From Streptomyces sp. NBC_01264 (GTDB lineage: Bacteria > Actinomycetota > Actinomycetes > Streptomycetales > Streptomycetaceae): a DNA stretch of 64,000 bases. The notes beneath the pieces are model-generated. The model saw only the letters and a list, made by a program, of their open reading frames with translations. It was not told the origin of the DNA and searched no databases. Positions within the stretch are counted from its first letter, which is position 1. Every line of letters starts with the position of its first letter. The stretch lies in the NCBI RefSeq assembly GCF_026340675.1, contig NZ_JAPEOX010000001.1, positions 6,386,001 through 6,450,000 of the forward strand, read 5' to 3'. A program made the translations under genes and the position numbers. This document shows, piece by piece, positions 1 through 64,000 of the stretch.

Positions 1-466
1 CCAGGACGAAGGTGGCGCCCGTGAGCACCACCGTCAGCAGCCCGTACGCGTTGCGGATCATCACCAGCACCGCCAGCAGCAGCGCGGTCGCCGCCCACAG
101 CAGCAGGGTGATCCGGTGCGCGGAGAGCAGGGCCGCCCCGCCGAGACCGAGCAGGGAGGGCGCCGTGTACCCGGCGGCGGCCGTGAGGACCATGCCGAGG
201 CCGGTGGGCTTGCCGCGGCTGACGGTGACCCCGCTGGTGTCCGAGTGCAGCCGGATCCCGTCCAGGCTGCGGCCGGTCAGCAGCGCCAGCAGGCCGTGGC
301 CGCCCTCGTGCGCGATGGTGATCGCGTTGCGCGACAGCCGCCACACCGGCCGGGGGCCCACCGCGACGAGCGCCACCAGCCCCGTCGCGATCACCAGCCA
401 CTGGTCGGGCGCCGCCTGTATGCCGGTGAGCCGGTCCCAGAGGCCGGCCGCGGTGCTGGTGTTCAT
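1..466 (-). CDS. M50-type membrane zinc metalloprotease, N-terminal part
   Basis: Incomplete: the gene runs off the left edge and only its first 155 codons are present. From the ATG at 466 the protein opens MNTSTAAGLW, has a hydrophobic segment near residues 23-37 and then the zinc motif HEGGH at 53-57, followed by further hydrophobic segments (about 92-114 and 121-136). A HExxH inside a membrane-embedded context is the hallmark of M50 (site-2-protease-like) peptidases, here most like the short M50B group of actinobacteria. Such enzymes cleave membrane-bound substrates; its substrate cannot be told. It is divergent from the gene at 520, with only 53 bp between the two starts, so both promoters must lie in or beside that gap. 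The C-terminal half, including the third zinc ligand, is outside the window. Confidence 0.75.
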   Translation of the reverse strand, partial: MNTSTAAGLWDRLTGIQAAPDQWLVIATGLVALVAVGPRPVWRLSRNAITIAHEGGHGLLALLTGRSLDGIRLHSDTSGVTVSRGKPTGLGMVLTAAAGYTAPSLLGLGGAALLSAHRITLLLWAATALLLAVLVMIRNAYGLLTVVLTGATFVL

Positions 467-519
467 GAGGTGGCGGACTCCTTGTGGTGGCGATCGGGTG
501 ACATGGCAGTGTGGCAGCC

Positions 520-1335
520 ATGTGCGGTAGGTATGCAGCGAGTCGTGGGCCGGAGGAGCTGGCCGAGGTCTTCGGGGTGGAGCGGTGGGAGCCGGAGGAG
601 GTGCTGGCCCCGGACTGGAACGTGGCTCCGACGAAAGAGGTCCACGTGATCCTCGACCGTCCTCTGAAAGACGCTCCGAGCAGGCGTCCGGTTCGCCAGC
701 TGAGGGTCCTGAAATGGGGACTGGTCCCGTCCTGGGCGCAGAACCCCGACGGCGCCGCCCGGATGATCAACGCCCGGTCCGAAACCATCGCCGAGAAGCC
801 CTCCTTCCGCCGCCCCTTCGCGCAGCGCCGCTGCATCGTTCCCGCGGACGGCTACTACGAGTGGGTCACCGCCCACGACGAGCGGGAACTGGAGGTCGAG
901 GGCAAGAGGAAGCGGGCGCGCAAGCAGCCCTACTTCGTCCTCCCCTCCGACGGCTCCGTCTTCGCCATGGCCGGGATATACGAGTTCTGGCGCGACCGGA
1001 CCCTGCCCGACGAGCACCCGCTCGCCTGGTGGGCCACCTGCTCCGTGATCACCGCCGAGGCCGAGACCGGCCCGCTCGGCGTCGCCCCCGCCGAGGGACC
1101 GCGCTCGCTCGCCGACATCCACCCCCGGATGCCCCTGATGCTCACCCCGGACCGGTGGGACGCCTGGCTGGACCCGGCGCGGACCGACCCCGACGAGCTC
1201 CAGGCCCTGTTGGCCCCGCCGCCCGGCGGGCTGATGCGCGCCTATCCGGTGTCCACGGCCGCGAGCAACGTCCGCAACAACGGGCCCGAACTGCTGGCGG
1301 AACTGGACGGGCCGGAGGAGGGCACGCTCTTCTGA
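520..1335 (+). CDS. SOS response-associated peptidase (YedK/HMCES, SRAP family)
   Basis: This protein shields abasic sites in single-stranded DNA by forming a thiazolidine crosslink through an N-terminal cysteine. The ATG at 520 is chosen over the in-frame GTG at 511 because the catalytic Cys must be residue 2: the protein then begins MCGRYA, the family signature. Other family features follow in order: NVAPT near residue 40, KWGLVPSW, INARSET, the YYEW segment carrying the conserved Glu, the AGIYEFW strand, and the IHPRMPLML segment with the conserved His. Length 271 aa is normal. It stands alone between a divergent protease gene and a downstream hydrolase 50 bp away. Function is inferred from E. 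coli YedK and human HMCES. Confidence 0.93.
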   Translation: MCGRYAASRGPEELAEVFGVERWEPEEVLAPDWNVAPTKEVHVILDRPLKDAPSRRPVRQLRVLKWGLVPSWAQNPDGAARMINARSETIAEKPSFRRPFAQRRCIVPADGYYEWVTAHDERELEVEGKRKRARKQPYFVLPSDGSVFAMAGIYEFWRDRTLPDEHPLAWWATCSVITAEAETGPLGVAPAEGPRSLADIHPRMPLMLTPDRWDAWLDPARTDPDELQALLAPPPGGLMRAYPVSTAASNVRNNGPELLAELDGPEEGTLF

Positions 1336-1384
1336 CGGCCCGGGCGTCACCCGGGCGGCCGCCGCCGACCGGCATGATCGGGGC

Positions 1385-2056
1385 ATGAGCAGCACGCGCG
1401 CCGAGCGCACCGAGACGATCGGCACCCCGGCGGGCGAGGCCCGCATCACCTGGCACCCGGCCCCGGCGGCCGGGGCCCGCCTGGTGCTCGCCCTGGGCCA
1501 CGGAGCCGGCGGCGGGATCGAGGCCCGCGACCTCCGGGCCCTGGCCGCCGCCCTGCCCGCCCTGGGGATCACCGTGGCCCTGGCCGAGCAGCCCTGGCGG
1601 GTCGCCGGCAAGAAGGTCGCCGCCGCGCCCAAGGTGCTGGACGCGGGCTGGCACGCCCTGTGGCCCGCCTTCGCGGAGCCCGGGCTGCCCGTCGTCGCGG
1701 GCGGCCGCAGCGCCGGGGCCCGGGTGGCCTGCCGGACCGCAGCGGAGCTGGGCGCGGCCGGGGTGCTCGCGCTGGCCTTCCCGCTGCACCCGCCGGGCCG
1801 GCCGGAGAAGTCCCGGGCCGAGGAGCTGCTGGGCGCCGGGCGGCCGACGCTGGTGGTCCAGGGAGGCCGCGACGCCTTCGGGCGGCCGGAGGAGTTCCCG
1901 GCGCGGGGAGCGCGCGGAGCCTCGTACGAGCTGGTGGAGGTGGAGGGCGGGGACCACGGCTTCGCCGTGCCGAAGCGGACCGGTCCCACGCAGGAGGAGG
2001 CCCTGATGGTGATCACCGGGGCGGTGGCGGAGTGGCTCGGTCGGCTGCCGGTGTGA
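1385..2056 (+). CDS. Alpha/beta hydrolase, TEX30/KANL3-like family
   Basis: A 223-residue single-domain alpha/beta hydrolase. The nucleophile elbow GGRSAGAR (about residues 107-114), an Asp in QGGRDAFG and a His in GGDHGFAV form a complete Ser-Asp-His triad in the expected order, and an HGAGG oxyanion-hole motif lies near residue 39. This pattern matches the KANL3/TEX30 (dienelactone-hydrolase-like) family, whose bacterial substrates are unknown. There is no signal peptide, so it is cytoplasmic. It lies 50 bp after the SRAP gene and may be cotranscribed. The ATG start is preceded by a weak ribosome binding site. Substrate cannot be assigned. Confidence 0.85.
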   Translation: MSSTRAERTETIGTPAGEARITWHPAPAAGARLVLALGHGAGGGIEARDLRALAAALPALGITVALAEQPWRVAGKKVAAAPKVLDAGWHALWPAFAEPGLPVVAGGRSAGARVACRTAAELGAAGVLALAFPLHPPGRPEKSRAEELLGAGRPTLVVQGGRDAFGRPEEFPARGARGASYELVEVEGGDHGFAVPKRTGPTQEEALMVITGAVAEWLGRLPV

Positions 2057-2106
2057 CCTACGCCCCGGTCCCGTAGCGACTTTGGTCCGGAAACCGGGCC
2101 CCGCCG

Positions 2107-2133
2107 GGGAATGTGCCGCAGCGGCCCTCTGTT
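2107..2133 (+). promoter_or_regulatory. SigR-type promoter of sigR (autoregulatory)
   Basis: GGGAAT at 2107-2112 and GTT at 2131-2133 are separated by 18 bp. This fits the known SigR promoter consensus GGAAT-N18/19-GTT. The predicted start, about 7-9 nt after GTT, lies roughly 40 nt before the ATG at 2182. It matches the role of the S. coelicolor sigRp2 promoter, which SigR itself activates during thiol oxidation. Confidence 0.8.
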
Positions 2134-2181
2134 GTCCCGGATGTCGGTACGCACAGGAACACGTCGGAGGAGAGGCAACGC

Positions 2182-2991
2182 ATGACCCAGGTCATCAGCC
2201 AGAACCGTCCGCAGGCCGCTGACCTGGACTGGACAGTGCTGCCCGCGCCCAAGCGCGGCACGGTTCGGGCGGCGGGCGACCGGGAAGGTCGACTATTCTC
2301 CGATTCGAGCGGGTCCGCTTTCGGAGTCGCCACGCAGTCGGAGGAGGTGGGTCCTGTCGCTGGGACCGACGAAGGCCACGCGGAGGAGACGACCCCGGAG
2401 CGCAATGCGCGCTTCGAGAGGGACGCCCTCGGCTACCTCGACCAGATGTACTCGGCCGCCCTGCGCATGACGCGCAATCCGGCCGACGCCGAGGACCTGG
2501 TCCAGGAGACGTACGCGAAGGCATACGCGTCCTTCCACCAGTTCCGCGAGGGCACCAACCTGAAGGCGTGGCTGTACCGCATTCTGACCAACACCTTCAT
2601 CAACTCGTACCGCAAGAAGCAGCGCGAACCCCAGCGCAGTGCGGCCGAGGAGATCGAGGACTGGCAGCTCGCGCGCGCCGAGTCGCACATGTCGACGGGC
2701 TTGCGTTCCGCCGAGTCGCAGGCTCTCGATCACCTGCCCGATTCCGACGTGAAGGAAGCGCTCCAGGCCATTCCGGAGGAGTTCCGCATCGCGGTCTATC
2801 TTGCCGACGTAGAGGGCTTTGCGTACAAGGAGATCGCGGACATCATGGGTACACCCATCGGTACGGTCATGTCGCGACTGCACCGTGGACGCCGTCAACT
2901 CCGTGGAATGCTTGAGGACTACGCCCGTGAGCGCGGGCTCGTCCCGGCCGGCGCGGGGGAGTCGAACGACCTGAAAGGCTCGGGCTCATGA
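2182..2991 (+). CDS. sigR: RNA polymerase ECF sigma factor SigR, with long isoform
   Basis: SigR directs the thiol-oxidative stress response (thioredoxin, mycothiol and proteostasis genes). Region 2 ([37 protein letters not shown]) and region 4 ([37 protein letters not shown]) are intact. Two in-frame starts are plausible. The ATG at 2182 has a strong GGAGGAGAGG Shine-Dalgarno sequence and gives 269 aa. The GTG at 2347 gives 214 aa beginning VGPVAGTD, the form usually called SigR in S. coelicolor. The difference is exactly 55 codons, the extension I recall for the unstable isoform SigR' made from the stress-induced transcript. The stop overlaps the rsrA start as ATGA, so the two are translationally coupled. 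An upstream in-frame GTG at 2113 lies within the promoter and is not used. Confidence 0.95.
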
Positions 2992-3329
2992 GCTGCGGAG
3001 ACGCACACGAGACGGAGTGCTCGGAGGTCCTGGACCACCTTTATGAGTTCCTGGACCAGGAGATGCCCGACAGCGACTGCACGAAGTTCGAGGCGCACTT
3101 CGGCGAGTGCAATCCCTGTCTGGAGAAGTACGGCCTGGAGCAGGCCGTGAAGAAGCTGGTCAAGCGCTGCTGCGGCTCGGACGACGTGCCGACCGATCTG
3201 CGCTCGAAGGTGATGGGACGGATCGAGCTCATCCGTTCGGGGCAGGCCGTGCCGGATCATGACATCACGGCCGCCCCGCCCGAGCCGGCGGTCGCCGCCG
3301 AGCCCGTGCCGGGATCCGCGACGGGCTGA
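2988..3329 (+). CDS. rsrA: Zinc-binding redox-sensing anti-sigma factor RsrA
   Basis: RsrA holds SigR inactive in reducing conditions and releases it when a disulfide forms and zinc is lost. The ZAS motif His37-x3-Cys41-x2-Cys44 is present, with Cys3, Cys11, Cys31, Cys61 and Cys62 at the same positions I recall for S. coelicolor RsrA; Cys11 and Cys44 form the trigger disulfide there. Length 113 aa is slightly longer than usual because of an Ala/Pro-rich C-terminal tail. The start overlaps the sigR stop by 4 nt, which keeps sigma and anti-sigma in proportion. Confidence 0.96.
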
Positions 3330-3390
3330 ATGCCGAAAATCGGCCAGGTTCGCCGATGAAGTAGTGCCCGATTGAACAATCTTGAACGGC

Positions 3391-3439
3391 CGCCCCCGGA
3401 AGGCCACTTCCTTCACCCGAACGTGGTAATCCGGGGGCG
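3391..3439. other. Inverted repeat in the rsrA / HD-GYP intergenic region
   Basis: A 10-bp perfect inverted repeat (CGCCCCCGGA at 3391-3400 and TCCGGGGGCG at 3430-3439) encloses a smaller GGAAG/CTTCC hairpin. It has no U-tract, so it may be a weak terminator for sigR-rsrA or a structured part of the leader of the next gene. The rest of the 228-bp gap shows no gene. Confidence 0.35.
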
Positions 3440-3557
3440 TCCGCATGGCGCAATGCAAAAATGTGGCCCAGCTCGCTCCCGGCCCCACTTATTCTCCCCA
3501 TTCGGTACTGGTTTGATTCGTACCTGACTTGCACGGCTCACGGGGGAGGAGAGCGCC

Positions 3558-5246
3558 ATGCGGGTACTTCCGCCGTTGGCGCGCGCCTACGTACTGTGCG
3601 CCGTCCTCGCGGCCTGCTCGTGCATCGCCCCGGCCGTCGCCGGCTCCGCCACACCGTGGCCCTCCGTCGGCCTGCTCTCCGTGCTCTACCTCGGCTGCGA
3701 ACTCGTCAAGGTCTGCCCGCTCATGGGCCGCCGGGTGCCCGAGGGACTCGGCTCCTTCTTCCCGGTGGTGCTGGCCGCCGTGTTCCTCCTGCCGCCGGCC
3801 GCCGCGGCCCTCGTCGCGCTCCCCGGCGGACTCGCCGGGACCGTGACGGCGCGGCCCGCCTGGGTGCGGCGCGTCTGGCACGGGGCGCAGCAGTCCATAG
3901 CCGCCTGGACCGCCGGGCAGGTCTACGGCCTGCTGGGCGGACCCGGGGCGCTGGGCACGGGCTCCTTCGGGGGGGCCGGACCGTCGGGCCCGGAGGAGGG
4001 GATCGCGGGAACGGCCGGACCGGCCGGACCGGCCGCCTGGGTCGCCGACTTCCCCTACGTGATGCTCCCCGCCGCCGCCGCGGCCGTCGCCTTCTGCCTG
4101 GTGCTGGCCGCCCTGGACGGCTGCATCCTGGCCGCCGCCGAACGCCGACCCGCCACCACCGCCTGGCGGGGCCTGCTGACCCGGTCCCTCGCCCCGCACT
4201 GCGTACACGGACTCGCCGGGCTGATGATGGCCGTGATGTGGCGCAGCCCGTACGGACTTCCGGCCGCACTGCTCGTCATGCTGCCGATGTACATCTCCTG
4301 CTGGGTCTTCGCCCAGTACCACCGCGAGCGCGCCGCCCACCAGGCCACCATCCGGGCGCTGGTCCAGGCCGTCGACATCAAGGACCGCTACACGCGCGGC
4401 CACAGCGAGCGGGTCGGACAGGCCTCGGCGATGATCGCCCGCGAACTCGGCATGGGCGAGGAACGCCTCGAAGTCGTCCGCATCGCCGGGATCCTGCACG
4501 ACGTGGGCAAGCTCGGCGTCCCGACCCGGCTGCTGCGCAAAGACGGACCGCTGACCCCCGAAGAGCGCAGGATCATCGAACTCCACCCCGAGTACGGACA
4601 CGAGATGGTGCGCGGCATCGGCTTCCTCGGAGAGGCCCGCGCGGCCATCCTGCACCACCACGAGCGCGTGGACGGCTCCGGCTACCCGTACGGGCTGACC
4701 GGGGAACAGATCCCGGTGCTCGCCCGGGTCGTGGCGGTCGCCGACGCCTTCGACGCCATGACCTCGACCCGCTCGTACAGCAGGGCCCGGCCGGTGCCGG
4801 TCGCCCTCGCCGAGCTGGAGCGGTGCGCGGGGGCCCAGTTCGACCCGGACATGGTGCGGGCGCTGGTCGAGGCGATCGGCCGCCAGGGCTGGCATCCGAA
4901 GGTGACCTCGGACGAGGACCTCCAGGTGATCCCGGCCGGCGCCGGTGCGTCCGCCGGCGAGTCCGCCGCCGGTGCGCAGGGGGCCGTACGGGAGCCCGTG
5001 CCCGCGGGCGCGGCGCTGACCGGACTGCCCGCGCAGGCAGCCCCGGGCACTGGCACGGGCACGGCCGCCGGGACGGCCAAGGCCGCGCCCCAGCCCCGCG
5101 GGGCCGGGAGCACGCTCCCCGGCGCCGGAACCGCGGATCCCTGCCACTGCGTGCCCGGGCCCGCCGCCGAGCCCGGAGCGGCCGGTCAGGGGGCCACGGG
5201 AACCCCGGGCTCCCCGTCGGCGCCCGCGGCGGGAGCCAACGCGTGA
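3558..5246 (+). CDS. Membrane HD-GYP domain phosphohydrolase
   Basis: The N-terminal half (residues about 5-240) has several hydrophobic segments. It is followed by an HD-GYP domain (about 265-435) with HSERVG, the metal motif ILHDVGKLG, the HHHERVDGSGYPYGL block that includes the GYP triplet, and ADAFDAMTS. HD-GYP proteins hydrolyse cyclic di-GMP or related cyclic dinucleotides; intact metal ligands and GYP suggest an active enzyme. A long low-complexity Ala/Gly/Pro tail (about 450-562) is probably disordered. ATG at 3558 follows GGGGGAGGAGAGC, a strong ribosome site. The stop overlaps the GTG of the next HD gene by 4 nt, so the two paralogues are coupled. Substrate is inferred from the family only. 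Confidence 0.88.
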   Translation: MRVLPPLARAYVLCAVLAACSCIAPAVAGSATPWPSVGLLSVLYLGCELVKVCPLMGRRVPEGLGSFFPVVLAAVFLLPPAAAALVALPGGLAGTVTARPAWVRRVWHGAQQSIAAWTAGQVYGLLGGPGALGTGSFGGAGPSGPEEGIAGTAGPAGPAAWVADFPYVMLPAAAAAVAFCLVLAALDGCILAAAERRPATTAWRGLLTRSLAPHCVHGLAGLMMAVMWRSPYGLPAALLVMLPMYISCWVFAQYHRERAAHQATIRALVQAVDIKDRYTRGHSERVGQASAMIARELGMGEERLEVVRIAGILHDVGKLGVPTRLLRKDGPLTPEERRIIELHPEYGHEMVRGIGFLGEARAAILHHHERVDGSGYPYGLTGEQIPVLARVVAVADAFDAMTSTRSYSRARPVPVALAELERCAGAQFDPDMVRALVEAIGRQGWHPKVTSDEDLQVIPAGAGASAGESAAGAQGAVREPVPAGAALTGLPAQAAPGTGTGTAAGTAKAAPQPRGAGSTLPGAGTADPCHCVPGPAAEPGAAGQGATGTPGSPSAPAAGANA

Positions 5247-6502
5247 GGGGCTGGGCCGTCGGCGTCGTGCGCGGGGCCGCCGGGGTGCTGACCGTGGCCG
5301 CGCTCGGGCACACCGTGTGGAACGGCCTGACCGAACCGGGCATCGCCCTCGCCTTCGGCACCCTGATCACCATCGGCGAGCTCGCCCGCCGGGACAGCGG
5401 CGACGCCGCCCGGCAGCAGCCCGCGCCGCTCGGATCCGCGGGGGCGCTCGCGTACGCCCTGCTCGGGCAGAACGCCGGAGCCCCCACGCACCACGGGGTC
5501 CTGCAGATCGTCGCCGTGGTGGTCACCGCCGCGCTGCTCGGGATCGTCCCGCACATCGCCCGGGGCCACGGTCCCGCCCTCGACCACCTGGCCCGCCGGG
5601 TCCTCACCGTCACCTTCGCCGCCGTCTGCTTCCAGCCGCTCTACAACTCCGGGCAGCTGGAGCACACGGTCGGCCAGGGCCCGTACCTCGTGCTCTTCCT
5701 GGTCCTCGTCCTCGGGCTCACGGCCCTGTGCGACGCGGTCCTCGGCGCCGCCCTCGCCGGGGCCCGGACCGGCTGGCCGTTCGCCCCGCTGCTCCGCGAC
5801 GAACTCCGCGCCCAGCTGGGCATCGGCGCCGCGATCTGCGCCACGGGCGTGGTCATGGCCCTCGGGGTCGCCGTCGCCGGGCTGTGGGCGGTGCCCGTCT
5901 TCAGCGTGCCGCTGCTCCTGACCCAGATGTCCTTCCACCGGATCACCGCCATCCGCACCACCTACCGCCAGACCATCACCTCCCTCGCCCGCGCCACCGA
6001 GATCGCCGGCTACACCCGGCCCGGCCACTCCCGCCGGGTCGCCGCGCTCAGCGTCGCCGTGGGGCGGGAGCTGGGCCTCTCCGAGCGGGAGATCACGGTG
6101 CTGGAGTACGCCGCCCTCATGCACGACATCGGCCAGCTCTCCCTCGTCGACCCGGTCCCGGCCGGGGCCACCGCCGAGCTGCCCGAGGCCGAGGCCCGCC
6201 GGATCGCCGGGCTCGGCGGGGAGGTGGCCCGCCAGACGGGGGTCCCGGCCGAGGTCGCGGTGGTGGTGGAGCTCCAGGCGGATCCGTACCGTGACCAGCC
6301 CGTCGCGGCCCGGATCGTGCGCGCGGTCAACGCGTACGACGATCTCGTCGGCGGTGCCCGTCACCCGGGCGGCTCACTGGAGGCCCTGGAGCGGCTGCGC
6401 CTGGGGACGGGGCACGACTTTCAGCCGGAGGTCGTGGAATGTCTCGCCAGGGTGCTCGCCCGGGGCGGACGTGCCAGAGTCGTACCCGCCCCACCTGGGT
6501 AA
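5243..6502 (+). CDS. Membrane HD-domain protein, degenerate paralogue without GYP
   Basis: Starts at a GTG overlapping the previous stop (GTGA) and encodes 419 aa with about six hydrophobic segments in the first 240 residues, then an HD-like domain with GHSRRVAALS and LMHDIGQLS. Compared with its neighbour it keeps the HD dyad but lacks the HHHExxDGxGYP block: at that position the sequence reads VVELQADPYRDQP. The later NAYDDLVGG segment replaces ADAFDAMTS. It is therefore probably catalytically impaired and could act as a partner, membrane scaffold or ligand sensor for the upstream enzyme. Function is inference from the tandem arrangement. Confidence 0.8.
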   Translation: MRGWAVGVVRGAAGVLTVAALGHTVWNGLTEPGIALAFGTLITIGELARRDSGDAARQQPAPLGSAGALAYALLGQNAGAPTHHGVLQIVAVVVTAALLGIVPHIARGHGPALDHLARRVLTVTFAAVCFQPLYNSGQLEHTVGQGPYLVLFLVLVLGLTALCDAVLGAALAGARTGWPFAPLLRDELRAQLGIGAAICATGVVMALGVAVAGLWAVPVFSVPLLLTQMSFHRITAIRTTYRQTITSLARATEIAGYTRPGHSRRVAALSVAVGRELGLSEREITVLEYAALMHDIGQLSLVDPVPAGATAELPEAEARRIAGLGGEVARQTGVPAEVAVVVELQADPYRDQPVAARIVRAVNAYDDLVGGARHPGGSLEALERLRLGTGHDFQPEVVECLARVLARGGRARVVPAPPG

Positions 6503-6552
6503 CCCATGGGTAATGAGCGGCCGTCCGAGTGGGCATGGTTGGATGCCAGTGA

Positions 6553-6610
6553 GAGTGTTCCCAGCAGGAGTGTTCGCAGCAGGAGTGTCCCCAGCAAGAG
6601 TGTCCGGCAG
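6553..6610 (+). repeat. 15-bp tandem repeat, about 3.9 copies
   Basis: Units beginning GAGTGTTCCCAGCAG at 6553, 6568, 6583 and 6598 (the last partial) repeat with few substitutions. They lie between the previous stop and the likely GTG start of the TPR gene. If translated they would give a Ser-Val-x-Ser-Arg pattern unlike the rest of the protein. Confidence 0.85.
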
Positions 6611-6619
6611 GCGGGAATC

Positions 6620-7627
6620 GTGAGGATCTTCGGGAAGGTACGGCACCGGCCCTCCGCCTCGTGGCGGCAGGCCACCGACCGCGCGTTCACCTTGATCGGC
6701 GACGGTCGGTACGAGGACGCGGGCGCGCTCCTGACCAGAGCGGCGGACCTGGAACCCTGGCTGTCCGAGTCCTGGTTCAACCTGGCGCTGCTCCACAAGT
6801 TCCGCCACGACTGGGAGCAGGCGAGGGCCGCCGGGCTGCGCGCCGTGGCCCTGCTCGACCGGGAGACCGGCGCCCCGGACTGGTGGAACGTGGGCATCGC
6901 GGCGACGGCGCTGCAGGACTGGCCGCTGGCCCGCCGCGCCTGGCAGGCGTACGGGCTGAAGGTGCCCGGAGACCCGCACGGCGCGGGCGGCGGCGCCCAT
7001 GCCAACGGCGAACCGGTCGGCATGGAGCTCGGCAGCGCGGCCGTACGGCTGTCGCCCGAGGGCGAGGCCGAGGTGGTCTGGGGCCGACGGCTGGACCCGG
7101 CCCGCATGGAGGTCCTGTCGATCCCGCTGCCCTCCTCGGGGCGGCGCTGGGGCGAGGTCGTCCTGCACGACGGGGTCCCGCACGGCGAGCGCGTCACCGC
7201 GGCCGGGCCCTCGTACCCCGTCTTCGACGAGATCGAGCTGTGGGCGCCCTCCCCGGTACCGACCTGGGTGGTGCTCCTGGAGGCGGCCACCGAGGCCGAC
7301 CGCAACGCCCTGGAGCAGCTGGCCTCCGACGCCGGCTTCGCCGCGGAGGACTGGTCCTCCTCGGTGCGGCTGCTGTGCCGGACCTGCTCGGAGAGCGCGA
7401 TGCCGAGCGGCGAGGGGGACGGCGAGCACCTGGACCCGCACGACCACAGCGAACCGGGTCATCCCGGCCCGCTGGGCCACCGTACGGCCGGGTCGGGATC
7501 CCTGTGGGTGCCCGAGCGGGAGTGCGGGATCGCGGCGCCGGCCGGCCTGGTGCGCGGGCTGCTCGACGGCTGGGTCGCGGACAGTCCGGACACCCGGGAG
7601 TGGCGGGATCTCGAAGAGGTCTGCTGA
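6620..7627 (+). CDS. Tetratricopeptide-repeat protein of unknown function
   Basis: The conserved part begins with GTG at 6620 ([15 protein letters not shown]). A longer frame opens at ATG 6506, but that start has no ribosome site and would translate the 15-bp tandem repeat, so 6620 is preferred (335 aa). Residues about 15-110 form TPR-like helices ([40 protein letters not shown]). The remainder is a mixed domain rich in Trp and acidic residues, with a Cys/His cluster around LLCRTCSES and a [10 protein letters not shown] stretch that may bind metal. No signal peptide. It follows the HD pair and precedes def. I recall similar proteins in other streptomycetes at this position; no function is established. 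Confidence 0.75.
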
Positions 7628-7692
7628 GCCGGGGCCGTAGTCTGTACCGGCACATCGGTGACTGGTGGACTTACGGAAGGCGTACGGCGGAC

Positions 7693-8337
7693 ATGGCGCA
7701 GCAGGAGAACGACGTGGTCGGGGTCGAGGCCGAGGTGAACGACGGGTACGTCGTGGACACCGAGGACTGTGAGGCGCGCGAGCTCGCCCACCGCGAGCGC
7801 GGCACCGCCCGCCCGATCACGGTGGTCGGCAACCCGGTCCTGCACCGGGAGTGCAAGGACGTCACCGAGTTCGGCGACGAGCTGGCGCAGCTGATCGACG
7901 ACATGTTCGCCAGCCAGAAGGCCGCCGAGGGCGTGGGCCTCGCCGCGAACCAGATCGGCGTGGACGCCAAGGTCTTCGTCTACGACTGCCCGGACGACGA
8001 CGGCAACCGCCACACGGGCGTGGTGGTCAACCCGAAGCTCGTCGAGCTGCCGGCCGCCGCCCGGATCCTGGACGACTCGAACGAGGGCTGCCTGTCGGTC
8101 CCGACCGCCTACGCCTCGCTGGCCCGCCCGGACTACGCCGAGGTGACCGGCCAGGACGCGCAGGGCAACCCGATCAAGGTGCGGGGCACCGGCTACTTCG
8201 CGCGCTGCCTCCAGCACGAGACCGACCACCTGTACGGCTACCTGTACATCGACCGGCTCTCCAAGCGGGACCGCAAGGACGCGCTGCGGCAGATGGAAGA
8301 GGGCACCCCGCGCTACGAGACGGTTCCGAACGCCTAG
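7693..8337 (+). CDS. def: Peptide deformylase
   Basis: Removes the formyl group from the N-terminal methionine of new proteins; a metal enzyme in the cytoplasm. All three family motifs are intact: GVGLAANQ (80-87), EGCLSVP (131-137, with the metal-ligand Cys) and HETDH (175-179, two ligand His and the catalytic Glu). The 214-aa protein has an N-terminal extension of about 40 acidic residues before the usual [11 protein letters not shown] start, common in Streptomyces paralogues. ATG at 7693 follows a purine-rich GGCGGAC stretch. The gene ends in a strong hairpin terminator. Streptomycetes often have more than one deformylase; which paralogue this is cannot be told. Confidence 0.95.
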
Positions 8338-8365
8338 CCGTCCCGCCCCTTCCGTACGCTCGCGA

Positions 8366-8400
8366 AAGGCGCCCCGCTCCGGTCAGGAGCGGGGCGCCTT
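8366..8400 (+). terminator. Rho-independent-type terminator after def
   Basis: Perfect 15-bp stem (8366-8380 with 8386-8400) and a 5-nt loop GGTCA, 28 bp after the def stop. It lacks a long U-tract, as is usual in Streptomyces. Confidence 0.85.
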
Positions 8401-8417
8401 CCGTGTGAGCGGCGGGG

Positions 8418-8480
8418 CTAGTCCCAGCCGAAGTCGCTGCGGCGCGTCACGAGAGCCCCCTGTGTAGTCAGAACCTCCAA
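8418..8480 (-). CDS. Possible very short ORF (10-20 codons) near the araC-like gene
   Basis: On the minus strand a purine-rich AGGGGG sits 5 nt before a GTG at 8450 that opens a 10-codon frame ending ...RRSDFGWD before TAG at 8418. An in-frame TTG at 8480 would make it 20 codons. A TAGGGT sequence, a common Streptomyces -10 form, lies just upstream at about 8481-8486. The gap between the def terminator and the regulator is otherwise empty. I do not recognise the peptide. It could be a regulatory peptide, a leader or chance; only ribosome profiling or conservation would decide. Confidence 0.2.
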   Translation of the reverse strand: MEVLTTQGALVTRRSDFGWD

Positions 8481-8540
8481 ACCCTATCGAGAATGATCAA
8501 GGTCGGGGAGCCCTCCACCCCTCGGGCCGCCGGTGGGCCG

Positions 8541-9521
8541 TCAGGCCGCGTACGGTCCCCGGAACGTGCGGCGGAAGGCGTTCGGGGTGGTGCTCAGCGT
8601 CCGCAGGAAGTGGTGGCGCAGGGCGGCCGCCGTACCGAACCCGCAGCGCCCCGCGATCGCGTCGACCGTCTCGTCGGTGGTCTCCAGCAGCTCCTGAGCC
8701 AGCAGGACCCGCTGGCGCAGCACCCACTGGTACGGGGTGGTCCCCGTCTCCTGCAGGAAGCGCCGGGCGAAGGTCCGCGCGGACATGTGGGCCCGCTCCG
8801 CGAGCTGCTCGACGGTGATCTCCTCCTCCAGGTGGCGGGCCATCCAGCCGATCACCTCGCCCACCGTGTCGCAGGAGGTGCGGGGCAGCGGACGCTGGAT
8901 GTACTGCGCCTGCCCGCCGTCCCGGTGCGGCGGTACGACCATCCGCCGGGCGATGGTGTTGGCCACCTCGGCGCCCTGCTCCTGGCGGACGAGGTGCAGG
9001 CACGCGTCGATCCCGGAGGCGGTGCCGGCCGAGGTGATCACCTGGCCCTCGTCCACGTAGAGCACGTCGGGGTCGACCCTGGCCCGCGGGAAGCGGCGGG
9101 CGAGGGCCGGGGCGTGCATCCAGTGCGTGGTGCAGCGCCGGTCGTCCAGCAGCCCGGCCGCGCCGAGCAGGAAGGCCCCGCTGCACACGCTCAGCACCCG
9201 GGCGCCCCGGTCCACGGCCCGCCGCAGGGCCTCCAGGATCGGCTCCGGGTACTCGCGGGTGGGGGCGTCGCGGTCGGCGGGCAGGCAGATCAGGTCCGCT
9301 TCCTCCAGCCGCTCGGGCCCGTGGGGGAGCGTGAGGCCGTAGTGGCCGTCGCCGACGGTGACCGGGTTCCCCTCCATCGCGCAGACGGCGAAATCGTAGG
9401 TCGGCAGGCCCATGGCGCTGCGGTCGATGCCGAAGACCTCGCAGAAGATGCCCATCTCGAAGGGGGCGACCCCGTTCACCACGGCCACGGCCACGTTGCT
9501 GAGGGAGGAAGGCTTCACCAT
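8541..9521 (-). CDS. GlxA-type AraC-family transcriptional regulator
   Basis: 326 aa in the standard GlxA architecture: an N-terminal DJ-1/PfpI-like domain (about 8-180) with the nucleophile-elbow-like VCSGAFLLGAAGLL and the THW motif, then two AraC-type helix-turn-helix motifs (about 220-320: ITVEQLAERAHMSARTFARRF and VDAIAGRCGFGTAAALRHHF). Such regulators (AdpA is the best-known streptomycete member, but is longer) bind DNA and may sense small molecules through the first domain. ATG at 9521 has an upstream GGAGGAAGG site. It is divergent from the small membrane protein at 9603 (81-bp gap), a possible target. Ligand and regulon unknown. Confidence 0.88.
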   Translation of the reverse strand: MVKPSSLSNVAVAVVNGVAPFEMGIFCEVFGIDRSAMGLPTYDFAVCAMEGNPVTVGDGHYGLTLPHGPERLEEADLICLPADRDAPTREYPEPILEALRRAVDRGARVLSVCSGAFLLGAAGLLDDRRCTTHWMHAPALARRFPRARVDPDVLYVDEGQVITSAGTASGIDACLHLVRQEQGAEVANTIARRMVVPPHRDGGQAQYIQRPLPRTSCDTVGEVIGWMARHLEEEITVEQLAERAHMSARTFARRFLQETGTTPYQWVLRQRVLLAQELLETTDETVDAIAGRCGFGTAAALRHHFLRTLSTTPNAFRRTFRGPYAA

Positions 9522-9602
9522 GTCCCCAGTGTGGCAGTAATTCGCCCTTCCATGACAGTCCTGCCACTGTCCGGTTTCGGCCGCCCTGGCGAGAGTGGAG
9601 TC

Positions 9603-9887
9603 ATGAACACCTTCCTCGACTACCTCGTCGTCCTGGCCGTCGCCGCCTTCCTGCTCGCCCCCGCCCTCTACGGAGCCCTGCGCGAACGCCGCCTCGACCG
9701 CCAGATCCGCGCGGCCCACGCGTCGGGGGCCGTCGCGGCGCCGGGAACGGCGAAGCGCCCCCGCCCGACGTCTTGGTCACCCAAGTCGATCTCCCCGTGG
9801 GCGGGGACGCTGTCACGCGGTGCACCGAGCGGTGCACCGAGCGGTGCACCGAGCGGTGCACCGAGCGGTGGTGCCGGCCGGACCTAG
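9603..9887 (+). CDS. Small membrane-anchored protein with tandem GAPS repeats
   Basis: 94 aa: one N-terminal transmembrane segment (residues about 5-24, LDYLVVLAVAAFLLAPALYG), then a basic stretch (RERRLDRQIR) and a disordered tail ending in four GAPS repeats encoded by a 12-bp tandem repeat. No recognised domain. It is divergent from the AraC-like regulator and its last 4 nt overlap the convergent nrdB stop. Copy number of the repeat probably varies among strains, altering the tail length. Function unknown; the N-terminal part looks like a real small protein. Confidence 0.55.
   Translation: MNTFLDYLVVLAVAAFLLAPALYGALRERRLDRQIRAAHASGAVAAPGTAKRPRPTSWSPKSISPWAGTLSRGAPSGAPSGAPSGAPSGGAGRT
9819..9866 (+). 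repeat. 12-bp tandem repeat, four perfect copies
   Basis: GGTGCACCGAGC is repeated four times without change and encodes Gly-Ala-Pro-Ser units at the C-terminus of the small membrane protein. Perfect identity suggests recent expansion by slippage. Confidence 0.95.
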
Positions 9888-10897
9888 AAGTCCTCGTCCA
9901 GGTCGACCGTGCCCTCGACCGCGACCTGGTAGGCCGACGGGCGGCGCTCGAAGAAGTTCGTCAGTTCCTGGACGCCCTGGAGCTCCATGAAGGAGAACGG
10001 GTTCTGCGAGCCGTAGACCGGTGCGAAGCCGAGGCGGACCAGGCGCTGGTCCGCGACGCACTCCAGGTACTCGCGCATCGACTCGGTGTTCATTCCCGGC
10101 AGGCCGTCACCGCACAGGTCGCGGCCGAACTGCAGTTCCGCCTCGACGGCCTCCTTCAGCATGTCGACGACCTGCTGCTGGAGGGCGTCGTCGAAGAGCT
10201 CCGGCTCCTCCTTGCGGACGGTGTCCACGACCTCGAACGCGAAGTTCATGTGCATGGTTTCGTCCCGGAAGACCCAGTTCGTCCCCGTCGCCAGGCCGTG
10301 CAGGAGGCCGCGCGAGCGGAACCAGTACACGTACGCGAAGGCGCCGTAGAAGAACAGGCCCTCGATGCACGCCGCGAAGCAGATCAGGTTCAGCAGGAAG
10401 CGGCGCCGGTCGGCGGCCGTCTCCAGGCGGTCGATCTTCTCGACCGAGTCCATCCAGCGGAAGCAGAACTGCGCCTTCTCGCGGATCGACGGGATCTCCT
10501 CGACCGCGTCGAAGGCGGCCGCGCGGTCGTCCGGGTCGGGCAGATAGGTGTCGAGCAGCGTCAGATAGAACTGGACGTGCACGGCCTCCTCGAAGAGCTG
10601 GCGCGACAGGTACAGGCGCGCCTCCGGGGAGTTGATGTGCTTGTAGAGGGTCAGGACCAGGTTGTTCGAGACGATCGAGTCGCCCGTCGCGAAGAACGCG
10701 ACCAGCCGGCCGATCATGTGCTGCTCGGACGGGGTCAGCTTCGCGAGGTCCGCGACGTCCGAGTGGAGGTCGACCTCCTCGACGGTCCAGGTGTTCTTGA
10801 TCGCGTCCCGGTAGCGCTCGTAGAAGTCCGGGTAGCGCATGGGGCGCAGGGTCAGTTCGAAGCCCGGGTCGAGCAGGTTCTTGTTGGTGGAGCTCAT
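9884..10897 (-). CDS. nrdB: Ribonucleoside-diphosphate reductase beta subunit (class I)
   Basis: Small subunit of oxygen-dependent class I ribonucleotide reductase, which houses the metal cofactor and radical. The ligand set is complete: Asp73, Glu104, His107, Glu179, Glu213 and His216. Tyr111, four residues after His107, sits at the position of the radical tyrosine of E. coli NrdB, which supports class Ia rather than the Tyr-less Ic type. Length 337 aa is typical. The ATG overlaps the nrdA TAA by one base, so nrdA-nrdB are translated from one mRNA and share the riboswitch and NrdR control upstream. The C-terminal DLDEDF tail is the probable NrdA-docking peptide. Confidence 0.96.
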   Translation of the reverse strand: MSSTNKNLLDPGFELTLRPMRYPDFYERYRDAIKNTWTVEEVDLHSDVADLAKLTPSEQHMIGRLVAFFATGDSIVSNNLVLTLYKHINSPEARLYLSRQLFEEAVHVQFYLTLLDTYLPDPDDRAAAFDAVEEIPSIREKAQFCFRWMDSVEKIDRLETAADRRRFLLNLICFAACIEGLFFYGAFAYVYWFRSRGLLHGLATGTNWVFRDETMHMNFAFEVVDTVRKEEPELFDDALQQQVVDMLKEAVEAELQFGRDLCGDGLPGMNTESMREYLECVADQRLVRLGFAPVYGSQNPFSFMELQGVQELTNFFERRPSAYQVAVEGTVDLDEDF

Positions 10898-13287
10898 TAC
10901 TGGCAGGCCTCGCAGGACTCGGGGTTCTCAAGGGAGCAGGCCAGCGCGTCGGCGTCGACGGCCTGCGGGAGCGGGGTGGCGGCGGCCGGGACGGCGCTGC
11001 CGGACGCGGCGCGGGCGATCTTCGTCGCCGGGCGCGAGCGCAGGTAGTACGTGGTCTTCAGACCCTGCTTCCAGGCGTACGCGTACATCGAGCTGAGCTT
11101 GCCGATGGTGGGCGTCTCCAGGAACAGGTTCAGCGACTGCGACTGGTCGAGGAAGGGGGTGCGGGCGGCCGCCATGTCGATCAGTCCGCGCTGCGGGATC
11201 TCCCACGCCGTGCGGTACAGGTCGCGGACCTCCGCCGGGATCCAGCCGAAGCCCTGGACCGAGCCGGAGGATTCGCGCAGCGCCTCGCGGGTCTGGGCGT
11301 CCCAGACGCCGAGCCGCTTGAGCTCCTGCACCAGGTAGCCGTTGACCTGGAGGAACTCCCCGCTCAGGGTCTCGCGCTTGAAGAGGTTGGAGACCTGCGG
11401 CTCGATGCACTCGTACACGCCCGCGATGGAGGCGATGGTCGCCGTCGGGGCGATGGCGAGGAGGAGCGAGTTGCGCATCCCGGACTTCGCGACGCGGGCG
11501 CGCAGCGCGTCCCAGCGCTCCGGCCAGTTCAGCTCCACGTCGTAGTGGTCGGGGTGCAGGACGCCGCGAGCGGTGCGGGTCTGCTCCCACGCGGGGAGCG
11601 GGCCGCTGCGCTCGGCCAGGTCGCACGAGGCCTCGTACGCCGCGAGCATGATGCGCTCGGAGAGCTTGGTGGACAGGGCCTTCGCCTCGGGGGAGTCGAA
11701 GGGCAGCTTCAGCTGGAAGAAGACGTCCTGCAGGCCCATCGCGCCCAGGCCCACCGGACGCCAGCGGGCGTTGGAGCGGCCGGCCTGCTCGGTCGGGTAG
11801 AAGTTGATGTCCACGACGCGGTCCAGGAAGGTGACCGCGGTGCGGACGGTCTCGTCCAGCCGCTCCCAGTCGATCTCGCTGGATTCGGCCAGGACGAAGG
11901 CGCCGAGGTTGACCGAGCCGAGGTTGCAGACGGCCGTCTCGCCGTCGTTGGTGACCTCGATGATCTCGGTGCAGAGGTTCGAGGAGTGGACGACGGTGCC
12001 CGGCTCGGCGGTCTGGTTCGCCGTGCGGTTGGAGGCGTCCTTGAAGGTCATCCAGCCCTGGCCGGTCTGCGCGAGGGTGCGCATCATCCGGCCGTACAGG
12101 TCGCGGGCGGGCATGGTCTTGCGGGCCAGGCCCGACTCCTCGGCCTTGCGGTACGCGGCGTCGAACGCGTCGCCCCACAGGTCGACCAGCTCGGGGACGT
12201 CGGCCGGGGAGAACAGCGACCAGTCGGCGTCGGCGTTCACGCGGCGCATGAACTCGTCCGGCACCCAGTGGGCCAGGTTCAGGTTGTGCGTGCGGCGCTG
12301 GTCCTCGCCGGTGTTGTCGCGGAGCTCCAGGAACTCCTCGATGTCCGCGTGCCAGGTCTCCAGGTAGACCGCGGCGGCGCCCTTGCGGCGGCCGCCCTGG
12401 TTCACGGCGGCGACGGAGGCGTCCAGCGTCTTCAGGAACGGCACGATGCCGTTGGAGTGGCCGTTCGTGCCGCGGATCAGCGAACCGCGGGCGCGGATGC
12501 GGGAGTACGAGAGGCCGATGCCGCCGGCGTGCTTCGACAGGCGCGCGACCTGGTGGTAGCGGTCGTAGATCGAGTCCAGCTCGTCCAGCGGGGAGTCCAG
12601 CAGGTAGCAGGAGGACATCTGCGGGTGCCGGGTGCCGGAGTTGAAGAGGGTGGGGGAGGAGGGGAGGTAGTCGAGGCGGCTCATCAGCCGGTAGAGCGAG
12701 GCCACTTCCTCGACGGCCTGCACGCTCTCGTTCTCGGCGAGGCCGCAGGCCACGCGCAGCATGAAGTACTGCGGGGTCTCGATGACCTGGCGGGTGATCG
12801 GGTGGCGCAGCAGGTAGCGGCTGTGCAGGGTGCGCAGGCCGAAGAAGCCGAAGCGGTCGTCGGCGCCCTCGGCGAGCGCGTGCGCGACCAGCGCGTCGAG
12901 CCGGCTCGCGTGCAGGCGTACGAAGTCGGCGGTGCGGTCGGCGATCAGGCCCTCACGGTGGCCGACCTCGACCGACTCGGAGAAGGAGGCGGAGCCCTGG
13001 CCGGCGGCCTCGTCGCGGACGGCCAGCGTCAGCAGGCGCGCGGCGAGGCGGGAGTAGGCCGGGTCCTCGGAGATCAGCCCGGCGGCCGCCTCGGTGGCGA
13101 GCGTACGGAGCTCCGCCTCGTCGGCGGCGGCGCTGCGGCCGCGCAGCGCTGCGGCGGCGACCCGGCCGGGGTCGGTGTCGGGCAGGTCGGCGGTCAGCTC
13201 GGTGAGCGTGCGCAGGAGCGCGGCCCCCGGACCCTCATAGGCGGACGGGTCGGACTCGGCGCGCGGTGCGGAAGGCGCGATGGTCAC
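10897..13287 (-). CDS. nrdA: Ribonucleoside-diphosphate reductase alpha subunit (class I)
   Basis: Catalytic subunit that reduces ribonucleotides to deoxyribonucleotides. Visible hallmarks: the SSCYLLD cysteine, the active-site HSSNLCTEI block (Asn, Cys, Glu), the later partner cysteine in TAVCNLGSVNL, and a C-terminal CEAC pair that relays reducing power. 796 aa from the GTG at 13287, chosen because AGGGAGAG lies 9-10 nt upstream; longer frames run into the riboswitch. I do not see a clear N-terminal ATP-cone. It heads the nrdAB operon. Expression should be shut off by adenosylcobalamin through the upstream riboswitch and by NrdR, as in S. coelicolor, where a B12-dependent class II enzyme takes over. 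Confidence 0.96.
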   Translation of the reverse strand: MTIAPSAPRAESDPSAYEGPGAALLRTLTELTADLPDTDPGRVAAAALRGRSAAADEAELRTLATEAAAGLISEDPAYSRLAARLLTLAVRDEAAGQGSASFSESVEVGHREGLIADRTADFVRLHASRLDALVAHALAEGADDRFGFFGLRTLHSRYLLRHPITRQVIETPQYFMLRVACGLAENESVQAVEEVASLYRLMSRLDYLPSSPTLFNSGTRHPQMSSCYLLDSPLDELDSIYDRYHQVARLSKHAGGIGLSYSRIRARGSLIRGTNGHSNGIVPFLKTLDASVAAVNQGGRRKGAAAVYLETWHADIEEFLELRDNTGEDQRRTHNLNLAHWVPDEFMRRVNADADWSLFSPADVPELVDLWGDAFDAAYRKAEESGLARKTMPARDLYGRMMRTLAQTGQGWMTFKDASNRTANQTAEPGTVVHSSNLCTEIIEVTNDGETAVCNLGSVNLGAFVLAESSEIDWERLDETVRTAVTFLDRVVDINFYPTEQAGRSNARWRPVGLGAMGLQDVFFQLKLPFDSPEAKALSTKLSERIMLAAYEASCDLAERSGPLPAWEQTRTARGVLHPDHYDVELNWPERWDALRARVAKSGMRNSLLLAIAPTATIASIAGVYECIEPQVSNLFKRETLSGEFLQVNGYLVQELKRLGVWDAQTREALRESSGSVQGFGWIPAEVRDLYRTAWEIPQRGLIDMAAARTPFLDQSQSLNLFLETPTIGKLSSMYAYAWKQGLKTTYYLRSRPATKIARAASGSAVPAAATPLPQAVDADALACSLENPESCEACQ

Positions 13288-13429
13288 GGGGGGAGCTCTC
13301 CCTCGCTCGGCTCCGGGAACACCTTTGGTGCGGGGCGCGAGGGGGCGCACGTGGGGAGCGCGTGCCTGGCAGGGCTGTGCGCATGCGCCACGTGGCGTCC
13401 ACCGGCCCAACCGCGAGGCCCGGACGTGT

Positions 13430-13560
13430 CTGCACCCGGTTCGGTCGAGCCGGGCGCACTGTCGACAGGTCCTCGGACTTGCGGATGCACCGAGCGAGTC
13501 GGTGCATTTCATACCGTTGCGGGACAGTTCCGGATTCTCACCGGATTCCCCTGCGACGAC
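13430..13560 (-). ncRNA. Cobalamin (adenosylcobalamin) riboswitch controlling nrdAB
   Basis: Read on the minus strand, the leader contains the conserved core GGGGAATCCGGTGAGAATCC, then ACTGTCCCGCAACGGTA, and further down the B12-box-like AGTCCGAGGACCTG (about 13466-13480 on the plus strand). A GC-rich hairpin follows at 13432-13457. These are the core elements of cobalamin riboswitches in the right order and spacing. It lies about 145 nt before the nrdA start. Borovok and colleagues described the same control for S. coelicolor nrdABS, where B12 represses the class Ia enzyme. The intervening 13288-13429 holds only a CGCCACGTGGCG palindrome (13386-13397). Confidence 0.9.
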
Positions 13561-13571
13561 AGCGAGCATGA

Positions 13572-13618
13572 GCATACATGTGGGGGCCGGTCCTTGCGTG
13601 AGCCCCCACATGTTGTGT
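13572..13618 (-). promoter_or_regulatory. Paired NrdR boxes upstream of nrdAB
   Basis: Two ACATGT-centred boxes (about 13603-13618, reading ACACAACATGTGGGGG on the minus strand, and about 13571-13586) have centres exactly 32 bp apart, three helical turns. This is the geometry known for the two NrdR boxes of nrd promoters. The two boxes also form a larger inverted repeat (ACATGTGGGGGC...GCCCCCACATGT). NrdR represses nrd genes when dATP is high. Confidence 0.75.
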
Positions 13619-13641
13619 CGCTCCCCGAGGCGGTCCGTGAC

Positions 13642-14139
13642 TTACAGCTCCAGGCGGTACGTGAGCAGGGGCAGGCCCGGAACCGGGTACCAGTCCCGCT
13701 CCGGTGTCCGCACGAAGCCCAGCCGGTCGTAGATCCGGTGCGCCCCGAGCATCTTCTCCGTGGTCGACAGCACCAGATGGCCCACGCCCTGCAGCTCCCG
13801 GGCGCGGCTCACGCAGGCCCGTACGAGGGCTTCGCCCGCGCCGCGGCCGCGGGCGGCGGGGGAGACGGCCAGCATCCGGAACTCCGCCTCGCCGGGGCCC
13901 GCGATATCGCACAGCGGGCTGCCGGGAGGGGCGAAGGTCACACCGCCGAGCAGCGTGCCCTCGTACTCCGCGACGAGCACCTCGCCGTCGGGGGCCCGGC
14001 CGGCGACATCGCGCAGCCGGCTCAGGTAGGGGTCGTCCTCGGCGAAGTCCAGCAGTCCGTCGTCGAGGTAGGCCCGTGCGGTGATCTCGCCGAGCTCTTC
14101 GTATTCGGCGGGCGCCGCCGTCCTGATGATGATGTCCAT
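13642..14139 (-). CDS. GNAT-family N-acetyltransferase
   Basis: 165 aa with a complete GNAT fold: an N-terminal DIIIRTAAPAEYEELGEIT segment, the central strand EFRMLAVSPAARGRGAGEALV (motif A, with the acetyl-CoA loop RGRGAG) and the late motif B region IYDRLGFVRTPERDWYPV. It transfers an acetyl group from acetyl-CoA to an unknown small molecule or protein amine. ATG at 14139 is the natural start. It ends 24 bp before the NrdR boxes, on the same strand as nrdAB; it is not part of that operon because the nrd promoter lies between. Substrate unknown. Confidence 0.88.
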   Translation of the reverse strand: MDIIIRTAAPAEYEELGEITARAYLDDGLLDFAEDDPYLSRLRDVAGRAPDGEVLVAEYEGTLLGGVTFAPPGSPLCDIAGPGEAEFRMLAVSPAARGRGAGEALVRACVSRARELQGVGHLVLSTTEKMLGAHRIYDRLGFVRTPERDWYPVPGLPLLTYRLEL

Positions 14140-14168
14140 GGCACCGAGTGTGCGTCAGGGCGCGAAAA

Positions 14169-14213
14169 GAGGCCGCCGCGTTCCGTCGGGTGGACGGCGT
14201 ACGCGGCGGCCTC
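14169..14213 (-). terminator. Terminator of the cstA-ybdD operon
   Basis: On the minus strand a 12-bp GAGGCCGCCGCG/CGCGGCGGCCTC stem with an inner CCGTC/GACGG pairing is followed by TTTTC, 15 bp after the ybdD stop. Confidence 0.8.
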
Positions 14214-14227
14214 GGGGACCCACGGGT

Positions 14228-14425
14228 TCAGCAGCAGCGGAACCCTTCGCGCGGATCGCCCTCGCGGGCGTCCGTACGGGCCCGTTCGAAGGCCCGGCGC
14301 GACTGGACCGGCGCGTCCGGATCGTGCGTACGGGCGTGGGCGACGTAGCGGTCGTAGGCCGCCTCGCCCGAGAACTCCCGTACGAAGAACCGGGCGCGGC
14401 CCAGCACGTGGCGCAGGCGCGTCAC
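14228..14425 (-). CDS. YbdD/YjiX-family small protein, CstA partner
   Basis: 65 aa starting at a GTG that overlaps the cstA stop (GTGA). It ends in the family-typical ...GFRCC and contains YDRYVAHARTHDPDAPVQS, matching the YbdD/YjiX (DUF466) pattern of HxxxHPDxPxxS. In E. coli the equivalents sit directly after cstA and btsT, and are thought to be needed for the transporter to work. The overlap and shared terminator support a two-gene operon. Confidence 0.88.
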   Translation of the reverse strand: MTRLRHVLGRARFFVREFSGEAAYDRYVAHARTHDPDAPVQSRRAFERARTDAREGDPREGFRCC

Positions 14426-16689
14426 GCGGGTTCCCGTACGGAGTCCTGCACGCGCCCCCCGCCCGAGTCGAGGCCGGCGGCGGCGAGTTCCGCGCGCTCC
14501 TCGGCGGTGGGGATCAGCCCGGCCGGGGCGATCAGCTTGGACTCGGTCCACGGGACCTCGGCCATGGTGACCGACTCCGGCGTGCGGATGGCCTTGAGGC
14601 AGGTCCGGGCCGCGTCGACGAGCACGATGATGATCAGCAGGGCGAAGAACACCGACAGCACGCCGTCCACCGTGGCGTTGGTGACCACGGTGTGCATCTC
14701 GTCCATGTTCTTGGCGGGCTTGAGGACCGTGCCCGCGTCGATCCCGTCCTGGTAGACGTCCCGCTGCGCGAAGAAGCCGATCTTCGGGTTGTCGGAGAAG
14801 ATCTTCTGGTAGCTGGCGGTGAGCGTGACGGCCAGGTCCCAGGCCAGCGGAACGCCCGTCACCCAGGCCCACTTGAGCCGGCCGGACTTGATCAGCAGGG
14901 TGGTGCAGACGGCCAGGGCGACCGCCGCGAGCAGCTGGTTCGCGATGCCGAACAGCGGGAAGAGCTGGTTGATGCCGCCCAGCGGGTCCTTGACGCCGAC
15001 CCAGAGGAAGTAGCCCCAGCCGCCGACGACGACCGCGCTGGCGAACCAGACGCCCGGCTTCCAGCTGATGTCCTTGAAGGACTTGTGCACGTTGCCGAGG
15101 GAGTCCTGGAGCATGAAGCGGCCCACGCGGGTGCCGGCGTCCACGGTCGTCAGGATGAACAGGGCCTCGAACATGATCGCGAAGTGGTACCAGAATGCCT
15201 TCATCGATCCGCCGCCGATCACGGCCGAGAAGATCTCCGACATTCCGAGTGCGAAGGTCGGCGCGCCGCCCGTACGGGACAGCAGGCTGGTCTCCTCCAC
15301 GTCCTTCGCGGCCTGGGTGAGGGCCTCGGGGGAGATGGCGAAGCCGAAGTTCGTGACCGCCTGCGAGGCCGTCTCGACGGTGGCGCCGACGACTCCGCCG
15401 GGGGAGTTGATGGCGAAGTACAGGCCGGGATCGATGATGCAGGCCGCGATGATCGCCATGATGGCGACGAAGGACTCGGTCAGCATCGCGCCGTACCCGA
15501 TGACCCGGACCTGGGTCTCCTTCTGGATCATCTTCGGGGTGGTGCCCGAGGAGACCAGGGAGTGGAAGCCCGACAGGGCGCCGCAGGCGATGGTGATGAA
15601 GACGAAGGGGAACATCGAGCCGGCGAAGACAGGGCCGTCGCCGCGCGAGGCGAACTCGGTGACCGTCGGCATCTTCAGCGTCGGCATGGCGATGACCACG
15701 CCCACGGCCAGCAGCCCGATGGTGCCCACCTTCATGAAGGTGGAGAGGTAGTCGCGCGGGGCGAGCAGCATCCACACCGGCAGGACGGACGCCACGAAGC
15801 CGTAGGCGATCATCCAGATGACCAGCGTCTCCTTCTCCAGGGTGAAGGTGTCCGCCAGCGAGGACTCGGCGACCCAGCCGCCCGCGACGATGGCGAGCAG
15901 CAGCAGCGCGACACCGACGACGGAGACCTCGGTGACCTTGCCCGGGCGCAGGACGCGCAGGTAGAAGCCCATGAAGAGGGCGATCGGGATGGTCATGCCG
16001 ATGGAGAAGACGCCCCAGGGCGAGTGCGCCAGCGCGTTGACGATGACCAGGGCCAGCACGGCCAGCAGGATGATCATGATGGCGAAGACGCCGACCAGCG
16101 CGGCGGCGCCGCCGACCGGGCCGATCTCGTCCCGGGCCATCTGGCCGAGCGAACGGCCGTTGCGCCGGGTGGAGAAGAAGAGCGTGACCATGTCCTGGAC
16201 GGCGCCCGCGAAGATCACGCCCACGACGATCCAGATGGTGCCGGGCAGGTAGCCCATCTGCGAGGCGAGTACGGGACCCACGAGCGGTCCGGCGCCGGCG
16301 ATGGCGGCGAAGTGATGGCCGAAAAGCACGCGTCGGTCGGTCGGGTGGAAGTCGACACCGTTGTCGAGGCGTTCGGCGGGGGTGGCGCGGGTCTTGTCCA
16401 CCTTCAGTACGCGGTGGGCGACGAAGCGCGCGTAGAAGCGGTAGCCGATCGCGTACGAGCCCAGGGCGGCGGCGAGCAGCCAGGCGGCGGAGATCTCCTC
16501 GCCGCGCGAGAGCGCCAGCACGCCCCAGCCGATGGCCCCCACGAGCCCCACCAGCACCCACACGGCCACGGCCTTGGGGGACATGCCCCCTGATGGAGAA
16601 GGCGAGCCCGGCGTGGTGCCCGGACTCGCCGCGTTCCGTACCGCCCCTGTGGTGTCCGGCTGTGTGGCTTCCGGTCCTGGTTCCGTCAT
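14422..16689 (-). CDS. cstA: Carbon starvation protein CstA (pyruvate/peptide transporter)
   Basis: A 755-residue polytopic membrane protein with roughly 16-18 hydrophobic segments. Family landmarks include GVDFHPTDRRVLFGHHFAAIAGAGP, GPVLASQMGYLPG, FFSTRRNGRSLGQMARDEIGP and FHSLVSSGTTPKMI (shown here in pieces of at most 20 residues of the family core: FHPTDRRVLFGHHFAAIAG). CstA was named as a starvation-induced peptide transporter in E. coli, and CstA/BtsT members are now linked to pyruvate uptake. The N-terminus has a 35-residue Gly/Pro/Thr-rich extension before the first segment. It is upstream of ybdD and directly beside dasR, so carbon-source control is plausible, but no dre-like site is seen in the 111-bp gap before it. 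Confidence 0.93.
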   Translation of the reverse strand: MTEPGPEATQPDTTGAVRNAASPGTTPGSPSPSGGMSPKAVAVWVLVGLVGAIGWGVLALSRGEEISAAWLLAAALGSYAIGYRFYARFVAHRVLKVDKTRATPAERLDNGVDFHPTDRRVLFGHHFAAIAGAGPLVGPVLASQMGYLPGTIWIVVGVIFAGAVQDMVTLFFSTRRNGRSLGQMARDEIGPVGGAAALVGVFAIMIILLAVLALVIVNALAHSPWGVFSIGMTIPIALFMGFYLRVLRPGKVTEVSVVGVALLLLAIVAGGWVAESSLADTFTLEKETLVIWMIAYGFVASVLPVWMLLAPRDYLSTFMKVGTIGLLAVGVVIAMPTLKMPTVTEFASRGDGPVFAGSMFPFVFITIACGALSGFHSLVSSGTTPKMIQKETQVRVIGYGAMLTESFVAIMAIIAACIIDPGLYFAINSPGGVVGATVETASQAVTNFGFAISPEALTQAAKDVEETSLLSRTGGAPTFALGMSEIFSAVIGGGSMKAFWYHFAIMFEALFILTTVDAGTRVGRFMLQDSLGNVHKSFKDISWKPGVWFASAVVVGGWGYFLWVGVKDPLGGINQLFPLFGIANQLLAAVALAVCTTLLIKSGRLKWAWVTGVPLAWDLAVTLTASYQKIFSDNPKIGFFAQRDVYQDGIDAGTVLKPAKNMDEMHTVVTNATVDGVLSVFFALLIIIVLVDAARTCLKAIRTPESVTMAEVPWTESKLIAPAGLIPTAEERAELAAAGLDSGGGRVQDSVREPA

Positions 16690-16800
16690 GATCCGTCGTC
16701 CCCTCGTCGATCATCTGCGTAATGGCGCAGGGAATCTACGGGGGACCGCCCGCTGGACGTAACCCCCCGTCCGTATAGCGGAACGAGAGTCAACTACGAA

Positions 16801-17565
16801 TCAGACGGCGGGACGCTGGAGTCGGGCGACGAACTTGTAACGATCGCCGCGGTATACGGAACGCACCCACTCGACGGGCTCCCCGTCGGTGTCCAGCGAA
16901 TGGCGTGAAAGCAGCAGCATCGGCAGTCCGACGTCGGTGCCGAGCAGCCCGGCCTCCCGGGGAGTGGCCAGCGAGGTCTCGATGGTCTCCTCCGCTTCGG
17001 CGAGGCGCACGTCGTACACCTCGGCGAGGGCGGTGTAGAGGGAGGTGTACTTGACCAGCGAACGGCGCAGCGCGGGGAAGCGCTTGGCCGACAGGTGCGT
17101 GGTCTCGATGGCCATCGGTTCCCCGCTGGCCAGGCGGAGCCGCTCGATGCGCAGGACCCGCCCGCCAGTGGCGATCTTGAGGAGCCCGGCGAGGGTGTCG
17201 TCGGCCGTCACGTAGCCGATGTCCAGCAGCTGGGAGGTCGGCTCCAGTCCCTGGGCCCTCATGTCCTCGGTGTACGAGGAGAGTTGGAGCGGCTGGGAGA
17301 CCTTCGGCTTGGCGACGAAGGTTCCCTTGCCCTGGATCCGTTCCAGCCGGCCCTCGACGACGAGCTCCTGGAGAGCCTGTCGCACCGTGGTGCGCGAGGT
17401 GTCGAACTCGGCCGCGAGCGTGCGCTCGGGGGGCACGGGTGTACCGGGTGGAAGGGTTTCGGTCATATCGAGCAAGTGGCGCTTGAGTCGGTAGTACTTG
17501 GGCACGCGTGCCGTGCGGGTGGCCGCCCCGCTGTCCGGCTCCGTGATCGCCCCTTCGGTGGCCAT
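16801..17565 (-). CDS. dasR: GntR/HutC-family global regulator DasR
   Basis: DasR represses GlcNAc uptake and use, and links nutrient state to development and antibiotic production in Streptomyces; glucosamine-6-phosphate and related sugars release it from DNA. The protein is 254 aa, the same as S. coelicolor DasR as I recall it. It carries a GntR winged helix (about 22-90: [34 protein letters not shown]) and a UTRA effector domain (about 95-250, ending [15 protein letters not shown]). ATG at 17565 opens [10 protein letters not shown]. It is divergent from dasA, and dre sites lie in the shared region. An upstream in-frame ATG at 17604 is less likely. Confidence 0.97.
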
Positions 17566-17713
17566 CGCCGCCCGCCTTCCCGACTCCAGTTTCGTTGCCG
17601 TCACCGGCTCCTCCGATATGTGCGGTCACATCGTGACACGGGAGGGAGGGCAGGCCTCCTCCCTCCCCCAGGTGTCGGTCCGATAACGGACCGAGCACCC
17701 GCTCATTAGACCC

Positions 17714-17764
17714 TTGACACCCCTAAAGGTCTAGGCCAAGCTCCAGCTACTGGTCTACACCAAT
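17714..17764 (+). promoter_or_regulatory. dasA promoter region with two DasR sites (dre)
   Basis: A TTGACA hexamer at 17714-17719 is a good -35. The 16-bp sequence at 17749-17764, ACTGGTCTACACCAAT, is a near-perfect dre (consensus close to ACTGGTCTAGACCAGT). A second, weaker match, AAAGGTCTAGGCCAAG, is at 17725-17740. Both lie about 100-140 bp before the dasA start. Two dre copies in front of dasA match the S. coelicolor arrangement. The rest of 17566-17861 shows no gene. Confidence 0.88.
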
Positions 17765-17861
17765 ATGGATCGGATCCCGGCCCCACGGGCAGTACTTGGT
17801 GCTTTTTGAGTCACCGCGGCGGGCAAGGGAAGTTGCAGGCAGCATCCCTGAGGAGGGTGGC

Positions 17862-19142
17862 GTGAAGCGCAAGCTCATCGTGGCGGTCAGTGTCGTTGGC
17901 ATGATGGCCGGACTCGCGGCGTGCGGTAACGGCGACGACGGCAAGGCCAAGGCCGATGCGGGCCCCAAAGAGATCACCGTCTGGGTGATGGACGGCTCTG
18001 CGCCGAAGGCATGGATCGACGCGGTCAACGCGGAGTTCTCGGCCAAGCACCCCGGTGTCACGGTCAAGGTCGAGACGCAGCAGTGGAAGGGCATCCAGGA
18101 GAAGGTCACCACGGCCCTCTCCGAGGACACCCCGCCGGACGTCCTGGAACTCGGCAACACCCAGACCGCCGGTTACGCGGTCACCGGTGGCCTCGCCGAG
18201 CTGACCAAGGACAAGGCGAAGCTCGGTGCGGACGCCTGGGCGAAGGGCATGCTGGCCTCGGCCGAGATCGACGGCAAGCTCTACTCCGCTCCGTGGTACG
18301 CGGCCAACCGTGTCGTCGTCTACGACAAGAAGGCCTACGCGAAGGCCGGCGTCACCCCGCCGACCACCCGCGACGAGTGGGTCGCCGGTCTGGAGAAGCT
18401 GAAGGCGGCCGACCCGAAGTCGCAGCCGATCTACCTGCCCGGCCAGAGCTGGTACGTCCTCGCGGGCTTCGTCTGGGACGAGGGCGGCGACCTCGCCACC
18501 AAGGACGGCGACAAGTGGAAGGGTGGCCTCGCCACCCCGCAGGCCGCTTCCGCGATGGAGTTCTACAAGAAGCTCCAGTCCTTCTCCACCGCTCCGAAGG
18601 ACAAGGACGAGGCCACCCCGCAGCAGTCCACCGACATCGTTCCCAAGGGCGGCGTCGCGTCCTGGATCGGTCTCGGCTGGGAGGCCGGCGGCGCGGAGAA
18701 GGCGCTGAAGGACGCGGGCAAGGAAGCCGACTTCGGCTACTTCCCGATCCCGGGCAAGACCGCCGACAAGCCGGGCACCGTCTTCCTCGGTGGCTCGAAC
18801 CTGGCGATCGCCGAGCGTTCCAAGAACAAGGACCTCGCCAAGGAGTGGCTGGCCCTCGCCGCAGGCAAGGACCAGATGACCAAGTACGCCGCCGAGACCA
18901 AGGGCGCGCTGCTCCCGAACCAGGTGGGCGCGAACTTCGCCCCGCCCGCGGGCTCCTTCGCCGAGGCCATGGCCAAGGCCGGCGCCAACGGCAAGATCAC
19001 CCCGGTGACCCCGGGCTGGGCGAACGTCGAGACCGAGCCCAACCCGATCAAGGACTTCATGACCAAGGTCCTGAACGGCACCGACCCGGCCAAGGCCGGC
19101 GCGGAAGCCGACACCGAGATCGCGAAGCGCATCAACAAGTAA
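17862..19142 (+). CDS. dasA: Chitooligosaccharide-binding lipoprotein DasA
   Basis: Extracytoplasmic substrate-binding protein of the DasABC ABC transporter, which imports N,N'-diacetylchitobiose and related sugars. The GTG at 17862 follows AGGAGGGTGG. The protein starts VKRKLIVAVSVVGMMAGLAAC: a lipoprotein signal peptide with lipobox LAAC, so it is tethered to the membrane outer face. The remainder (426 aa in all) has the fold-typical features of family-1 sugar-binding proteins, such as DVLELGNTQTAGYAVTGGLA and APWYAANRVVVYDKKAY. It is first in dasABCD and the dre sites just upstream place it under DasR. Confidence 0.96.
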   Translation: MKRKLIVAVSVVGMMAGLAACGNGDDGKAKADAGPKEITVWVMDGSAPKAWIDAVNAEFSAKHPGVTVKVETQQWKGIQEKVTTALSEDTPPDVLELGNTQTAGYAVTGGLAELTKDKAKLGADAWAKGMLASAEIDGKLYSAPWYAANRVVVYDKKAYAKAGVTPPTTRDEWVAGLEKLKAADPKSQPIYLPGQSWYVLAGFVWDEGGDLATKDGDKWKGGLATPQAASAMEFYKKLQSFSTAPKDKDEATPQQSTDIVPKGGVASWIGLGWEAGGAEKALKDAGKEADFGYFPIPGKTADKPGTVFLGGSNLAIAERSKNKDLAKEWLALAAGKDQMTKYAAETKGALLPNQVGANFAPPAGSFAEAMAKAGANGKITPVTPGWANVETEPNPIKDFMTKVLNGTDPAKAGAEADTEIAKRINK

Positions 19143-19324
19143 CACCAGGCGTCACCTGAAGTACCCGAAGTACCGCAGTACCAGTAGTGATCGCACCGGG
19201 GGGTGCGGCGGGCGCCCCGAGCGCCCGCCGCGCCCCCGGTCGCGCATTGACAGAAGTAAGCGCCGCCTGCTCCGAGCGGGGAAGCGGGTGCGGGTCGCCA
19301 CAGTCAACCGCGAGGAAGCCAGAC

Positions 19325-20347
19325 ATGACCGTGCACTCCCAGGGAGCGGCGACCTCCGCTCCACAGGACGCACCACAGAAGTCCGTCGGGGTGGCCAAGA
19401 CACCGCCGCCCGCCGGAGCCAAGGCAGCGTCCAAGTCTCCTCGCGGGGGCAGAAAGTCGCTCCCGGCAGGGTGGTGGCCCTACATCCTGGTCGGACCGGC
19501 CGTGCTCAGCATGGCCGTCCTGCTGCTGTATCCGCTGGTCAAGAACATCATCCTGTCGTTCCAGACCGTCGACAAGATCGAGTTCATCCAGCGGAAGGCG
19601 CCGTTCGCCGGCCTGGACAACTACACCCAGCTGCTGGGCGACTCGCAGTTCTGGACCGTCGTGGTCCGAAGCTTCGCCTTCACCGCCGCCAACGTCGCGC
19701 TGATCATGATCATCGGCAGCCTCATAGGCATCCTGCTGAACAAGCTCGGCAAGTGGATGCGCCTGGTCCTGTCGATGGCGCTGGTGATGGCCTGGGCCAT
19801 GCCGATCGTCGCCTCCGTGACCGTCTTCCAGTGGCTGTTCGACGAGCAGTTCGGCGTCATGAACTGGCTGATGCGCACGCTCGGCTTCTCCGGCTACGAC
19901 CAGCACAACTGGTTCGGGACCGGCTTCTCCACCCTCGTGATCGTGACGGTCCTGGTGGTCTGGGGCTCGATCCCCTTCGTCGCCCTCAACATGTACGCCG
20001 GTCTGACCACGGTCAGCAGCGAGCTGTACGAGGCCGCCCGGATGGACGGCGCCAACGGATGGCAGACCTTCTGGAAGGTCGTCTTCCCGAACCTGAAGTC
20101 GTTCTTCCTCGTCACCACGTTCCTCGAGGTGATCTGGGTCTTCAAGGCCTTCACCCAGGTGTACGCGATGAAGGCAGGCGGTCCCGACCGCGGCTCGGAG
20201 ATCCTGCCCGTCTTCGCCTACGTCGAGGGTCAGAGCCAGTTCCACTACGGCCTGGCCGCGGCGATCTCCGTCCTGACGATCCTGATGCTCGTGATCGTCA
20301 TGTCCTTCTACTTCCGTCTGATCCTGAAGCAGGAGGAGGAGCAGTGA
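19325..20347 (+). CDS. dasB: ABC sugar transporter permease DasB
   Basis: 340 aa with a cytoplasmic Ala/Pro/Lys-rich N-terminus (about 1-45) and six transmembrane segments; the EAA loop reads YEAARMDGANGWQTFWKVVF, the site that docks the ATPase (MsiK in Streptomyces, encoded elsewhere). ATG at 19325 is preceded by GAGGAAG. It follows dasA after 182 bp that holds a GC-rich inverted repeat (GGGGTGCGGCGGGCGC... region, 19198-19240), which may trim or stabilise the dasA message. Its stop overlaps dasC as GTGA. Confidence 0.95.
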   Translation: MTVHSQGAATSAPQDAPQKSVGVAKTPPPAGAKAASKSPRGGRKSLPAGWWPYILVGPAVLSMAVLLLYPLVKNIILSFQTVDKIEFIQRKAPFAGLDNYTQLLGDSQFWTVVVRSFAFTAANVALIMIIGSLIGILLNKLGKWMRLVLSMALVMAWAMPIVASVTVFQWLFDEQFGVMNWLMRTLGFSGYDQHNWFGTGFSTLVIVTVLVVWGSIPFVALNMYAGLTTVSSELYEAARMDGANGWQTFWKVVFPNLKSFFLVTTFLEVIWVFKAFTQVYAMKAGGPDRGSEILPVFAYVEGQSQFHYGLAAAISVLTILMLVIVMSFYFRLILKQEEEQ

Positions 20348-21231
20348 CCACGACCACCGCCCCGAAGCCCGCGACGTCCGCGAAGCCCGCCCAGGTGAAG
20401 AACCGCCGGCCGGTCCGCCCCGGCGCCGTCGCCAAGAACCTCGGCGCCCTGCTCCTGGCCGTCGTCTTCATCTTCCCCGTCTACTGGATGTTCTCCTCGG
20501 CGCTCAAGCCGTCCAGCGAGATCCTCTCCAAGGACCCCGTCTTCGTCTTCACCCCGACGCTGGACAACTTCACCAAGGCCACTGGCGTCGACCTGTTCTG
20601 GACCTACGTCACGAACAGCCTGATCGTCACCGTCGGCGCCGTCGCGCTGGCCCTGCTCGTCGCCCTCGCCGCGAGCTTCGCCATCGCCCGGATGAAGTTC
20701 AAGGGCCGCAAGGGCCTCGTCCTCGCCGTGATGCTGGCCCAGATGGCGCCCTGGGAGGTCATGGTCATCGCGATGTACATGATCGTCCGCGACGCCGAGA
20801 TGCTGAACAACCTCGGCGTGCTGACCGCGATCTACTTCGTGATGGTCCTCCCCTTCACCATCTGGACCCTGCGCGGCTTCATCGCCGCCGTCCCGGTGAC
20901 CCTGGAGGAAGCCGCCCAGATCGACGGCTGCACCCGCGGCCAGGCCTTCCGCAAGGTGATCTTCCCGCTGCTGGCCCCCGGCCTGATGTCCACCTCGCTC
21001 TTCGGCTTCATCACGGCCTGGAACGAGTTCGCGATGGTCCTGATCCTGCACAAGGACAAGACCGCGCAGACCCTGCCGCTGTGGCTCACCCAGTTCCAGA
21101 CGGCCTTCGGCAACGACTGGGGCGCCACCATGGCCGCTTCCTCGCTCTTCGCGGTCCCGGTGCTGCTCATCTTCGTCTTCCTCCAGCGCAAGGCCGTCGG
21201 CGGCATGACCGCCGGCGCCGTGAAGGGATAA
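20344..21231 (+). CDS. dasC: ABC sugar transporter permease DasC
   Basis: 295 aa, the second permease of the diacetylchitobiose importer. Six hydrophobic segments; the EAA loop is EEAAQIDGCTRGQAFRKVIF. GTG at 20344 lies inside the dasB stop, and AGGAGGAG within the end of dasB serves as ribosome site. No ATPase gene is present in the cluster, as in S. coelicolor, where the shared ATPase MsiK energises several sugar importers. Confidence 0.95.
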   Translation: MTTTTAPKPATSAKPAQVKNRRPVRPGAVAKNLGALLLAVVFIFPVYWMFSSALKPSSEILSKDPVFVFTPTLDNFTKATGVDLFWTYVTNSLIVTVGAVALALLVALAASFAIARMKFKGRKGLVLAVMLAQMAPWEVMVIAMYMIVRDAEMLNNLGVLTAIYFVMVLPFTIWTLRGFIAAVPVTLEEAAQIDGCTRGQAFRKVIFPLLAPGLMSTSLFGFITAWNEFAMVLILHKDKTAQTLPLWLTQFQTAFGNDWGATMAASSLFAVPVLLIFVFLQRKAVGGMTAGAVKG

Positions 21232-21237
21232 CGGCCC

Positions 21238-22728
21238 ATGACTGTCCTTGCGCACCGCACAGACACGCTCACCCGGGACGCCCTCGCGGTCCTCCAGCCC
21301 GGCTTCGAGGGCACCACCGCCCCCGCCTGGCTGCTCCGCCAGGTCGCCGAAGGCCTCACCGCCGTCGGCCTCTTCGGCCGCAACATCACCTCGCCCGAGC
21401 AGCTCGCCGCGCTGACCGCGCAGCTGCGCGGCGAGCGGGACGACGTCCTCGTCGCCATCGACGAGGAGGGCGGCGACGTCACCCGCCTGGAGGTCCGGGG
21501 CGGCTCCTCCTTCCCCGGCAACCTGGCCCTCGGCGCCGTGGACGACGTGGACCTGACCCGCGACGTCGCCCGTGAGCTGGGCCGCCGGCTCGCCGAGTGC
21601 GGGGTCAACCTCAACTGGGCCCCGTCCGCGGACGTCAACTCCAACCCGGACAACCCGGTCATCGGTGTACGGTCCTTCGGCGCCGACACCCACCTCACCG
21701 CCCGGCACACCGCCGCGTACGTCGAAGGCCTCCAGGCCGTCGGCGTCGCCGCCTGCACCAAGCACTTCCCGGGCCACGGCGACACCAACGTCGACTCGCA
21801 CCACGCGCTGCCGCGCATCGACGTGGACCTCGAGACGCTGGCCGCGCGGGAACTCGTACCCTTCCGGGCCGCCATCGAGGCCGGCACCAAGGCCGTCATG
21901 AGCGCCCACATCCTGGTGCCCGCCCTGGACCCGACCCGCCCGGCCACGCTCAGCCCGCAGATCCTGACCGGTCTGCTGCGCAAGGAGCTCGGCTACGAGG
22001 GCCTCATCGTCACCGACGGCATGGAGATGCACGCCATCGCCGGGACGTACGGCATCGAGCGCGGCTCGGTGCTGGCCATCGCGGCCGGCGCCGACGCGAT
22101 CTGCGTCGGCGGCGGGCTCGCCGACGAGGGCACCGTGCTGCGCCTGCGCGACGCGCTGGTCGCGGCCGTCCGCGAGGGCTCGCTCCCGGAGGAGCGCCTC
22201 GCCGAGGCCGCCGCCCGGGTCCGCTCGCTGGCCGAGTGGACCCGCCAGGTCCGCCGCGGCGCGCGGCCGGAGGGGAGCAGCGCGCCCGGCATCGGACTGG
22301 CGGCGGCCCGCAGGGCGGTGGTCGTGACGGGATCGCCCAAGGCGGCCGCCCCGGTGAACGCCCCGTACATCGCCACGCTCACCCCGGTGGCGAACATCGC
22401 CGTCGGCGACGAGACCCCGTGGGGGGTGGCCGGGGAGGTGTCCGCGCTGATCCCGGGCACCGACTCCGGCGTGTTCCCGCGGGGCTCGACCGCCGCCGAC
22501 GTCCTGGCCGCCGCGGGGAGCCGTACCGTCGTCGCGGTGGTCCGCGACGCGCACCGCCACCCCTGGATGACCGAGGCCCTGGACGCGCTCGTCGCGGCGC
22601 GGCCGGAGACGATCGTGGTCGAGATGGGCCTGCCGCGGGCCGAGCCGCGGGGTGCGCTGCACATCGCGACGCACGGGGCCGCCCGGGTCTGCGGCAGGGC
22701 TGCCGCTGAGGTCATCGCCGGGGTGTGA
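21238..22728 (+). CDS. dasD: Family 3 beta-N-acetylglucosaminidase DasD
   Basis: 496 aa. The N-terminal TIM barrel carries the NagZ-type GH3 signature KHFPGHGDTNVDSHHALPRI with the His-Asp dyad used for acid/base catalysis, and VTDGMEMHA with the nucleophile Asp. No signal peptide, so it acts in the cytoplasm on imported chitobiose to release GlcNAc. It starts 6 nt after dasC and closes the operon dasABCD. The C-terminal part (about 340-496) is a smaller alpha/beta domain with repeats of the PEGSSAPGIGLAA type, not needed for the assignment. A long hairpin follows. Confidence 0.93.
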   Translation: MTVLAHRTDTLTRDALAVLQPGFEGTTAPAWLLRQVAEGLTAVGLFGRNITSPEQLAALTAQLRGERDDVLVAIDEEGGDVTRLEVRGGSSFPGNLALGAVDDVDLTRDVARELGRRLAECGVNLNWAPSADVNSNPDNPVIGVRSFGADTHLTARHTAAYVEGLQAVGVAACTKHFPGHGDTNVDSHHALPRIDVDLETLAARELVPFRAAIEAGTKAVMSAHILVPALDPTRPATLSPQILTGLLRKELGYEGLIVTDGMEMHAIAGTYGIERGSVLAIAAGADAICVGGGLADEGTVLRLRDALVAAVREGSLPEERLAEAAARVRSLAEWTRQVRRGARPEGSSAPGIGLAAARRAVVVTGSPKAAAPVNAPYIATLTPVANIAVGDETPWGVAGEVSALIPGTDSGVFPRGSTAADVLAAAGSRTVVAVVRDAHRHPWMTEALDALVAARPETIVVEMGLPRAEPRGALHIATHGAARVCGRAAAEVIAGV

Positions 22729-22781
22729 CGGCCCCCTGCGGCCCGGCTGCCGGGGCTCCGCCCCGGACCCCACGACTCAAA

Positions 22782-22816
22782 CGCCGACGGGGCTGGACTT
22801 TCCAGCCCCGTCGGCG
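22782..22816. repeat. Hairpin copy of a dispersed intergenic repeat
   Basis: Perfect 16-bp stem (CGCCGACGGGGCTGGA with its complement) and loop CTT. The flank CTCAAACGCCG at 22776 is shared with 57500-57521 and 63701-63789. Confidence 0.85.
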
Positions 22817-22826
22817 ACTTGCGGCC

Positions 22827-22884
22827 CGGTACGCGATGAAGGGCCGGACTCCCCTGGGGGAGTCCGGCCCTTCATCGCGTACCG
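22827..22884. terminator. Long bidirectional hairpin between dasD and nagB
   Basis: A 26-27-bp near-perfect stem (22827-22853 with 22858-22884) and a tiny loop sit between two convergent genes. It should stop transcription from both sides. Confidence 0.85.
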
Positions 22885-22891
22885 CTACGGC

Positions 22892-23677
22892 TTACAGACC
22901 CTGCCAGGCGGGCTTGTTGGCGTAGGTGTGGCGGAAGTAGTCCGCGAGCTTCAGCTTGGACGCGGCGGCCTCGTCCACGACCACCGTGGCGTGGCGGTGC
23001 AGCTGGAGCGCCGAGGCCGGTACGAGGGCGGACAGGGGGCCCTCGACGGTCTGCGCGACGGCCTCCGCCTTGCCCTCGCCGGTGGCCAGCAGGACCAGGT
23101 GGCGGGCGTCGAGGATGGTGCCGATGCCCTGGGTGATGACGTGGTGGGGCACCTGCTCTATGTCGTTGTCGAAGAAGCGCGCGTTGTCCACGCGGGTCTG
23201 CTCCGTCAGCGTCTTGATGCGGGTGCGGGAGGCGAGCGAGGAGCAGGGCTCGTTGAAGCCGATGTGCCCGTCCGTGCCGATGCCGAGGAGCTGGAGGTCC
23301 ACGCCGCCGGCCGCGGCGAGCGCCCGGTCGTAGGCGTCGCAGGCGCCGACGATGTCCTCGGCCGAGCCGTCCGGGCCCATGAAGGAGGCCTCGGACAGGC
23401 CCAGCGGCTCCACGACCTCGCGCAGGACGACGGCGCGGTAGGACTCCGGGTGCCCGGCCGGCAGGCCGACGTACTCGTCGAGCTGGCAGACCCGCGCCTT
23501 GGAGGCGTCGACCTGACCGGCCTTGACCTTGGCGGCGAGCGCCTCGTAGATGGGCAGCGGGGTAGAGCCGGTCGCCACACCGAGCAGCGCGTCGGGCTTG
23601 CGGCGGACCAGGGCGGCCATGGCCTCCGCGATGAGCTCGCCGCCTGCCTTGGCGTCCGGGACGATGACAACTTCCAC
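22892..23677 (-). CDS. nagB: Glucosamine-6-phosphate deaminase
   Basis: Converts glucosamine-6-phosphate to fructose-6-phosphate and ammonia, the step that sends GlcNAc carbon into glycolysis. 261 aa with the family landmarks LGVATGSTPLPIYEAL (phosphate loop), CQLDEYVGLP with the catalytic Asp, LGIGTDGHIGFNEP with catalytic Asp and His, and the ring-opening acid region KTLTEQTRVDNARFF. GTG at 23677 is preceded by a DasR site, so dasABCD import and NagB use are controlled together. It is convergent to dasD. Confidence 0.96.
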   Translation of the reverse strand: MEVVIVPDAKAGGELIAEAMAALVRRKPDALLGVATGSTPLPIYEALAAKVKAGQVDASKARVCQLDEYVGLPAGHPESYRAVVLREVVEPLGLSEASFMGPDGSAEDIVGACDAYDRALAAAGGVDLQLLGIGTDGHIGFNEPCSSLASRTRIKTLTEQTRVDNARFFDNDIEQVPHHVITQGIGTILDARHLVLLATGEGKAEAVAQTVEGPLSALVPASALQLHRHATVVVDEAAASKLKLADYFRHTYANKPAWQGL

Positions 23678-23706
23678 GCGGGGCCTGCCGATCTGGAGTG
23701 TGACGT

Positions 23707-23722
23707 TGTGGTATAGACCAAT
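23707..23722 (-). promoter_or_regulatory. DasR site (dre) upstream of nagB
   Basis: TGTGGTATAGACCAAT matches the dre core TGGTNTAGACCA, 30 bp before the nagB start. A dre at nagB is known in S. coelicolor. Confidence 0.88.
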
Positions 23723-23856
23723 CTAGCAGAGGCGAGGCCCCGTTGCCGGGTCTTCGCGCACACTCCATGGTGGGCCGGATCGGCCGCTCCGGCCTCCCGG
23801 GCCGGCCCCGCGCGCTGCCGGGCGTCGCGGGTCCGGCAGGATCCGGAAGAGACGGC

Positions 23857-24618
23857 CTAGAGCAGCGAGAGCTGGAGTCCGCCGGTGACGGGGACGTGCT
23901 GGCCCGTGACCCAGCGGGAGTCCGGGGAGGCCAGGAAGGCGACCACGTCCGCCACCTCCTGCGGGGTGCCGAGCCGGCCGAAGACGGACCGGGAGGCGGC
24001 GTGTGCGCGGGCCGCCGGGTCCGCGAGCCAGGCCGCGTTCAGGTCGGTCTCCATGATCCCGGGACCCACCGAGTTCACCGTGATGTTCCGGGGCGCGAGT
24101 TCGGCGGCCAGCGAGACCGTCAGCGCGTTCACCGCGCCCTTGGCCATGACCGTGGCGAGGATCGCGGGCAGGGCGATGTCCGGGGTGCCGGTCACGTTCA
24201 CGATCCGGCCGCCGTCCCGCAGCCGCTCCAGGCCGTGCCGGATCACGAAGAACGGCGCCTTCGCGTTGAGCGCGTGCACCCGGTCGTACGCCTCCTCGTC
24301 GGTGGAGCCGATGCCGGCGAAGGTGGCCCCGCCCGCGTTGTTCACCAGTACGTCGATCTTCTCGGTGGCCAGCGGGTGGGCCGCGTACGCCGCCCAGAGG
24401 GCCAATGCGCCGCCCGGGACGCCGAGGTCCGCCCCGACCGCGAAGGCGCGGCCCCCGGCCGCCTCGATGGCGCCCACGGTCTCCCCGGCCGCCGCCTCGT
24501 TGGATCCGTAGGCCACCGCGACCAGCGCCCCGTCGCGGGCGAGCCGCTCCGCGACGGCCCGCCCGATGCCCCGGCTGCCGCCCGTGACCAGTGCCGTCTT
24601 CCCCTTGAGCACGCCCAT
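23857..24618 (-). CDS. SDR-family oxidoreductase with atypical active site
   Basis: 253 aa of classical short-chain dehydrogenase type: the Rossmann motif TGGSRGIG (12-19), NNAG (93-96) and a C-terminal PVTGG. The catalytic YxxxK reads T156-VMA-K160, and the usual upstream Ser is in NVTG (Thr143). So the proton-donating Tyr is missing, and reductase activity in the usual way is doubtful. ATG at 24618 follows a GGGGGG ribosome site. It is divergent from a TetR regulator that probably controls it through repeats in the 78-bp gap. Substrate unknown; it may be a binding protein or use altered chemistry. Confidence 0.87.
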   Translation of the reverse strand: MGVLKGKTALVTGGSRGIGRAVAERLARDGALVAVAYGSNEAAAGETVGAIEAAGGRAFAVGADLGVPGGALALWAAYAAHPLATEKIDVLVNNAGGATFAGIGSTDEEAYDRVHALNAKAPFFVIRHGLERLRDGGRIVNVTGTPDIALPAILATVMAKGAVNALTVSLAAELAPRNITVNSVGPGIMETDLNAAWLADPAARAHAASRSVFGRLGTPQEVADVVAFLASPDSRWVTGQHVPVTGGLQLSLL

Positions 24619-24643
24619 GGCGCGCCCCCCTTTCAATAATGGT

Positions 24644-24689
24644 CGCTACAGAAAGGACCGTATCAGATTTCATAGTGAGCGCTATAGAA
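24644..24689. promoter_or_regulatory. Repeated element between SDR and TetR genes, probable operator
   Basis: CGCTACAGAA (24644-24653) and CGCTATAGAA (24680-24689) repeat in the same direction 36 bp apart. The second also lies in an ATAGTGAGCGCTATAG near-palindrome. This AT-richer gap separates the divergent genes and is the likely TetR target. Confidence 0.55.
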
Positions 24690-24696
24690 TGAGTGC

Positions 24697-25290
24697 ATGG
24701 TGACCGGACAGCGCGGCAGGCCCCGCTCCTTCGACCGCGACGCGGCCCTCGACAAGGCGATGTTCGCCTTCTGGGAGCGCGGCTACGAGGCGACGTCGAT
24801 CTCCGACCTGACCGCCTCGCTCGGGATCAGCGCCCCGAGCCTCTACGCGGCCTTCGGCGACAAGCGCAAGCTCTTCGACGAGGTCGTGGTGGTCTACGGA
24901 GGCCGCTACGGGGACTTCGCGGCCGTCGCCCTCGCCGAGGAGCCCACCGCCATGGCGGCGCTGGGGCGGATCCTGCACGAGGCGGCGGAGGTCTACACCG
25001 ACCCCGCCCACCCGCCGGGCTGCATGGTGATCAGCGCGGCCGTCAACACCACCTCGGATGAGGTGGCACAGGCCCTGCGGGTGCGGCGCGAGGCCAACCT
25101 GGTGGCCTTCGAGAGCCGCATCCGGGCCGATGTCGCCGCGGGGGTCCTGCCGGCCGGTACGGATACGTGGGCGCTGGCGCGCTACGCCGGAGCGGTGCTG
25201 CAGGGGATGTCCCAGCAGTCGCGCGACGGCGCGGGCCGGGAGGAGCTGGAGGCGGTGGCGGAGCTCGCGATGCGGGCCTGGCCGCAGTAG
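24697..25290 (+). CDS. TetR/AcrR-family transcriptional regulator
   Basis: 197 aa; N-terminal HTH (about 10-55: DKAMFAFWERGYEATSISDL, GISAPSLYAAFGDKRKLFDE) and an all-helical ligand domain. The segment HPPGCMVISAA is typical of a group of TetR regulators (the C-terminal YcdC/YezE-like group) that often sit next to oxidoreductases. It is divergent from the SDR gene, so repression of that gene and of itself is the simplest model. GTG/ATG choice: the ATG at 24697 fits the conserved start. A stem-loop at 25341 may terminate it. Ligand unknown. Confidence 0.9.
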   Translation: MVTGQRGRPRSFDRDAALDKAMFAFWERGYEATSISDLTASLGISAPSLYAAFGDKRKLFDEVVVVYGGRYGDFAAVALAEEPTAMAALGRILHEAAEVYTDPAHPPGCMVISAAVNTTSDEVAQALRVRREANLVAFESRIRADVAAGVLPAGTDTWALARYAGAVLQGMSQQSRDGAGREELEAVAELAMRAWPQ

Positions 25291-25340
25291 GGGGGCGTCA
25301 CCCCGGGGCACGTGTTCCTCTGGATGTGTTCCTCTGGGCC

Positions 25341-25378
25341 ACGGTGCCGAACGGGACCCTCAGCCCGCCCGGCACCGT
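25341..25378 (+). terminator. Probable terminator after the TetR gene
   Basis: 9-bp stem ACGGTGCCG/CGGCACCGT with inner CGGG/CCCG pairing, about 50 bp after the stop. The remainder of the 371-bp gap (25291-25661) holds no gene, but does hold the dre and the palindrome listed next. Confidence 0.5.
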
Positions 25379-25510
25379 AGCCCGGAGTACTTACGGCCGT
25401 CGGGTGTGCGGTGCCCGACAGCCGGTGGGAGGTGACGCGCGGTCAGGGCAGAGCGCGCGGCTTACCTCGATCCGTCCTCCTGTGCGGGGAGGGCGGAAGC
25501 TTGACGCAAT

Positions 25511-25526
25511 TGTGGACTAGACCAAT
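25511..25526 (+). promoter_or_regulatory. DasR site (dre) upstream of a sensor kinase gene
   Basis: TGTGGACTAGACCAAT has the dre core TGGNCTAGACCA and is nearly the same as the nagB site. It lies 136 bp before the kinase start at 25662 and is the only plus-strand target nearby. Confidence 0.8.
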
Positions 25527-25601
25527 CTGTTCTGTCCATCCAATGGCAGGACCCTGGTTCCCGTCACTTCCTCCAAGCGTACGCGGAAGCGGGGTCTCCT
25601 G

Positions 25602-25617
25602 GATACTCCGGAGTATC
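25602..25617. promoter_or_regulatory. Perfect 16-bp palindrome before the kinase gene
   Basis: GATACTCCGGAGTATC is a perfect palindrome, 45 bp before the kinase start and about 75 bp after the dre. Its position suits an operator for an unknown dimeric regulator. Confidence 0.5.
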
Positions 25618-25661
25618 GCGCTGAGGAAAGTCATGGCCCGTACCCGGGGTACGCTCGCCAC

Positions 25662-27140
25662 GTGCCCTCCATGAACGACCTCGTACGCCAGCACACCGCT
25701 CTCAGTGAAACCGACCTGGAGTGGCTCCACCTGCTGGTCTCGGAGTGGCAGCTGCTCTCCGACCTCTCCTTCGCGGACCTCGTGCTGTGGGTTCCCACCC
25801 TCGACGGCAGCCGCTACGTCTCGGTCGCGCAGATGCGCCCGAACACCGGCCCCACCTCGTACCAGGACGACATGGTCGGCCACCTGGTCCCGCGCGGCCG
25901 CCGCCCGCTGCTCGACGCCGCGCTCGACGAGGGCCGCATCGTGCGCGAGGGCGACCCGGAGTGGCGCGAGGAGGTGCCGGTGCGCGTCGAGTCGATCCCC
26001 GTGCGCCGCGAGGGCCGGGTCCTCGGAGTGATCGCACGCAATACCAATCTGCTCACTGTGCGTACACCCAGCCGGCTGGAGCTCACCTACCTCCAGTCCG
26101 CCTCCGACCTGGCCCAGATGATCGCGGCGGGCTCCTTCCCGTTCCCCGGCCAGCAGGTCGACATGGACGCCTCCCCGCGCGTCGGCGACGGCCTGATCCG
26201 GCTCGACGCCGAGGGCGTGGTGACGTACGCGTCCCCGAACGCGCTCTCCGCCTACCACCGGCTCGGGCTCGCCTCCGACCTGGTCGGCCAGCACCTGGGC
26301 ACGATCACCTCCGAACTCGCGCCCTCCCGCGGCCCGGTGGACGAGGCCCTGGTCAAACTCGCCAGTGGCTGGGCCCCGCGCGAGACCGAGGCCGAGGGCA
26401 GCGGCGGGGTCATCCAGCTGCGGGCCATCCCGCTCAAGCCCAAGGGCACCCGGATCGGCTCGCTCGTCCTGTGCCGCGACGTCACGGAACTGCGCCGTCG
26501 CGAACGTGAATTGATCACCAAGGACGCGACGATCCGGGAGATCCACCACCGGGTCAAGAACAACCTCCAGACGGTGGCCGCGCTCCTGCGCCTGCAGGCC
26601 CGCCGAATGGATTCGCCGCAGGGGCGCGAGGCGCTGAACGAAGCCGTCCGCCGCGTCGGTTCGATCGCGATCGTGCACGAGACGCTGTCTCAGAACCTGG
26701 ATGAGCGGGTCGAGTTCGACGAGATCGCCGACCGCGTGATCGCGATGGTCGCCGAGATCTCCCCGGGCAAGGTCGCCTGCCGGCGCACCGGCCGCTTCGG
26801 AATCCTGGACGCGGAGGTCGCCACCCCGCTGTCCATGGTGCTGACGGAGATCCTCCAGAACGCCCTGGAGCACGCCTTCACCCAGGGGGAGGGCGGCACC
26901 GTGGAGGTGTCGGCGGCCCGCTCGGGCAGTGGCCGGGACGACGCCCGGCTGCTGATCTCGGTGGTCGACGACGGCTGCGGTCTGCCCGAGGGGTTCGACC
27001 CCCAGCGGGCCGGCAACCTCGGGCTGCAGATCGTACGGACCCTGGTGGAGGGGGAGCTCGGCGGGACCTTCGACATGGTCGCGTCCGAGCCGCGCGGCAC
27101 CAAGGTCGTCCTCGACATACCGGCCAGCCCGCAGAAGTAG
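25662..27140 (+). CDS. Cytoplasmic sensor histidine kinase, PdtaS type
   Basis: 492 aa. An N-terminal GAF-like domain (about 1-150, including LSDLSFADLVLWVP), a PAS domain (about 165-280), a HisKA_2 dimerisation/phosphotransfer domain (IREIHHRVKNNLQTVAALL with the phospho-His in EIHHRVKNN) and an ATPase domain (NALEHAF, DDGCGLPEGF, NLGLQIV). This order defines PdtaS-type kinases, which in mycobacteria phosphorylate an ANTAR antiterminator (PdtaR). No membrane segment. The GTG at 25662 or ATG at 25671 may start it. The gene is alone, ends in a strong terminator, and carries a dre upstream, which suggests nutrient (GlcNAc) control. Confidence 0.9.
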   Translation: MPSMNDLVRQHTALSETDLEWLHLLVSEWQLLSDLSFADLVLWVPTLDGSRYVSVAQMRPNTGPTSYQDDMVGHLVPRGRRPLLDAALDEGRIVREGDPEWREEVPVRVESIPVRREGRVLGVIARNTNLLTVRTPSRLELTYLQSASDLAQMIAAGSFPFPGQQVDMDASPRVGDGLIRLDAEGVVTYASPNALSAYHRLGLASDLVGQHLGTITSELAPSRGPVDEALVKLASGWAPRETEAEGSGGVIQLRAIPLKPKGTRIGSLVLCRDVTELRRRERELITKDATIREIHHRVKNNLQTVAALLRLQARRMDSPQGREALNEAVRRVGSIAIVHETLSQNLDERVEFDEIADRVIAMVAEISPGKVACRRTGRFGILDAEVATPLSMVLTEILQNALEHAFTQGEGGTVEVSAARSGSGRDDARLLISVVDDGCGLPEGFDPQRAGNLGLQIVRTLVEGELGGTFDMVASEPRGTKVVLDIPASPQK

Positions 27141-27199
27141 CGCGCCGGTCCGGTCACTCAGGGTGATGTCATGGGGTGCTCGTCGGCCCCGGACAGCAC

Positions 27200-27236
27200 T
27201 GAACCCCGTACCGAATGGTTTTCGGTACGGGGTTCA
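27200..27236 (+). terminator. Terminator after the kinase gene
   Basis: Perfect 16-bp stem (27200-27215 with 27221-27236), loop TGGTT, between convergent genes; may serve wblE as well. Confidence 0.88.
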
Positions 27237-27300
27237 AGAGCACGTTGCTGAGCGCTTATATGGGTACTACGCGCTGCGGCTCGAGGCTCGAAAGTCGATG

Positions 27301-27558
27301 TCAGGCGGTTGCGTTGCGCGCCCGATTGCGAGCGGCGCGGCGCTTCATCGCGCGGCGCTCGTCCTCGCTGAGACCGCCCCAGACACCGGAGTCCTGACCG
27401 GACTCGAGCGCCCACTGCAGGCACTGCTCCATGACGGGGCAACGGCGGCAGACGGCCTTGGCTTCCTCGATCTGCAGCAGCGCAGGACCGGTGTTGCCGA
27501 TGGGGAAGAAGAGTTCCGGGTCTTCCTCGCGGCAAACGGCGTTGTGACGCCAGTCCAT
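27301..27558 (-). CDS. wblE: WhiB-like iron-sulfur regulator WblE
   Basis: 85 aa. Four conserved cysteines, Cys9, Cys37, Cys40 and Cys46 (CxxC in the middle), bind a 4Fe-4S cluster; the GVWGG turn (GQDSGVWGGLSEDERRAMKRR) and basic tail that follow bind DNA and the sigma factor. Its size and the sequence MDWRHNAVCREEDPELFFP identify the WhiB1/WblE group, thought to sense nitric oxide in mycobacteria. ATG at 27558 has AAGGAGATGG upstream. Placement between the PdtaS kinase and the lipid kinase is the same as in S. coelicolor. An own promoter is likely in the 332-bp gap upstream. Confidence 0.95.
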   Translation of the reverse strand: MDWRHNAVCREEDPELFFPIGNTGPALLQIEEAKAVCRRCPVMEQCLQWALESGQDSGVWGGLSEDERRAMKRRAARNRARNATA

Positions 27559-27863
27559 GGCTGCTCCATCTCCTTGTATTGCGGGCAGGTTGCTTGTGAA
27601 TGTGAACGCTTTCACGAATCCCTTCGTGAGGGAAGGGAGACCGCCCAGTTTGGGGGAAAACTCGCCCTGGGCTGCCGGAGATTCGTGGAAGGGTTCTGGC
27701 GGTCTGTGTGGGTGCCGGGTTCTGCGGGCTGTCCCGATCGCCATGAAGAGATTCGCAAACCTCGGACGGGGATACAACCCCTTCCGGAAAGTTTTTTTTG
27801 ATTCGTCGGTGTCTACTAGGTCACAGCCCTACTTCCTAGGGGTGGACCGGCGTGTAAACGTTC
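27559..27863 (-). other. Long upstream region of wblE, no gene seen
   Basis: About 300 bp without a credible coding frame. It contains TGTGAACGCTTTCACG (27601-27616), a GTGAA-N3-TTTCAC-type inverted repeat, and an unusual run of eight T on the plus strand (about 27792-27799), i.e. A on the wblE sense strand. Such a length suggests a long leader or several promoters for wblE. Confidence 0.5.
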
Positions 27864-27892
27864 GAGTGGAAGGACTTTCGGCCCTTCCACTC
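27864..27892. terminator. Stem-loop at the stop of the lipid kinase gene
   Basis: 10-bp stem GAGTGGAAGG/CCTTCCACTC with a 9-nt loop; its right arm overlaps the stop codon region of the lipid kinase gene (minus strand). Confidence 0.6.
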
Positions 27893-28856
27893 ACACAATC
27901 ACACGCAGTGCACGGCGTACGCCTGTGAACCGAACGCTGGTGCGCAACCCGAGGTGGTCTCCGTCCATCTGGAACGGAAGCGGCACCTTCGAATGCAAGG
28001 TGAAGTCCGTCAGATCGTGCAGAGACACCGCATGCTTGCCGTGCGGACCGCGCTCAGGAGTCGAGGTCAGGAGCTGTGTCGCGTAGCGGGCGACCGCCGG
28101 AGTTGACAAACGGTCCAGTGCCAATACGTCAAGCGCGGTATCGAACGACGCCTCCGGGGAGGCGTAGAGCGGCCGGTTGCCCAGGTATGTCCAGGGTGAC
28201 GTGTTGCACACTATCGACAGCACCAGGTCCGTCACCGGATCCGCGCCGGGCCGCTCCAGCGTCACCGTGCCGTGCCGGCGGTTGGGCTCTTCCCAGAACT
28301 GGCGCATCAGCTGTCGCACGTACAGGGCATGGGTCGAACGTTTGCCCCGTTCCCGCTGCTGTTCCACCCGGCCCACGACACCCGCGTCGAAGCCGAAGCC
28401 CGCGCAGAAGGTGAACCAGCGCGCCGGGACCGACTCGTCCTCCGTGCCCGGGGTGCCGGCCGCGAGCCCGAGGCCGACCGTCCGTTCGCGCCGCTCGCGC
28501 AGTGCGTCCAGCAGGGCGCCGGTCGCCTCGACGGCGTCGTTGGGCAGCCCGAGCGCCCGGGCGAAGACATTGGTGGAGCCGCCGGGGACCACCGCGAGTC
28601 CGGGCAGCCGGTCCGGATCGGGTCCCTCGTGCAGCAGGCCGTTGACCACTTCGTTGACGGTGCCGTCACCGCCCAGGGCCACGACCAGGTCCACACCGGT
28701 CTCGGCGGCCCTGCGGCCCAGGTCCCGGGCGTGGCCGCGGTACTCGGTGGTGACCGCCTCCAGCTTCATCTCGCTGGCGAGCGCGTGGGTCAGGACGTCG
28801 CGCGTGCGCGCACTGGTCGTCGTCGCTGCTGGGTTGGCCACGAGGAGTGCACGCAT
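27891..28856 (-). CDS. Diacylglycerol kinase / sphingosine-kinase-family lipid kinase
   Basis: 321 aa, family DAGK_cat. The ATP-binding GGDGTVNEVVNGL motif is intact, preceded by LLVANPAATTTSA (the first strand of the fold) and followed by GGSTNVFARALGLP. The C-terminal half is the usual beta-sandwich with the SFDTALDVLALD turn. It would phosphorylate diacylglycerol or a similar lipid on the inner membrane face. ATG at 28856 is the clear start. It is divergent from a small membrane protein gene and located next to wblE, as in S. coelicolor. Real substrate unknown. Confidence 0.92.
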   Translation of the reverse strand: MRALLVANPAATTTSARTRDVLTHALASEMKLEAVTTEYRGHARDLGRRAAETGVDLVVALGGDGTVNEVVNGLLHEGPDPDRLPGLAVVPGGSTNVFARALGLPNDAVEATGALLDALRERRERTVGLGLAAGTPGTEDESVPARWFTFCAGFGFDAGVVGRVEQQRERGKRSTHALYVRQLMRQFWEEPNRRHGTVTLERPGADPVTDLVLSIVCNTSPWTYLGNRPLYASPEASFDTALDVLALDRLSTPAVARYATQLLTSTPERGPHGKHAVSLHDLTDFTLHSKVPLPFQMDGDHLGLRTSVRFTGVRRALRVIV

Positions 28857-28940
28857 GGGCGTCAGCCTACCGACCCGTCCGGACGCGTCTCATACTGGCC
28901 GTCCCCTTCGGTGCGGGAGGGGCGCCGCTACGCTGCTGGG

Positions 28941-29375
28941 GTGAGTACGAAGCCCAGCCCCACCGTGTCCGCCGTCCCCGTCCCGCTGCCCCGCCGGCTG
29001 ACCGCGGCCGCCGCGCTGACCGCGCTGGAGGGGCTGGCCCTGGCCGGGCCCGGCGTGGCCGACCTCTACACGGCCGTCCTCGGCGGCGGCGACTCCCTGC
29101 AGGCCGCGACCGGCGGGGTCACCCTGCTCGTCCTGGCCGCGCTGCCGCTGGTCGCGGCGCGCGGGCTGCTCCTGCGCCGCCGCTGGAGCAGAGGCCCGGC
29201 GCTGATCACCCAGCTGATGTCGCTGCCGGTCGCCTGGATGCTGTGGGGCGCGGAAGGGGCGATGAAGGCCGCCGCCGTGGGCCTGGCCCTGGGCGCAGTG
29301 GCCGTCACCGCCCTCCTGGTGAACCCGAAGGCCACCGAGGCACTGGGCATCGGGCCCTCGGAGCAGGCCCGATAG
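28941..29375 (+). CDS. Small integral membrane protein, unknown function
   Basis: 144 aa with four hydrophobic segments (about 18-42, 52-78, 90-108 and 113-132) and a short polar tail. It starts at GTG 28941 (VSTKPSPTV); GTG follows CTGGG, a weak ribosome site. No recognised motif. It sits between the lipid kinase (divergent) and sigH (convergent); I recall a similar small membrane protein in the same place in S. coelicolor, so it is probably conserved. No role can be given. Confidence 0.75.
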   Translation: MSTKPSPTVSAVPVPLPRRLTAAAALTALEGLALAGPGVADLYTAVLGGGDSLQAATGGVTLLVLAALPLVAARGLLLRRRWSRGPALITQLMSLPVAWMLWGAEGAMKAAAVGLALGAVAVTALLVNPKATEALGIGPSEQAR

Positions 29376-29404
29376 CCCGTACGGCCAGCTCTTCCCGTCC
29401 CCGA

Positions 29405-30319
29405 CTACTCCTCGACCAGGAGCTTTTCGCGGAGCTGGGCCAGGGTGCGGGCCAGCAGCCGGGAGACGTGCATCTGGGAGATGCCGACCTCCTGGGCGAT
29501 CTGCGACTGGGTCATGTTGCCGAAGAACCGCAGCAGCAGGATCCGCTTCTCCCGCGGCGGCAGCCCTTCGAGCAGCGGCTTCAGGGACTCGCGGTACTCG
29601 ACGCCCTCCAGCGCCTCGTCCTCCGAGCCCAGGGTGTCCGCGACCGCCGGCGACTCGTCGTCGGTGTCCGGGACGTCCAGCGAGAGCGTGCTGTAGGCGT
29701 TGGCCGATTCCAGCCCCTCCAGCACCTCCTCCTCGGAGATCCCCAGCCGTTCGGCCAGTTCGTGCACCGTGGGGGAGCGGCCGTGCTGCTGGGACAGTTC
29801 CGCCGTCGCCGTGGTCAGCGAGAGCCGCAGCTCCTGCAGGCGCCGGGGGACGCGTACCGCCCAGCCCTTGTCGCGGAAGTGGCGCTTGATCTCGCCGACC
29901 ACCGTGGGCGTGGCGTACGTGGAGAACTCGACCCCGCGGTCCGGGTCGAAGCGGTCCACCGACTTGATCAGGCCGATGGTGGCGACCTGGGTCAGGTCGT
30001 CCAGCGGCTCGCCGCGGTTGCGGAAGCGCCGGGCCAGGTGCTCGACCAGGGGCAGGTGCATCCGTACGAGCCGGTTGCGCAGCTCCGCCTTCTCCGGCGA
30101 GCCGTCGGGCAGCTCCCGGAGCTCGATGAACAGGGCCCGCGCCCCGCTGCGGTCGCGCGGATCCGGCAGGGGAGCCGGAGCCGTGAACACCGGAGCCCGC
30201 AGGGCTTCGGCGGCCTCCACGGCCGGGGTTGCGTCCGCGGCCGGGGCCGCCGGCGGGGCCGTGGCAGCGGCCCCCGGTGGCTGGACCGGCAGTGTTTGGT
30301 CGTGCTGGTTCTCGCTCAC
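29405..30319 (-). CDS. sigH: Stress-response sigma factor SigH (SigB/SigF family)
   Basis: Directs genes for osmotic and heat stress and for septation in Streptomyces. Region 2 (LVRMHLPLVEHLARRFRNRG, LDDLTQVATIGLIKSVDRFD), region 3 (LSQQHGRSPTVHELAERLGI) and region 4 (GNMTQSQIAQEVGISQMHVS) are complete. From GTG at 30319 (VSENQHDQ) it is 304 aa with an Ala/Pro-rich 70-residue N-terminus. In S. coelicolor several SigH forms with different N-termini exist, and the frame here stays open upstream, so longer forms are possible. The anti-sigma gene ushX lies immediately upstream on the same strand. Confidence 0.93.
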   Translation of the reverse strand: MSENQHDQTLPVQPPGAAATAPPAAPAADATPAVEAAEALRAPVFTAPAPLPDPRDRSGARALFIELRELPDGSPEKAELRNRLVRMHLPLVEHLARRFRNRGEPLDDLTQVATIGLIKSVDRFDPDRGVEFSTYATPTVVGEIKRHFRDKGWAVRVPRRLQELRLSLTTATAELSQQHGRSPTVHELAERLGISEEEVLEGLESANAYSTLSLDVPDTDDESPAVADTLGSEDEALEGVEYRESLKPLLEGLPPREKRILLLRFFGNMTQSQIAQEVGISQMHVSRLLARTLAQLREKLLVEE

Positions 30320-30474
30320 AGGGCCCGCCCGTCGCTCCGCCGAGTCCAAAAAGCCGTTTTCCGCATCCGTGTCAGCCGGGTGCGGCCGGGCGTGCTGCTG
30401 CTCCGGAATGCCGCCGTCGACCTCATGTCGTGCCCGGGGCCGATCCCCGCCCCGCACCGGGACCTCCCCGCCGC

Positions 30475-30888
30475 TCACGCCGGGCCTGGTCCCGCGCCGC
30501 GCTGTTTGTAGAGGCTGATGCTCACCGTCTTGTTCTCCTCGACCGTGGCCTCGACCTTCCCGGCGAGCGCCGAGAGGACCGTCCACGCGAACGTGTCGCG
30601 CTCCGGGGCCCGGCCGTCGGTGGTCGGGGCGGAGACGGTCACCTCCAGCGAATCGTCCACCAACCGGAAGACGCAGCTGAGGACGGAGCCGGGCACGGCC
30701 TGCTGGAGCAGGATCGCGCAGGCCTCGTCCACCGCGATGCGGAGGTCCTCGATCTCGTCGAGGGTGAAGTCCAAACGTGCCGCGAGGCCGGCCGTGGCCG
30801 TCCGCAGCACAGACAGGTAGGCACCCGCAGCGGGCAGCCGGACTTCCACGAAGTCCTGGGTCCCGGGCTCGCCTGCGATCTGGGACAC
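30475..30888 (-). CDS. ushX: Anti-sigma factor UshX (PrsH), serine-kinase-like ATPase fold
   Basis: 137 aa RsbW-like protein: a GHKL fold with the N-box ALRIAVDEACA-type motif reading EDLRIAVDEACAILL. It holds SigH inactive, and the pair is encoded together in Streptomyces. GTG at 30888 follows GGAGG with 5 nt spacing; another GTG at 30894 overlaps the ribosome site. The later G-box of the ATP site is weak, so kinase activity may be lost. Distance to sigH is 155 bp, where the sigH leader or extra start sites may lie. The 236-bp upstream gap (30889-31124) holds no gene and should contain the operon promoters. Confidence 0.9.
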   Translation of the reverse strand: MSQIAGEPGTQDFVEVRLPAAGAYLSVLRTATAGLAARLDFTLDEIEDLRIAVDEACAILLQQAVPGSVLSCVFRLVDDSLEVTVSAPTTDGRAPERDTFAWTVLSALAGKVEATVEENKTVSISLYKQRGAGPGPA

Positions 30889-31124
30889 CCTCACCTCCAA
30901 GGTGGTACGAGCTCTGTTCGCCGGTGACGCTATCGCGATCCGGGCGATCGTGTCGCGGCACCCCTGTCGAAGGGTGCAGAACCCTTTTGAACTTAGCCGC
31001 ACATGGCCGGCCGAAAGGCCGCACCTGCGACCAGTGACTGATGGTAAGCCCATGGGGACGCACAGTGGCTAGGGGTCTGCGGGCCCAAATCAGGGGAACC
31101 GGCGGAGGGTTGATCTACCCCGCT

Positions 31125-31385
31125 TCAGACGATCGAACCGTCGACAAAACACCAACGCCAGGTCTCGCCCGGTTCGAAGCTGCGCATCACCGGATGTCCG
31201 GTCTCCCGGTGGTGCGCCGTGGCGTGCCGGTGGGGGGAGGAGTCGCAGCAGCCGACGTGCCCGCACCCCAGGCACAGTCGGAGCTGGACGGGATGGCTTC
31301 CGTCCGCCAGACATTCGGGGCAGGTCTGGGCAAGCGGGGCCGGCTCGGGGCGCGGCAGTTCGGCAACGTGCGTGCACTCGCTCAT
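31125..31385 (-). CDS. Stand-alone UBP-type zinc finger protein
   Basis: 86 aa. Conserved Cys/His at 4, 6, 22, 25, 38, 41, 46, 52 and 64, in an arrangement typical of the zf-UBP fold, which in eukaryotes binds the free C-terminal Gly-Gly of ubiquitin. In actinobacteria the domain is found alone, and may bind a similar C-terminal tail; streptomycetes have no ubiquitin of the classical type. ATG at 31385 opens MSECTH. It lies back to back with an antiporter gene 63 bp away. Function unknown. Confidence 0.87.
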   Translation of the reverse strand: MSECTHVAELPRPEPAPLAQTCPECLADGSHPVQLRLCLGCGHVGCCDSSPHRHATAHHRETGHPVMRSFEPGETWRWCFVDGSIV

Positions 31386-31448
31386 GATGGCCAGCGTACT
31401 GAGGTACGGGCGCCCGGGATGACATGACTCAAGCGAGGATGATCTTCG

Positions 31449-33026
31449 ATGGAGGTATTGCCGCTGGTGGCGTTGGTCGCCGGCTGTGCGGTCGTCGCGG
31501 GCCTGGCCCGCCGCACCCCGGTGCCCGCGCCACTGATGCTGGTCGCCGCCGGGCTGGCCGCGGCCTACGTGCCGGGCGTGCCCGAGTACGACCTGGACCC
31601 GCACATCGTGCTGCCGCTGCTGCTCCCGCCGCTGCTCTACACGGCCGCGGTGGACAGCTCGTACCTGGACCTGCGGGCGAACATCCGGCCCGTGGCGCTG
31701 CTCTCGGTGGGGTACGTGCTCTTCGCGACGCTCGTCGTGGGGTACGCGGCGTACCTGGCGGTGCCGGACCTCTCGCTGCCGGTGGCGCTGGTGCTGGGGG
31801 CGGTCATCGCCCCGCCCGACGCGGTCGCGGCGACGGCCATCGCCCGCAAGCTCGGGCTGCCGAACCGGATCACGACCATCCTCCAGGGTGAGTCCCTGGT
31901 CAACGACGCCACCGCGATCACCGCGTACAAGGTGGCGCTGGCGGCGGCGGTCGGGGCGAGCGCCGGCTGGGCGGGCGGGATCAGGGAGTTCCTGCTGGCC
32001 TCGGTGGGCGGCGTCGCGATGGGTCTGCTGCTGATGGTCCCGATCCACGTGCTGCGCAAGCGGCTGCGCGAACCCCTCCTGCAGAACACCCTGTCGCTGC
32101 TGATCCCCTTCGTGGCCTACGCGGCCGCCGAGCGGGTGCACGCGTCGGGAGTACTGGCGGTGGTGGTGGTCGCGCTCTACCTCGGACACCGCAACTGGCA
32201 GGTCGACTTCGCGACCCGGCTCCAGGAGGAGGCGGTCTGGAAGGTGGTCGCCTTCATCCTCGAATCGGTGGTCTTCGCGCTGATCGGACTCCAGCTGCCG
32301 GTGGTCCTGAAGGGGCTGGGGGAGTACGAGGGCCTGGCGGCGGCGGGCTACGCCGTGGTGGTGTTCCTCGTGGTGGTGGCGGCCCGCTTCGCGTGGGTGT
32401 TCCCGGCGACGTTCCTGCCGAGGCTCTCGCCGCGGATCCGGGCGCGCGAGCCGGAGACGAGCTGGAAGGCTCCGGTCGTCGTGGGATGGGCGGGCATGCG
32501 GGGCGTGGTCTCGCTGGCGATCGCCTTCTCCGTGCCGATGAGCGTGCCGCACCGGAACCTGATCCTGTTCCTGACCTTCACCACGGTGATCGGCACGCTG
32601 GTGGTCCAGGGCCTGACCCTGCCGCCGCTGATCCGGCTGCTGCGGCTGCCGGCCAAGGACGGCCACGCCGAGACCCTGGCCGAGGCCCAGGCCCAGAGCG
32701 AGGCCTCGCGGGCGGCGGAGGACCGCCTGACGGAACTCCTGGCCTCCCCGGCGAACGCCCTCCCGCCGCCGTTGGCGGACCGGCTGCGCACGGTGCTGGA
32801 GCGGCGGCGCAACGCCGTGTGGGAGCGGCTGGGGGAGGTCAACGCGGTGACGCGCGAGTCCGCGGACGACGTCTACCGCCGCCTGGCGGGGGAGATGATC
32901 GCGGCGGAACGCGAGGTCTTCGTCTCCCTGCGCGACGCCCGCCGCATCGACGACGAAATGCTCCGGGCCCTGTTGCGCCGTCTGGACCTGGAGGAGGCGG
33001 CGGCGTACCGGGAGGAGTCGGCGTAG
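31449..33026 (+). CDS. Na+/H+ antiporter, CPA1 family
   Basis: 525 aa. Twelve or so hydrophobic segments (about 1-405) with the family motifs PPDAVAATAI and GESLVNDATAI (the ion-binding ND), then VGWAGMRGVVSLAIAF near the end of the membrane part, and a cytoplasmic C-terminal tail (about 410-525) rich in Ala/Glu/Arg that is probably helical. It exchanges sodium or potassium for protons across the cell membrane. ATG at 31449 follows GAGGATG, an acceptable ribosome site. It is divergent from the zinc finger gene. Cation specificity cannot be read from sequence. Confidence 0.92.
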   Translation: MEVLPLVALVAGCAVVAGLARRTPVPAPLMLVAAGLAAAYVPGVPEYDLDPHIVLPLLLPPLLYTAAVDSSYLDLRANIRPVALLSVGYVLFATLVVGYAAYLAVPDLSLPVALVLGAVIAPPDAVAATAIARKLGLPNRITTILQGESLVNDATAITAYKVALAAAVGASAGWAGGIREFLLASVGGVAMGLLLMVPIHVLRKRLREPLLQNTLSLLIPFVAYAAAERVHASGVLAVVVVALYLGHRNWQVDFATRLQEEAVWKVVAFILESVVFALIGLQLPVVLKGLGEYEGLAAAGYAVVVFLVVVAARFAWVFPATFLPRLSPRIRAREPETSWKAPVVVGWAGMRGVVSLAIAFSVPMSVPHRNLILFLTFTTVIGTLVVQGLTLPPLIRLLRLPAKDGHAETLAEAQAQSEASRAAEDRLTELLASPANALPPPLADRLRTVLERRRNAVWERLGEVNAVTRESADDVYRRLAGEMIAAEREVFVSLRDARRIDDEMLRALLRRLDLEEAAAYREESA

Positions 33027-33066
33027 CGAAGCCCCGGGGTCTGCGCGGTCCGGGCGGCGGGTCCGG

Positions 33067-33091
33067 GGAACGGTGGAAGGGCGGGTAGGGG
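33067..33091 (+). repeat. Copy of a dispersed intergenic repeat
   Basis: The 25-bp block containing GGAAGGGCGGGTAGGGG also occurs at 57449-57473 (reverse) and 63861-63885 (one change). Each copy lies between convergent or unrelated genes, beside GC-rich sequence. Confidence 0.85.
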
Positions 33092-33117
33092 GGGCAGCCC
33101 CGCAGGGCGGCCCCCGG

Positions 33118-34008
33118 CTACGGGCGACCCGTGACGACCGCTGCCAGGGTGGTGCCCCTGGGGAAGGCCCCCTCGCGGGTCAGGTCGAGCAGGGCCCACA
33201 GCAGCTTCGCCACGTAGATCCGCTCCACCGCCAGGCCGTGGCGGGACCCGAAGTCCGCAGCGAACCGCTCCAGCTCGGCGGGGACCCGGGCGTAGCCGCC
33301 GTGGGTGTAGCCCTCGGCCAGCGACCAGTGGCCCGCCGGACCGCCGAAGGCGGCCGTCTGGAGGGAACGTATCTCCGCCTCCAGGAAGCCGCCCCCGACC
33401 ACCGGGACTCCCAGCGCCCGCCGGTCCGCGCCGAGTCCCGCGGCCAGCCCGGCCAGCGTGCCGCCGGTCCCGCAGGCCACGGCGGCCACGTCGCAGGCAC
33501 CGCTCAGCTCGCGGCCCAGCTCGGCGCAGCCGTGCAGCGCGAGGGCGTTGCTGCCGCCCTCGGGGATCACGTAGGCCCCCTCGGCGCCCGCCAGCGCGGG
33601 CAGTGCGGCCTTGTCCCGGTAGGCCGACCGGGTGACGAAGTGGAGCCGCATGCCGTCCGCGGCGCACCGGGCCAGCGAGTCGTTCAGCGGCCGCCCCGCG
33701 AGCTCGTCGCCCCGTACGATCCCCACCGTCGCCAGCCCGAGCAGCCGGCCGGCCGCGGCGGTGGCCCGCAGGTGGTTGGAGTAGGCCCCGCCGAAGGTCA
33801 CGAGCTCCGGGTACCCGCCCGCGACGGCGGCCCGCAGATTCGGCGCGAGCTTGCGCCACTTGTTGCCGGGCAGCTCCGGATGGACCAGGTCGTCCCGCTT
33901 GAGCAGCAGCCGTACGCCCTGCGCGGCGAACCGCTCGTCGCGGACCTCCCGCAGCGGCGAGGCAGGCCGGGGGCTCAGGATCGGGTCGGGGTCGACTGGG
34001 TGTTCCAC
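33118..34008 (-). CDS. PLP-dependent ACC deaminase / D-cysteine desulfhydrase-like enzyme
   Basis: 296 aa fold-type II PLP enzyme. The PLP lysine is in LPGNKWRK (about residues 47-54), with the partner loop TFGGAYSNHLRA and the phosphate-binding loop GTGGTLAG. This matches the ACC deaminase/D-cysteine desulfhydrase family, but the sequence does not settle which reaction it performs; most actinobacterial members are probably D-cysteine desulfhydrases or unknown. ATG at 34008 is the natural start. It is convergent to the antiporter gene and 42 bp from the amidase stop. Confidence 0.88.
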   Translation of the reverse strand: MEHPVDPDPILSPRPASPLREVRDERFAAQGVRLLLKRDDLVHPELPGNKWRKLAPNLRAAVAGGYPELVTFGGAYSNHLRATAAAGRLLGLATVGIVRGDELAGRPLNDSLARCAADGMRLHFVTRSAYRDKAALPALAGAEGAYVIPEGGSNALALHGCAELGRELSGACDVAAVACGTGGTLAGLAAGLGADRRALGVPVVGGGFLEAEIRSLQTAAFGGPAGHWSLAEGYTHGGYARVPAELERFAADFGSRHGLAVERIYVAKLLWALLDLTREGAFPRGTTLAAVVTGRP

Positions 34009-34050
34009 CCGCCCATTGTGTGCCGCGGCCGGGGCGGGGCGCTTCGGGCC

Positions 34051-34641
34051 CTACTTCAGGTGCTCCTCGACGCGGGTGCGCATCGAGGCCATCGTGAACC
34101 CCTTCGGGTCGATCTTGCCCGGACGCCATTCGAGGTGGCCGATCACCGAGCGGGCGGTCCAGCCGTGGGCGCGGCACAGGGCGGCCGACGCGCGGGCCAT
34201 CGCGTCGAGTTGGGCGGCCGGCCAGGGGTCCTCGCCGTCGCCGAGGTTCTCGCACTCGAAGCCGTAGAAGTGGCGGTTGCCGTCGGTGTCCGCGTGCTGG
34301 TCGGGTGGGAGGCGCTTCTCCGCGATCACCGCCGCCAGGACGCCGGAGTCGCCCGCGCCGGCGTGGTTGGCGCGGCCGTGGCCGACCAGGTGGACCCGGC
34401 CGTCCTTGGTGATCACGCCGTGGCAGAGCGGGCCGGGGAGGTCCGCGTGGCCGTCGCGGCAGAGCTGGACGGTGTACGCGGTCCCGTGCGTGACGGTGTG
34501 GTGCAGCATCACCCCGTGCACCGGCCCCCAGGGGTCCTTGTGGTCGCGGTTGCGGGTGCGCCAGCCGCCGACTTCGACGACGGTGAGGCCCTCGGCCCGC
34601 AGGGCGCCGATGAACCGGTTCGCGGACAGGGGTACGGACAT
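34051..34641 (-). CDS. N-acetylmuramoyl-L-alanine amidase (amidase_2)
   Basis: 196 aa, catalytic domain only. The zinc ligands are MLHHTVTHG (His near 47) and the late HLEWRPGKIDPKGF, which also carries the catalytic Lys; a His in VIGHLEWRPG completes the set. The fold is the T7-lysozyme-like amidase, which cuts the MurNAc-L-Ala bond of peptidoglycan. No signal peptide is visible, so it may need lysis or another route to reach the wall, or may act in recycling. It resembles phage and spore cortex amidases but no other phage gene is here. ATG at 34641 has GGAGGCGG upstream. Confidence 0.85.
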   Translation of the reverse strand: MSVPLSANRFIGALRAEGLTVVEVGGWRTRNRDHKDPWGPVHGVMLHHTVTHGTAYTVQLCRDGHADLPGPLCHGVITKDGRVHLVGHGRANHAGAGDSGVLAAVIAEKRLPPDQHADTDGNRHFYGFECENLGDGEDPWPAAQLDAMARASAALCRAHGWTARSVIGHLEWRPGKIDPKGFTMASMRTRVEEHLK

Positions 34642-34733
34642 GACCGCCTCCTTGGCTGTGAGTAGCCGGATGATTACTCAACGTGTAGTGGAGGTGGTCA
34701 TTCCGTCGCAAGGGCGCGCACCCGGCGCACGGT

Positions 34734-35930
34734 TCACGCCGAGGCGAGCCACAGGTCGGGGCCGAAGACCTCGTAGGTGATGTCCGCGGGCGCCACGCCC
34801 TTGGCGATCAGCTGCTCGCGCGCCGCCCGCATGAAGGGGAGCGGGCCGCAGAGGTAGGCCTTCGTGCCGGGGGCGACCGGGACGGAGGTGAGGTCGAGGC
34901 GGCCTTCGAGGTCGCCGGGTTCGGCGTCGGCCTCGTACCAGAAGTGCGCGGTGGCGTCGGGGAGCTTGCCGGTCAGGGTCCGGTGGCCGGCGCGCAGGGC
35001 GTGGTCGGCGGGGGAGCGGTCGGCGTGCAGGACGGTGACCGGAGCCGCGTGCGCGGTGTCGGCGAGGTGCTCCAGCATCGAGAGCATCGGGGTGCAGCCG
35101 ATGCCGGCCGAGGCCAGGATCACCGGCGCGGCGGAGTCTTGGAGCACGAGGTCGCCGTAGGGGGTGGAGACGCGCAGGGCGTCGCCGGTGCGGACCCGTG
35201 CGTGCAGGTGGTTTGAGACCTCGCCGTCGGGGCCGGCGGCGGCCGGGCCGTGGACCCGCTTGACGGTGATGGAGCGGACCGGTGAGCCGGGGGCGCTGGA
35301 GAGGCTGTACTGGCGGATCTGGCGGGCCCCGTCGGGGAGTTCGACCTGGACGGAGACGTACTGGCCCGGCTTGAAGGAGGGGGCCGGGGCGCCGTCGGCC
35401 GGGGTCAGGTGGAAGGTGGTGCAGTCCGCGGTCTCCTCGACGCGGGCGGCGACCGTCCAGTCGCGCCAGACGTCACCGGCGAGGACCCGCTGCTCGGCGT
35501 AGAGGCGCTCCTCGATGGTGATGAGGGCGTTCGCCATGAGCCAGTAGACCTCGTCCCAGGCCGCGGCGACCTCGGGGGTGACGGCCTCGCCGAGGATCTC
35601 CACGATCGCCTCGAACAGGTGCTTGTGGACGACCGGGTACTGCTCGCGGGTGACGCCGAGGGAGGCGTGCTTGTGGGCGATGCGGCCGAGCATCACGTCG
35701 GGGCGGGTGTCGGGGTGTTCGACCAGGTGGGTGGCGAAGGCGGCTATGGAGCCGGCGAGGGCCTGCTTCTGGAGCCCGGCGTTCTGGTTGCCGCGGTTGA
35801 AGAGGTCGCGGATCAGTTCGGGGTGGGCCGCGAAGAGCTTTTTGTAGAAGAGCTCCGTGATGTCGCCGATGGCCGCGCCCACGGCGGGCAGGGTGGCTCG
35901 TACGGTCGCGGTCGACTTCTCGGAAAGCAT
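34734..35930 (-). CDS. hmp: Flavohaemoprotein (nitric oxide dioxygenase)
   Basis: 398 aa. A globin domain (about 1-140; proximal haem His in VHKHLFEAI, with Tyr in the LFYKKLFAAHPEL helix) is followed by a FAD domain with RQYSLSS and an NAD domain with ASAGIGCTPMLSM. Converts NO and O2 to nitrate using NADH. An NsrR box lies 32-55 bp before the ATG at 35930, and nsrR is the next gene upstream on the same strand, so NO detoxification is self-contained. The N-terminus is Ser/Thr-rich and otherwise standard. Confidence 0.96.
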   Translation of the reverse strand: MLSEKSTATVRATLPAVGAAIGDITELFYKKLFAAHPELIRDLFNRGNQNAGLQKQALAGSIAAFATHLVEHPDTRPDVMLGRIAHKHASLGVTREQYPVVHKHLFEAIVEILGEAVTPEVAAAWDEVYWLMANALITIEERLYAEQRVLAGDVWRDWTVAARVEETADCTTFHLTPADGAPAPSFKPGQYVSVQVELPDGARQIRQYSLSSAPGSPVRSITVKRVHGPAAAGPDGEVSNHLHARVRTGDALRVSTPYGDLVLQDSAAPVILASAGIGCTPMLSMLEHLADTAHAAPVTVLHADRSPADHALRAGHRTLTGKLPDATAHFWYEADAEPGDLEGRLDLTSVPVAPGTKAYLCGPLPFMRAAREQLIAKGVAPADITYEVFGPDLWLASA

Positions 35931-35961
35931 CGGTGACTCCTCGGGTCGGGGTGGATCGCAG

Positions 35962-35985
35962 AACTGGAATGTTGGATGCGTATTT
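35962..35985 (-). promoter_or_regulatory. NsrR box upstream of hmp
   Basis: AACTGGAATG...ATGCGTATTT (24 bp) is an imperfect palindrome of the AAnnnG(A/C)AT-N5-ATGC type and resembles the S. coelicolor NsrR sites at hmpA and nsrR. Confidence 0.7.
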
Positions 35986-36095
35986 ACGGGCAGAGGTCGC
36001 GGAGGTCTGCCGCGATACGGATTTGTGTTCGAAGTGTCGGTCGGGATCAGGCTATGCGGGTCCAGTGCCGGTGCGAATCGGCCATCCGGCCCCCG

Positions 36096-36551
36096 TCACG
36101 CAGGTCTTCCGGCCCCCGGCGATCCGCCCGAAATGCCCAGCAGGAGCGGCCCGGTCGGGGCTGCGACCAGGTCGTTCACCGTCAGCGGGTCCAGGGAGGA
36201 GAAAAAGGCCTCCTGGGCCCGGCGCAACGCCCCGCGCAGCACGCACGCGCTCCGCAGCGGGCACGGAACGGTGCCGTCGCAGTCCACGACGTCGCCGGCG
36301 CCCTCCAGCTCGCGGATCACCCCGCCCACCGAGGCGGCGCGCCCGGCGGAGGTCAGGGTGAGGCCGCCGCCGCGTCCGCGGCGCGCTTCGACCAGGCCGA
36401 GATGCTGCAGCTTGGCGACCACTTTGGCGGTGTGGGTGTACGGGACCTCCATGGTCGCCGCCACGTCGCGGGTGGTGGGGAGGTCCTCCTCCGCGACGGC
36501 CAGGCGCATCAGGACGCGCAGGGCGAGGTCGGTGAATCGGGTCAGCCGCAT
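36096..36551 (-). CDS. nsrR: Rrf2-family nitric oxide sensor NsrR
   Basis: 151 aa, 4Fe-4S repressor. Cys91, Cys97 and Cys103 have the 6-6 spacing of S. coelicolor NsrR, where Asp8 of the other subunit is the fourth ligand; Asp8 is present here too (MRLTRFTD). An HTH lies at about 27-55 (TRDVAATMEVPYTHTAKVVAK). NO destroys the cluster and derepresses hmp and nsrR. The ATG at 36551 is chosen because the frame's upstream Met at 36575 lies inside the NsrR box. The gene is upstream of hmp with a 165-bp gap. Confidence 0.94.
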   Translation of the reverse strand: MRLTRFTDLALRVLMRLAVAEEDLPTTRDVAATMEVPYTHTAKVVAKLQHLGLVEARRGRGGGLTLTSAGRAASVGGVIRELEGAGDVVDCDGTVPCPLRSACVLRGALRRAQEAFFSSLDPLTVNDLVAAPTGPLLLGISGGSPGAGRPA

Positions 36552-36565
36552 GGGGTCAGCGTAGA

Positions 36566-36590
36566 AAACTTGCATCTTCCGTGCAAATTT
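36566..36590 (-). promoter_or_regulatory. NsrR box upstream of nsrR
   Basis: AACTTGCAT-N5-GTGCAAATT (plus strand, about 36567-36589) is a good match to the AAnnTGCAT-type NsrR palindrome and starts 15 bp before the nsrR ATG, so it supports autorepression. Confidence 0.8.
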
Positions 36591-36778
36591 AACGGGGGTC
36601 CATCACCTGGGATGGCTGAAACAGGTGGGGTCCAAGTGCCGCATGGGGCGGGAGTTGAACTCAAGAGGGTGCCCAGCCACGAACGGAGTAGTCCCACCCT
36701 TTTGTGTAATGGTCTCACCACGCTCCGTGCTGAAAGGCTCCTCCCGCAGATTCATGGAGTGATCGAAGGGGAAAATTC

Positions 36779-38185
36779 ATGTCGGTCCAGGCAGGTTCCG
36801 AATCCGAGACTCAGGCACCGCAGCGCAGTCTGGGGACATCGGCCGCGCGGAACTTGGCAACCACGACCAAGTCCGCGCCGCAGATGCAGGAGATCACCTC
36901 GCGGTGGCTCCTGAAGATGCTCCCCTGGGTGTCCGTCCAGGGCGGCACGTACCGCGTCAACCGGCGGCTGAGCTACTCGGTCGGCAACGGCATCGTGGAG
37001 TTCATCAAGACCGGCACGCAGGTGCAGGTGATTCCGGCGGAGCTGGGGGAGCTCCCGGTACTGCGCGACTACGACGACCCCGACGCGCTGGCCGAACTCG
37101 CCGCGCGCTGCCACCAGATCGACTTCGAGCCGGGCCAGGAGCTCACCTCCTTCGGCAGTCCCGCCGACAAGGTGTTCCTGCTCGCGCACGGGCGCATCGA
37201 CCAGATCGGCCCCGGCCCGTACGGTGACGACGCCGTCCTGCAGACCGTCGCCGACGGGGCCTTCTTCGGCGAGGACGCCCTCGTCGACGAGGAGGCCATC
37301 TGGGAGTACACCGCCCGTGCCGCCACCGCTGGCACCGTGCTCGTCCTCTCCCGCCAGGACTTCCAGATCCTCGCCGACCGGGTCGACTCGCTGCGCGCGC
37401 ACCTGGACTCCGTACGGGACCTGCCGGAGCAGCGCACCAACAAGTACGGCGAGGCCGCGATCGACCTCTCCGCCGGCCACCAGGGCGAGGCCGTACTGCC
37501 CGGCACCTTCGTGGACTACGAGGCCCGGCCGCGCGAGTACGAACTCTCCATCGCGCAAACGGTTCTGCGCGTGCACACCCGCGTCGCCGACCTGTACAAC
37601 CAGCCGATGAACCAGACCGAGCAGCAGCTCAGGCTCACGGTCGAGGCGCTGCGCGAGCGCCAGGAGCACGAGATGCTCAACAACCGCGACTTCGGCCTCC
37701 TGCACAACGCCGACTACGACCAGCGCATCCAGTCCCACGACGGGGCGCCCAGCCCCGACGACATGGACCAGCTGCTCAGCATGCGGCGCGGCTCCAAGTT
37801 CTTCCTGGCCCACCCCAAGGCCATCGCCGCCTTCGGGCGCGAGTGCAACAAGCGGGGGCTGTACCCGGAGTCGGTCGAGATCGGCGGGCACCGGGTGCCG
37901 TCCTGGCGCGGGGTCCCGATGTTCCCGTCCAACAAGATCCCGATCAGTGACGCCCGTACGACCTCCATCCTCTGCATGCGCACCGGCGAGGACGAGTCGG
38001 GCGTGATCGGCCTGCACCAGCCCGGGATCCCGGACGAGATCGAGCCGAGCACCTCGGTGCGGTTCATGGGGATCAGCGAGCAGGCGATCATCTCGTACCT
38101 GGTCACCACCTACTTCTCCGCCGCGGTGCTGGTGCCGGACGCGCTCGGTGTCCTGGAGAACGTCGAGATCGCCCGCTGGCGCTGA
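36779..38185 (+). CDS. Family 2B encapsulin shell protein with cyclic-nucleotide-binding domain
   Basis: 468 aa. The N-terminal arm and first shell segment (about 1-100) are interrupted by a cNMP-binding domain (about 104-210) with the phosphate-cassette residues FFGEDALV and the partner Arg in TARAATAG. The HK97-type fold then resumes (about 215-468: [58 protein letters not shown]). This split architecture defines family 2B encapsulins, which assemble into protein nanocompartments. No HTH exists, so it is not a CRP-type regulator. ATG at 36779 has GAAGGGG 7 nt before. The cargo candidate is the next gene, 78 bp downstream. Whether cAMP or cGMP binds is unknown. Confidence 0.92.
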
Positions 38186-38263
38186 CCCGGCCGGCGCGGA
38201 AGCCGGCGCCGGAGCGAGGGCCACCAGGCAGGACGGGACAGGACGGGACGGAGCGCACACGCC

Positions 38264-39310
38264 ATGTCGACCACTGAGGCGATGACCACCAGCGAGGGGC
38301 AGGAAGCCGCCGTCCTGCTGGAGCGGACGAGAGAAACGGTCAACCCGGAACTGCGCCGGACCGTCGAGAGCCTGCCAGGCTCGATGCGGAACGTGGCGAT
38401 GTACCACTTCGGCTGGGAGCACGAGGACGGCACCCCGGCGGAGGGCGCCACGGGCAAGGCCATCCGGCCCGCCCTGGTGCTCGCCGCCGCCCAGGCCCTA
38501 CGGGGGGACGGGGCGGCGGGGGAGGCCGTACGGGGGGCGGTGGCCGTGGAGCTGGCGCACAACTTCACGCTGCTGCACGACGACGTCATCGACAAGGACG
38601 TGCGCCGGCGCGGCCGGCCCACGGCCTGGACGGTCTTCGGGATCTCGGACGCGATCATCACGGGCGACGCCATGATGGCGCTCGCGCTGCGGCTGCTCGC
38701 CGAGGACCCGCATCCGGCCTCGGCGGCGGCCTCGGCGCGGCTCGCCGCTTGCATCGTCGAGCTGTGCGCGGGCCAGCAGGCGGACTGCGCGTTCGAGCAG
38801 CGCCGCAGCGTCTCGCTCGACGAGTGCCTGACGATGGCCACGGCCAAGACCGGAGCCCTGCTGGGCTGCGCGTGCGCGCTCGGCGCGCTGTACGCGGGGG
38901 CCGGCCCGGACGAGGTCGACGCCATGGACGCCTTCGGCCGGGAGGCCGGGCTGGCGTTCCAGCTCATCGACGACCTGATCGGCATCTGGGGGGACCCCGG
39001 CCACACCGGCAAGCCCGCCGGAGCCGATCTGCTGGCCCGCAAGAAGTCCCTCCCGGTCGTGGCCGCCCTCACCTCGGGCACCTCGGCGGGGGAGGAACTG
39101 GCCGAGCTGTACGCGGGTCCCATGACCGGGGACGACGTGGGCAGGGCGGCCGCGGCGGTGGAGCGGGCCGGCGGGCGGGACTGGGCGCAGGCCCATGCCG
39201 CCGACCGGATGGGGCGGGCGGTGCAGCAGCTGTCGCGGGCCGTCCCGGACCTCGGGGCGGCGGGCGGGCTGCTGGCGCTGGCGGAGTTCGTGACGCGGCG
39301 CACGAAGTGA
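38264..39310 (+). CDS. Polyprenyl synthase-like enzyme, encapsulin cargo candidate
   Basis: 348 aa trans-isoprenyl diphosphate synthase fold. The first Asp-rich motif HDDVID (Asp106, Asp107, Asp110) and RRRGRPT are intact. The second motif is DDLIGIWGD (Asp236, Asp237, then Gly240 in place of the usual Asp, with Asp244 nearby). The first 60 residues are longer than needed and probably flexible, a plausible cargo-loading segment. It directly follows the family 2B shell gene and ends in a strong terminator, so the two form an operon. Family 2B encapsulins are known to package polyprenyl transferases or terpene cyclases. Chain length and product cannot be predicted, and no terpene cyclase is seen nearby. 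Confidence 0.9.
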   Translation: MSTTEAMTTSEGQEAAVLLERTRETVNPELRRTVESLPGSMRNVAMYHFGWEHEDGTPAEGATGKAIRPALVLAAAQALRGDGAAGEAVRGAVAVELAHNFTLLHDDVIDKDVRRRGRPTAWTVFGISDAIITGDAMMALALRLLAEDPHPASAAASARLAACIVELCAGQQADCAFEQRRSVSLDECLTMATAKTGALLGCACALGALYAGAGPDEVDAMDAFGREAGLAFQLIDDLIGIWGDPGHTGKPAGADLLARKKSLPVVAALTSGTSAGEELAELYAGPMTGDDVGRAAAAVERAGGRDWAQAHAADRMGRAVQQLSRAVPDLGAAGGLLALAEFVTRRTK

Positions 39311-39347
39311 CCGCGTAGGGGCGAGGGGGACCCCGTCGGCGAAGGGG

Positions 39348-39385
39348 AGGCCTGTTCCGGCACCGCACGGTGCCGGAACGGGCCT
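39348..39385 (+). terminator. Terminator of the encapsulin operon
   Basis: 17-bp stem (39348-39364 with 39369-39385, one G-T pair) and loop GCAC, followed by TTTC, 37 bp after the polyprenyl synthase stop. Confidence 0.88.
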
Positions 39386-39457
39386 TTCTGCGTCGGTGGG
39401 GCAACTCTAGGATCGCTCACGGTTGTTGACGCGTGAGTGATGTGAAGGGTGTGACCC

Positions 39458-40057
39458 ATGGGGCTTCAAATACGCCAGGCCGGACCGTCGGACCGGGACG
39501 CCGTGGCACGGCTGCTCGACGAGGCCTTCCGCACCGATCCCGTGAGCAGCTGGGTGTTCCCCGACCCGGAGCACCGGGCCGCGGTGCACGGGAAGTTCCT
39601 GGGCGTCTTCGTGGACGTGGCGCTGGCCGAGGGCCGGATCGACTACGCGGCGGACGGTTCGGCTGCGGCGCTGTGGCTGCGGATCCCGGAGGCCGACCCG
39701 GAGGCCGAACACGTCGAGGACGAGGTACCGGCGAAGATGCGGGCCGTCGCCGACCCGGACAACGAGCGGTGCGAGCTGGTGGGCCGGCTCACGGGCGAGG
39801 TGCACCCGATGGCGGAGGAGCACGAGTACCTGCTGATGATCGCGGTCGCCCCCGGACGGCAGGGTGAAGGGCTGGGCACCGAGCTGATCCGGCCGGTGCT
39901 GGAGCGCTGCGACCGCGAGGGCGTACCGGCGTACCTGGAGGCGAGCAGCGAGCGCAGCAAGGGGCTGTACGAGCGGCTGGGCTGGCAGTTCACGGGCGAG
40001 GCGGTGCGACTGCCGGACGGGCCGCTGATGTGGCCGATGTGGCGCAAGCCGCAGTGA
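39458..40057 (+). CDS. GNAT-family N-acetyltransferase
   Basis: 199 aa GNAT fold. Motif A reads LLMIAVAPGRQGEGLGTELI with the acetyl-CoA loop RQGEGLG, and motif B is LEASSERSKGLYERLGWQFT. The layout (QIRQAGPSDRDAVARLL at the start; a tail ending PLMWPMWR) is like a group of small GNATs of unknown substrate. ATG at 39458 is the start. It follows the encapsulin terminator by 73 bp and is a separate unit. The open 5' gap contains TGTTGACGCG, a possible -35. Confidence 0.88.
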   Translation: MGLQIRQAGPSDRDAVARLLDEAFRTDPVSSWVFPDPEHRAAVHGKFLGVFVDVALAEGRIDYAADGSAAALWLRIPEADPEAEHVEDEVPAKMRAVADPDNERCELVGRLTGEVHPMAEEHEYLLMIAVAPGRQGEGLGTELIRPVLERCDREGVPAYLEASSERSKGLYERLGWQFTGEAVRLPDGPLMWPMWRKPQ

Positions 40058-40169
40058 GCGATCCCGGCCTCCGGCGATTCCCCGGGGACCCCTTGCGAGA
40101 CCACTACGGCTGAAGTACTTTGATCGACGTGCCTCGATGGGGGCACACTGTCGAACGGAAGAGAGTCGC

Positions 40170-40754
40170 TTGCGCAAGCTCACGTACTTCATCGCCGCGA
40201 CCGTGGACGGCTTCATCGGAGCCCCGGACGGCGATGCCGATTTCATCTACGGCTACCTCGACCCGGAGTTCATCGACCACCTCAAGGCCGAGTATCCGGA
40301 GACCATCTCCACCCCGGGGCGCGCCCAGCTCGGGATCGCGGACGCCGAACCCAAGCACTTCGACACGGTGCTCATGGGGCGCGGCACGTACGAGCCCGGC
40401 CTCAAGCAGGGCCTGACCAGCCCGTACGGGCACATGCGCGAGCAGTACGTCGTCTCGCGCTCGCTCACCGAGGCGCCGGACCCGGCGGTAGGGCTGATCG
40501 AGGGCGACCTGGTGGCCAAGGTCCGCGAGCTGAAGGCCCAGGACGGGCTCGGCATCTGGCTGTGCGGCGGAGCGGACCTCGCGGGGCAGCTGATCGACGA
40601 GATCGACGCGTTCGTCGTCAAGACGTACCCGGTCTTCGTCGGCACCGGCATGCCGATGTCGCGCGCCGGATTCGGGGCGCGCCCCCTGGAGCTGACCGGG
40701 TGCGAGGCCCTGGGCGGCGGCCAGGTCGTCACCTCGTACGCCGTCAAGCGCTGA
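40170..40754 (+). CDS. Dihydrofolate reductase-like RibD C-terminal-domain protein
   Basis: 194 aa from the TTG at 40170, which follows GGAAGAG with 7 nt spacing; the longer GTG frame at 40137 lacks a ribosome site. The fold is that of RibD C-terminal and bacterial DHFR-like reductases: RKLTYFIAATVDGFIGAPDG at the start, FDTVLMGRGTYE, LWLCGGADLAGQLI and PVFVGTGMPM. Members bind NADPH, and many are of unknown substrate. It stands alone between two small genes. Confidence 0.88.
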   Translation: MRKLTYFIAATVDGFIGAPDGDADFIYGYLDPEFIDHLKAEYPETISTPGRAQLGIADAEPKHFDTVLMGRGTYEPGLKQGLTSPYGHMREQYVVSRSLTEAPDPAVGLIEGDLVAKVRELKAQDGLGIWLCGGADLAGQLIDEIDAFVVKTYPVFVGTGMPMSRAGFGARPLELTGCEALGGGQVVTSYAVKR

Positions 40755-40791
40755 CCCCGCCGAACCGGCGAAACAGGCCTACCGTGGAGGT

Positions 40792-41016
40792 ATGGCCGGT
40801 GAAGAGCGGGACCAGAGGGCGCACGGGACGGTCGCCCCGCGGGCCGGGCACGACCAGCAGTCGTGCCCGGCCTGCGGGAGCCCCGTCGACACGATGGTCG
40901 GACGGCGCAAATCCCTGGGGATCTTCGTCCCGGTGTGGACCCCCGGTCCCTGCCGGAACCGGGAGTGCACGGCGTACGAGCCCGCGTATGAGGAACCGGG
41001 GACCGGCGGGGACTAG
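40792..41016 (+). CDS. Small zinc-ribbon protein, unknown function
   Basis: 74 aa with SCPACGS and PCRNREC, two pairs of cysteines that can bind one zinc ion. The remainder is polar and Glu-rich. ATG at 40792 follows GTGGAGGT. The last 4 nt overlap the convergent snapalysin stop. Similar short zinc-ribbon proteins are common in Streptomyces but have no known role. Confidence 0.65.
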
Positions 41017-41672
41017 CCCTTCGCGTCCAGCCCGGACGCGACGAGGCCGTTCGCCCAGAGCTGGTTGACGCGCGAGCGCTCGGCGGAGTTCGGGTTGGCG
41101 TTCTGGCAGGAGGTGCCGGGGCCGCCGCCCGACATCAGCTCGCTGCAGGGGCCCGAGTAGTGGTCCGGCAGTCCGAGCACGTGGCCGGTCTCGTGCGCGG
41201 TCACGCGGGTGGAGTTGTACTGCTGGTTCTGCCGGTAGTCCAGGAAGATGTAGCCCTGGCCGTGGCCGTTCGTGCTCGCGTACGAACCGCGCGAGTCGTT
41301 GCCCTCGTAGTACGAGAAGTTCCCGCCCGAGGACACCTCCTGCAGTTTGACGTTGGCCACCGAGCTGTTCCAGATCTGCGTGGAGCGCGCTATCTGGGTG
41401 CGGAAGCTCGGCGCGTTGCGGGTGTTGTAGGTGACGGTCACGGCCGCCAGGCCCGGGGCGGCGGCGCGCTGCTCGGCCACCGAGCGCTGCACGGCCTCGA
41501 AGAAGGCGCGGTTGGCGGCCTGGTTCTCCTTCGACTGCTCGTACGCGGCGTAGGTGCTCGGGCTGCCGGCGCCCGGGGAGGCCGAGGCGGAGGTGCCCGG
41601 GACGACGGCGCCGAGGACGGCGGCGACGCCGAGGCCGACGGCGGACAGAGTGGCCTTGCGGGAGTGACGCAT
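41013..41672 (-). CDS. snpA: Snapalysin, secreted M7 metalloprotease
   Basis: 219 aa with a twin-type signal peptide ([10 protein letters not shown], then a hydrophobic core, cut near SASAS at 28-32), a short propeptide, and the zinc-binding [11 protein letters not shown] (His160, Glu161, His164, Asp170), the HExxHxxGxxD form of the M7 family in which Asp is the third ligand. Secreted; degrades proteins such as milk casein. It is divergent from a LysR regulator. In S. lividans the neighbour SnpR (also MprR) activates snpA, and the arrangement here is the same. Overlaps the small zinc-ribbon gene by 4 nt at the 3' end. Confidence 0.94.
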
Positions 41673-41876
41673 GTGGGGGACTCCTGCTCATCCGGTGCGG
41701 TGGGGGGCGTTCGGTACCGGAGTCTGCGGGAGCGGGAGTGGCCGGCGGATGATGTCAGGACCCGATAGGGCCGGGTTATCGGGGGATTTCGGAAGTCCAA
41801 CTCCCAGGAGAATGGCGGGATTCGAGGGGATACCGGTTACTGGTGCGGTCGGCTCGGCCAGGCCTACTCTCGGGGC

Positions 41877-42821
41877 ATGGAGCTTGAGGTCAGGCACCTG
41901 CGCGCCCTGTGCGCCATCGCCGACGCCGGCAGCCTGCACAAGGCCGCCCGGCAGCTCGGCGTGAGCCAGCCCTCCTTGACGACCCAGCTGCGGCGCATCG
42001 AACGGGCCCTGGACGGGGAGCTGTTCCTGCGCGAGCGCACCGGATGCAGGCCGACTCCCTTCGGGCGCACCGTACTCGGGCGGGCGCGGCCGCTCCTGGC
42101 CGAGATGGCCGCCCTGGTCGCGGAGGCCCGGTCGCTGTCCCAGGGGCCCCGGCTGCGGATCGGCTCGACGGCCAGCCGCGCCCTGCCCGGCTGGCTGCGG
42201 CGGCTGCACCGGCGGCTGCCCGGCACGGAGACCGACCTGATGGTCGACGTGTCCGCCAACGCCCTGCTGCGGATGACGGCCTCGGGCCGGCTCGACGTGG
42301 CTTTCGTGCACGAGGTCGAGGGCAGCCCGCTGCGGGTGCCGGCCGGGCTGGAGTTACGGGTGCTGATGGAGCGGGAGCCGCAGTTCGTGTCCATGTCCCG
42401 GGACCATCCCGCGGCGGCGCGGGCCGTGGTGGAGCTGCGCGACCTCGCCGCCGACCGGTGGACCGTGGACCCGTCGGTGGACGGCGAGTGGGACGGTCTG
42501 CGCCGGGTCCTCGCGGGCGCCGGGCTCGACCCGCCGCTGCTGCACGCCGATTACCACACGGCCACCTCGCTGATCGTCTCCGGCGAGGCCGTCGCCCCCT
42601 GCCAGCCCACCTCGGGACCTCGCGAGGACATGGCGATCCGCCCGCTCTCGGGCGACCCGCTCGCCGTGCGTCTCCTCCTCGCGACCCGGCCCGGGGCGCA
42701 GCCGCAGATGTCCGAGGGGGTGTACGAGGACCTTCGCGCGGCCTACCGCGAAGCGGCGCTCGGGACCCCGCCCTACCGGGCCTGGCTGGCGCGCAACGCG
42801 AGCCCGCTGCTGGCGGCGTAA
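41877..42821 (+). CDS. LysR-family activator, SnpR/MprR-like, with a TTA codon
   Basis: 314 aa; HTH at about 1-60 (HLRALCAIADAGSLHKAARQ, LGVSQPSLTTQLRRIERALD) and a periplasmic-binding-like effector domain (about 90-300). Divergence from snpA over 204 bp is the classical activator/protease pair of Streptomyces. Codon 160 is TTA (42354-42356), which needs the rare bldA leucyl-tRNA, so translation should be delayed to development. TACTCT lies 6 nt before the ATG, suggesting a leaderless message. Effector unknown. Confidence 0.9.
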   Translation: MELEVRHLRALCAIADAGSLHKAARQLGVSQPSLTTQLRRIERALDGELFLRERTGCRPTPFGRTVLGRARPLLAEMAALVAEARSLSQGPRLRIGSTASRALPGWLRRLHRRLPGTETDLMVDVSANALLRMTASGRLDVAFVHEVEGSPLRVPAGLELRVLMEREPQFVSMSRDHPAAARAVVELRDLAADRWTVDPSVDGEWDGLRRVLAGAGLDPPLLHADYHTATSLIVSGEAVAPCQPTSGPREDMAIRPLSGDPLAVRLLLATRPGAQPQMSEGVYEDLRAAYREAALGTPPYRAWLARNASPLLAA

Positions 42822-42830
42822 GGAGCCGCC

Positions 42831-43646
42831 CTACGCGCGGCGGCGGGCCCGGTCGTAGGCCAGGGCGGCCGCACCGTGGGTCACCAGGACGGCCCCCGCG
42901 GCCAGCCAGCCCGGGCTGCGGCGGCGGGCCGCCCACATCATCAGGGGGGCTCCCGCGGCTAGTTGGGCGGCTCCCGCCAGGCGTGCCTTGGGGCCCCGGA
43001 GCCACGGGCCCAGGGGGCTGTCCTCGACCACCGCGAGCTCCGCCCGCACCGTGTCGCGCCAGCCCGCCCACTCCACCCGCTCCGCCGCCGGGGCGACCCG
43101 GGCCGCCTCCCGCAGCCGGTCGGCCGGTTCCCCGGGGTGCAGGCCGGCCGGCAGCGCCAGCCCCGCGCGGGCCAGCAGCGCGACGACGCCGAGCAGCCGG
43201 GACTCGCCGTCGGCCGCCGCGTCGGGGCGGGTGAGGCGCTCCAGCTCCTCCAGGTCCAGCACCGGGTCCAGTCCGAGCCGCGCCGCGAGCACCCGCATGG
43301 TGTCGGGATCCGGCTCGCCGTGCGGACGGCCCGCCGCGTCCCACTCGTAGGCCGCGGACCGGCGGAATCCCGAGGACAGGACGAAGCCGGTCCGGCCCTC
43401 CTCCCACCACAGGCTCAGCACCGGCCAGTTGGAGCTCAGCGCGACCGCCGCGCCCCATCCCGCCAGGACCTCGGCCACGGATTCCGCGCCGCCGAGCCAG
43501 GGCTCGGCCTCGGGCACCAGCACGCTCCACTCGCCGGCGGGCGCCAGCAGCAGGCGTTCGCGCAGGATGTGCGCGGCGGGTCGGGCGGCGAGGGGTTCGG
43601 CGCGGCAGAGCAGCAGGCCGCCCGCCGTGGTCTGGGAGATCGACAT
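42831..43646 (-). CDS. Conserved hypothetical protein
   Basis: 271 aa from the ATG at 43646 (MSISQTTAGG). No domain recognised. It has a mixed alpha/beta N-terminal part, including AVALSSNWPVLSLWWEEGRTGF, a middle section rich in Leu/Arg/Ala and a C-terminal hydrophobic stretch (about 215-262: LAGAAQLAAGAPLMMWAARR and following) that may be a pair of membrane helices ending in a basic DRARRR tail. Ribosome site is weak. The 78-bp gap to the operator upstream of the DUF4097 gene is shared. The body is probably expressed; function unknown. Confidence 0.65.
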   Translation of the reverse strand: MSISQTTAGGLLLCRAEPLAARPAAHILRERLLLAPAGEWSVLVPEAEPWLGGAESVAEVLAGWGAAVALSSNWPVLSLWWEEGRTGFVLSSGFRRSAAYEWDAAGRPHGEPDPDTMRVLAARLGLDPVLDLEELERLTRPDAAADGESRLLGVVALLARAGLALPAGLHPGEPADRLREAARVAPAAERVEWAGWRDTVRAELAVVEDSPLGPWLRGPKARLAGAAQLAAGAPLMMWAARRRSPGWLAAGAVLVTHGAAALAYDRARRRA

Positions 43647-43724
43647 GCCCACACGCTAAGCCAAACCTGCCCAAATCGATGATTTTGGATCATCCTGACG
43701 CGCTTGACTTCCCGCAACCGCGAT

Positions 43725-43752
43725 ATATCGTGTTGGTCAGAAGACGCGATAT
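43725..43752 (+). promoter_or_regulatory. Inverted repeat upstream of the DUF4097-PadR pair
   Basis: ATATCGTGT (43725-43733) and ACGCGATAT (43744-43752) form an inverted repeat with a 10-bp spacer. The AT-rich ATATCG motif is typical of the sites bound by PadR regulators near their own operon; the neighbouring CGATATATCG core adds a palindrome at 43721-43730. Confidence 0.7.
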
Positions 43753-43786
43753 GTTGCGTGCAGGTACGCCGAGGAGGATCAGCACC

Positions 43787-44746
43787 ATGGCAGAGGCAGC
43801 GCAGACTCCGCAGAGTCCGCCGAAGGTATGGTCGGTCGCCGCACCCCAGAAGCTCGCCTTCGAGGAGCCGGTGACCGAGGTCCGCGTCCGGATCTCCGGC
43901 GGCACGGTCAACGTCGTCGCCGACGACGCCGTCGCAGGCCTGGCCCGCCTGGAGGTGTCCGAGGTGGACGGGCCGCCCCTGCACGTGGTGCAGGAGGGCG
44001 GCACCCTCACCGTCTCCTACGAGGACCTCCCCTGGAACGGCTCCCAGGGGCTCAAGCAGTGGTTCGAGAGCAAGCCCTGGAAGGCCTGGTCCACCTCCGA
44101 CTCCGGCCGCAAGGCCTGGGAGCGCAGCGCCGCCGTGACCCTCACGGTCCCGGCCGCCACCCGGGTGCAGCTGGCCACCGTCAGCGCCACCGTCTTCGTC
44201 TCCGGCATCGACGGCGGTACCGACATCCACGGGGTCTCCGGCGACACCACGCTCGTCGGCCTGTCCGGCCGGGTCAAGGCGCACACCGTCTCCGGCGGGG
44301 TCGAGGCCCAGTCGGTGACCGGCGAGCTCGGCTTCCACTCGGTGTCCGGCGGCCTGACGGTCGTCGACGGCGCCGTGGGCAACGTACGGGCCGACTCGGT
44401 CAGCGGCGACATGCTGATCGACCTGGCCCTCGACGACCGGCCCGCGCCCCGGCCGGTCGACATCTCCCTCAACTCCGTGTCCGGGCAGGTCGCCATCCGC
44501 CTTCCGCACCCGGCCGACGCCCGGGTCGAGGCCAACACCGCCGCCGGCGGCGTCTCCAACGCCTTCGAGGACCTGCGGGTCTCCGGCCAGATGGGCGCCA
44601 AGAGGATCACCGGCACCCTGGGCGCCGGCACCGGAACCCTGCGCGCCACCACCGTCTCCGGCTCCATCGCGCTGCTGCGCCGCCCGGCCGCAGACCCGGC
44701 CGGCGCCCCGGCCGCCCCGCTCGCGCTCGACAAGAAGGTGCTCTGA
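43787..44746 (+). CDS. DUF4097-family beta-helix-like protein
   Basis: 319 aa from ATG at 43787 (MAEAAQTPQ), preceded by GAGGAGG. Residues about 110-300 form a run of short beta-strand repeats with the pattern V(S/T)G(x)n, such as GVSGDTTLVGLSGRVKAHTV and HSVSGGLTVVDGAVG. This is the DUF4097 (adhesin-like) fold, often in operon with a PadR regulator. No signal peptide or membrane segment, so it is probably cytosolic. One nucleotide separates it from padR. Role unknown; it may have a stress or envelope link by analogy with other members. Confidence 0.88.
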   Translation: MAEAAQTPQSPPKVWSVAAPQKLAFEEPVTEVRVRISGGTVNVVADDAVAGLARLEVSEVDGPPLHVVQEGGTLTVSYEDLPWNGSQGLKQWFESKPWKAWSTSDSGRKAWERSAAVTLTVPAATRVQLATVSATVFVSGIDGGTDIHGVSGDTTLVGLSGRVKAHTVSGGVEAQSVTGELGFHSVSGGLTVVDGAVGNVRADSVSGDMLIDLALDDRPAPRPVDISLNSVSGQVAIRLPHPADARVEANTAAGGVSNAFEDLRVSGQMGAKRITGTLGAGTGTLRATTVSGSIALLRRPAADPAGAPAAPLALDKKVL

Positions 44747-44747
44747 C

Positions 44748-45671
44748 ATGCCGCCCGTCTTCGCCCACGGCCGCCTCCGCCTCTACCTCCTCAAGCTGCT
44801 CGACGAGGCACCGCGCCACGGGTACGAGGTGATCAGGCTGCTGGAGGAGCGTTTCCAGGGGCTGTACGCACCCTCCGCGGGCACGGTGTACCCGCGCCTG
44901 GCCAAGCTGGAGACCGAGGGCCTGGTCACGCACGCGAGCGAGGGCGGGCGGAAGGTGTACTCGATCACCGACGCGGGCCGCGCCGAACTGGCCGACCGCG
45001 GCGGCGAACTGGCCGACCTGGAACTGGAGATCCGCGACTCGGTCTCCGAACTGGCCGCCGAGATCCGCGCCGACGTGAGCGGCGCGGCGGGCGATCTGCG
45101 GCGCGAACTGCGGGCCGCGGCCAGCGCTTCGGCCACGCAGGTGGAGGACGAGTCCTGGAAGGCGGCCAAGGAGGAGCTCCGCAAGGCCAAGGCCGAGTGG
45201 AAGGAACAGGCGCGCCGGGCGAAGGACGAGAGCCGCCGCGCCCGCGAGGAGGCCCAGCAGGCGCGGCGGCAGGCCAAGGAGGCGCAGGAGCGGGCCCGCG
45301 AGGAGGTCCAGCGCATCGCCGGCCAGCTGCAGGAGCAGTTCGCGAAGTCGGGCGGGGTCCTGGGCAGCCTGGCGGGAGCCTGGCTCGGCGTCTCCGGCCC
45401 GACGACGGCGCCGTCCGGTCCTTCGACGACCTCGGCGACCTCCGCTCAGGCGGCCGACCAGGCGCCCGCTCCCGACACGGACTGGGCGCGTGACGTACCG
45501 CAGACGGGGGAGCCGGCCCGCGACCTGGACCGGCTGCTGGACCGCTTCCGCGACGACATCCGCGACGCGGCCCGCGACCGGGGGATCGGCGAAGACCAGC
45601 TGGCGCAGGCCCGTACCCACCTGGCGGAGGCGGCCGCCCGCATCGCCGCTGCCCTCGGGCAGCGGAGCTAG
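44748..45671 (+). CDS. PadR-family transcriptional regulator with long coiled coil
   Basis: 307 aa. A winged HTH (about 1-90: LYLLKLLDEAPRHGYEVIRL, SAGTVYPRLAKLETEGLVTH) is of PadR type and is followed by an unusually long Ala/Glu/Arg/Lys-rich helix (about 90-200), then a low-complexity Ser/Thr stretch and a helical C-terminus (about 245-305). PadR regulators usually have a shorter C-terminal helix for dimerisation, so this is a large member. It begins 1 nt after the DUF4097 gene and probably represses the pair through the ATATCG repeat. Confidence 0.9.
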   Translation: MPPVFAHGRLRLYLLKLLDEAPRHGYEVIRLLEERFQGLYAPSAGTVYPRLAKLETEGLVTHASEGGRKVYSITDAGRAELADRGGELADLELEIRDSVSELAAEIRADVSGAAGDLRRELRAAASASATQVEDESWKAAKEELRKAKAEWKEQARRAKDESRRAREEAQQARRQAKEAQERAREEVQRIAGQLQEQFAKSGGVLGSLAGAWLGVSGPTTAPSGPSTTSATSAQAADQAPAPDTDWARDVPQTGEPARDLDRLLDRFRDDIRDAARDRGIGEDQLAQARTHLAEAAARIAAALGQRS

Positions 45672-45752
45672 ACAAGATCAGGAGGGGCGGCGCGGACCGT
45701 CCCCACCGGATCCTCGCCGCGGCCGACCCCTGTACGGCCGCGGCGAGGTGGT

Positions 45753-46772
45753 TCAGCGCCCGGAGCCCGCGCGGCGCATCCGCGCGGCGAGCAGGAGCCC
45801 CGCGCCGGCGACGAGCGCGGCGCCCGCGCCGCCCGCGATCAGGGCGGAGTCACCGGCGCCGGTGGAGGCGAGGGGACCGCTGCCGCCCTGAGGGGTGACG
45901 GCGGTGTTGCCACCGCTGGTTCCGGATCCGGCAGACCCGGTGCCGGGGGTCGGCGTCGGAGTCGGGGTCGGGGTCGGGGTGACAGGCTGCTTCCCTTCCT
46001 CCTCCTTCTCCTTGTCCTTGGCGCGCGCCTCGTGCTGGCCCGTCTTCAGGAACTCGACGCGGTCGGCGGGAGTGCCGTTGAGCGCTGCGAGGCCCGCCTT
46101 GACCAGTTCCGGGCCCCCGCCGTCGATGATCTGCGCGATCTCGATCCGGTTGTCCTGGTCGCGCAGCAGGTGCTGGCCCGTCTTCAGGAATTCGACACGG
46201 TCGGCGGGCGTGCCCTTGAGCGCCTTCTTGGCGCCTTCCTTCAGGTTGGGCCCGGCTCCGTTGACCATCCTGGCGATGTCGACCCTGTTGTCGTCGTCGC
46301 GCAGCTCGTGCTGAGTGACCTCGTAGAAGTGGCGCAGCTTCTCCAGGTTCGACCCGTCGTTGCTGAGGACCTCGTTGATGCCTTCCTTCAGGCCGGGGCC
46401 GGCACCGTTCAGGAGGCGGAGGATCAGGATCCGGTAGTCGTCGAGACGGATCGCGTGCTGGTCGGTCTCGATGAACTTGCGCATGGCCGCGGGGCCTTCG
46501 GCGATGGCCTTGAGGCCCGCCTTCTTCATGTACTCGCTGGCCATCGGGTCAGCGATGATCTCGAGGATCGTCTTGCGGTCCCGCTCGGCCTGACTGCTCT
46601 CAGGCTGCTCGGCCGGCGGCTGCACCGCCGGGGGCTGGTCGGGCGCGGTCGGAGCCGTGGGACTGGCGGACGCGCCGGCTTCTCCGCCGGTGGCGAAGGC
46701 CGGGGACGACAGGAACACGGCGGGGGCCAGCGCGGAAACGGTGACCGCCGCGGCGATCCGGGACAACTTCAC
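45753..46772 (-). CDS. Sortase-anchored LAXTG surface protein with ALF-type repeats
   Basis: 339 aa from the GTG at 46772, which follows GGGGG; a longer frame has no ribosome site. Signal peptide: VKLSRIAAAVTVSALAPAVF, cut near SPAFA. Residues about 60-230 contain several related segments of about 45 residues (for example GTPADRVEFLKTGQ, twice, with NRIEIAQI), like short ALF repeats. A charged region and a run of Thr-Pro (PTPTPTPTPTP) serve as wall spacer. The C-terminus has LASTGAG followed by a hydrophobic segment and AARMRRAGSGR, a class E sortase signal. The protein should be covalently attached to the cell wall. Function unknown. Confidence 0.88.
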   Translation of the reverse strand: MKLSRIAAAVTVSALAPAVFLSSPAFATGGEAGASASPTAPTAPDQPPAVQPPAEQPESSQAERDRKTILEIIADPMASEYMKKAGLKAIAEGPAAMRKFIETDQHAIRLDDYRILILRLLNGAGPGLKEGINEVLSNDGSNLEKLRHFYEVTQHELRDDDNRVDIARMVNGAGPNLKEGAKKALKGTPADRVEFLKTGQHLLRDQDNRIEIAQIIDGGGPELVKAGLAALNGTPADRVEFLKTGQHEARAKDKEKEEEGKQPVTPTPTPTPTPTPGTGSAGSGTSGGNTAVTPQGGSGPLASTGAGDSALIAGGAGAALVAGAGLLLAARMRRAGSGR

Positions 46773-46869
46773 GGCAAAACCCCCAGGGGGAGGAACGTTC
46801 TTTCGCAGTGCAAGACTCACCGGCCGCGGTTGTACGGCGCACCGAAGAACCTGGGGGCATGACCGCGGC

Positions 46870-47382
46870 TCAGCCCGCCAGGGCCGCCTCGGCTCCCGCG
46901 TAGGTGACCCCGTGGTCGCCCAGGACCTCGGCGGGAGTGCCGGGGCGGGAGAGGAGGGAGAGGAGCAGGTGGAGGGTGGAGATGTGGCGGTCCTTGCGGC
47001 CCAGGGCGATGCGCAGGGACTGCTCGATGACCTTCTTGGCGCCCGGGGTGAAGCGGGTGCGGCCGGAGCGGCTGCGTGGGGCCGGGTCCGCCAGGGCGCC
47101 CTCGCCGTGGGTCTCCTCGACGCGGGAGACGATCTCCGTGAGGTCGATGCCGAGGTCCGCGAGGGCTTCCTCGTCCGCCTTCGACATGCCGCCCCGGCGG
47201 CGGGCCGCCGCCAGGTCGGCGGAGATCGCGGCCCGGTCGACGCCCAGCGGGTCGAGGGTGCCGAGGGCGAGCAGGGCGAGCAGCAGGTGCTCCTCGCCGA
47301 CCCGCTGGGCTCCGGTGCGTTCGGCCTCGGCGACCGCGCCCGTCACGGTGGAGCGGGCGTCCTGGGTGAAGCGCTCGAACAT
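46870..47382 (-). CDS. Clp N-terminal (repeat) domain protein
   Basis: 170 aa with two Clp-N repeats (MFERFTQDARSTVTGAVAEA; RVGEEHLLLALLALGT, and later RFTPGAKKVIEQSLRIALGR; HISTLHLLLSLLSRPGTPA), the peptide- and adaptor-binding module of ClpA/ClpC. There is no ATPase domain. Such stand-alone proteins may bind protease adaptors or substrates. The ATG overlaps the stop of the upstream HTH gene by one base (TGATG), so the pair is co-translated and may form a regulator-sensor unit. Inference from operon only. Confidence 0.88.
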   Translation of the reverse strand: MFERFTQDARSTVTGAVAEAERTGAQRVGEEHLLLALLALGTLDPLGVDRAAISADLAAARRRGGMSKADEEALADLGIDLTEIVSRVEETHGEGALADPAPRSRSGRTRFTPGAKKVIEQSLRIALGRKDRHISTLHLLLSLLSRPGTPAEVLGDHGVTYAGAEAALAG

Positions 47383-47591
47383 CAGAGCCTCCCGTGCTTC
47401 TTGTGTACGGCCTGCCGGCTCACGCCCAGCTCGGCCGCGATCTCCTGCCAGGACCAGCCCTGTGCGCGGGCCCCGCGTACCTGTACGGCTTCCAGCTGCT
47501 CCAGCAGTCGCCGGAGGGCGGCCACGGCACGCAGGCCCACGCGCGGGTCACGGTCACCGGCGCGTGCGGCCAGATCGGTAGCTTCGGTCAT
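47382..47591 (-). CDS. Small HTH regulator, leaderless, coupled to Clp-N gene
   Basis: 69 aa. A C-terminal helix-turn-helix WSWQEIAAELGVSRQAVHKK is preceded by an N-terminal helix with an Arg/Leu pattern. TTGACG and TACATT lie 18 bp apart, and TACATT ends 7 bp before the ATG, so transcription should begin at or next to the start codon (leaderless mRNA). A 22-bp inverted repeat overlaps this promoter, which suggests autoregulation. Confidence 0.82.
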   Translation of the reverse strand: MTEATDLAARAGDRDPRVGLRAVAALRRLLEQLEAVQVRGARAQGWSWQEIAAELGVSRQAVHKKHGRL

Positions 47592-47643
47592 GGGTGTCAA
47601 TGTAGGTTGACGCACGGGAGCGCGTCAACCCACATTGACACCC
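47592..47643 (-). promoter_or_regulatory. 22-bp inverted repeat overlapping the HTH gene promoter
   Basis: Arms 47592-47613 and 47622-47643 are complementary at 21 of 22 positions with an 8-nt spacer. The -35 (TTGACG, minus strand 47628-47623) and -10 (TACATT, 47604-47599) lie in the arms, so a bound dimer pair would block the polymerase. Confidence 0.85.
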
Positions 47644-47667
47644 GGGGCCCCGGGGCGGTGCCGGGTG

Positions 47668-48630
47668 CTAGACGGTGAGGACGATCTTTCCGAACAGGTC
47701 GCCCGACTCGAGCTTCTCGAAGCCCTCGCGGGCCCGGTCGAGCGGGAGCGTTTCGTCGATGACGGGGCGGACTCCGGTGGCCGCGCAGAAGGAGAGGAGG
47801 TCTTCGAGTTCGTCCTTGGAGCCCATGGTGGAGCCGACGACCTTGAGTTCCAGGAAGAAGATCCGGGTCAGTTCGGCGTGTGCCGGGCGGTCGCCGCTGG
47901 TGGCGCCGGAGATGACCAGGGTGCCGCCGGGGCGCAGGGATTTGATCGAGTGGGACCAGGTGGCGGCGCCGACCGTCTCGATGACGGCGTCGACCCGCTG
48001 GGGGAGGCGTGCGCCGGGCTCGTAGGCCTCCACGGCGCCCAGCTCGACGGCGCGCTTGCGTTTGGCCTCGTCGCGGCTGGTGGCGAAGACGCGCAGGCCG
48101 GCGGCCTTGCCGAGGGCGATGGCGGCGGTGGCGACGCCGCCGCCCGCGCCCTGGACCAGGACGGAGTCGCCGGGGCGGACGCCGGCGTTGGTGAAGAGCA
48201 TCCGGTAGGCGGTGAGCCAGGCGGTGGGCAGGCAGGCGGCCTGTTCGAAGGTGAGCTCGGCGGGCTTGCGCAGGACGTTCCAGGCGGGGACGGTGACCTG
48301 CTCGGCGAAGGTCCCCTGGTAGCGCTCGGTCAGGATCGAGCGGGGCTCCTCGGGGCCGACTCCGTGGCCGCTCTGGCCGATGACGGAGTGCAGGACGACC
48401 TCGTTGCCGTCCTGGTCGATCCCGGCGGCGTCGCAGCCGAGGATCATGGGGAGCTTGTCCCCGGAGAGGCCGACTCCGCGCAGCGACCACAGGTCGTGGT
48501 GGTTGAGGGAGGCGGCCCTGACGTTCACGGTCACCCAGCCGGGGCGGGGCTCGGGGGCCGGGCGGTCCCCCAGCACGAGGCCGTTCAGCGGCTGGTCACG
48601 GTCGATTCGGGCGGCGTAGGCAGCGAACAT
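47668..48630 (-). CDS. Zinc-binding dehydrogenase / quinone oxidoreductase-like (MDR family)
   Basis: 320 aa. N-terminal GroES-like domain (about 25-130, with LGCDAAGID and SLNHHDLWSLRG) and a Rossmann domain with the loop VQGAGGGVATAAIALGKAAG. The catalytic zinc ligands of true alcohol dehydrogenases are not evident, so it is probably of the NADPH-dependent quinone oxidoreductase type. ATG at 48630 is the start. It lies alone between the HTH gene promoter and the terminator of malic enzyme. Substrate unknown. Confidence 0.88.
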   Translation of the reverse strand: MFAAYAARIDRDQPLNGLVLGDRPAPEPRPGWVTVNVRAASLNHHDLWSLRGVGLSGDKLPMILGCDAAGIDQDGNEVVLHSVIGQSGHGVGPEEPRSILTERYQGTFAEQVTVPAWNVLRKPAELTFEQAACLPTAWLTAYRMLFTNAGVRPGDSVLVQGAGGGVATAAIALGKAAGLRVFATSRDEAKRKRAVELGAVEAYEPGARLPQRVDAVIETVGAATWSHSIKSLRPGGTLVISGATSGDRPAHAELTRIFFLELKVVGSTMGSKDELEDLLSFCAATGVRPVIDETLPLDRAREGFEKLESGDLFGKIVLTV

Positions 48631-48729
48631 GGCCGCGAGGCTACCGGGCGGTAGCCCGGGGATCCAAGGCCTGCCGCGGCCCGGCGGGCGGCTGTTCGGG
48701 GAGCCCGGCGCCGGTGGGCGGGCGAACGG

Positions 48730-48768
48730 AAGCGGGGCCCGGCCGGAAAATCCGGTCGGGCCCCGCTT
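48730..48768 (-). terminator. Terminator of the malic enzyme gene
   Basis: 18-bp stem (48730-48747 with 48751-48768, one G-T pair) and a three-base loop, 26 bp after the malic enzyme stop. Confidence 0.85.
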
Positions 48769-48793
48769 CGTACGGCTCGGCTCAGCGAGGCGA

Positions 48794-49996
48794 CTACGCC
48801 AGGCGGGCCACGCCGTCGGCCTTCGCCGCCGTGGCGACCGCGGCCGTGACGGCCTCGGCGACGCGGGTGTCGAACGGCGAGGGGATCACGTAGTCGGCGG
48901 CGAGCTCGTCACCCACGACGCCGGCGATGGCGTCGGCGGCGGCGATCTTCATGCCCTCGGTGATCCGGGTCGCGCGGACCTTCAGCGCACCCGCGAAGAT
49001 GCCCGGGAACGCCAGCACGTTGTTGATCTGGTTCGGGAAGTCCGAGCGGCCCGTGGCCACGACCGCCGCGTACTTGTGCGCGACGTCGGGGTGGACCTCC
49101 GGGTTCGGGTTGGCCATGGCGAAGACGAAGCAGTCCTTCGCCATCGTCGCCACCGCGGCCTCGGGGACCGTACCGCCGGAGACGCCGATGAAGACGTCCG
49201 CGCCCGCGAGGGCGTCCTCCAGGGAACCGGTCTGGCCGGTCTTGTTCGTCAGGCCCGCGATCTCCGCCTTGACGTCCGTCAGGTCGGAGCGGTCGGCGGA
49301 GACGACGCCCTTGCGGTCGGTGACGCAGACGTCGCCGATGCCCGCGTCCACGAGGATCTTGGCGATCGCGATGCCCGCGGCACCGGCGCCCGAGATCACG
49401 GCGCGCAGGTCGGCGAGGGTCCGACCGGTGAGCTTCGCGGCGTTGCGCAGGGCGGCCAGCGTCACGATGGCCGTGCCGTGCTGGTCGTCGTGGAAGATCG
49501 GGATGTCCAGCGCCTCCTGGAGGCGGCGCTCGATCTCGAAGCAGCGGGGCGCCGAGATGTCCTCCAGGTTCACCCCGCCGAAGGAGGGCGCGAGACGGAT
49601 CACGGTCTCGATGATCTCGTCCGTGTCCTTGGTGGCGAGCGCGATCGGAACCGCGTCGACGCCACCGAACTGCTTGAAGAGAATGGCCTTGCCCTCCATC
49701 ACGGGGAGGGAGGCCTCGGGCCCGATGTCACCGAGTCCGAGCACGGCCGTACCGTCGGTGACGACGGCGACCACGTTGGACTTCCAGGTGTACTCGTTCA
49801 CGAGCTCGGGCTGCTCGGCAATGGCGCTGCAGACCTTCGCAACGCCGGGCGTGTACGCCAGGGACAGGTCGTCCTTGTTGTGGACCGGCACGGTGGCCAC
49901 GATGGCCATCTTGCCGCCCCGGTGCAGCGCGAACACCGCATCCGGGTTGTTGTCCGTCACGCTGTCGCTGCGAGGATTGACGATCTCCGCTGCCAC
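48794..49996 (-). CDS. NAD(P)-dependent malic enzyme
   Basis: 400 aa. Malate to pyruvate and CO2 with NAD(P)+. Landmarks: SLAYTPGVAKVC with the catalytic Tyr, the catalytic Lys and metal-site region (VVAVVTDGTAVLGLGDIGPE, AILFKQFGGVDAVPI), HDDQHGTAIV with Asp ligands, and a Rossmann loop ISGAGAAGIAIAKILV. This is the short bacterial type without a phosphotransacetylase domain. ATG at 49996 is preceded by TAAGGGGT. It is divergent from an amino-acid ABC operon with a 524-bp gap. Coenzyme preference cannot be fixed from sequence. Confidence 0.94.
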   Translation of the reverse strand: MAAEIVNPRSDSVTDNNPDAVFALHRGGKMAIVATVPVHNKDDLSLAYTPGVAKVCSAIAEQPELVNEYTWKSNVVAVVTDGTAVLGLGDIGPEASLPVMEGKAILFKQFGGVDAVPIALATKDTDEIIETVIRLAPSFGGVNLEDISAPRCFEIERRLQEALDIPIFHDDQHGTAIVTLAALRNAAKLTGRTLADLRAVISGAGAAGIAIAKILVDAGIGDVCVTDRKGVVSADRSDLTDVKAEIAGLTNKTGQTGSLEDALAGADVFIGVSGGTVPEAAVATMAKDCFVFAMANPNPEVHPDVAHKYAAVVATGRSDFPNQINNVLAFPGIFAGALKVRATRITEGMKIAAADAIAGVVGDELAADYVIPSPFDTRVAEAVTAAVATAAKADGVARLA

Positions 49997-50520
49997 TGTC
50001 TTAACCCCTTATGTCTTTGAATCGTTGAGGGTGGCCACTCCTGGTTAAGGGGTGGGCGGGCACCGCGTCCGTCTTCACGGCGACGGTTGTAGGCCCGTCT
50101 CCGCGAAGGGGAGGTTCGTACGCGCGGGCGCGCCGCACGCGCGCCCTGAGCCCCGGATGAGGGGTGTAAGGATCTGTTCTACCCGAAGAACACTCACCCA
50201 GACGAGTCGATTCCCGCTCAAGTGTCAGGTACTTGTCCCGGTTTTGGCGAAAAGTCCAAAGCTCCCTGTCCAATGGGCGAGACGCGCCGCAAATAGTGCG
50301 GCAAAAGGCCCAGGTCACGGCCGTTCGTGCGGCTCTGAGGGGCCTTGTCTGCAGTCCTGTTGGGTACGAAGCGGCTGCCGTTATCCGATTTTGACCTGAC
50401 GGGCTGCCTGAATGACTCAGTCCGAATGGCAAGATGCCCCTAATCACACAAGGTCGCGACACTCGATGAGGCGTGCCGGACCGCATTTCGATGCTTTCCA
50501 CCTGCCGGAGGAACCAGCTC
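49997..50520. other. 524-bp divergent intergenic region, no gene seen
   Basis: Holds the promoters of malic enzyme (minus) and of the amino acid ABC operon (plus). A GC-rich hairpin GGGCGCGC/GCGCGCCC lies at 50126-50146. TTGACC at 50391-50396 may be a -35 for the ABC operon. No open frame here has Streptomyces-like third-position GC together with a ribosome site. Confidence 0.6.
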
Positions 50521-51480
50521 ATGACCGCAAGCACCACCCGCCGTACGACCGCCGCCCGGTCCCGGATCGCCGCGGTCGGCGCGATCGCGGTCGCCGGCGC
50601 CCTGATCCTCACCGGCTGTGGAGACCAGACGGACAAGGGTTCCGAGACGACGCCGTCGGGCAAGGCCAACGCGGCCCCGCTCTTCTCCAAGCTCCCGAAG
50701 AAGATCCAGGACGCGGGCGTCATCAAGGTCGGCACGGACGCCACGTACGCGCCGATGGAGTTCACCGAGGGCGGCAAGATCGTCGGCGTCGACCCGGGCG
50801 TCGCGGAGGCCCTCGGCAAGCAGCTGGGCGTCACCTTCAAGTTCGAGTCGGGCACCTTCGACACACTGATCGGCAGCATGCAGACGGGCCGCAGCGACGT
50901 GGTCATGTCCTCGCTCACCGACACCAAGGCCCGCCAGGAGGGCCTGGACGACAAGGGCGCCAAGACCGGCGCGGGCGTCGACTTCGTCGACTACTTCAGC
51001 GCCTCGACCGGCATCCTGGTCAAGAAGGGCAACCCGGAGGGGATCAAGACCCTCGACGACCTTTGCGGCAAGAAGGTCGCCGTCCAGCGCGGCACCACGT
51101 ACGAGCAGTCCGCCAAGGACCAGTCCGCGAAGTGCAAGACCGCCGGCAAGGCCGAGGTCTCCATCGAGTCCTTCCCGACCGATGCCGAGGCCCAGACCCG
51201 CGTGAAGGCCGGCGGCGCCGTGGCCGACCTCAACGACTCCCCGGTCGCCGCGTACATCGCGCAGACCGCCGGTGGCGGCAACGACTTCGAGGCCATCGCC
51301 AACCCGACCGACGCCGGTCTCTTCGGCATCGCCGTGGACAAGAAGAACACCGAGCTGCGCGACGCGCTCAAGGCCGCCCTCGACGCGATCATCAAGGACG
51401 GCTCGTACAAGACCGCCCTCGACAAGTGGAACGCGGGCTCCGGTGCCGTGACCGAGGCCAAGATCAACGCAGGCTCCTGA
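50521..51480 (+). CDS. Polar amino acid ABC transporter substrate-binding lipoprotein
   Basis: 319 aa. Signal peptide with lipobox ALILTGC (TGC cysteine near residue 34), then a family-3 solute-binding fold: KVGTDATYAPMEFTE at the start of the mature domain, FESGTFDTLIGSM, SDVVMSSLTDTKARQEG and KKVAVQRGTTYEQSA. These features fit glutamine/glutamate/arginine-type binders. It is tethered outside the cell and delivers the amino acid to the permease encoded next. ATG at 50521 follows GGAGGAAC. First gene of a three-gene operon. Confidence 0.94.
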   Translation: MTASTTRRTTAARSRIAAVGAIAVAGALILTGCGDQTDKGSETTPSGKANAAPLFSKLPKKIQDAGVIKVGTDATYAPMEFTEGGKIVGVDPGVAEALGKQLGVTFKFESGTFDTLIGSMQTGRSDVVMSSLTDTKARQEGLDDKGAKTGAGVDFVDYFSASTGILVKKGNPEGIKTLDDLCGKKVAVQRGTTYEQSAKDQSAKCKTAGKAEVSIESFPTDAEAQTRVKAGGAVADLNDSPVAAYIAQTAGGGNDFEAIANPTDAGLFGIAVDKKNTELRDALKAALDAIIKDGSYKTALDKWNAGSGAVTEAKINAGS

Positions 51481-51519
51481 TCTCCGCGCACCACCGCAGC
51501 ACACTGAAGGGCAGTCACT

Positions 51520-52460
51520 GTGACTGACAAGCTCGACAAGGTCCCGGGCCCGGCGGACACCCCGCCGGCCGGGGCCGTCCCCCCCGAGGCGATCAAGGCC
51601 ATTCCGGTTCGTCATTTCGGTCGCTGGGTCAGCGCCGTGGTCGTCATCGGTCTGGTCGTGATGCTCGCCGTCGCCTTCTCGCAGGGCAACGTCCGCTGGG
51701 CGACCGTGCCGGAGAAGCTGTTCGACCCGACCATCATCCGGGGCATGCTCAACACCATCTGGATCAGCGTCGCCTCGATGGCGCTGGGCCTGGTGCTCGG
51801 TGTCCTGTTCGCGGTGATGCGGCTCTCGAAGAACCCGGTGACCAGCACCATCGCCTGGTTCTACATCTGGTTCTTCCGCGGCACCCCGGTGTACGTGCAG
51901 CTCCTCATCTGGTTCAACCTCGCCCTGATCTTCCCGGTGCTGAACCTGGGGTTCTACAAGGACGAGATGACCCAGGTCATGACCCCGTTCCTGGCGGCCC
52001 TGCTGGGCCTGGGCCTGAACGAGGGCGCGTACATGGCGGAGATCGTCCGCGCCGGCATCCAGTCGGTCGACGAGGGCCAGAGCGAGGCCTCGCACGCGCT
52101 GGGCATGACCCGGACGCAGACCATGCGCCGGATCGTGCTGCCGCAGGCCATGCGGGTGATCGTGCCGCCCTCGGGCAATGAGTTCATCAACATGCTGAAG
52201 ACCTCCTCGCTGGTGGTCGCCGTGCAGTATCCCGAGCTGCTGCGGGCGGCCCAGGACATCGCGTCGACCTCGTTCGCGGTGATGGAGATGTTCTTCGTCG
52301 CGTCGATCTGGTACCTCGTCCTGACCAGTGTGTTCAGCGTCGGCCAGTACTACCTGGAGCGCCGCTACGCGCGCGGTTCACTGCGGTCCCTGCCGCCCAC
52401 CCCGCTGCAGAAGATCAAGGCGAACCTCTCCCGCTTCTCCAACCGCAAGGCGGTGGCCTG

Positions 52461-52461
<1 letters not shown>
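51520..52461 (+). CDS. Polar amino acid ABC transporter permease
   Basis: 313 aa from GTG 51520, with an N-terminal Pro-rich stretch and five or six hydrophobic segments (about 45-290). The EAA loop is [20 protein letters not shown], typical of HisM/GlnP permeases; [16 protein letters not shown] is a family landmark. The single permease probably forms a homodimer. It lies 39 bp after the binding protein gene and its stop overlaps the ATPase ATG by one base. Confidence 0.94.
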
Positions 52462-53228
<767 letters not shown>

Positions 53229-53238
53229 GGCTTCACAC

Positions 53239-53278
53239 GCGTGAGGGGCGGTACGGAAACCCGTACCGCCCCTCACGC
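53239..53278 (+). terminator. Terminator of the amino acid ABC operon
   Basis: Perfect 18-bp stem (53239-53256 with 53261-53278), loop AAAC, 10 bp after the stop. Confidence 0.92.
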
Positions 53279-53317
53279 ACGCCCGGCCCGCCCTGCGGGC
53301 CTCCGCCGGGCCGGGGC

Positions 53318-54106
53318 CTACTTCAGGGCCAGCACCAGTCCGTCGGAGGGCGAGCGCCAGACCGTACGGGCCTCCGCGAAGCCGGCGCCGCGCAGCGTGG
53401 CCGTGTGCCAGGACTCCGGCGGGGTGTCGCCGTCGGCGTGCTCCCCGTAGATCTCGAAGCGGGCCTTCGTGGGCCCGGCGAGCGCCGGGTCGGCGGCCGC
53501 GAGCTCCCACCACTCGCGCCAGTCCAGCGCCCCGGCGGCCTTCGCCCGGTCCATGCCGCCGTGCCGGTGGGCACGCTCGGCGGCATTGATCCGGGGGGTG
53601 GCGGGGTCGGGCATGTGGTCGGCGTTCATGAACACCCCGCCGGTGCGCAGCAGGGGCGCGAGCTGCCCGTAGAGGACGGCGAGGTCCTCGCTGGGCAGCC
53701 AGTGCAGGGCGGTGGCCGTCAGGATCGCGTCGAAGGAGCCGTGGGGGAGGGCCGAGCGCCAGTCGGGGTCCTTGAGGTCGGCCGTCACGAGGGCGACGCG
53801 GGGGTCGCCGGCGAAGTGGCCACGGGCGATCGTCAACAGCGCGGGGTCGAGATCGACTCCCGTACTGGTGGATTGCGGGAACCTCTTGAGGACGCGGTCC
53901 GTGATACTTCCCGTACCGCACGCGAGATCGAGGACCCGGGGGGCGGTGCCGACCAGCGCCTCCACCATGTCCAGCATCACCCGGAACCGCTCCTCGCGGT
54001 CCGGCATGTACCACTCCTGCTGCCGGTCCCAGCTGTCCTGCCAGGCCTGCCAGTCGGATGGTGCAGCGGTATCGGGGTGGGCTGTATCCGCCACGAATGC
54101 CTCCAT
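53318..54106 (-). CDS. Class I SAM-dependent methyltransferase
   Basis: 262 aa from the ATG at 54106 (MEAFVADTAHPD). The SAM-binding motif VLDLACGTGSITDRVLKR (about 71-88) and the following GVDLDPALL motif, then DAILTATALHWL, define a class I fold of the UbiE/trans-aconitate-type group. Substrate unknown. An upstream in-frame ATG at 54148 would put the start close to the divergent gene's promoter and is less likely. It is divergent from the CGNR-like regulator at 54174 over 67 bp, a possible regulatory pair. Confidence 0.9.
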   Translation of the reverse strand: MEAFVADTAHPDTAAPSDWQAWQDSWDRQQEWYMPDREERFRVMLDMVEALVGTAPRVLDLACGTGSITDRVLKRFPQSTSTGVDLDPALLTIARGHFAGDPRVALVTADLKDPDWRSALPHGSFDAILTATALHWLPSEDLAVLYGQLAPLLRTGGVFMNADHMPDPATPRINAAERAHRHGGMDRAKAAGALDWREWWELAAADPALAGPTKARFEIYGEHADGDTPPESWHTATLRGAGFAEARTVWRSPSDGLVLALK

Positions 54107-54173
54107 GCGTAATACCCTCGAACATGTCTCAGCCGTTACCGGAGACACTAATCCGCAGCCGTAAGGACTACAA

Positions 54174-54803
54174 GTGGAACTGGCCCATTACTCGGACTAT
54201 GCCGTGCGCCTGGTCAACACCGAGGAGCCGGCCCGCAACAAGGACTCGCTGACCTCCGTCGACGCCGTCCGCGCCCTCTTCGGCGCCAGCGTGCAGATGG
54301 CCCGCCGGGTCACGGACGGCGACGTCACCCGCTTCCGCAACGTCCGCGGCCGGCTGCGCACCGTCTTTGAGGCCGCCGACAACGGCGACCACGTCCTCGC
54401 CGTCGACCTGCTGAACTCCCTGCTCATGGAGTTCCCGGTCAGCCCGCAGGTCTCCGGGCACGAGACGATCGGTGAGCACGGCGGCCCGAACTGGCACATC
54501 CACCTGGCCGACCACCCCTCCAACGCCTCCGCCGGCTACGCCGCGATCGCGTGCTTCGGACTGGCCTTCCACCTCACCGAGCACGGCCCCGACCGGCTCG
54601 GCCTCTGCCAGGCCCCGCCCTGCCGCAACGCCTACCTCGACACCTCCACCAACCGCTCCCGGCGCTACTGCTCCGACCGGTGCGCCACGCGCGCCAACGT
54701 CGCCGCCTACCGCGCCCGCAAGCGGCTGGAGGCCGAGGAGTCCGCCCGCAGCGGACGCAGCGCCGAGGCGGCCCAGGAGAGCCACGCCCTCAGCGAACGC
54801 TGA
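54174..54803 (+). CDS. ABATE/CGNR zinc finger-type protein
   Basis: 209 aa from GTG 54174. An N-terminal ABATE-like helical domain (about 1-130) with HYSDYAVRLVNTEEPARNKD is followed by a CGNR-type zinc finger, LCQAPPCRNAYLDTSTNRSR and YCSDRCATRANVAAYRARKR. The hallmark CGNR tetrapeptide is CATR here, but the four cysteines (CxxxxC...CxxxC) remain. Such proteins are thought to be transcription regulators. The C-terminal 32 codons overlap the convergent sodX gene by 97 bp. Divergent from a methyltransferase. Confidence 0.88.
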   Translation: MELAHYSDYAVRLVNTEEPARNKDSLTSVDAVRALFGASVQMARRVTDGDVTRFRNVRGRLRTVFEAADNGDHVLAVDLLNSLLMEFPVSPQVSGHETIGEHGGPNWHIHLADHPSNASAGYAAIACFGLAFHLTEHGPDRLGLCQAPPCRNAYLDTSTNRSRRYCSDRCATRANVAAYRARKRLEAEESARSGRSAEAAQESHALSER

Positions 54804-55174
54804 TCGCGCGCCGCGTGCTCCGGCAGGGGGCGCGGCCGGAAGCGGACCAGGGCGGTCGCCAGCACGAGCTCGTCGGGGACCGCCCCGTAGTCCGTGCTGT
54901 CGCCCGTCGCGTTGTACGGGTTGTCGCCCAGCACCCACCAGCCGCCCGGCCGCCGCTCCGCCGCCCGCTTGACGACCAGCAGGTCCTGCTGAAACGGGTG
55001 GCGCAGCACCACCACGTGGCCCGGCCGCACGGGGGCCCCGTAGCGGACCAGCACCTGGTCCCCGCTCTGCAGCGTCGGCGCCATCGAGGGGCCGCTCACC
55101 TCCACCGTGCCGAGCCGCTTCAACGGCGACTCCCACTCCCGCGTCCGGCCGCGCGAGCGCGTGCTCCCCGCCAT
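54707..55174 (-). CDS. sodX: Nickel superoxide dismutase maturation protease SodX
   Basis: 155 aa, S26 signal-peptidase-like. The catalytic Ser is in VEVSGPSMAPTL and the Lys in QQDLLVVKRAAE; GDNPYNATGDSTDYG is the typical loop. Needed to trim the N-terminal propeptide of nickel SOD. It is divergent from sodN over 193 bp and thus beside its client. Its last 97 bp lie antisense to the end of the CGNR-type gene, an overlap of unusual length. ATG at 55174 opens MAGSTRSRG. Confidence 0.93.
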   Translation of the reverse strand: MAGSTRSRGRTREWESPLKRLGTVEVSGPSMAPTLQSGDQVLVRYGAPVRPGHVVVLRHPFQQDLLVVKRAAERRPGGWWVLGDNPYNATGDSTDYGAVPDELVLATALVRFRPRPLPEHAARDQRSLRAWLSWAASALRPLRADSSASSRLRAR

Positions 55175-55367
55175 CCGTGGCCTCCGTAACCGTGCTCGTC
55201 CACTCTTCGTGCCATCCCGCATGCTGCCGCACTCTTCCGTACATTCGGTCACCGGCCCGGGTACGTCCCTGGACTTTTGTCCCAACCGCACGGGGGCGCC
55301 CGCGAAATCGTCTTTCTCACGGAGTAATCTCCCCCTTGAGAAGACGATCACGAGGAGGACAAACTCC

Positions 55368-55763
55368 ATGCTTTCCCGCCTCTTCGCCCCCAAGGCGAAG
55401 GTCTCCGCCCACTGCGATCTTCCGTGCGGCGTGTACGACCCTGCCCAGGCCCGCATCGAGGCCGAGTCCGTCAAGGCCGTGCAGGAGAAGTACCAGGCCA
55501 ACGAAGACGCCGACTTCCGCGCGCGCGCCATCACCATCAAGGAGCAGCGCGCCGAGCTCGCGAAGCACCACGTTTCCGTGCTGTGGAGCGACTACTTCAA
55601 GCCGCCGCACTTCGAGAAGTACCCGCAGCTGCACACCCTGGTCAACGACACCCTGAAGGCCCTCTCGGCCGCCAAGGCGTCGAACGACCCGGCGACCGGC
55701 GCCAAGGCGCTGGAGCTCATCGCCGAGATCGACCGCATCTTCTGGGAGACCAAGGCCGCCTGA
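55368..55763 (+). CDS. sodN: Nickel superoxide dismutase SodN
   Basis: 131 aa. The 14-residue propeptide MLSRLFAPKAKVSA ends just before the nickel hook HCDLPCGVYD: the new His1, Cys2 and Cys6 bind nickel in the mature enzyme, and the D-x-x-C-G-x-Y sequence is intact. Cytoplasmic hexamer that removes superoxide. ATG at 55368 follows GAGGAGG. In S. coelicolor nickel and Nur set the balance between iron (sodF) and nickel SOD. The gene ends in a terminator shared with a small convergent gene. Maturation should be done by the adjacent sodX product. Confidence 0.97.
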   Translation: MLSRLFAPKAKVSAHCDLPCGVYDPAQARIEAESVKAVQEKYQANEDADFRARAITIKEQRAELAKHHVSVLWSDYFKPPHFEKYPQLHTLVNDTLKALSAAKASNDPATGAKALELIAEIDRIFWETKAA

Positions 55764-55806
55764 TCCGGCTCTCCAGCCTGATCGGCCTTGTCCCGCGGGA
55801 CGATGA

Positions 55807-55843
55807 CGAAGGGGCCCGACCGCACTGCGGTCGGGCCCCTTCG
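55807..55843. terminator. Bidirectional terminator between sodN and a small gene
   Basis: Perfect 17-bp stem (55807-55823 with 55827-55843) and a 3-nt loop between convergent genes. Confidence 0.9.
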
Positions 55844-55864
55844 GCGTGGAGCGGGGCCACGCCC

Positions 55865-56050
55865 CTACTCGTCGTCCTCATCCTCGTCGTCCAGGCGGGC
55901 CAGCCACGTCGCGAGGCGTTCCACCGGGACCTCGAAGTCCGGGTTCAGGTCGACGAAGGTGCGCAGCTGCTCGGCGAGCCACTCGAAGGTGACCTCCTCC
56001 TCGCCGCGCCGCTTCTCCAGCTCCTCGATGCCGCGATCGGTGAAGTACAA
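55865..56050 (-). CDS. Small acidic conserved protein (DUF6104-like)
   Basis: 61 aa from a TTG start at 56050 that follows GGAG at 6-7 nt: MYFTDRGIEELEKRRG..., then VTFEWLAEQLRTFVDLNPDF and an acidic tail DDEDEDDE. The sequence fits a short family highly conserved in Streptomyces (DUF6104, from memory). The longer frame to 56203 is a poor candidate, lacking conservation signs. No known role. It is divergent from the HExxH-like gene at 56195. Confidence 0.85.
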   Translation of the reverse strand: MYFTDRGIEELEKRRGEEEVTFEWLAEQLRTFVDLNPDFEVPVERLATWLARLDDEDEDDE

Positions 56051-56194
56051 GTCGGGCTCCGTGCGGTGGTCGGGTGTTCGGGTGTCTCCCGTCAGGATAA
56101 TCCGCCGCCCGCCGACGCCGGACCTGACCGCTTTCCGCCGTTCGCGGAGCCCCATCCCCGGGCAGGGATGGAGGGTCCGCGGCGGGAGGTATGC

Positions 56195-57421
56195 ATGGAT
56201 CACCCCGAGCCGAGCGACAGCGTGCTGAGGGCCCTCGGTTCCACCGAGCCGTCCGCCGGGGGAACCGCGCTGGTGTGCGGCGTACGGCGGGCCCGGCGGC
56301 TACGGCTGCTGCGGGAGCTCGCGGAACTGACCGGAGCCCGTGCCGGGGAGGCGGCCGAGCGCTGGGCCCTGCTGGAGGAGGCCGGGCGGCGCGACCCCGG
56401 TGCGGTGGGCGACGTGGTGCACTATCCGGCCACCGGACTGTGGGCCGAGGAGACGCTGGACCGGCTGCGCACGCGGCACGGGCCGCCCGCCGACCTCGGG
56501 CACCTCGGGGCACTGGCCGCCGCCGCGGCGCTGCGCGCCGGGATCGGCTTCAAGATCACGCTGCGGCCCGGGCACGGACGCCTCGTCCTGCCCACCCTCG
56601 GGCTGCTGCGCCCGGACCGGCCGGGCCCGGTCTCCCTGACCGAGGGATCGTGGGACCCCGGCAACCCGGAGGCGCTGGCCCTGCACGCGCTGCCCGACGG
56701 GCGGACCGCCCTCGACGACCTGGACCCGTACCGCGCCCCCGGGACGGTGCCCGCCGCCCGCCGGCTCACGCCCAAGGGGCACAGGCGCTGGGACACCCAG
56801 TGGTCGGGGGCCCTGACCCTGCTGCGGCGCTACGACACCGCCCGCGCGGAGGAGGCCGGGAGCCTGCTGCGCTGTCTGGTCCCGCTGTCGGGCAGCTCCC
56901 GGTCCCACGGCGGAACCCTGCCCGCGGCGGCGGGCTCCGTCCTGGTGCGGGCCCAGCCGCCGCCCGTGCTGGCCGCGACCCTCGTGTTCGAGGTGCAGCA
57001 CGGGAAGCTGGCGGCCCTCTCGGAGACGCTGCCGCTGCACACCGCCGACCGCACCGCACGGTACTGGGCCCCCTGGAGGGACGATCCACGGCCGCTGGAG
57101 GGCCTCCTGAGGGGCGCGTACGCGCATCTCGGGCTGGCGGGCTACTGGCAGCGCGCGGCGCTCTACGGGGCCAGGGGAGCGTGGGCGCAGCACGCGCGGG
57201 TGCGGGCGCAGGTGGCGGCTGTGCTGCCCGTCCTGGAGGCCTGCCCGGAACTCACCGCGGGCGGGCGGGTGTTCGTCGGAGCGATGGCCGCGGCCGAGCG
57301 GGCCATGGACGGGGTGCCGGCGCCGGGGTCCCGGTACGCGGTGGCTCGCGCGGCGGTGGAGCACGACCGGGCCGCGTGGTGCGCGGCGCACCCGAACCTG
57401 GCACCGTACGCGGCCGGCTGA
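56195..57421 (+). CDS. aKG-HExxH peptide beta-hydroxylase family protein with degenerate metal site
   Basis: 408 aa with the architecture of the HExxH-motif proteins found beside FxSxx/radical-SAM RiPP systems: HYPATGLWAEETL (76-88), LVFEVQHGKLAAL (263-275) and RYWAPWRDDPRPLEGLLRGA (289-308). The family core HE(F/x)QHxKL is FEVQH here (Phe265-Glu-Val-Gln-His269), so the first metal-binding His is Phe, confirmed by TTC at 56987. Loss of one ligand may abolish iron binding. No precursor peptide or radical-SAM gene is beside it. ATG at 56195 is preceded by GGCGGGAGG. The function may be non-catalytic. Confidence 0.8.
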   Translation: MDHPEPSDSVLRALGSTEPSAGGTALVCGVRRARRLRLLRELAELTGARAGEAAERWALLEEAGRRDPGAVGDVVHYPATGLWAEETLDRLRTRHGPPADLGHLGALAAAAALRAGIGFKITLRPGHGRLVLPTLGLLRPDRPGPVSLTEGSWDPGNPEALALHALPDGRTALDDLDPYRAPGTVPAARRLTPKGHRRWDTQWSGALTLLRRYDTARAEEAGSLLRCLVPLSGSSRSHGGTLPAAAGSVLVRAQPPPVLAATLVFEVQHGKLAALSETLPLHTADRTARYWAPWRDDPRPLEGLLRGAYAHLGLAGYWQRAALYGARGAWAQHARVRAQVAAVLPVLEACPELTAGGRVFVGAMAAAERAMDGVPAPGSRYAVARAAVEHDRAAWCAAHPNLAPYAAG

Positions 57422-57448
57422 CGGGGCGGGGCCGCTGCGCGGGGCCGT

Positions 57449-57473
57449 CCCCTACCCGCCCTTCCACCGTTCC
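57449..57473 (-). repeat. Copy of a dispersed intergenic repeat
   Basis: Reverse copy of the block at 33067-33091 and 63861-63885; the CTCAAACGCCGG block at 57500-57521 is also shared with 22776 and 63701. Confidence 0.85.
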
Positions 57474-57527
57474 CCGGGGCTCCGCCCCGGACCCCGGTCC
57501 TCAAACGCCGGACGGGCTGGACGCGCC

Positions 57528-57561
57528 GGAAGGCCCGGCCCCCTTGGGGGCCGGGCCTTCC
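57528..57561. terminator. Terminator between the HExxH-like gene and KGD
   Basis: Stem GGAAGGCCCGGCCC with its complement, 14-16 bp, and a tiny loop between two convergent genes. Confidence 0.85.
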
Positions 57562-57575
57562 GTGAGGTGTGAGGC

Positions 57576-60500
57576 CTAGGCTTCGAAGACCTCGTTCAGG
57601 AGGAGCTGCTGCTCCGCCTGGTGGCGCTTGGCCGAGCCGACCGCCGGGGACGAGCCGTGCGGGCGGGAGATGCGGCGCAGGCGCTCGCCGGCCGGGATGT
57701 CCGCGCCGACCGCCAGGTCGAGGTGGTCGATCAGGTTGAGGGCGATGAAGGGCCACGCGCCCTGGTTCGCCGGCTCCTCCTGGGCCCAGATGTACTTCGC
57801 CGCGTTCGGGAACTTGGCGATCTCCGCCTGGAGCTCCGCACCCGGGAGCGGGTACAGGCGCTCGATGCGGATGATCGCCGTGTCGGTGATGCCCCGCTTC
57901 TCGCGCTCGGCCTCCAGGTCGTAGTAGACCTTGCCCGCGCAGAAGACGACCTTGCGGACGGCGTTGGGGTCCACGGTGGAGTCGCCGATGACCGGACGGA
58001 ACGCACCGGTCGTGAACTCCTCCGCCTTCGACGCCGCCGCCTTCAGACGCAGCATCGACTTCGGGGTGAAGACGATGAGCGGCTTGTGGTGCGGGTTGTG
58101 GACCTGCCAGCGCAGGAGGTGGAAGTAGTTCGACGGGAGCGTCGGCATCGCGACCGTCATGTTGTCCTGCGCGCACATCTGCAGGAAGCGCTCCGGGCGG
58201 GCGGAGGAGTGGTCCGGGCCCTGGCCCTCGTAGCCGTGCGGCAGGAGGAGCGTGACGCCGGACGTCTGGCCCCACTTCTGCTCGGCCGAGGAGATGAACT
58301 CGTCGACGACGGTCTGCGCGCCGTTGACGAAGTCACCGAACTGGGCCTCCCACAGGACCAGAGCGTCCGGGCGGGCCAGCGAGTAGCCGTACTCGAAGCC
58401 CATGGCCGCGTACTCGGAGAGCAGCGAGTCGTAGACGTTGTAGCGGGCCTGCTCGTCCGACAGGTAGAGCAGCGGGGTGTAGTCCTCGCCCGTCTCCCGG
58501 TCGATGAGGACCGCGTGGCGCTGGCCGAAGGTGCCGCGGCGGGAGTCCTGGCCGGACAGCCGGACCGGGGTGCCCTCCATCAGCAGCGAACCGAAGGCCA
58601 GGGTCTCGCCCATGCCCCAGTCGATGGTGCCGTCGTCGATCATCGCCGCGCGGCGCTGCAGCTGCGGCAGCAGGCGCGGGTGGACGGTGACCGTGTCCGG
58701 GACGTTGACCTGGGCCTCGGCGATCCGCTTGACGACCTCCTGGGAGATCGCGGTGTTCACGAAGACCGGGAACTCCTGCGCGACCTGCGCGGGCGCCACC
58801 GGGGCCGCCGCGGGCTGCGTGGCGGCCTCGCGGACCTCCGCGAAGACCTTCTCCAGCTGGCCCTGGAAGTCCTGGAGCGCCTGCTCGGCCTCTTCCAGGG
58901 TGATGTCGCCGCGACCGATGAGGGACTCGGTGTACAGCTTGCGCACCGAGCGCTTCTTGTCGATCAGGTCGTACATCAGCGGCTGCGTGAACGCCGGGTT
59001 GTCCGACTCGTTGTGACCGCGGCGGCGGTAGCAGATGAGGTCGATGACCACGTCCTTGTTGAACGCCTGACGGAACTCGAAGGCCAGGCGCGCGATGCGG
59101 ACCACGGCCTCCGGGTCGTCGCCGTTCACGTGGAAGATCGGCGCCTCGATCATGCGGGCCACGTCGGTCGCGTACATCGAGGAACGCGAGGACTCCGGGG
59201 CGGCGGTGAAGCCGACCTGGTTGTTGATGACCACGTGCACGGTGCCGCCGGTGCGGTAGCCGCGCAGCTGCGACATGTTCAGCGTCTCGGCGACGACGCC
59301 CTGGCCCGCGAAGGCCGCGTCGCCGTGCAGGGCGACGGGCAGGACCGTGAAGTCCGTGCCGCCCTTGTTGATGATGTCCTGCTTGGCGCGGACCACGCCC
59401 TCCAGGACCGGGTCCACCGCCTCCAGGTGCGAGGGGTTGGCGACGAGCGAGACCTTGATCTGCTCCCCGTCCAGGCCCGTGAAGGTGCCGTTGGCACCCA
59501 GGTGGTACTTGACGTCGCCGGAGCCGTGCATGGACTTCGGGTCGAGGTTGCCCTCGAACTCGCGGAAGATCTGCGCGTACGACTTGCCGACGATGTTCGC
59601 CAGCACGTTCAGGCGGCCGCGGTGGGCCATGCCGATCGCGACCTCTTCGAGGCGGGCCTCGGCGGCCGAGTCGATGACGGCGTCGAGCAGCGGGATGACG
59701 GACTCGCCGCCCTCCAGGGAGAAGCGCTTCTGGCCGACGTACTTCGTCTGCAGGAAGGTCTCGAAGGCCTCCGCCGCGTTCAGCCGGCGCAGGATCCGCA
59801 GCTGCTCCTCGCGCTCAGGCTTGGAGTGCGGGCGCTCGATGCGGTCCTGGATCCAGCGGCGCTGCTTCGGGTCCTGGATGTGCATGAACTCGACGCCGGT
59901 GGTGCGGCAGTACGAGTCGCGCAGCACGCCGAGGATGTCGCGGAGCTTCATCATCGACTTGCCGGAGAAGCCGCCGACCGCGAACTCGCGCTCCAGGTCC
60001 CACAGGGTGAGGCCGTGCTCGGTGATGTCGAGGTCGGGGTGCTTGCGCTGCTTGTACTCCAGCGGGTCGGTGTCGGCCATGACGTGGCCGCGGACCCGGT
60101 AGGAGTGGATCAGCTCGAAGACGCGGGCGGCCTTCGTGACGTCGTCGTCGTGCGAGGCGTCGATGTCCCGGAGCCAGCGGACCGGCTCGTACGGGATGCG
60201 CAGCGCCTCGAAGACGTCGTCGTAGAAGCCGCTCTCGCCGAGCAGCATGTTCGCGACGATGCGCAGGAACTCGCCGGAGGCCGCGCCCTGGATGACCCGG
60301 TGGTCGTAGGTCGAGGTCAGGGTCATGACCTTGGAGATGCCCAGCTTGTTCAGGGTGTCCTGCGAGGTGCCCTGGAACTCGGCGGGGTAGTCCATGGAGC
60401 CGACGCCCATGATGACCGACTGTCCGGGCATCAGGCGGGGCACGGAGTGCACGGTGCCCAGGCCGCCGGGGTTGGTGAGGGAGACCGTCACCCCGGTGAA

Positions 60501-61490
60501 GTCGTCCATCGTCAGCTTGCCGATGCGGGCCCGGCGGACGATGTCCTCGTAGGCCTGCCAGAACTCGAAGAAGTTGAGGGTCTCGGCCTTCTTGATGCCG
60601 GCGACGACGAGCTGGCGGTCGCCGTTGGGCTTCACCAGGTCGATCGCGAGACCGAAGTTGATGTGCTCCGGCTTGACCAGGGTCGGCTTGCCGTCCTTCT
60701 CCGCGAAGGAGTAGTTCATCGACGGCATGGCCTTGATGGCCTGCACCATCGCGTAGCCGATGAGGTGGGTGAAGGAGATCTTCCCGCCCCGGGCGCGCTT
60801 CAGGTGGTTGTTGATGACGATGCGGTTGTCGAACAGCAGCTTCACCGGGACGGCGCGGACGGACGTCGCCGTCGGCACTTCCAGGGAGGCGTTCATGTTC
60901 TTGACCACGGCAGCCGCCGGGCCGCGGAGCGTCACCAGTTCGGGGCCTGCGGGGGCCTCGGTGGCGGGCGCGGCCTTCTGGGGGGCTACGGAGGGGGTGG
61001 CCGGAGCGGCCTGGGAGGCGGGGGCTGCCGGTGCGGCGGCGGCCGGGGCCTGGGAGGTGACAGTCACAGCAGGGGCACCAGAGGGGGTGGCAGGTACAGG
61101 GGCAGGTGCTGACACGGGCGTCGTGGCCGCTGCGACGGGGGTGGCGGGCGCGGGGCTCGCCGTCCCTGTGGCGGCGGCGTCGGAAGCCTGCGGCGTCGCG
61201 GCGGTGACGGGGGTGGCGGCCTGTGCGGAGGCGCCGTCCGTCGTCGTCGCGGCAGGGGTGGCGGGCCGGTCCGTGGGCTTATCCGCCTTCACCGGAGCGA
61301 CAGCGCCCCCCGGCTTGTAGTCGGCGAAGAAGTCCCACCAGGCCCGGTCGACCGAGTTCGGGTCCTGGAGGTACTGCTGATAGATCTCGTCGACGAGCCA
61401 CTCGTTCGCGCCGAAGCCTGGGGCGGGGTTCTTCCCGCCTTCTCCTGCTTCGGTCGTGGTGCTCGGGTTACTGGGGGACTGTGGCGACAC
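57576..61490 (-). CDS. kgd: Multifunctional 2-oxoglutarate decarboxylase/dehydrogenase (KGD/OdhA type)
   Basis: 1304 aa from the GTG at 61490 ([10 protein letters not shown]), chosen because AGAGGG is upstream; the frame is open to 61517. N-terminal segment with [20 protein letters not shown], an Ala/Pro/Thr-rich linker (about 60-175), an E2-type acyltransferase domain lacking a lipoyl domain ([17 protein letters not shown]) and a full thiamine-dependent E1 domain ([45 protein letters not shown]). Actinobacteria use this fused E1-E2 with a separate lipoyl E2 and E3 in the citric acid cycle. Glutamate/nitrogen control usually acts via a FHA protein, not seen here. Confidence 0.96.
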
Positions 61491-61747
61491 GGCGGCAACC
61501 GCCCTCTTCCGCTTCACAAGGTATGGACAGCGGGAATAAAGGCTACGCCTCCCGGGCCGTGAGATGCAGACCGGGCGGGACTTACGTCGCGTAGGTCACA
61601 TCGAACGGCGGGTTTCACCACCAGGAATGGCGGGAAACAAGCGTGGTTCGGGCAGGAGGCACCGCGGTTGCGGCCCCCTGGCTTCGCACCCCTGACGGAC
61701 CCCGGCGCGTGTGGCCGAGATCATGTCCTTCCCACTCGAACCCTACG

Positions 61748-62842
61748 TCAACTCGGCGCTTGCGAGCTGCCCGGAAGCGTGACAAGGATCCGGCAGCCCC
61801 GTGAGGATTCGGCCACGCCGATGTGCCCTCCGTGCAGACCGACGGCCCAGCGGGCGATGGCCAGGCCCAGGCCCGTGCCCCCGTCGCCGCCCCTCGCGCT
61901 GCCCCGGTTGAACCGCTCGAAGACCCGGTGGCGCTCCGCCTCCGGAATCCCGGGACCTTCGTCCCGGACCTCCAGTTCCAGGCTGCCGGGCGCGCCGCCC
62001 GCCCGGGCGTGGACCGTGACCCGGCCGTGCGGGGGGCTGTGCTTGACCGCGTTGTCGATCAGGTTCGCCACCACCTGGTGCAGCCGCTCGGCGTCCGCGT
62101 ACGCCGTCAGGTCCGGCGGGGACACGTCCAGGTGGAGGTGGACGTCGTTGCGGGTGTGCCCGCCCGAACCGGAGGACAGCCCCGGCCGGCCGGCGGCCGC
62201 CAGGCCCGACTCCTTCAGCACCCCCGACAGGTACGGCCACACCTCGAAGCGGCGGGCCCGCAGCGGCACTACCCCGTTGTCCACGCGGGAGAGGTCCAGC
62301 AGGGTCTCCACCAGCCGGCCGAGCCGCTCGGTCTGCTTCAGGGCCGTGCGCATGGTCTCCGGATCGGCGGCGGAGACCCCGTCCACCACGTTCTCCAGCA
62401 CCGCCCGCAGGGCCGCGATCGGGGTGCGCAGCTCGTGCGAGACGTTGGCGACGAGCTCCTTGCGGTGCCGGTCCACCGCCTCCAGGTCGTCCGCCATCAG
62501 ATTGATGGTGGAGGCCAGGTCGCCCAGCTCGTCGCGGCGGCCCGCCCCGCGCACCCGGCGCGTGTAGTCCCCGTGGGATATCGCACGGGCCACGGTGGTC
62601 ATGTCGTCCAGCGGCGCCGTCAGGCTGTGCGCCACGAACTGGGTGATCAGCATCGAGGCGATCACCGAGAACACCGTGATGAAGCGCACCTCGGTGGCCG
62701 TGCGCAGGGCCACCATCAGCAGCCCCGTGGTGATGAAGACCGACACCACCACGAGCGTGCCCAGCTTGGTCTTGATCGAGAACGGGGAGAAGGGCCGCAG
62801 CACCCCGGGCGGCCGCTGCCCCGGCGGCCGGTAGCCGCTCAC
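61748..62842 (-). CDS. Two-component sensor histidine kinase
   Basis: 364 aa. Two hydrophobic segments (about 30-47 and 52-72) with almost no outside loop, a HAMP domain (about 72-125), a HisKA domain with VANVSHELRTPIAALR, and an ATPase domain (NLIDNAVKHSPPHGRV, DEGPGIPEAERHRVFERF, GTGLGLAIARWA). The GTG at 62842 overlaps the response regulator stop (GTGA). With so little periplasmic sequence it probably senses the membrane or an internal signal. Input unknown; I recall a similar pair next to this KGD locus in S. coelicolor. Confidence 0.92.
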   Translation of the reverse strand: MSGYRPPGQRPPGVLRPFSPFSIKTKLGTLVVVSVFITTGLLMVALRTATEVRFITVFSVIASMLITQFVAHSLTAPLDDMTTVARAISHGDYTRRVRGAGRRDELGDLASTINLMADDLEAVDRHRKELVANVSHELRTPIAALRAVLENVVDGVSAADPETMRTALKQTERLGRLVETLLDLSRVDNGVVPLRARRFEVWPYLSGVLKESGLAAAGRPGLSSGSGGHTRNDVHLHLDVSPPDLTAYADAERLHQVVANLIDNAVKHSPPHGRVTVHARAGGAPGSLELEVRDEGPGIPEAERHRVFERFNRGSARGGDGGTGLGLAIARWAVGLHGGHIGVAESSRGCRILVTLPGSSQAPS

Positions 62843-63582
62843 GGCTGCGCCGGGGTCTCCAGGGCGTACCCGACGCCGTGAACCGTACGGATCCGCTCGG
62901 CGCCGATCTTCCGGCGCAGCGCCTTGATGTGGCTGTCGACCGTACGGGTCCCGGATGCGTCGGCCCAGTCCCAGACCTCGGCGAGCAGCTGCTCCCGCGA
63001 GAGCACCGCCCGCGGGGTCCCTGCCAGGCACACCAGCAGGTCGAACTCCGTCGGCGTCAGGTGCACGTCCTCGGTGTGCACCCGGACCCGGCGCTGCGCG
63101 TGGTCGATCTCCAGATCGCCGAGGCGCAGCGTGGCCCCGCGCGGGGCGTGCGCGGCCACGTTGGCCCGCTCCACCCGCCGCAGCAGTACGTGGACCCGCG
63201 CGGCCAGCTCGCGCATCGAGAAGGGCTTCGTCATGTAGTCGTCGGCGCCGACCCCGAGGCCGACGAGCATGTCGGTCTCGTCGTCCCGGGCCGTGAGCAT
63301 GAGCACCGGAACCGGCCGCTGGGCCTGGACCCGGCGGCAGACCTCCAGGCCGTCGAAGCCCGGCAGCATGACGTCCAGGACCAGGAGATCCGGCAGCCAG
63401 CCCTCGGCCGCGGCGACGGCCGCCGGCCCGTCCGCGGCCGTCTGCACCTGGAAGCCCTCGGCGCGGAGCCGCGCCGCGATGGCCTCCGCGATGGTGTGGT
63501 CGTCCTCGACGACGAGCACCCGCCGCTGCGCGCCGGGGGTGGCCGCGGCGCCGTTGTGGGTGGTGGTGTGCGTCTGTTCCAT
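62839..63582 (-). CDS. OmpR-family response regulator
   Basis: 247 aa. Receiver domain (about 20-135) with the acidic pair VVEDDHTI, phospho-Asp in LLVLDVMLPGFDG and KPFSMREL, then an OmpR-type winged helix (about 150-245: TPTEFDLLVCLAGTPRAVLS, TVDSHIKALRRKIG). The ATG at 63582 opens MEQTHTTT. It is first in the operon with the kinase gene overlapping by 4 nt. Targets cannot be inferred. A repeat-rich gap lies upstream. Confidence 0.94.
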   Translation of the reverse strand: MEQTHTTTHNGAAATPGAQRRVLVVEDDHTIAEAIAARLRAEGFQVQTAADGPAAVAAAEGWLPDLLVLDVMLPGFDGLEVCRRVQAQRPVPVLMLTARDDETDMLVGLGVGADDYMTKPFSMRELAARVHVLLRRVERANVAAHAPRGATLRLGDLEIDHAQRRVRVHTEDVHLTPTEFDLLVCLAGTPRAVLSREQLLAEVWDWADASGTRTVDSHIKALRRKIGAERIRTVHGVGYALETPAQP

Positions 63583-63700
63583 GTCCCGCCCCTGAAGATC
63601 CCGCGTGGTAGGGGTGCAGCGTAGAGGAGCGGTCGGGCTCCGGCTATGACGGGTTCGCTGCGCGGGTTCGTTGCCGGGGCCTCTGCCCCCCGGCCTGCGG

Positions 63701-63789
63701 CTCAAACGCCGACGGGGCTAGATCTTGGCCACTGCCGGTCCGCAGGTGAGGGCGGTCGACGGGCAGATCCAGCCCCGCCGGCGTTTGAG
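63701..63789. repeat. Inverted pair of the dispersed intergenic repeat
   Basis: CTCAAACGCCGACGGGGCTA... at 63701-63724 and its complement at 63766-63789 differ at 2 of 24 positions and enclose 41 bp. The 339-bp gap 63583-63921 holds this structure, the block at 63861-63885 and GC-rich inverted repeats, but no gene. Confidence 0.88.
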
Positions 63790-63860
63790 GCGCGGGGTCC
63801 GGGGCGGCGCCCCGGGGGCTCGGGCGGAGCCCGGGCCCGGCGGGTCAGGGCGGAGCCCTG

Positions 63861-63885
63861 GGAACGATGGAAGGGCGGGTAGGGG
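63861..63885 (+). repeat. Copy of a dispersed intergenic repeat
   Basis: GGAACGATGGAAGGGCGGGT plus AGGGG differs at one base from the copy at 33067-33091. Confidence 0.85.
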
Positions 63886-63921
63886 ACGGCCCCGCAGGGC
63901 TCCGGGGCTCCGGCTACGGGG

Positions 63922-64000
63922 CTACAGGGTCAGGCCGTGGCCGTGCGGGAAGACCGGGTCGGCGGTGTCGTTCGGGACGTCGGGCCGGGAGGCCGCCACC
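63922..64000 (-). CDS. C-terminal fragment of a larger gene, possibly family 3 glycoside hydrolase
   Basis: Only about 25 codons lie in the window before TAG at 63922. The end reads ...DPVFPHGHGLTL. The FPHGHGL segment resembles the PFGHGLSY ending of GH3 beta-glucosidases. This is a weak guess based on one motif. Confidence 0.4.
   Translation of the reverse strand, partial: VAASRPDVPNDTADPVFPHGHGLTL

Follow-up and report, generated by a model that had tools for sequence, protein, structure and literature searches.

The locus described here is, as judged from its sequence, a family 2B encapsulin gene followed by the gene for a polyprenyl synthase, its putative cargo. It lies within a stretch of 64,000 nucleotides of Streptomyces DNA, termed the window. 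The system has already been catalogued, and the window copy is an ordinary, typical Streptomyces example: a clean, single-shell representative of a very common system. Its synthase has no disordered tail of the sort to which cargo loading is usually ascribed, which makes the locus a useful test case for the entry of enzymes into shells. The direct results are the gene content of the locus, the families to which its proteins belong, their conserved pairing and the absence of the canonical phosphate-binding Arg from the pocket (features are listed in table 1). The pair is probably a family 2B encapsulin operon of the standard single-shell kind, with the synthase enclosed in the shell. Assembly, pore position and encapsulation are extrapolated from solved relatives and published work: the shell protein would form a small icosahedral particle, its cNMP-fold domains facing outwards over the two-fold pores, with the adjacent polyprenyl synthase held inside as cargo. 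The pores would admit the substrates, IPP and an allylic diphosphate, and release a medium-chain prenyl diphosphate, most likely C20.

Table 1. Features of the encapsulin locus, in window coordinates.
Feature	Position	Strand	Basis
Family 2B encapsulin shell protein, 468 aa	36779..38185	+	NF041163, PF00027, PF19307, PDB match 9bhu
Shell 10-residue N-arm motif, aa 17-26	36827-36856		
Shell cNMP-fold (CBD) insertion, aa 101-213, W175 replacing phosphate-binding Arg	37079..37417	+	
Shell main HK97 domain, about aa 216-468			
Polyprenyl (isoprenyl diphosphate) synthase, putative cargo, 348 aa, motifs DDVID and DDLIG	38264..39310	+	NF041169, PF00348, AlphaFold, 3nf2
Strong hairpin 3′ of synthase gene	39344..39389	+	Folding of 39311-39420

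Both open reading frames are intact and are separated by 78 nt (38186-38263). The shell protein scores 764 bits against the NCBI curated model NF041163, 'family 2B encapsulin shell' (cut-off 400), and covers model positions 1-450 of 450; none of 14 control genomes has a protein above this cut-off. A Pfam cNMP_binding domain (PF00027, residues 115-199, 51.4 bits, cut-off 27.5) stands ahead of the main HK97-type SrpI domain (PF19307, residues 216-466, 458.9 bits). The synthase scores 488.2 bits against NF041169, 'family 2 encapsulin cargo, polyprenyl transferase' (cut-off 450), and 191.8 bits against the Pfam polyprenyl synthetase family PF00348, and database relatives of both proteins bear names of the NF041163 and NF041169 type. 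The original prediction, of a family 2B shell with a cNMP insert and a polyprenyl synthase 78 bp downstream, is thus borne out by reading frames, Pfam and NCBI models alike, including the search against family 2B encapsulin models that it had proposed as a check.

The shell sequence is homologous to the solved shells 9bhu, 9bje, 9bix and 6x8m, of which 9bhu, titled in the PDB as the S. griseus Family 2B encapsulin shell, is closest (E 1.5e-201, full-length). The AlphaFold model, built on a 17-sequence alignment, has a mean pLDDT of 46.5 and is of very low confidence in its HK97 part, so the assignment of the shell fold rests on homology. The cNMP-fold domain is the more variable part of the protein, with a mean entropy of 0.86 versus 0.34 for the HK97 part. 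The first diagnostic shell motif reads MRRG in the window and mostly RRRG in orthologues. In the S. lydicus study, Sl-Enc2 (RRRK) assembles alone, whereas Sl-Enc1 (TVWK) does not (PMC12407261), and MRRG/RRRG is nearer to the former.

The synthase model has a mean pLDDT of 89.9, and its best fold match is 3nf2, a polyprenyl synthetase of S. coelicolor (rmsd 1.6, 44% identity). A long flexible N-terminus had been ascribed to the enzyme, and this did not hold: pLDDT falls below 50 in residues 1-11 only, no in-frame start was found further upstream, and from residue 15 the sequence can be aligned with that of 3nf2, a solved paralogue. The 50-100-residue disordered N-terminal domain described in PMC8346489, which NF041169 does not require, is absent from the synthase. 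In a 20-sequence alignment, where some longer N-termini may come from start codons placed too far upstream, the region before the conserved core is between about a dozen and some 45 residues long, and that of the window is among the shortest. The first Asp-rich motif is DDVID, and DD-IGIWGDP is invariant in 20/20 aligned sequences, the window's included. The second motif had been described as altered; DDLIG was read correctly but is not special to encapsulin cargo, as non-encapsulin paralogues carry DDLLG. Besides 3nf2, three of the five other host-genome synthases read have it, and the remaining two keep DDxxD (the host has seven synthase matches, of which the lowest-scoring, L011, is without a reading). 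A Phe stands five residues ahead of the first motif of the synthase. In archaeal GGPP synthases a Phe at this position is said to suggest C20, and on this precedent the product is probably C20.

Family 2B shells are nearly ubiquitous in the genus, with a protein above the cut-off in 289 of 295 sampled genomes. The NF041169 cut-off is exceeded in 8 of 296 genomes of a sample of the phylum, all eight in the genus. A survey lists 900 polyprenyl-transferase operons, 888 of them in Actinobacteria (PMC8346489). The host genome has two shells above the cut-off, and the second (L152) adjoins a gene for a terpene cyclase that reaches 481 bits on NF041167 (cut-off 400). A methyltransferase-like frame neighbours it, and we read this locus as a 2-MIB operon. 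Two further host synthases score 410 and 392 bits on NF041169, both under its cut-off of 450; the former (L153) adjoins a squalene-hopene cyclase and HpnH in a hopanoid cluster.

Pairing of the two genes was followed through 80 orthologous loci, defined as those of the closest shells (79 titled Streptomyces and one Actinobacteria bacterium OV450), and the synthase lies downstream of the shell in 75. Two of the other five (L068, L102) end at a contig edge; the remaining three (L072, L076 and L119) have an intact shell and no synthase in the available stretch, that is, 3 of the 78 loci with room for one. The genomes of these three hold no other synthase over the NF041169 cut-off, with paralogues reaching 413 bits, and either other cargo or early decay would account for their shells. 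A further shell of the synthase type, L040, has no synthase within 1.5 kb. Where at least 5.5 kb of downstream sequence was available (n = 71), the synthase is present in 68 loci, a GNAT gene in 50 and a RibD_C-type gene in 37.

The chief rival to the synthase being enclosed is that it acts outside the shell as a co-expressed pathway partner and that the true cargo is something else. The synthase yielded no cargo-loading signal, either as motif words in 106 synthases or as disorder, which is confined to residues 1-11: the terpene-cyclase-like words LGT, GPTG and GPSG are absent from the first 110 residues of all 106, a set in which starts were assigned automatically and some frames are incomplete or over-long. 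The near-absence of a disordered tail, an N-terminal region shared from residue 15 with a non-encapsulin paralogue, and the shells of L072, L076 and L119 that persist without a synthase all fit an enzyme outside the shell. Such an enzyme would not, however, readily explain a pairing seen in 75 of 80 loci or a synthase kept more constantly than the other downstream genes, and the survey treats polyprenyl transferases as cargo (PMC8346489). On balance the rival appears rather unlikely, and enclosure of the synthase is preferred. A search of titles in the open PMC literature, which places most subscription papers and preprints outside its scope and so does not imply absence, found none on a purified polyprenyl-synthase encapsulin.

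Cargo recognition was also approached from the side of the shell. In every shell class compared, the commonest segments include close variants of the N-arm motif. PMC8346489 gives GPTGLGTSAAR as a conserved motif of geosmin-synthase-like cargo, and this terpene-cyclase cargo motif may mimic the N-arm of the shell. When 112 synthase-type shells were compared with 12 other single-shell and 15 two-component shells, seven positions separated the first group from the second (59 shells being classed on flanks of about 1.5 kb, and a terpene-cyclase neighbour being confirmed for L001/L152 alone among the 12). Three of the seven lie in aa 216-468, including E364 at the edge of a luminal loop proposed for loading; the seven form no cluster, and cargo-specific shell residues were rejected as a candidate.

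The inserted domain bears on a second question, the proposed control of the enzyme by a cyclic nucleotide. In cyclic-nucleotide-binding domains, a conserved Arg contacts the phosphate of the ligand. W175 of the shell aligns with this Arg of PKG and of the host genome's own Crp-like protein, which keeps it, and the shell domain therefore lacks the phosphate-binding Arg of the CRP/PKA/PKG type. Trp holds the position in 138 of 138 ungapped shells (139 aligned, with one row, L087, gapped; by class 79/80, 31/31, 1/1, 12/12 and 15/15), all of them from Streptomyces except possibly the OV450 record, in named and unnamed sets that may overlap in species. The same Trp is present in 9bhu and in the S. 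lydicus two-component shells. According to PMC12407261, which cites its reference 35, the domain of another family 2B shell has been shown to bind no cyclic nucleotide. Across the Streptomyces shells sampled, the comparison speaks against a cyclic-nucleotide model, and control of the system by such a ligand, as first proposed, is unlikely. That a classical cyclic nucleotide (cAMP or cGMP) acts on the inserted domain to regulate a shell-bound enzyme is very improbable, despite the cNMP fold of the domain and an FGE glutamate position that stays acidic in the 79 ungapped shells of the 80-locus set (E in 44, D in 35), given the uniform Trp and the reported lack of binding.

The outer domain nevertheless likely has some function, since the cNMP-type domain of EshA is reportedly necessary for its effect on antibiotic production. 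A speculative and rather improbable scheme is that the cNMP fold has been repurposed: the invariant Trp would mark a pocket that takes some other ligand, such as a prenyl diphosphate or a linear nucleotide. By opening or closing the two-fold pore, the domain would control whether IPP reaches an encapsulated C20 synthase, with no cyclic nucleotide involved. In the same scheme the synthase of this clade would enter by way of its folded body and not a disordered tail.

The shell and synthase genes are presumably co-transcribed, judging from relatives and published work. A shared terminator had been placed after the synthase, and a very stable hairpin follows the gene: the stretch 39311-39420, taken whole, folds at -73.7 kcal/mol (z -6.6, with 0 of 200 shuffles equally stable). 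The terminator scan did not list this hairpin, which has no clear T run. It is the probable end of the two-gene transcript. The absence of a terpene cyclase nearby, also claimed earlier, holds for the six window neighbours scanned with Pfam.

Just upstream of the pair lie a flavohaemoprotein gene and an NsrR-like Rrf2 regulator gene (34734-35930 and 36096-36575 (-)), and an inverted repeat, TTGCA-N7-TGCAA, was noticed by eye at 36570-36586, near the start of the regulator. Of 74 loci in which the shell gene begins after base 4000, 31 have both the flavohaemoprotein and the Rrf2/NsrR-like regulator upstream, 36 have an amidase gene as the neighbour instead, and 7 have another arrangement; control of the locus by NO was rejected, these two genes being upstream in just 31 of 74. 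A second candidate was an antisense RNA within the shell gene, where the Rfam family RF02735 (Sernc350) matches 36818-37317 (-) with 136.6 bits. The same family matches shell genes in all five other loci tested (six matches, other shell types included), and four-fold diversity shows no dip in the matched part (aa 14-180, 0.407; aa 181-340, 0.355; aa 341-468, 0.408; the 0.198 of aa 1-13 comes from six sites only). The antisense RNA was discarded on these grounds, and the Sernc350 family seems, from these matches, to follow the coding sequence of the shell.

A related gene of S. coelicolor gives some view of expression. SCO5249 (eshB), an EshA paralogue, is presumably the orthologue of the window shell. 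It is up-regulated during development (PMC3878966), is named among the genes that AtrA may control negatively (PMC13170358) and appears in a transcriptome table (PMC3610822).

Several known systems can be set beside the window. The S. griseus shell 9bhu is homologous to the window shell over its full length and has the same pocket Trp. We take 9bhu to be EshA, with 2-methylisoborneol synthase as its cargo; this cargo differs from the putative one of the window. The synthase shares its fold with 3nf2, and the second motif DDLLGIWGDP unites 3nf2 with the hopanoid-cluster paralogue L153 of the host; L153 is unlike the window synthase in falling below the NF041169 cut-off and in standing beside a squalene-hopene cyclase and HpnH. 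The two-component shells of S. lydicus, which on our reading of the PDB list are 9bix and 9bje, have the family 2B fold with an E-loop insertion and the same Trp, but in them two shell genes accompany a putative xylulose kinase cargo, whereas the window has one shell gene and a synthase (PMC12407261). A further likeness is to the family 2B and polyprenyl transferase operons of Actinobacteria, which, as described in the survey, combine a cNMP-fold-inserted shell with an adjacent polyprenyl transferase, as the window does (PMC8346489). A terpene cyclase is missing from most of the 900, with 165 having both enzymes, and their transferases begin with a disordered domain of 50-100 residues, in contrast to the roughly 11 disordered residues of the window synthase.
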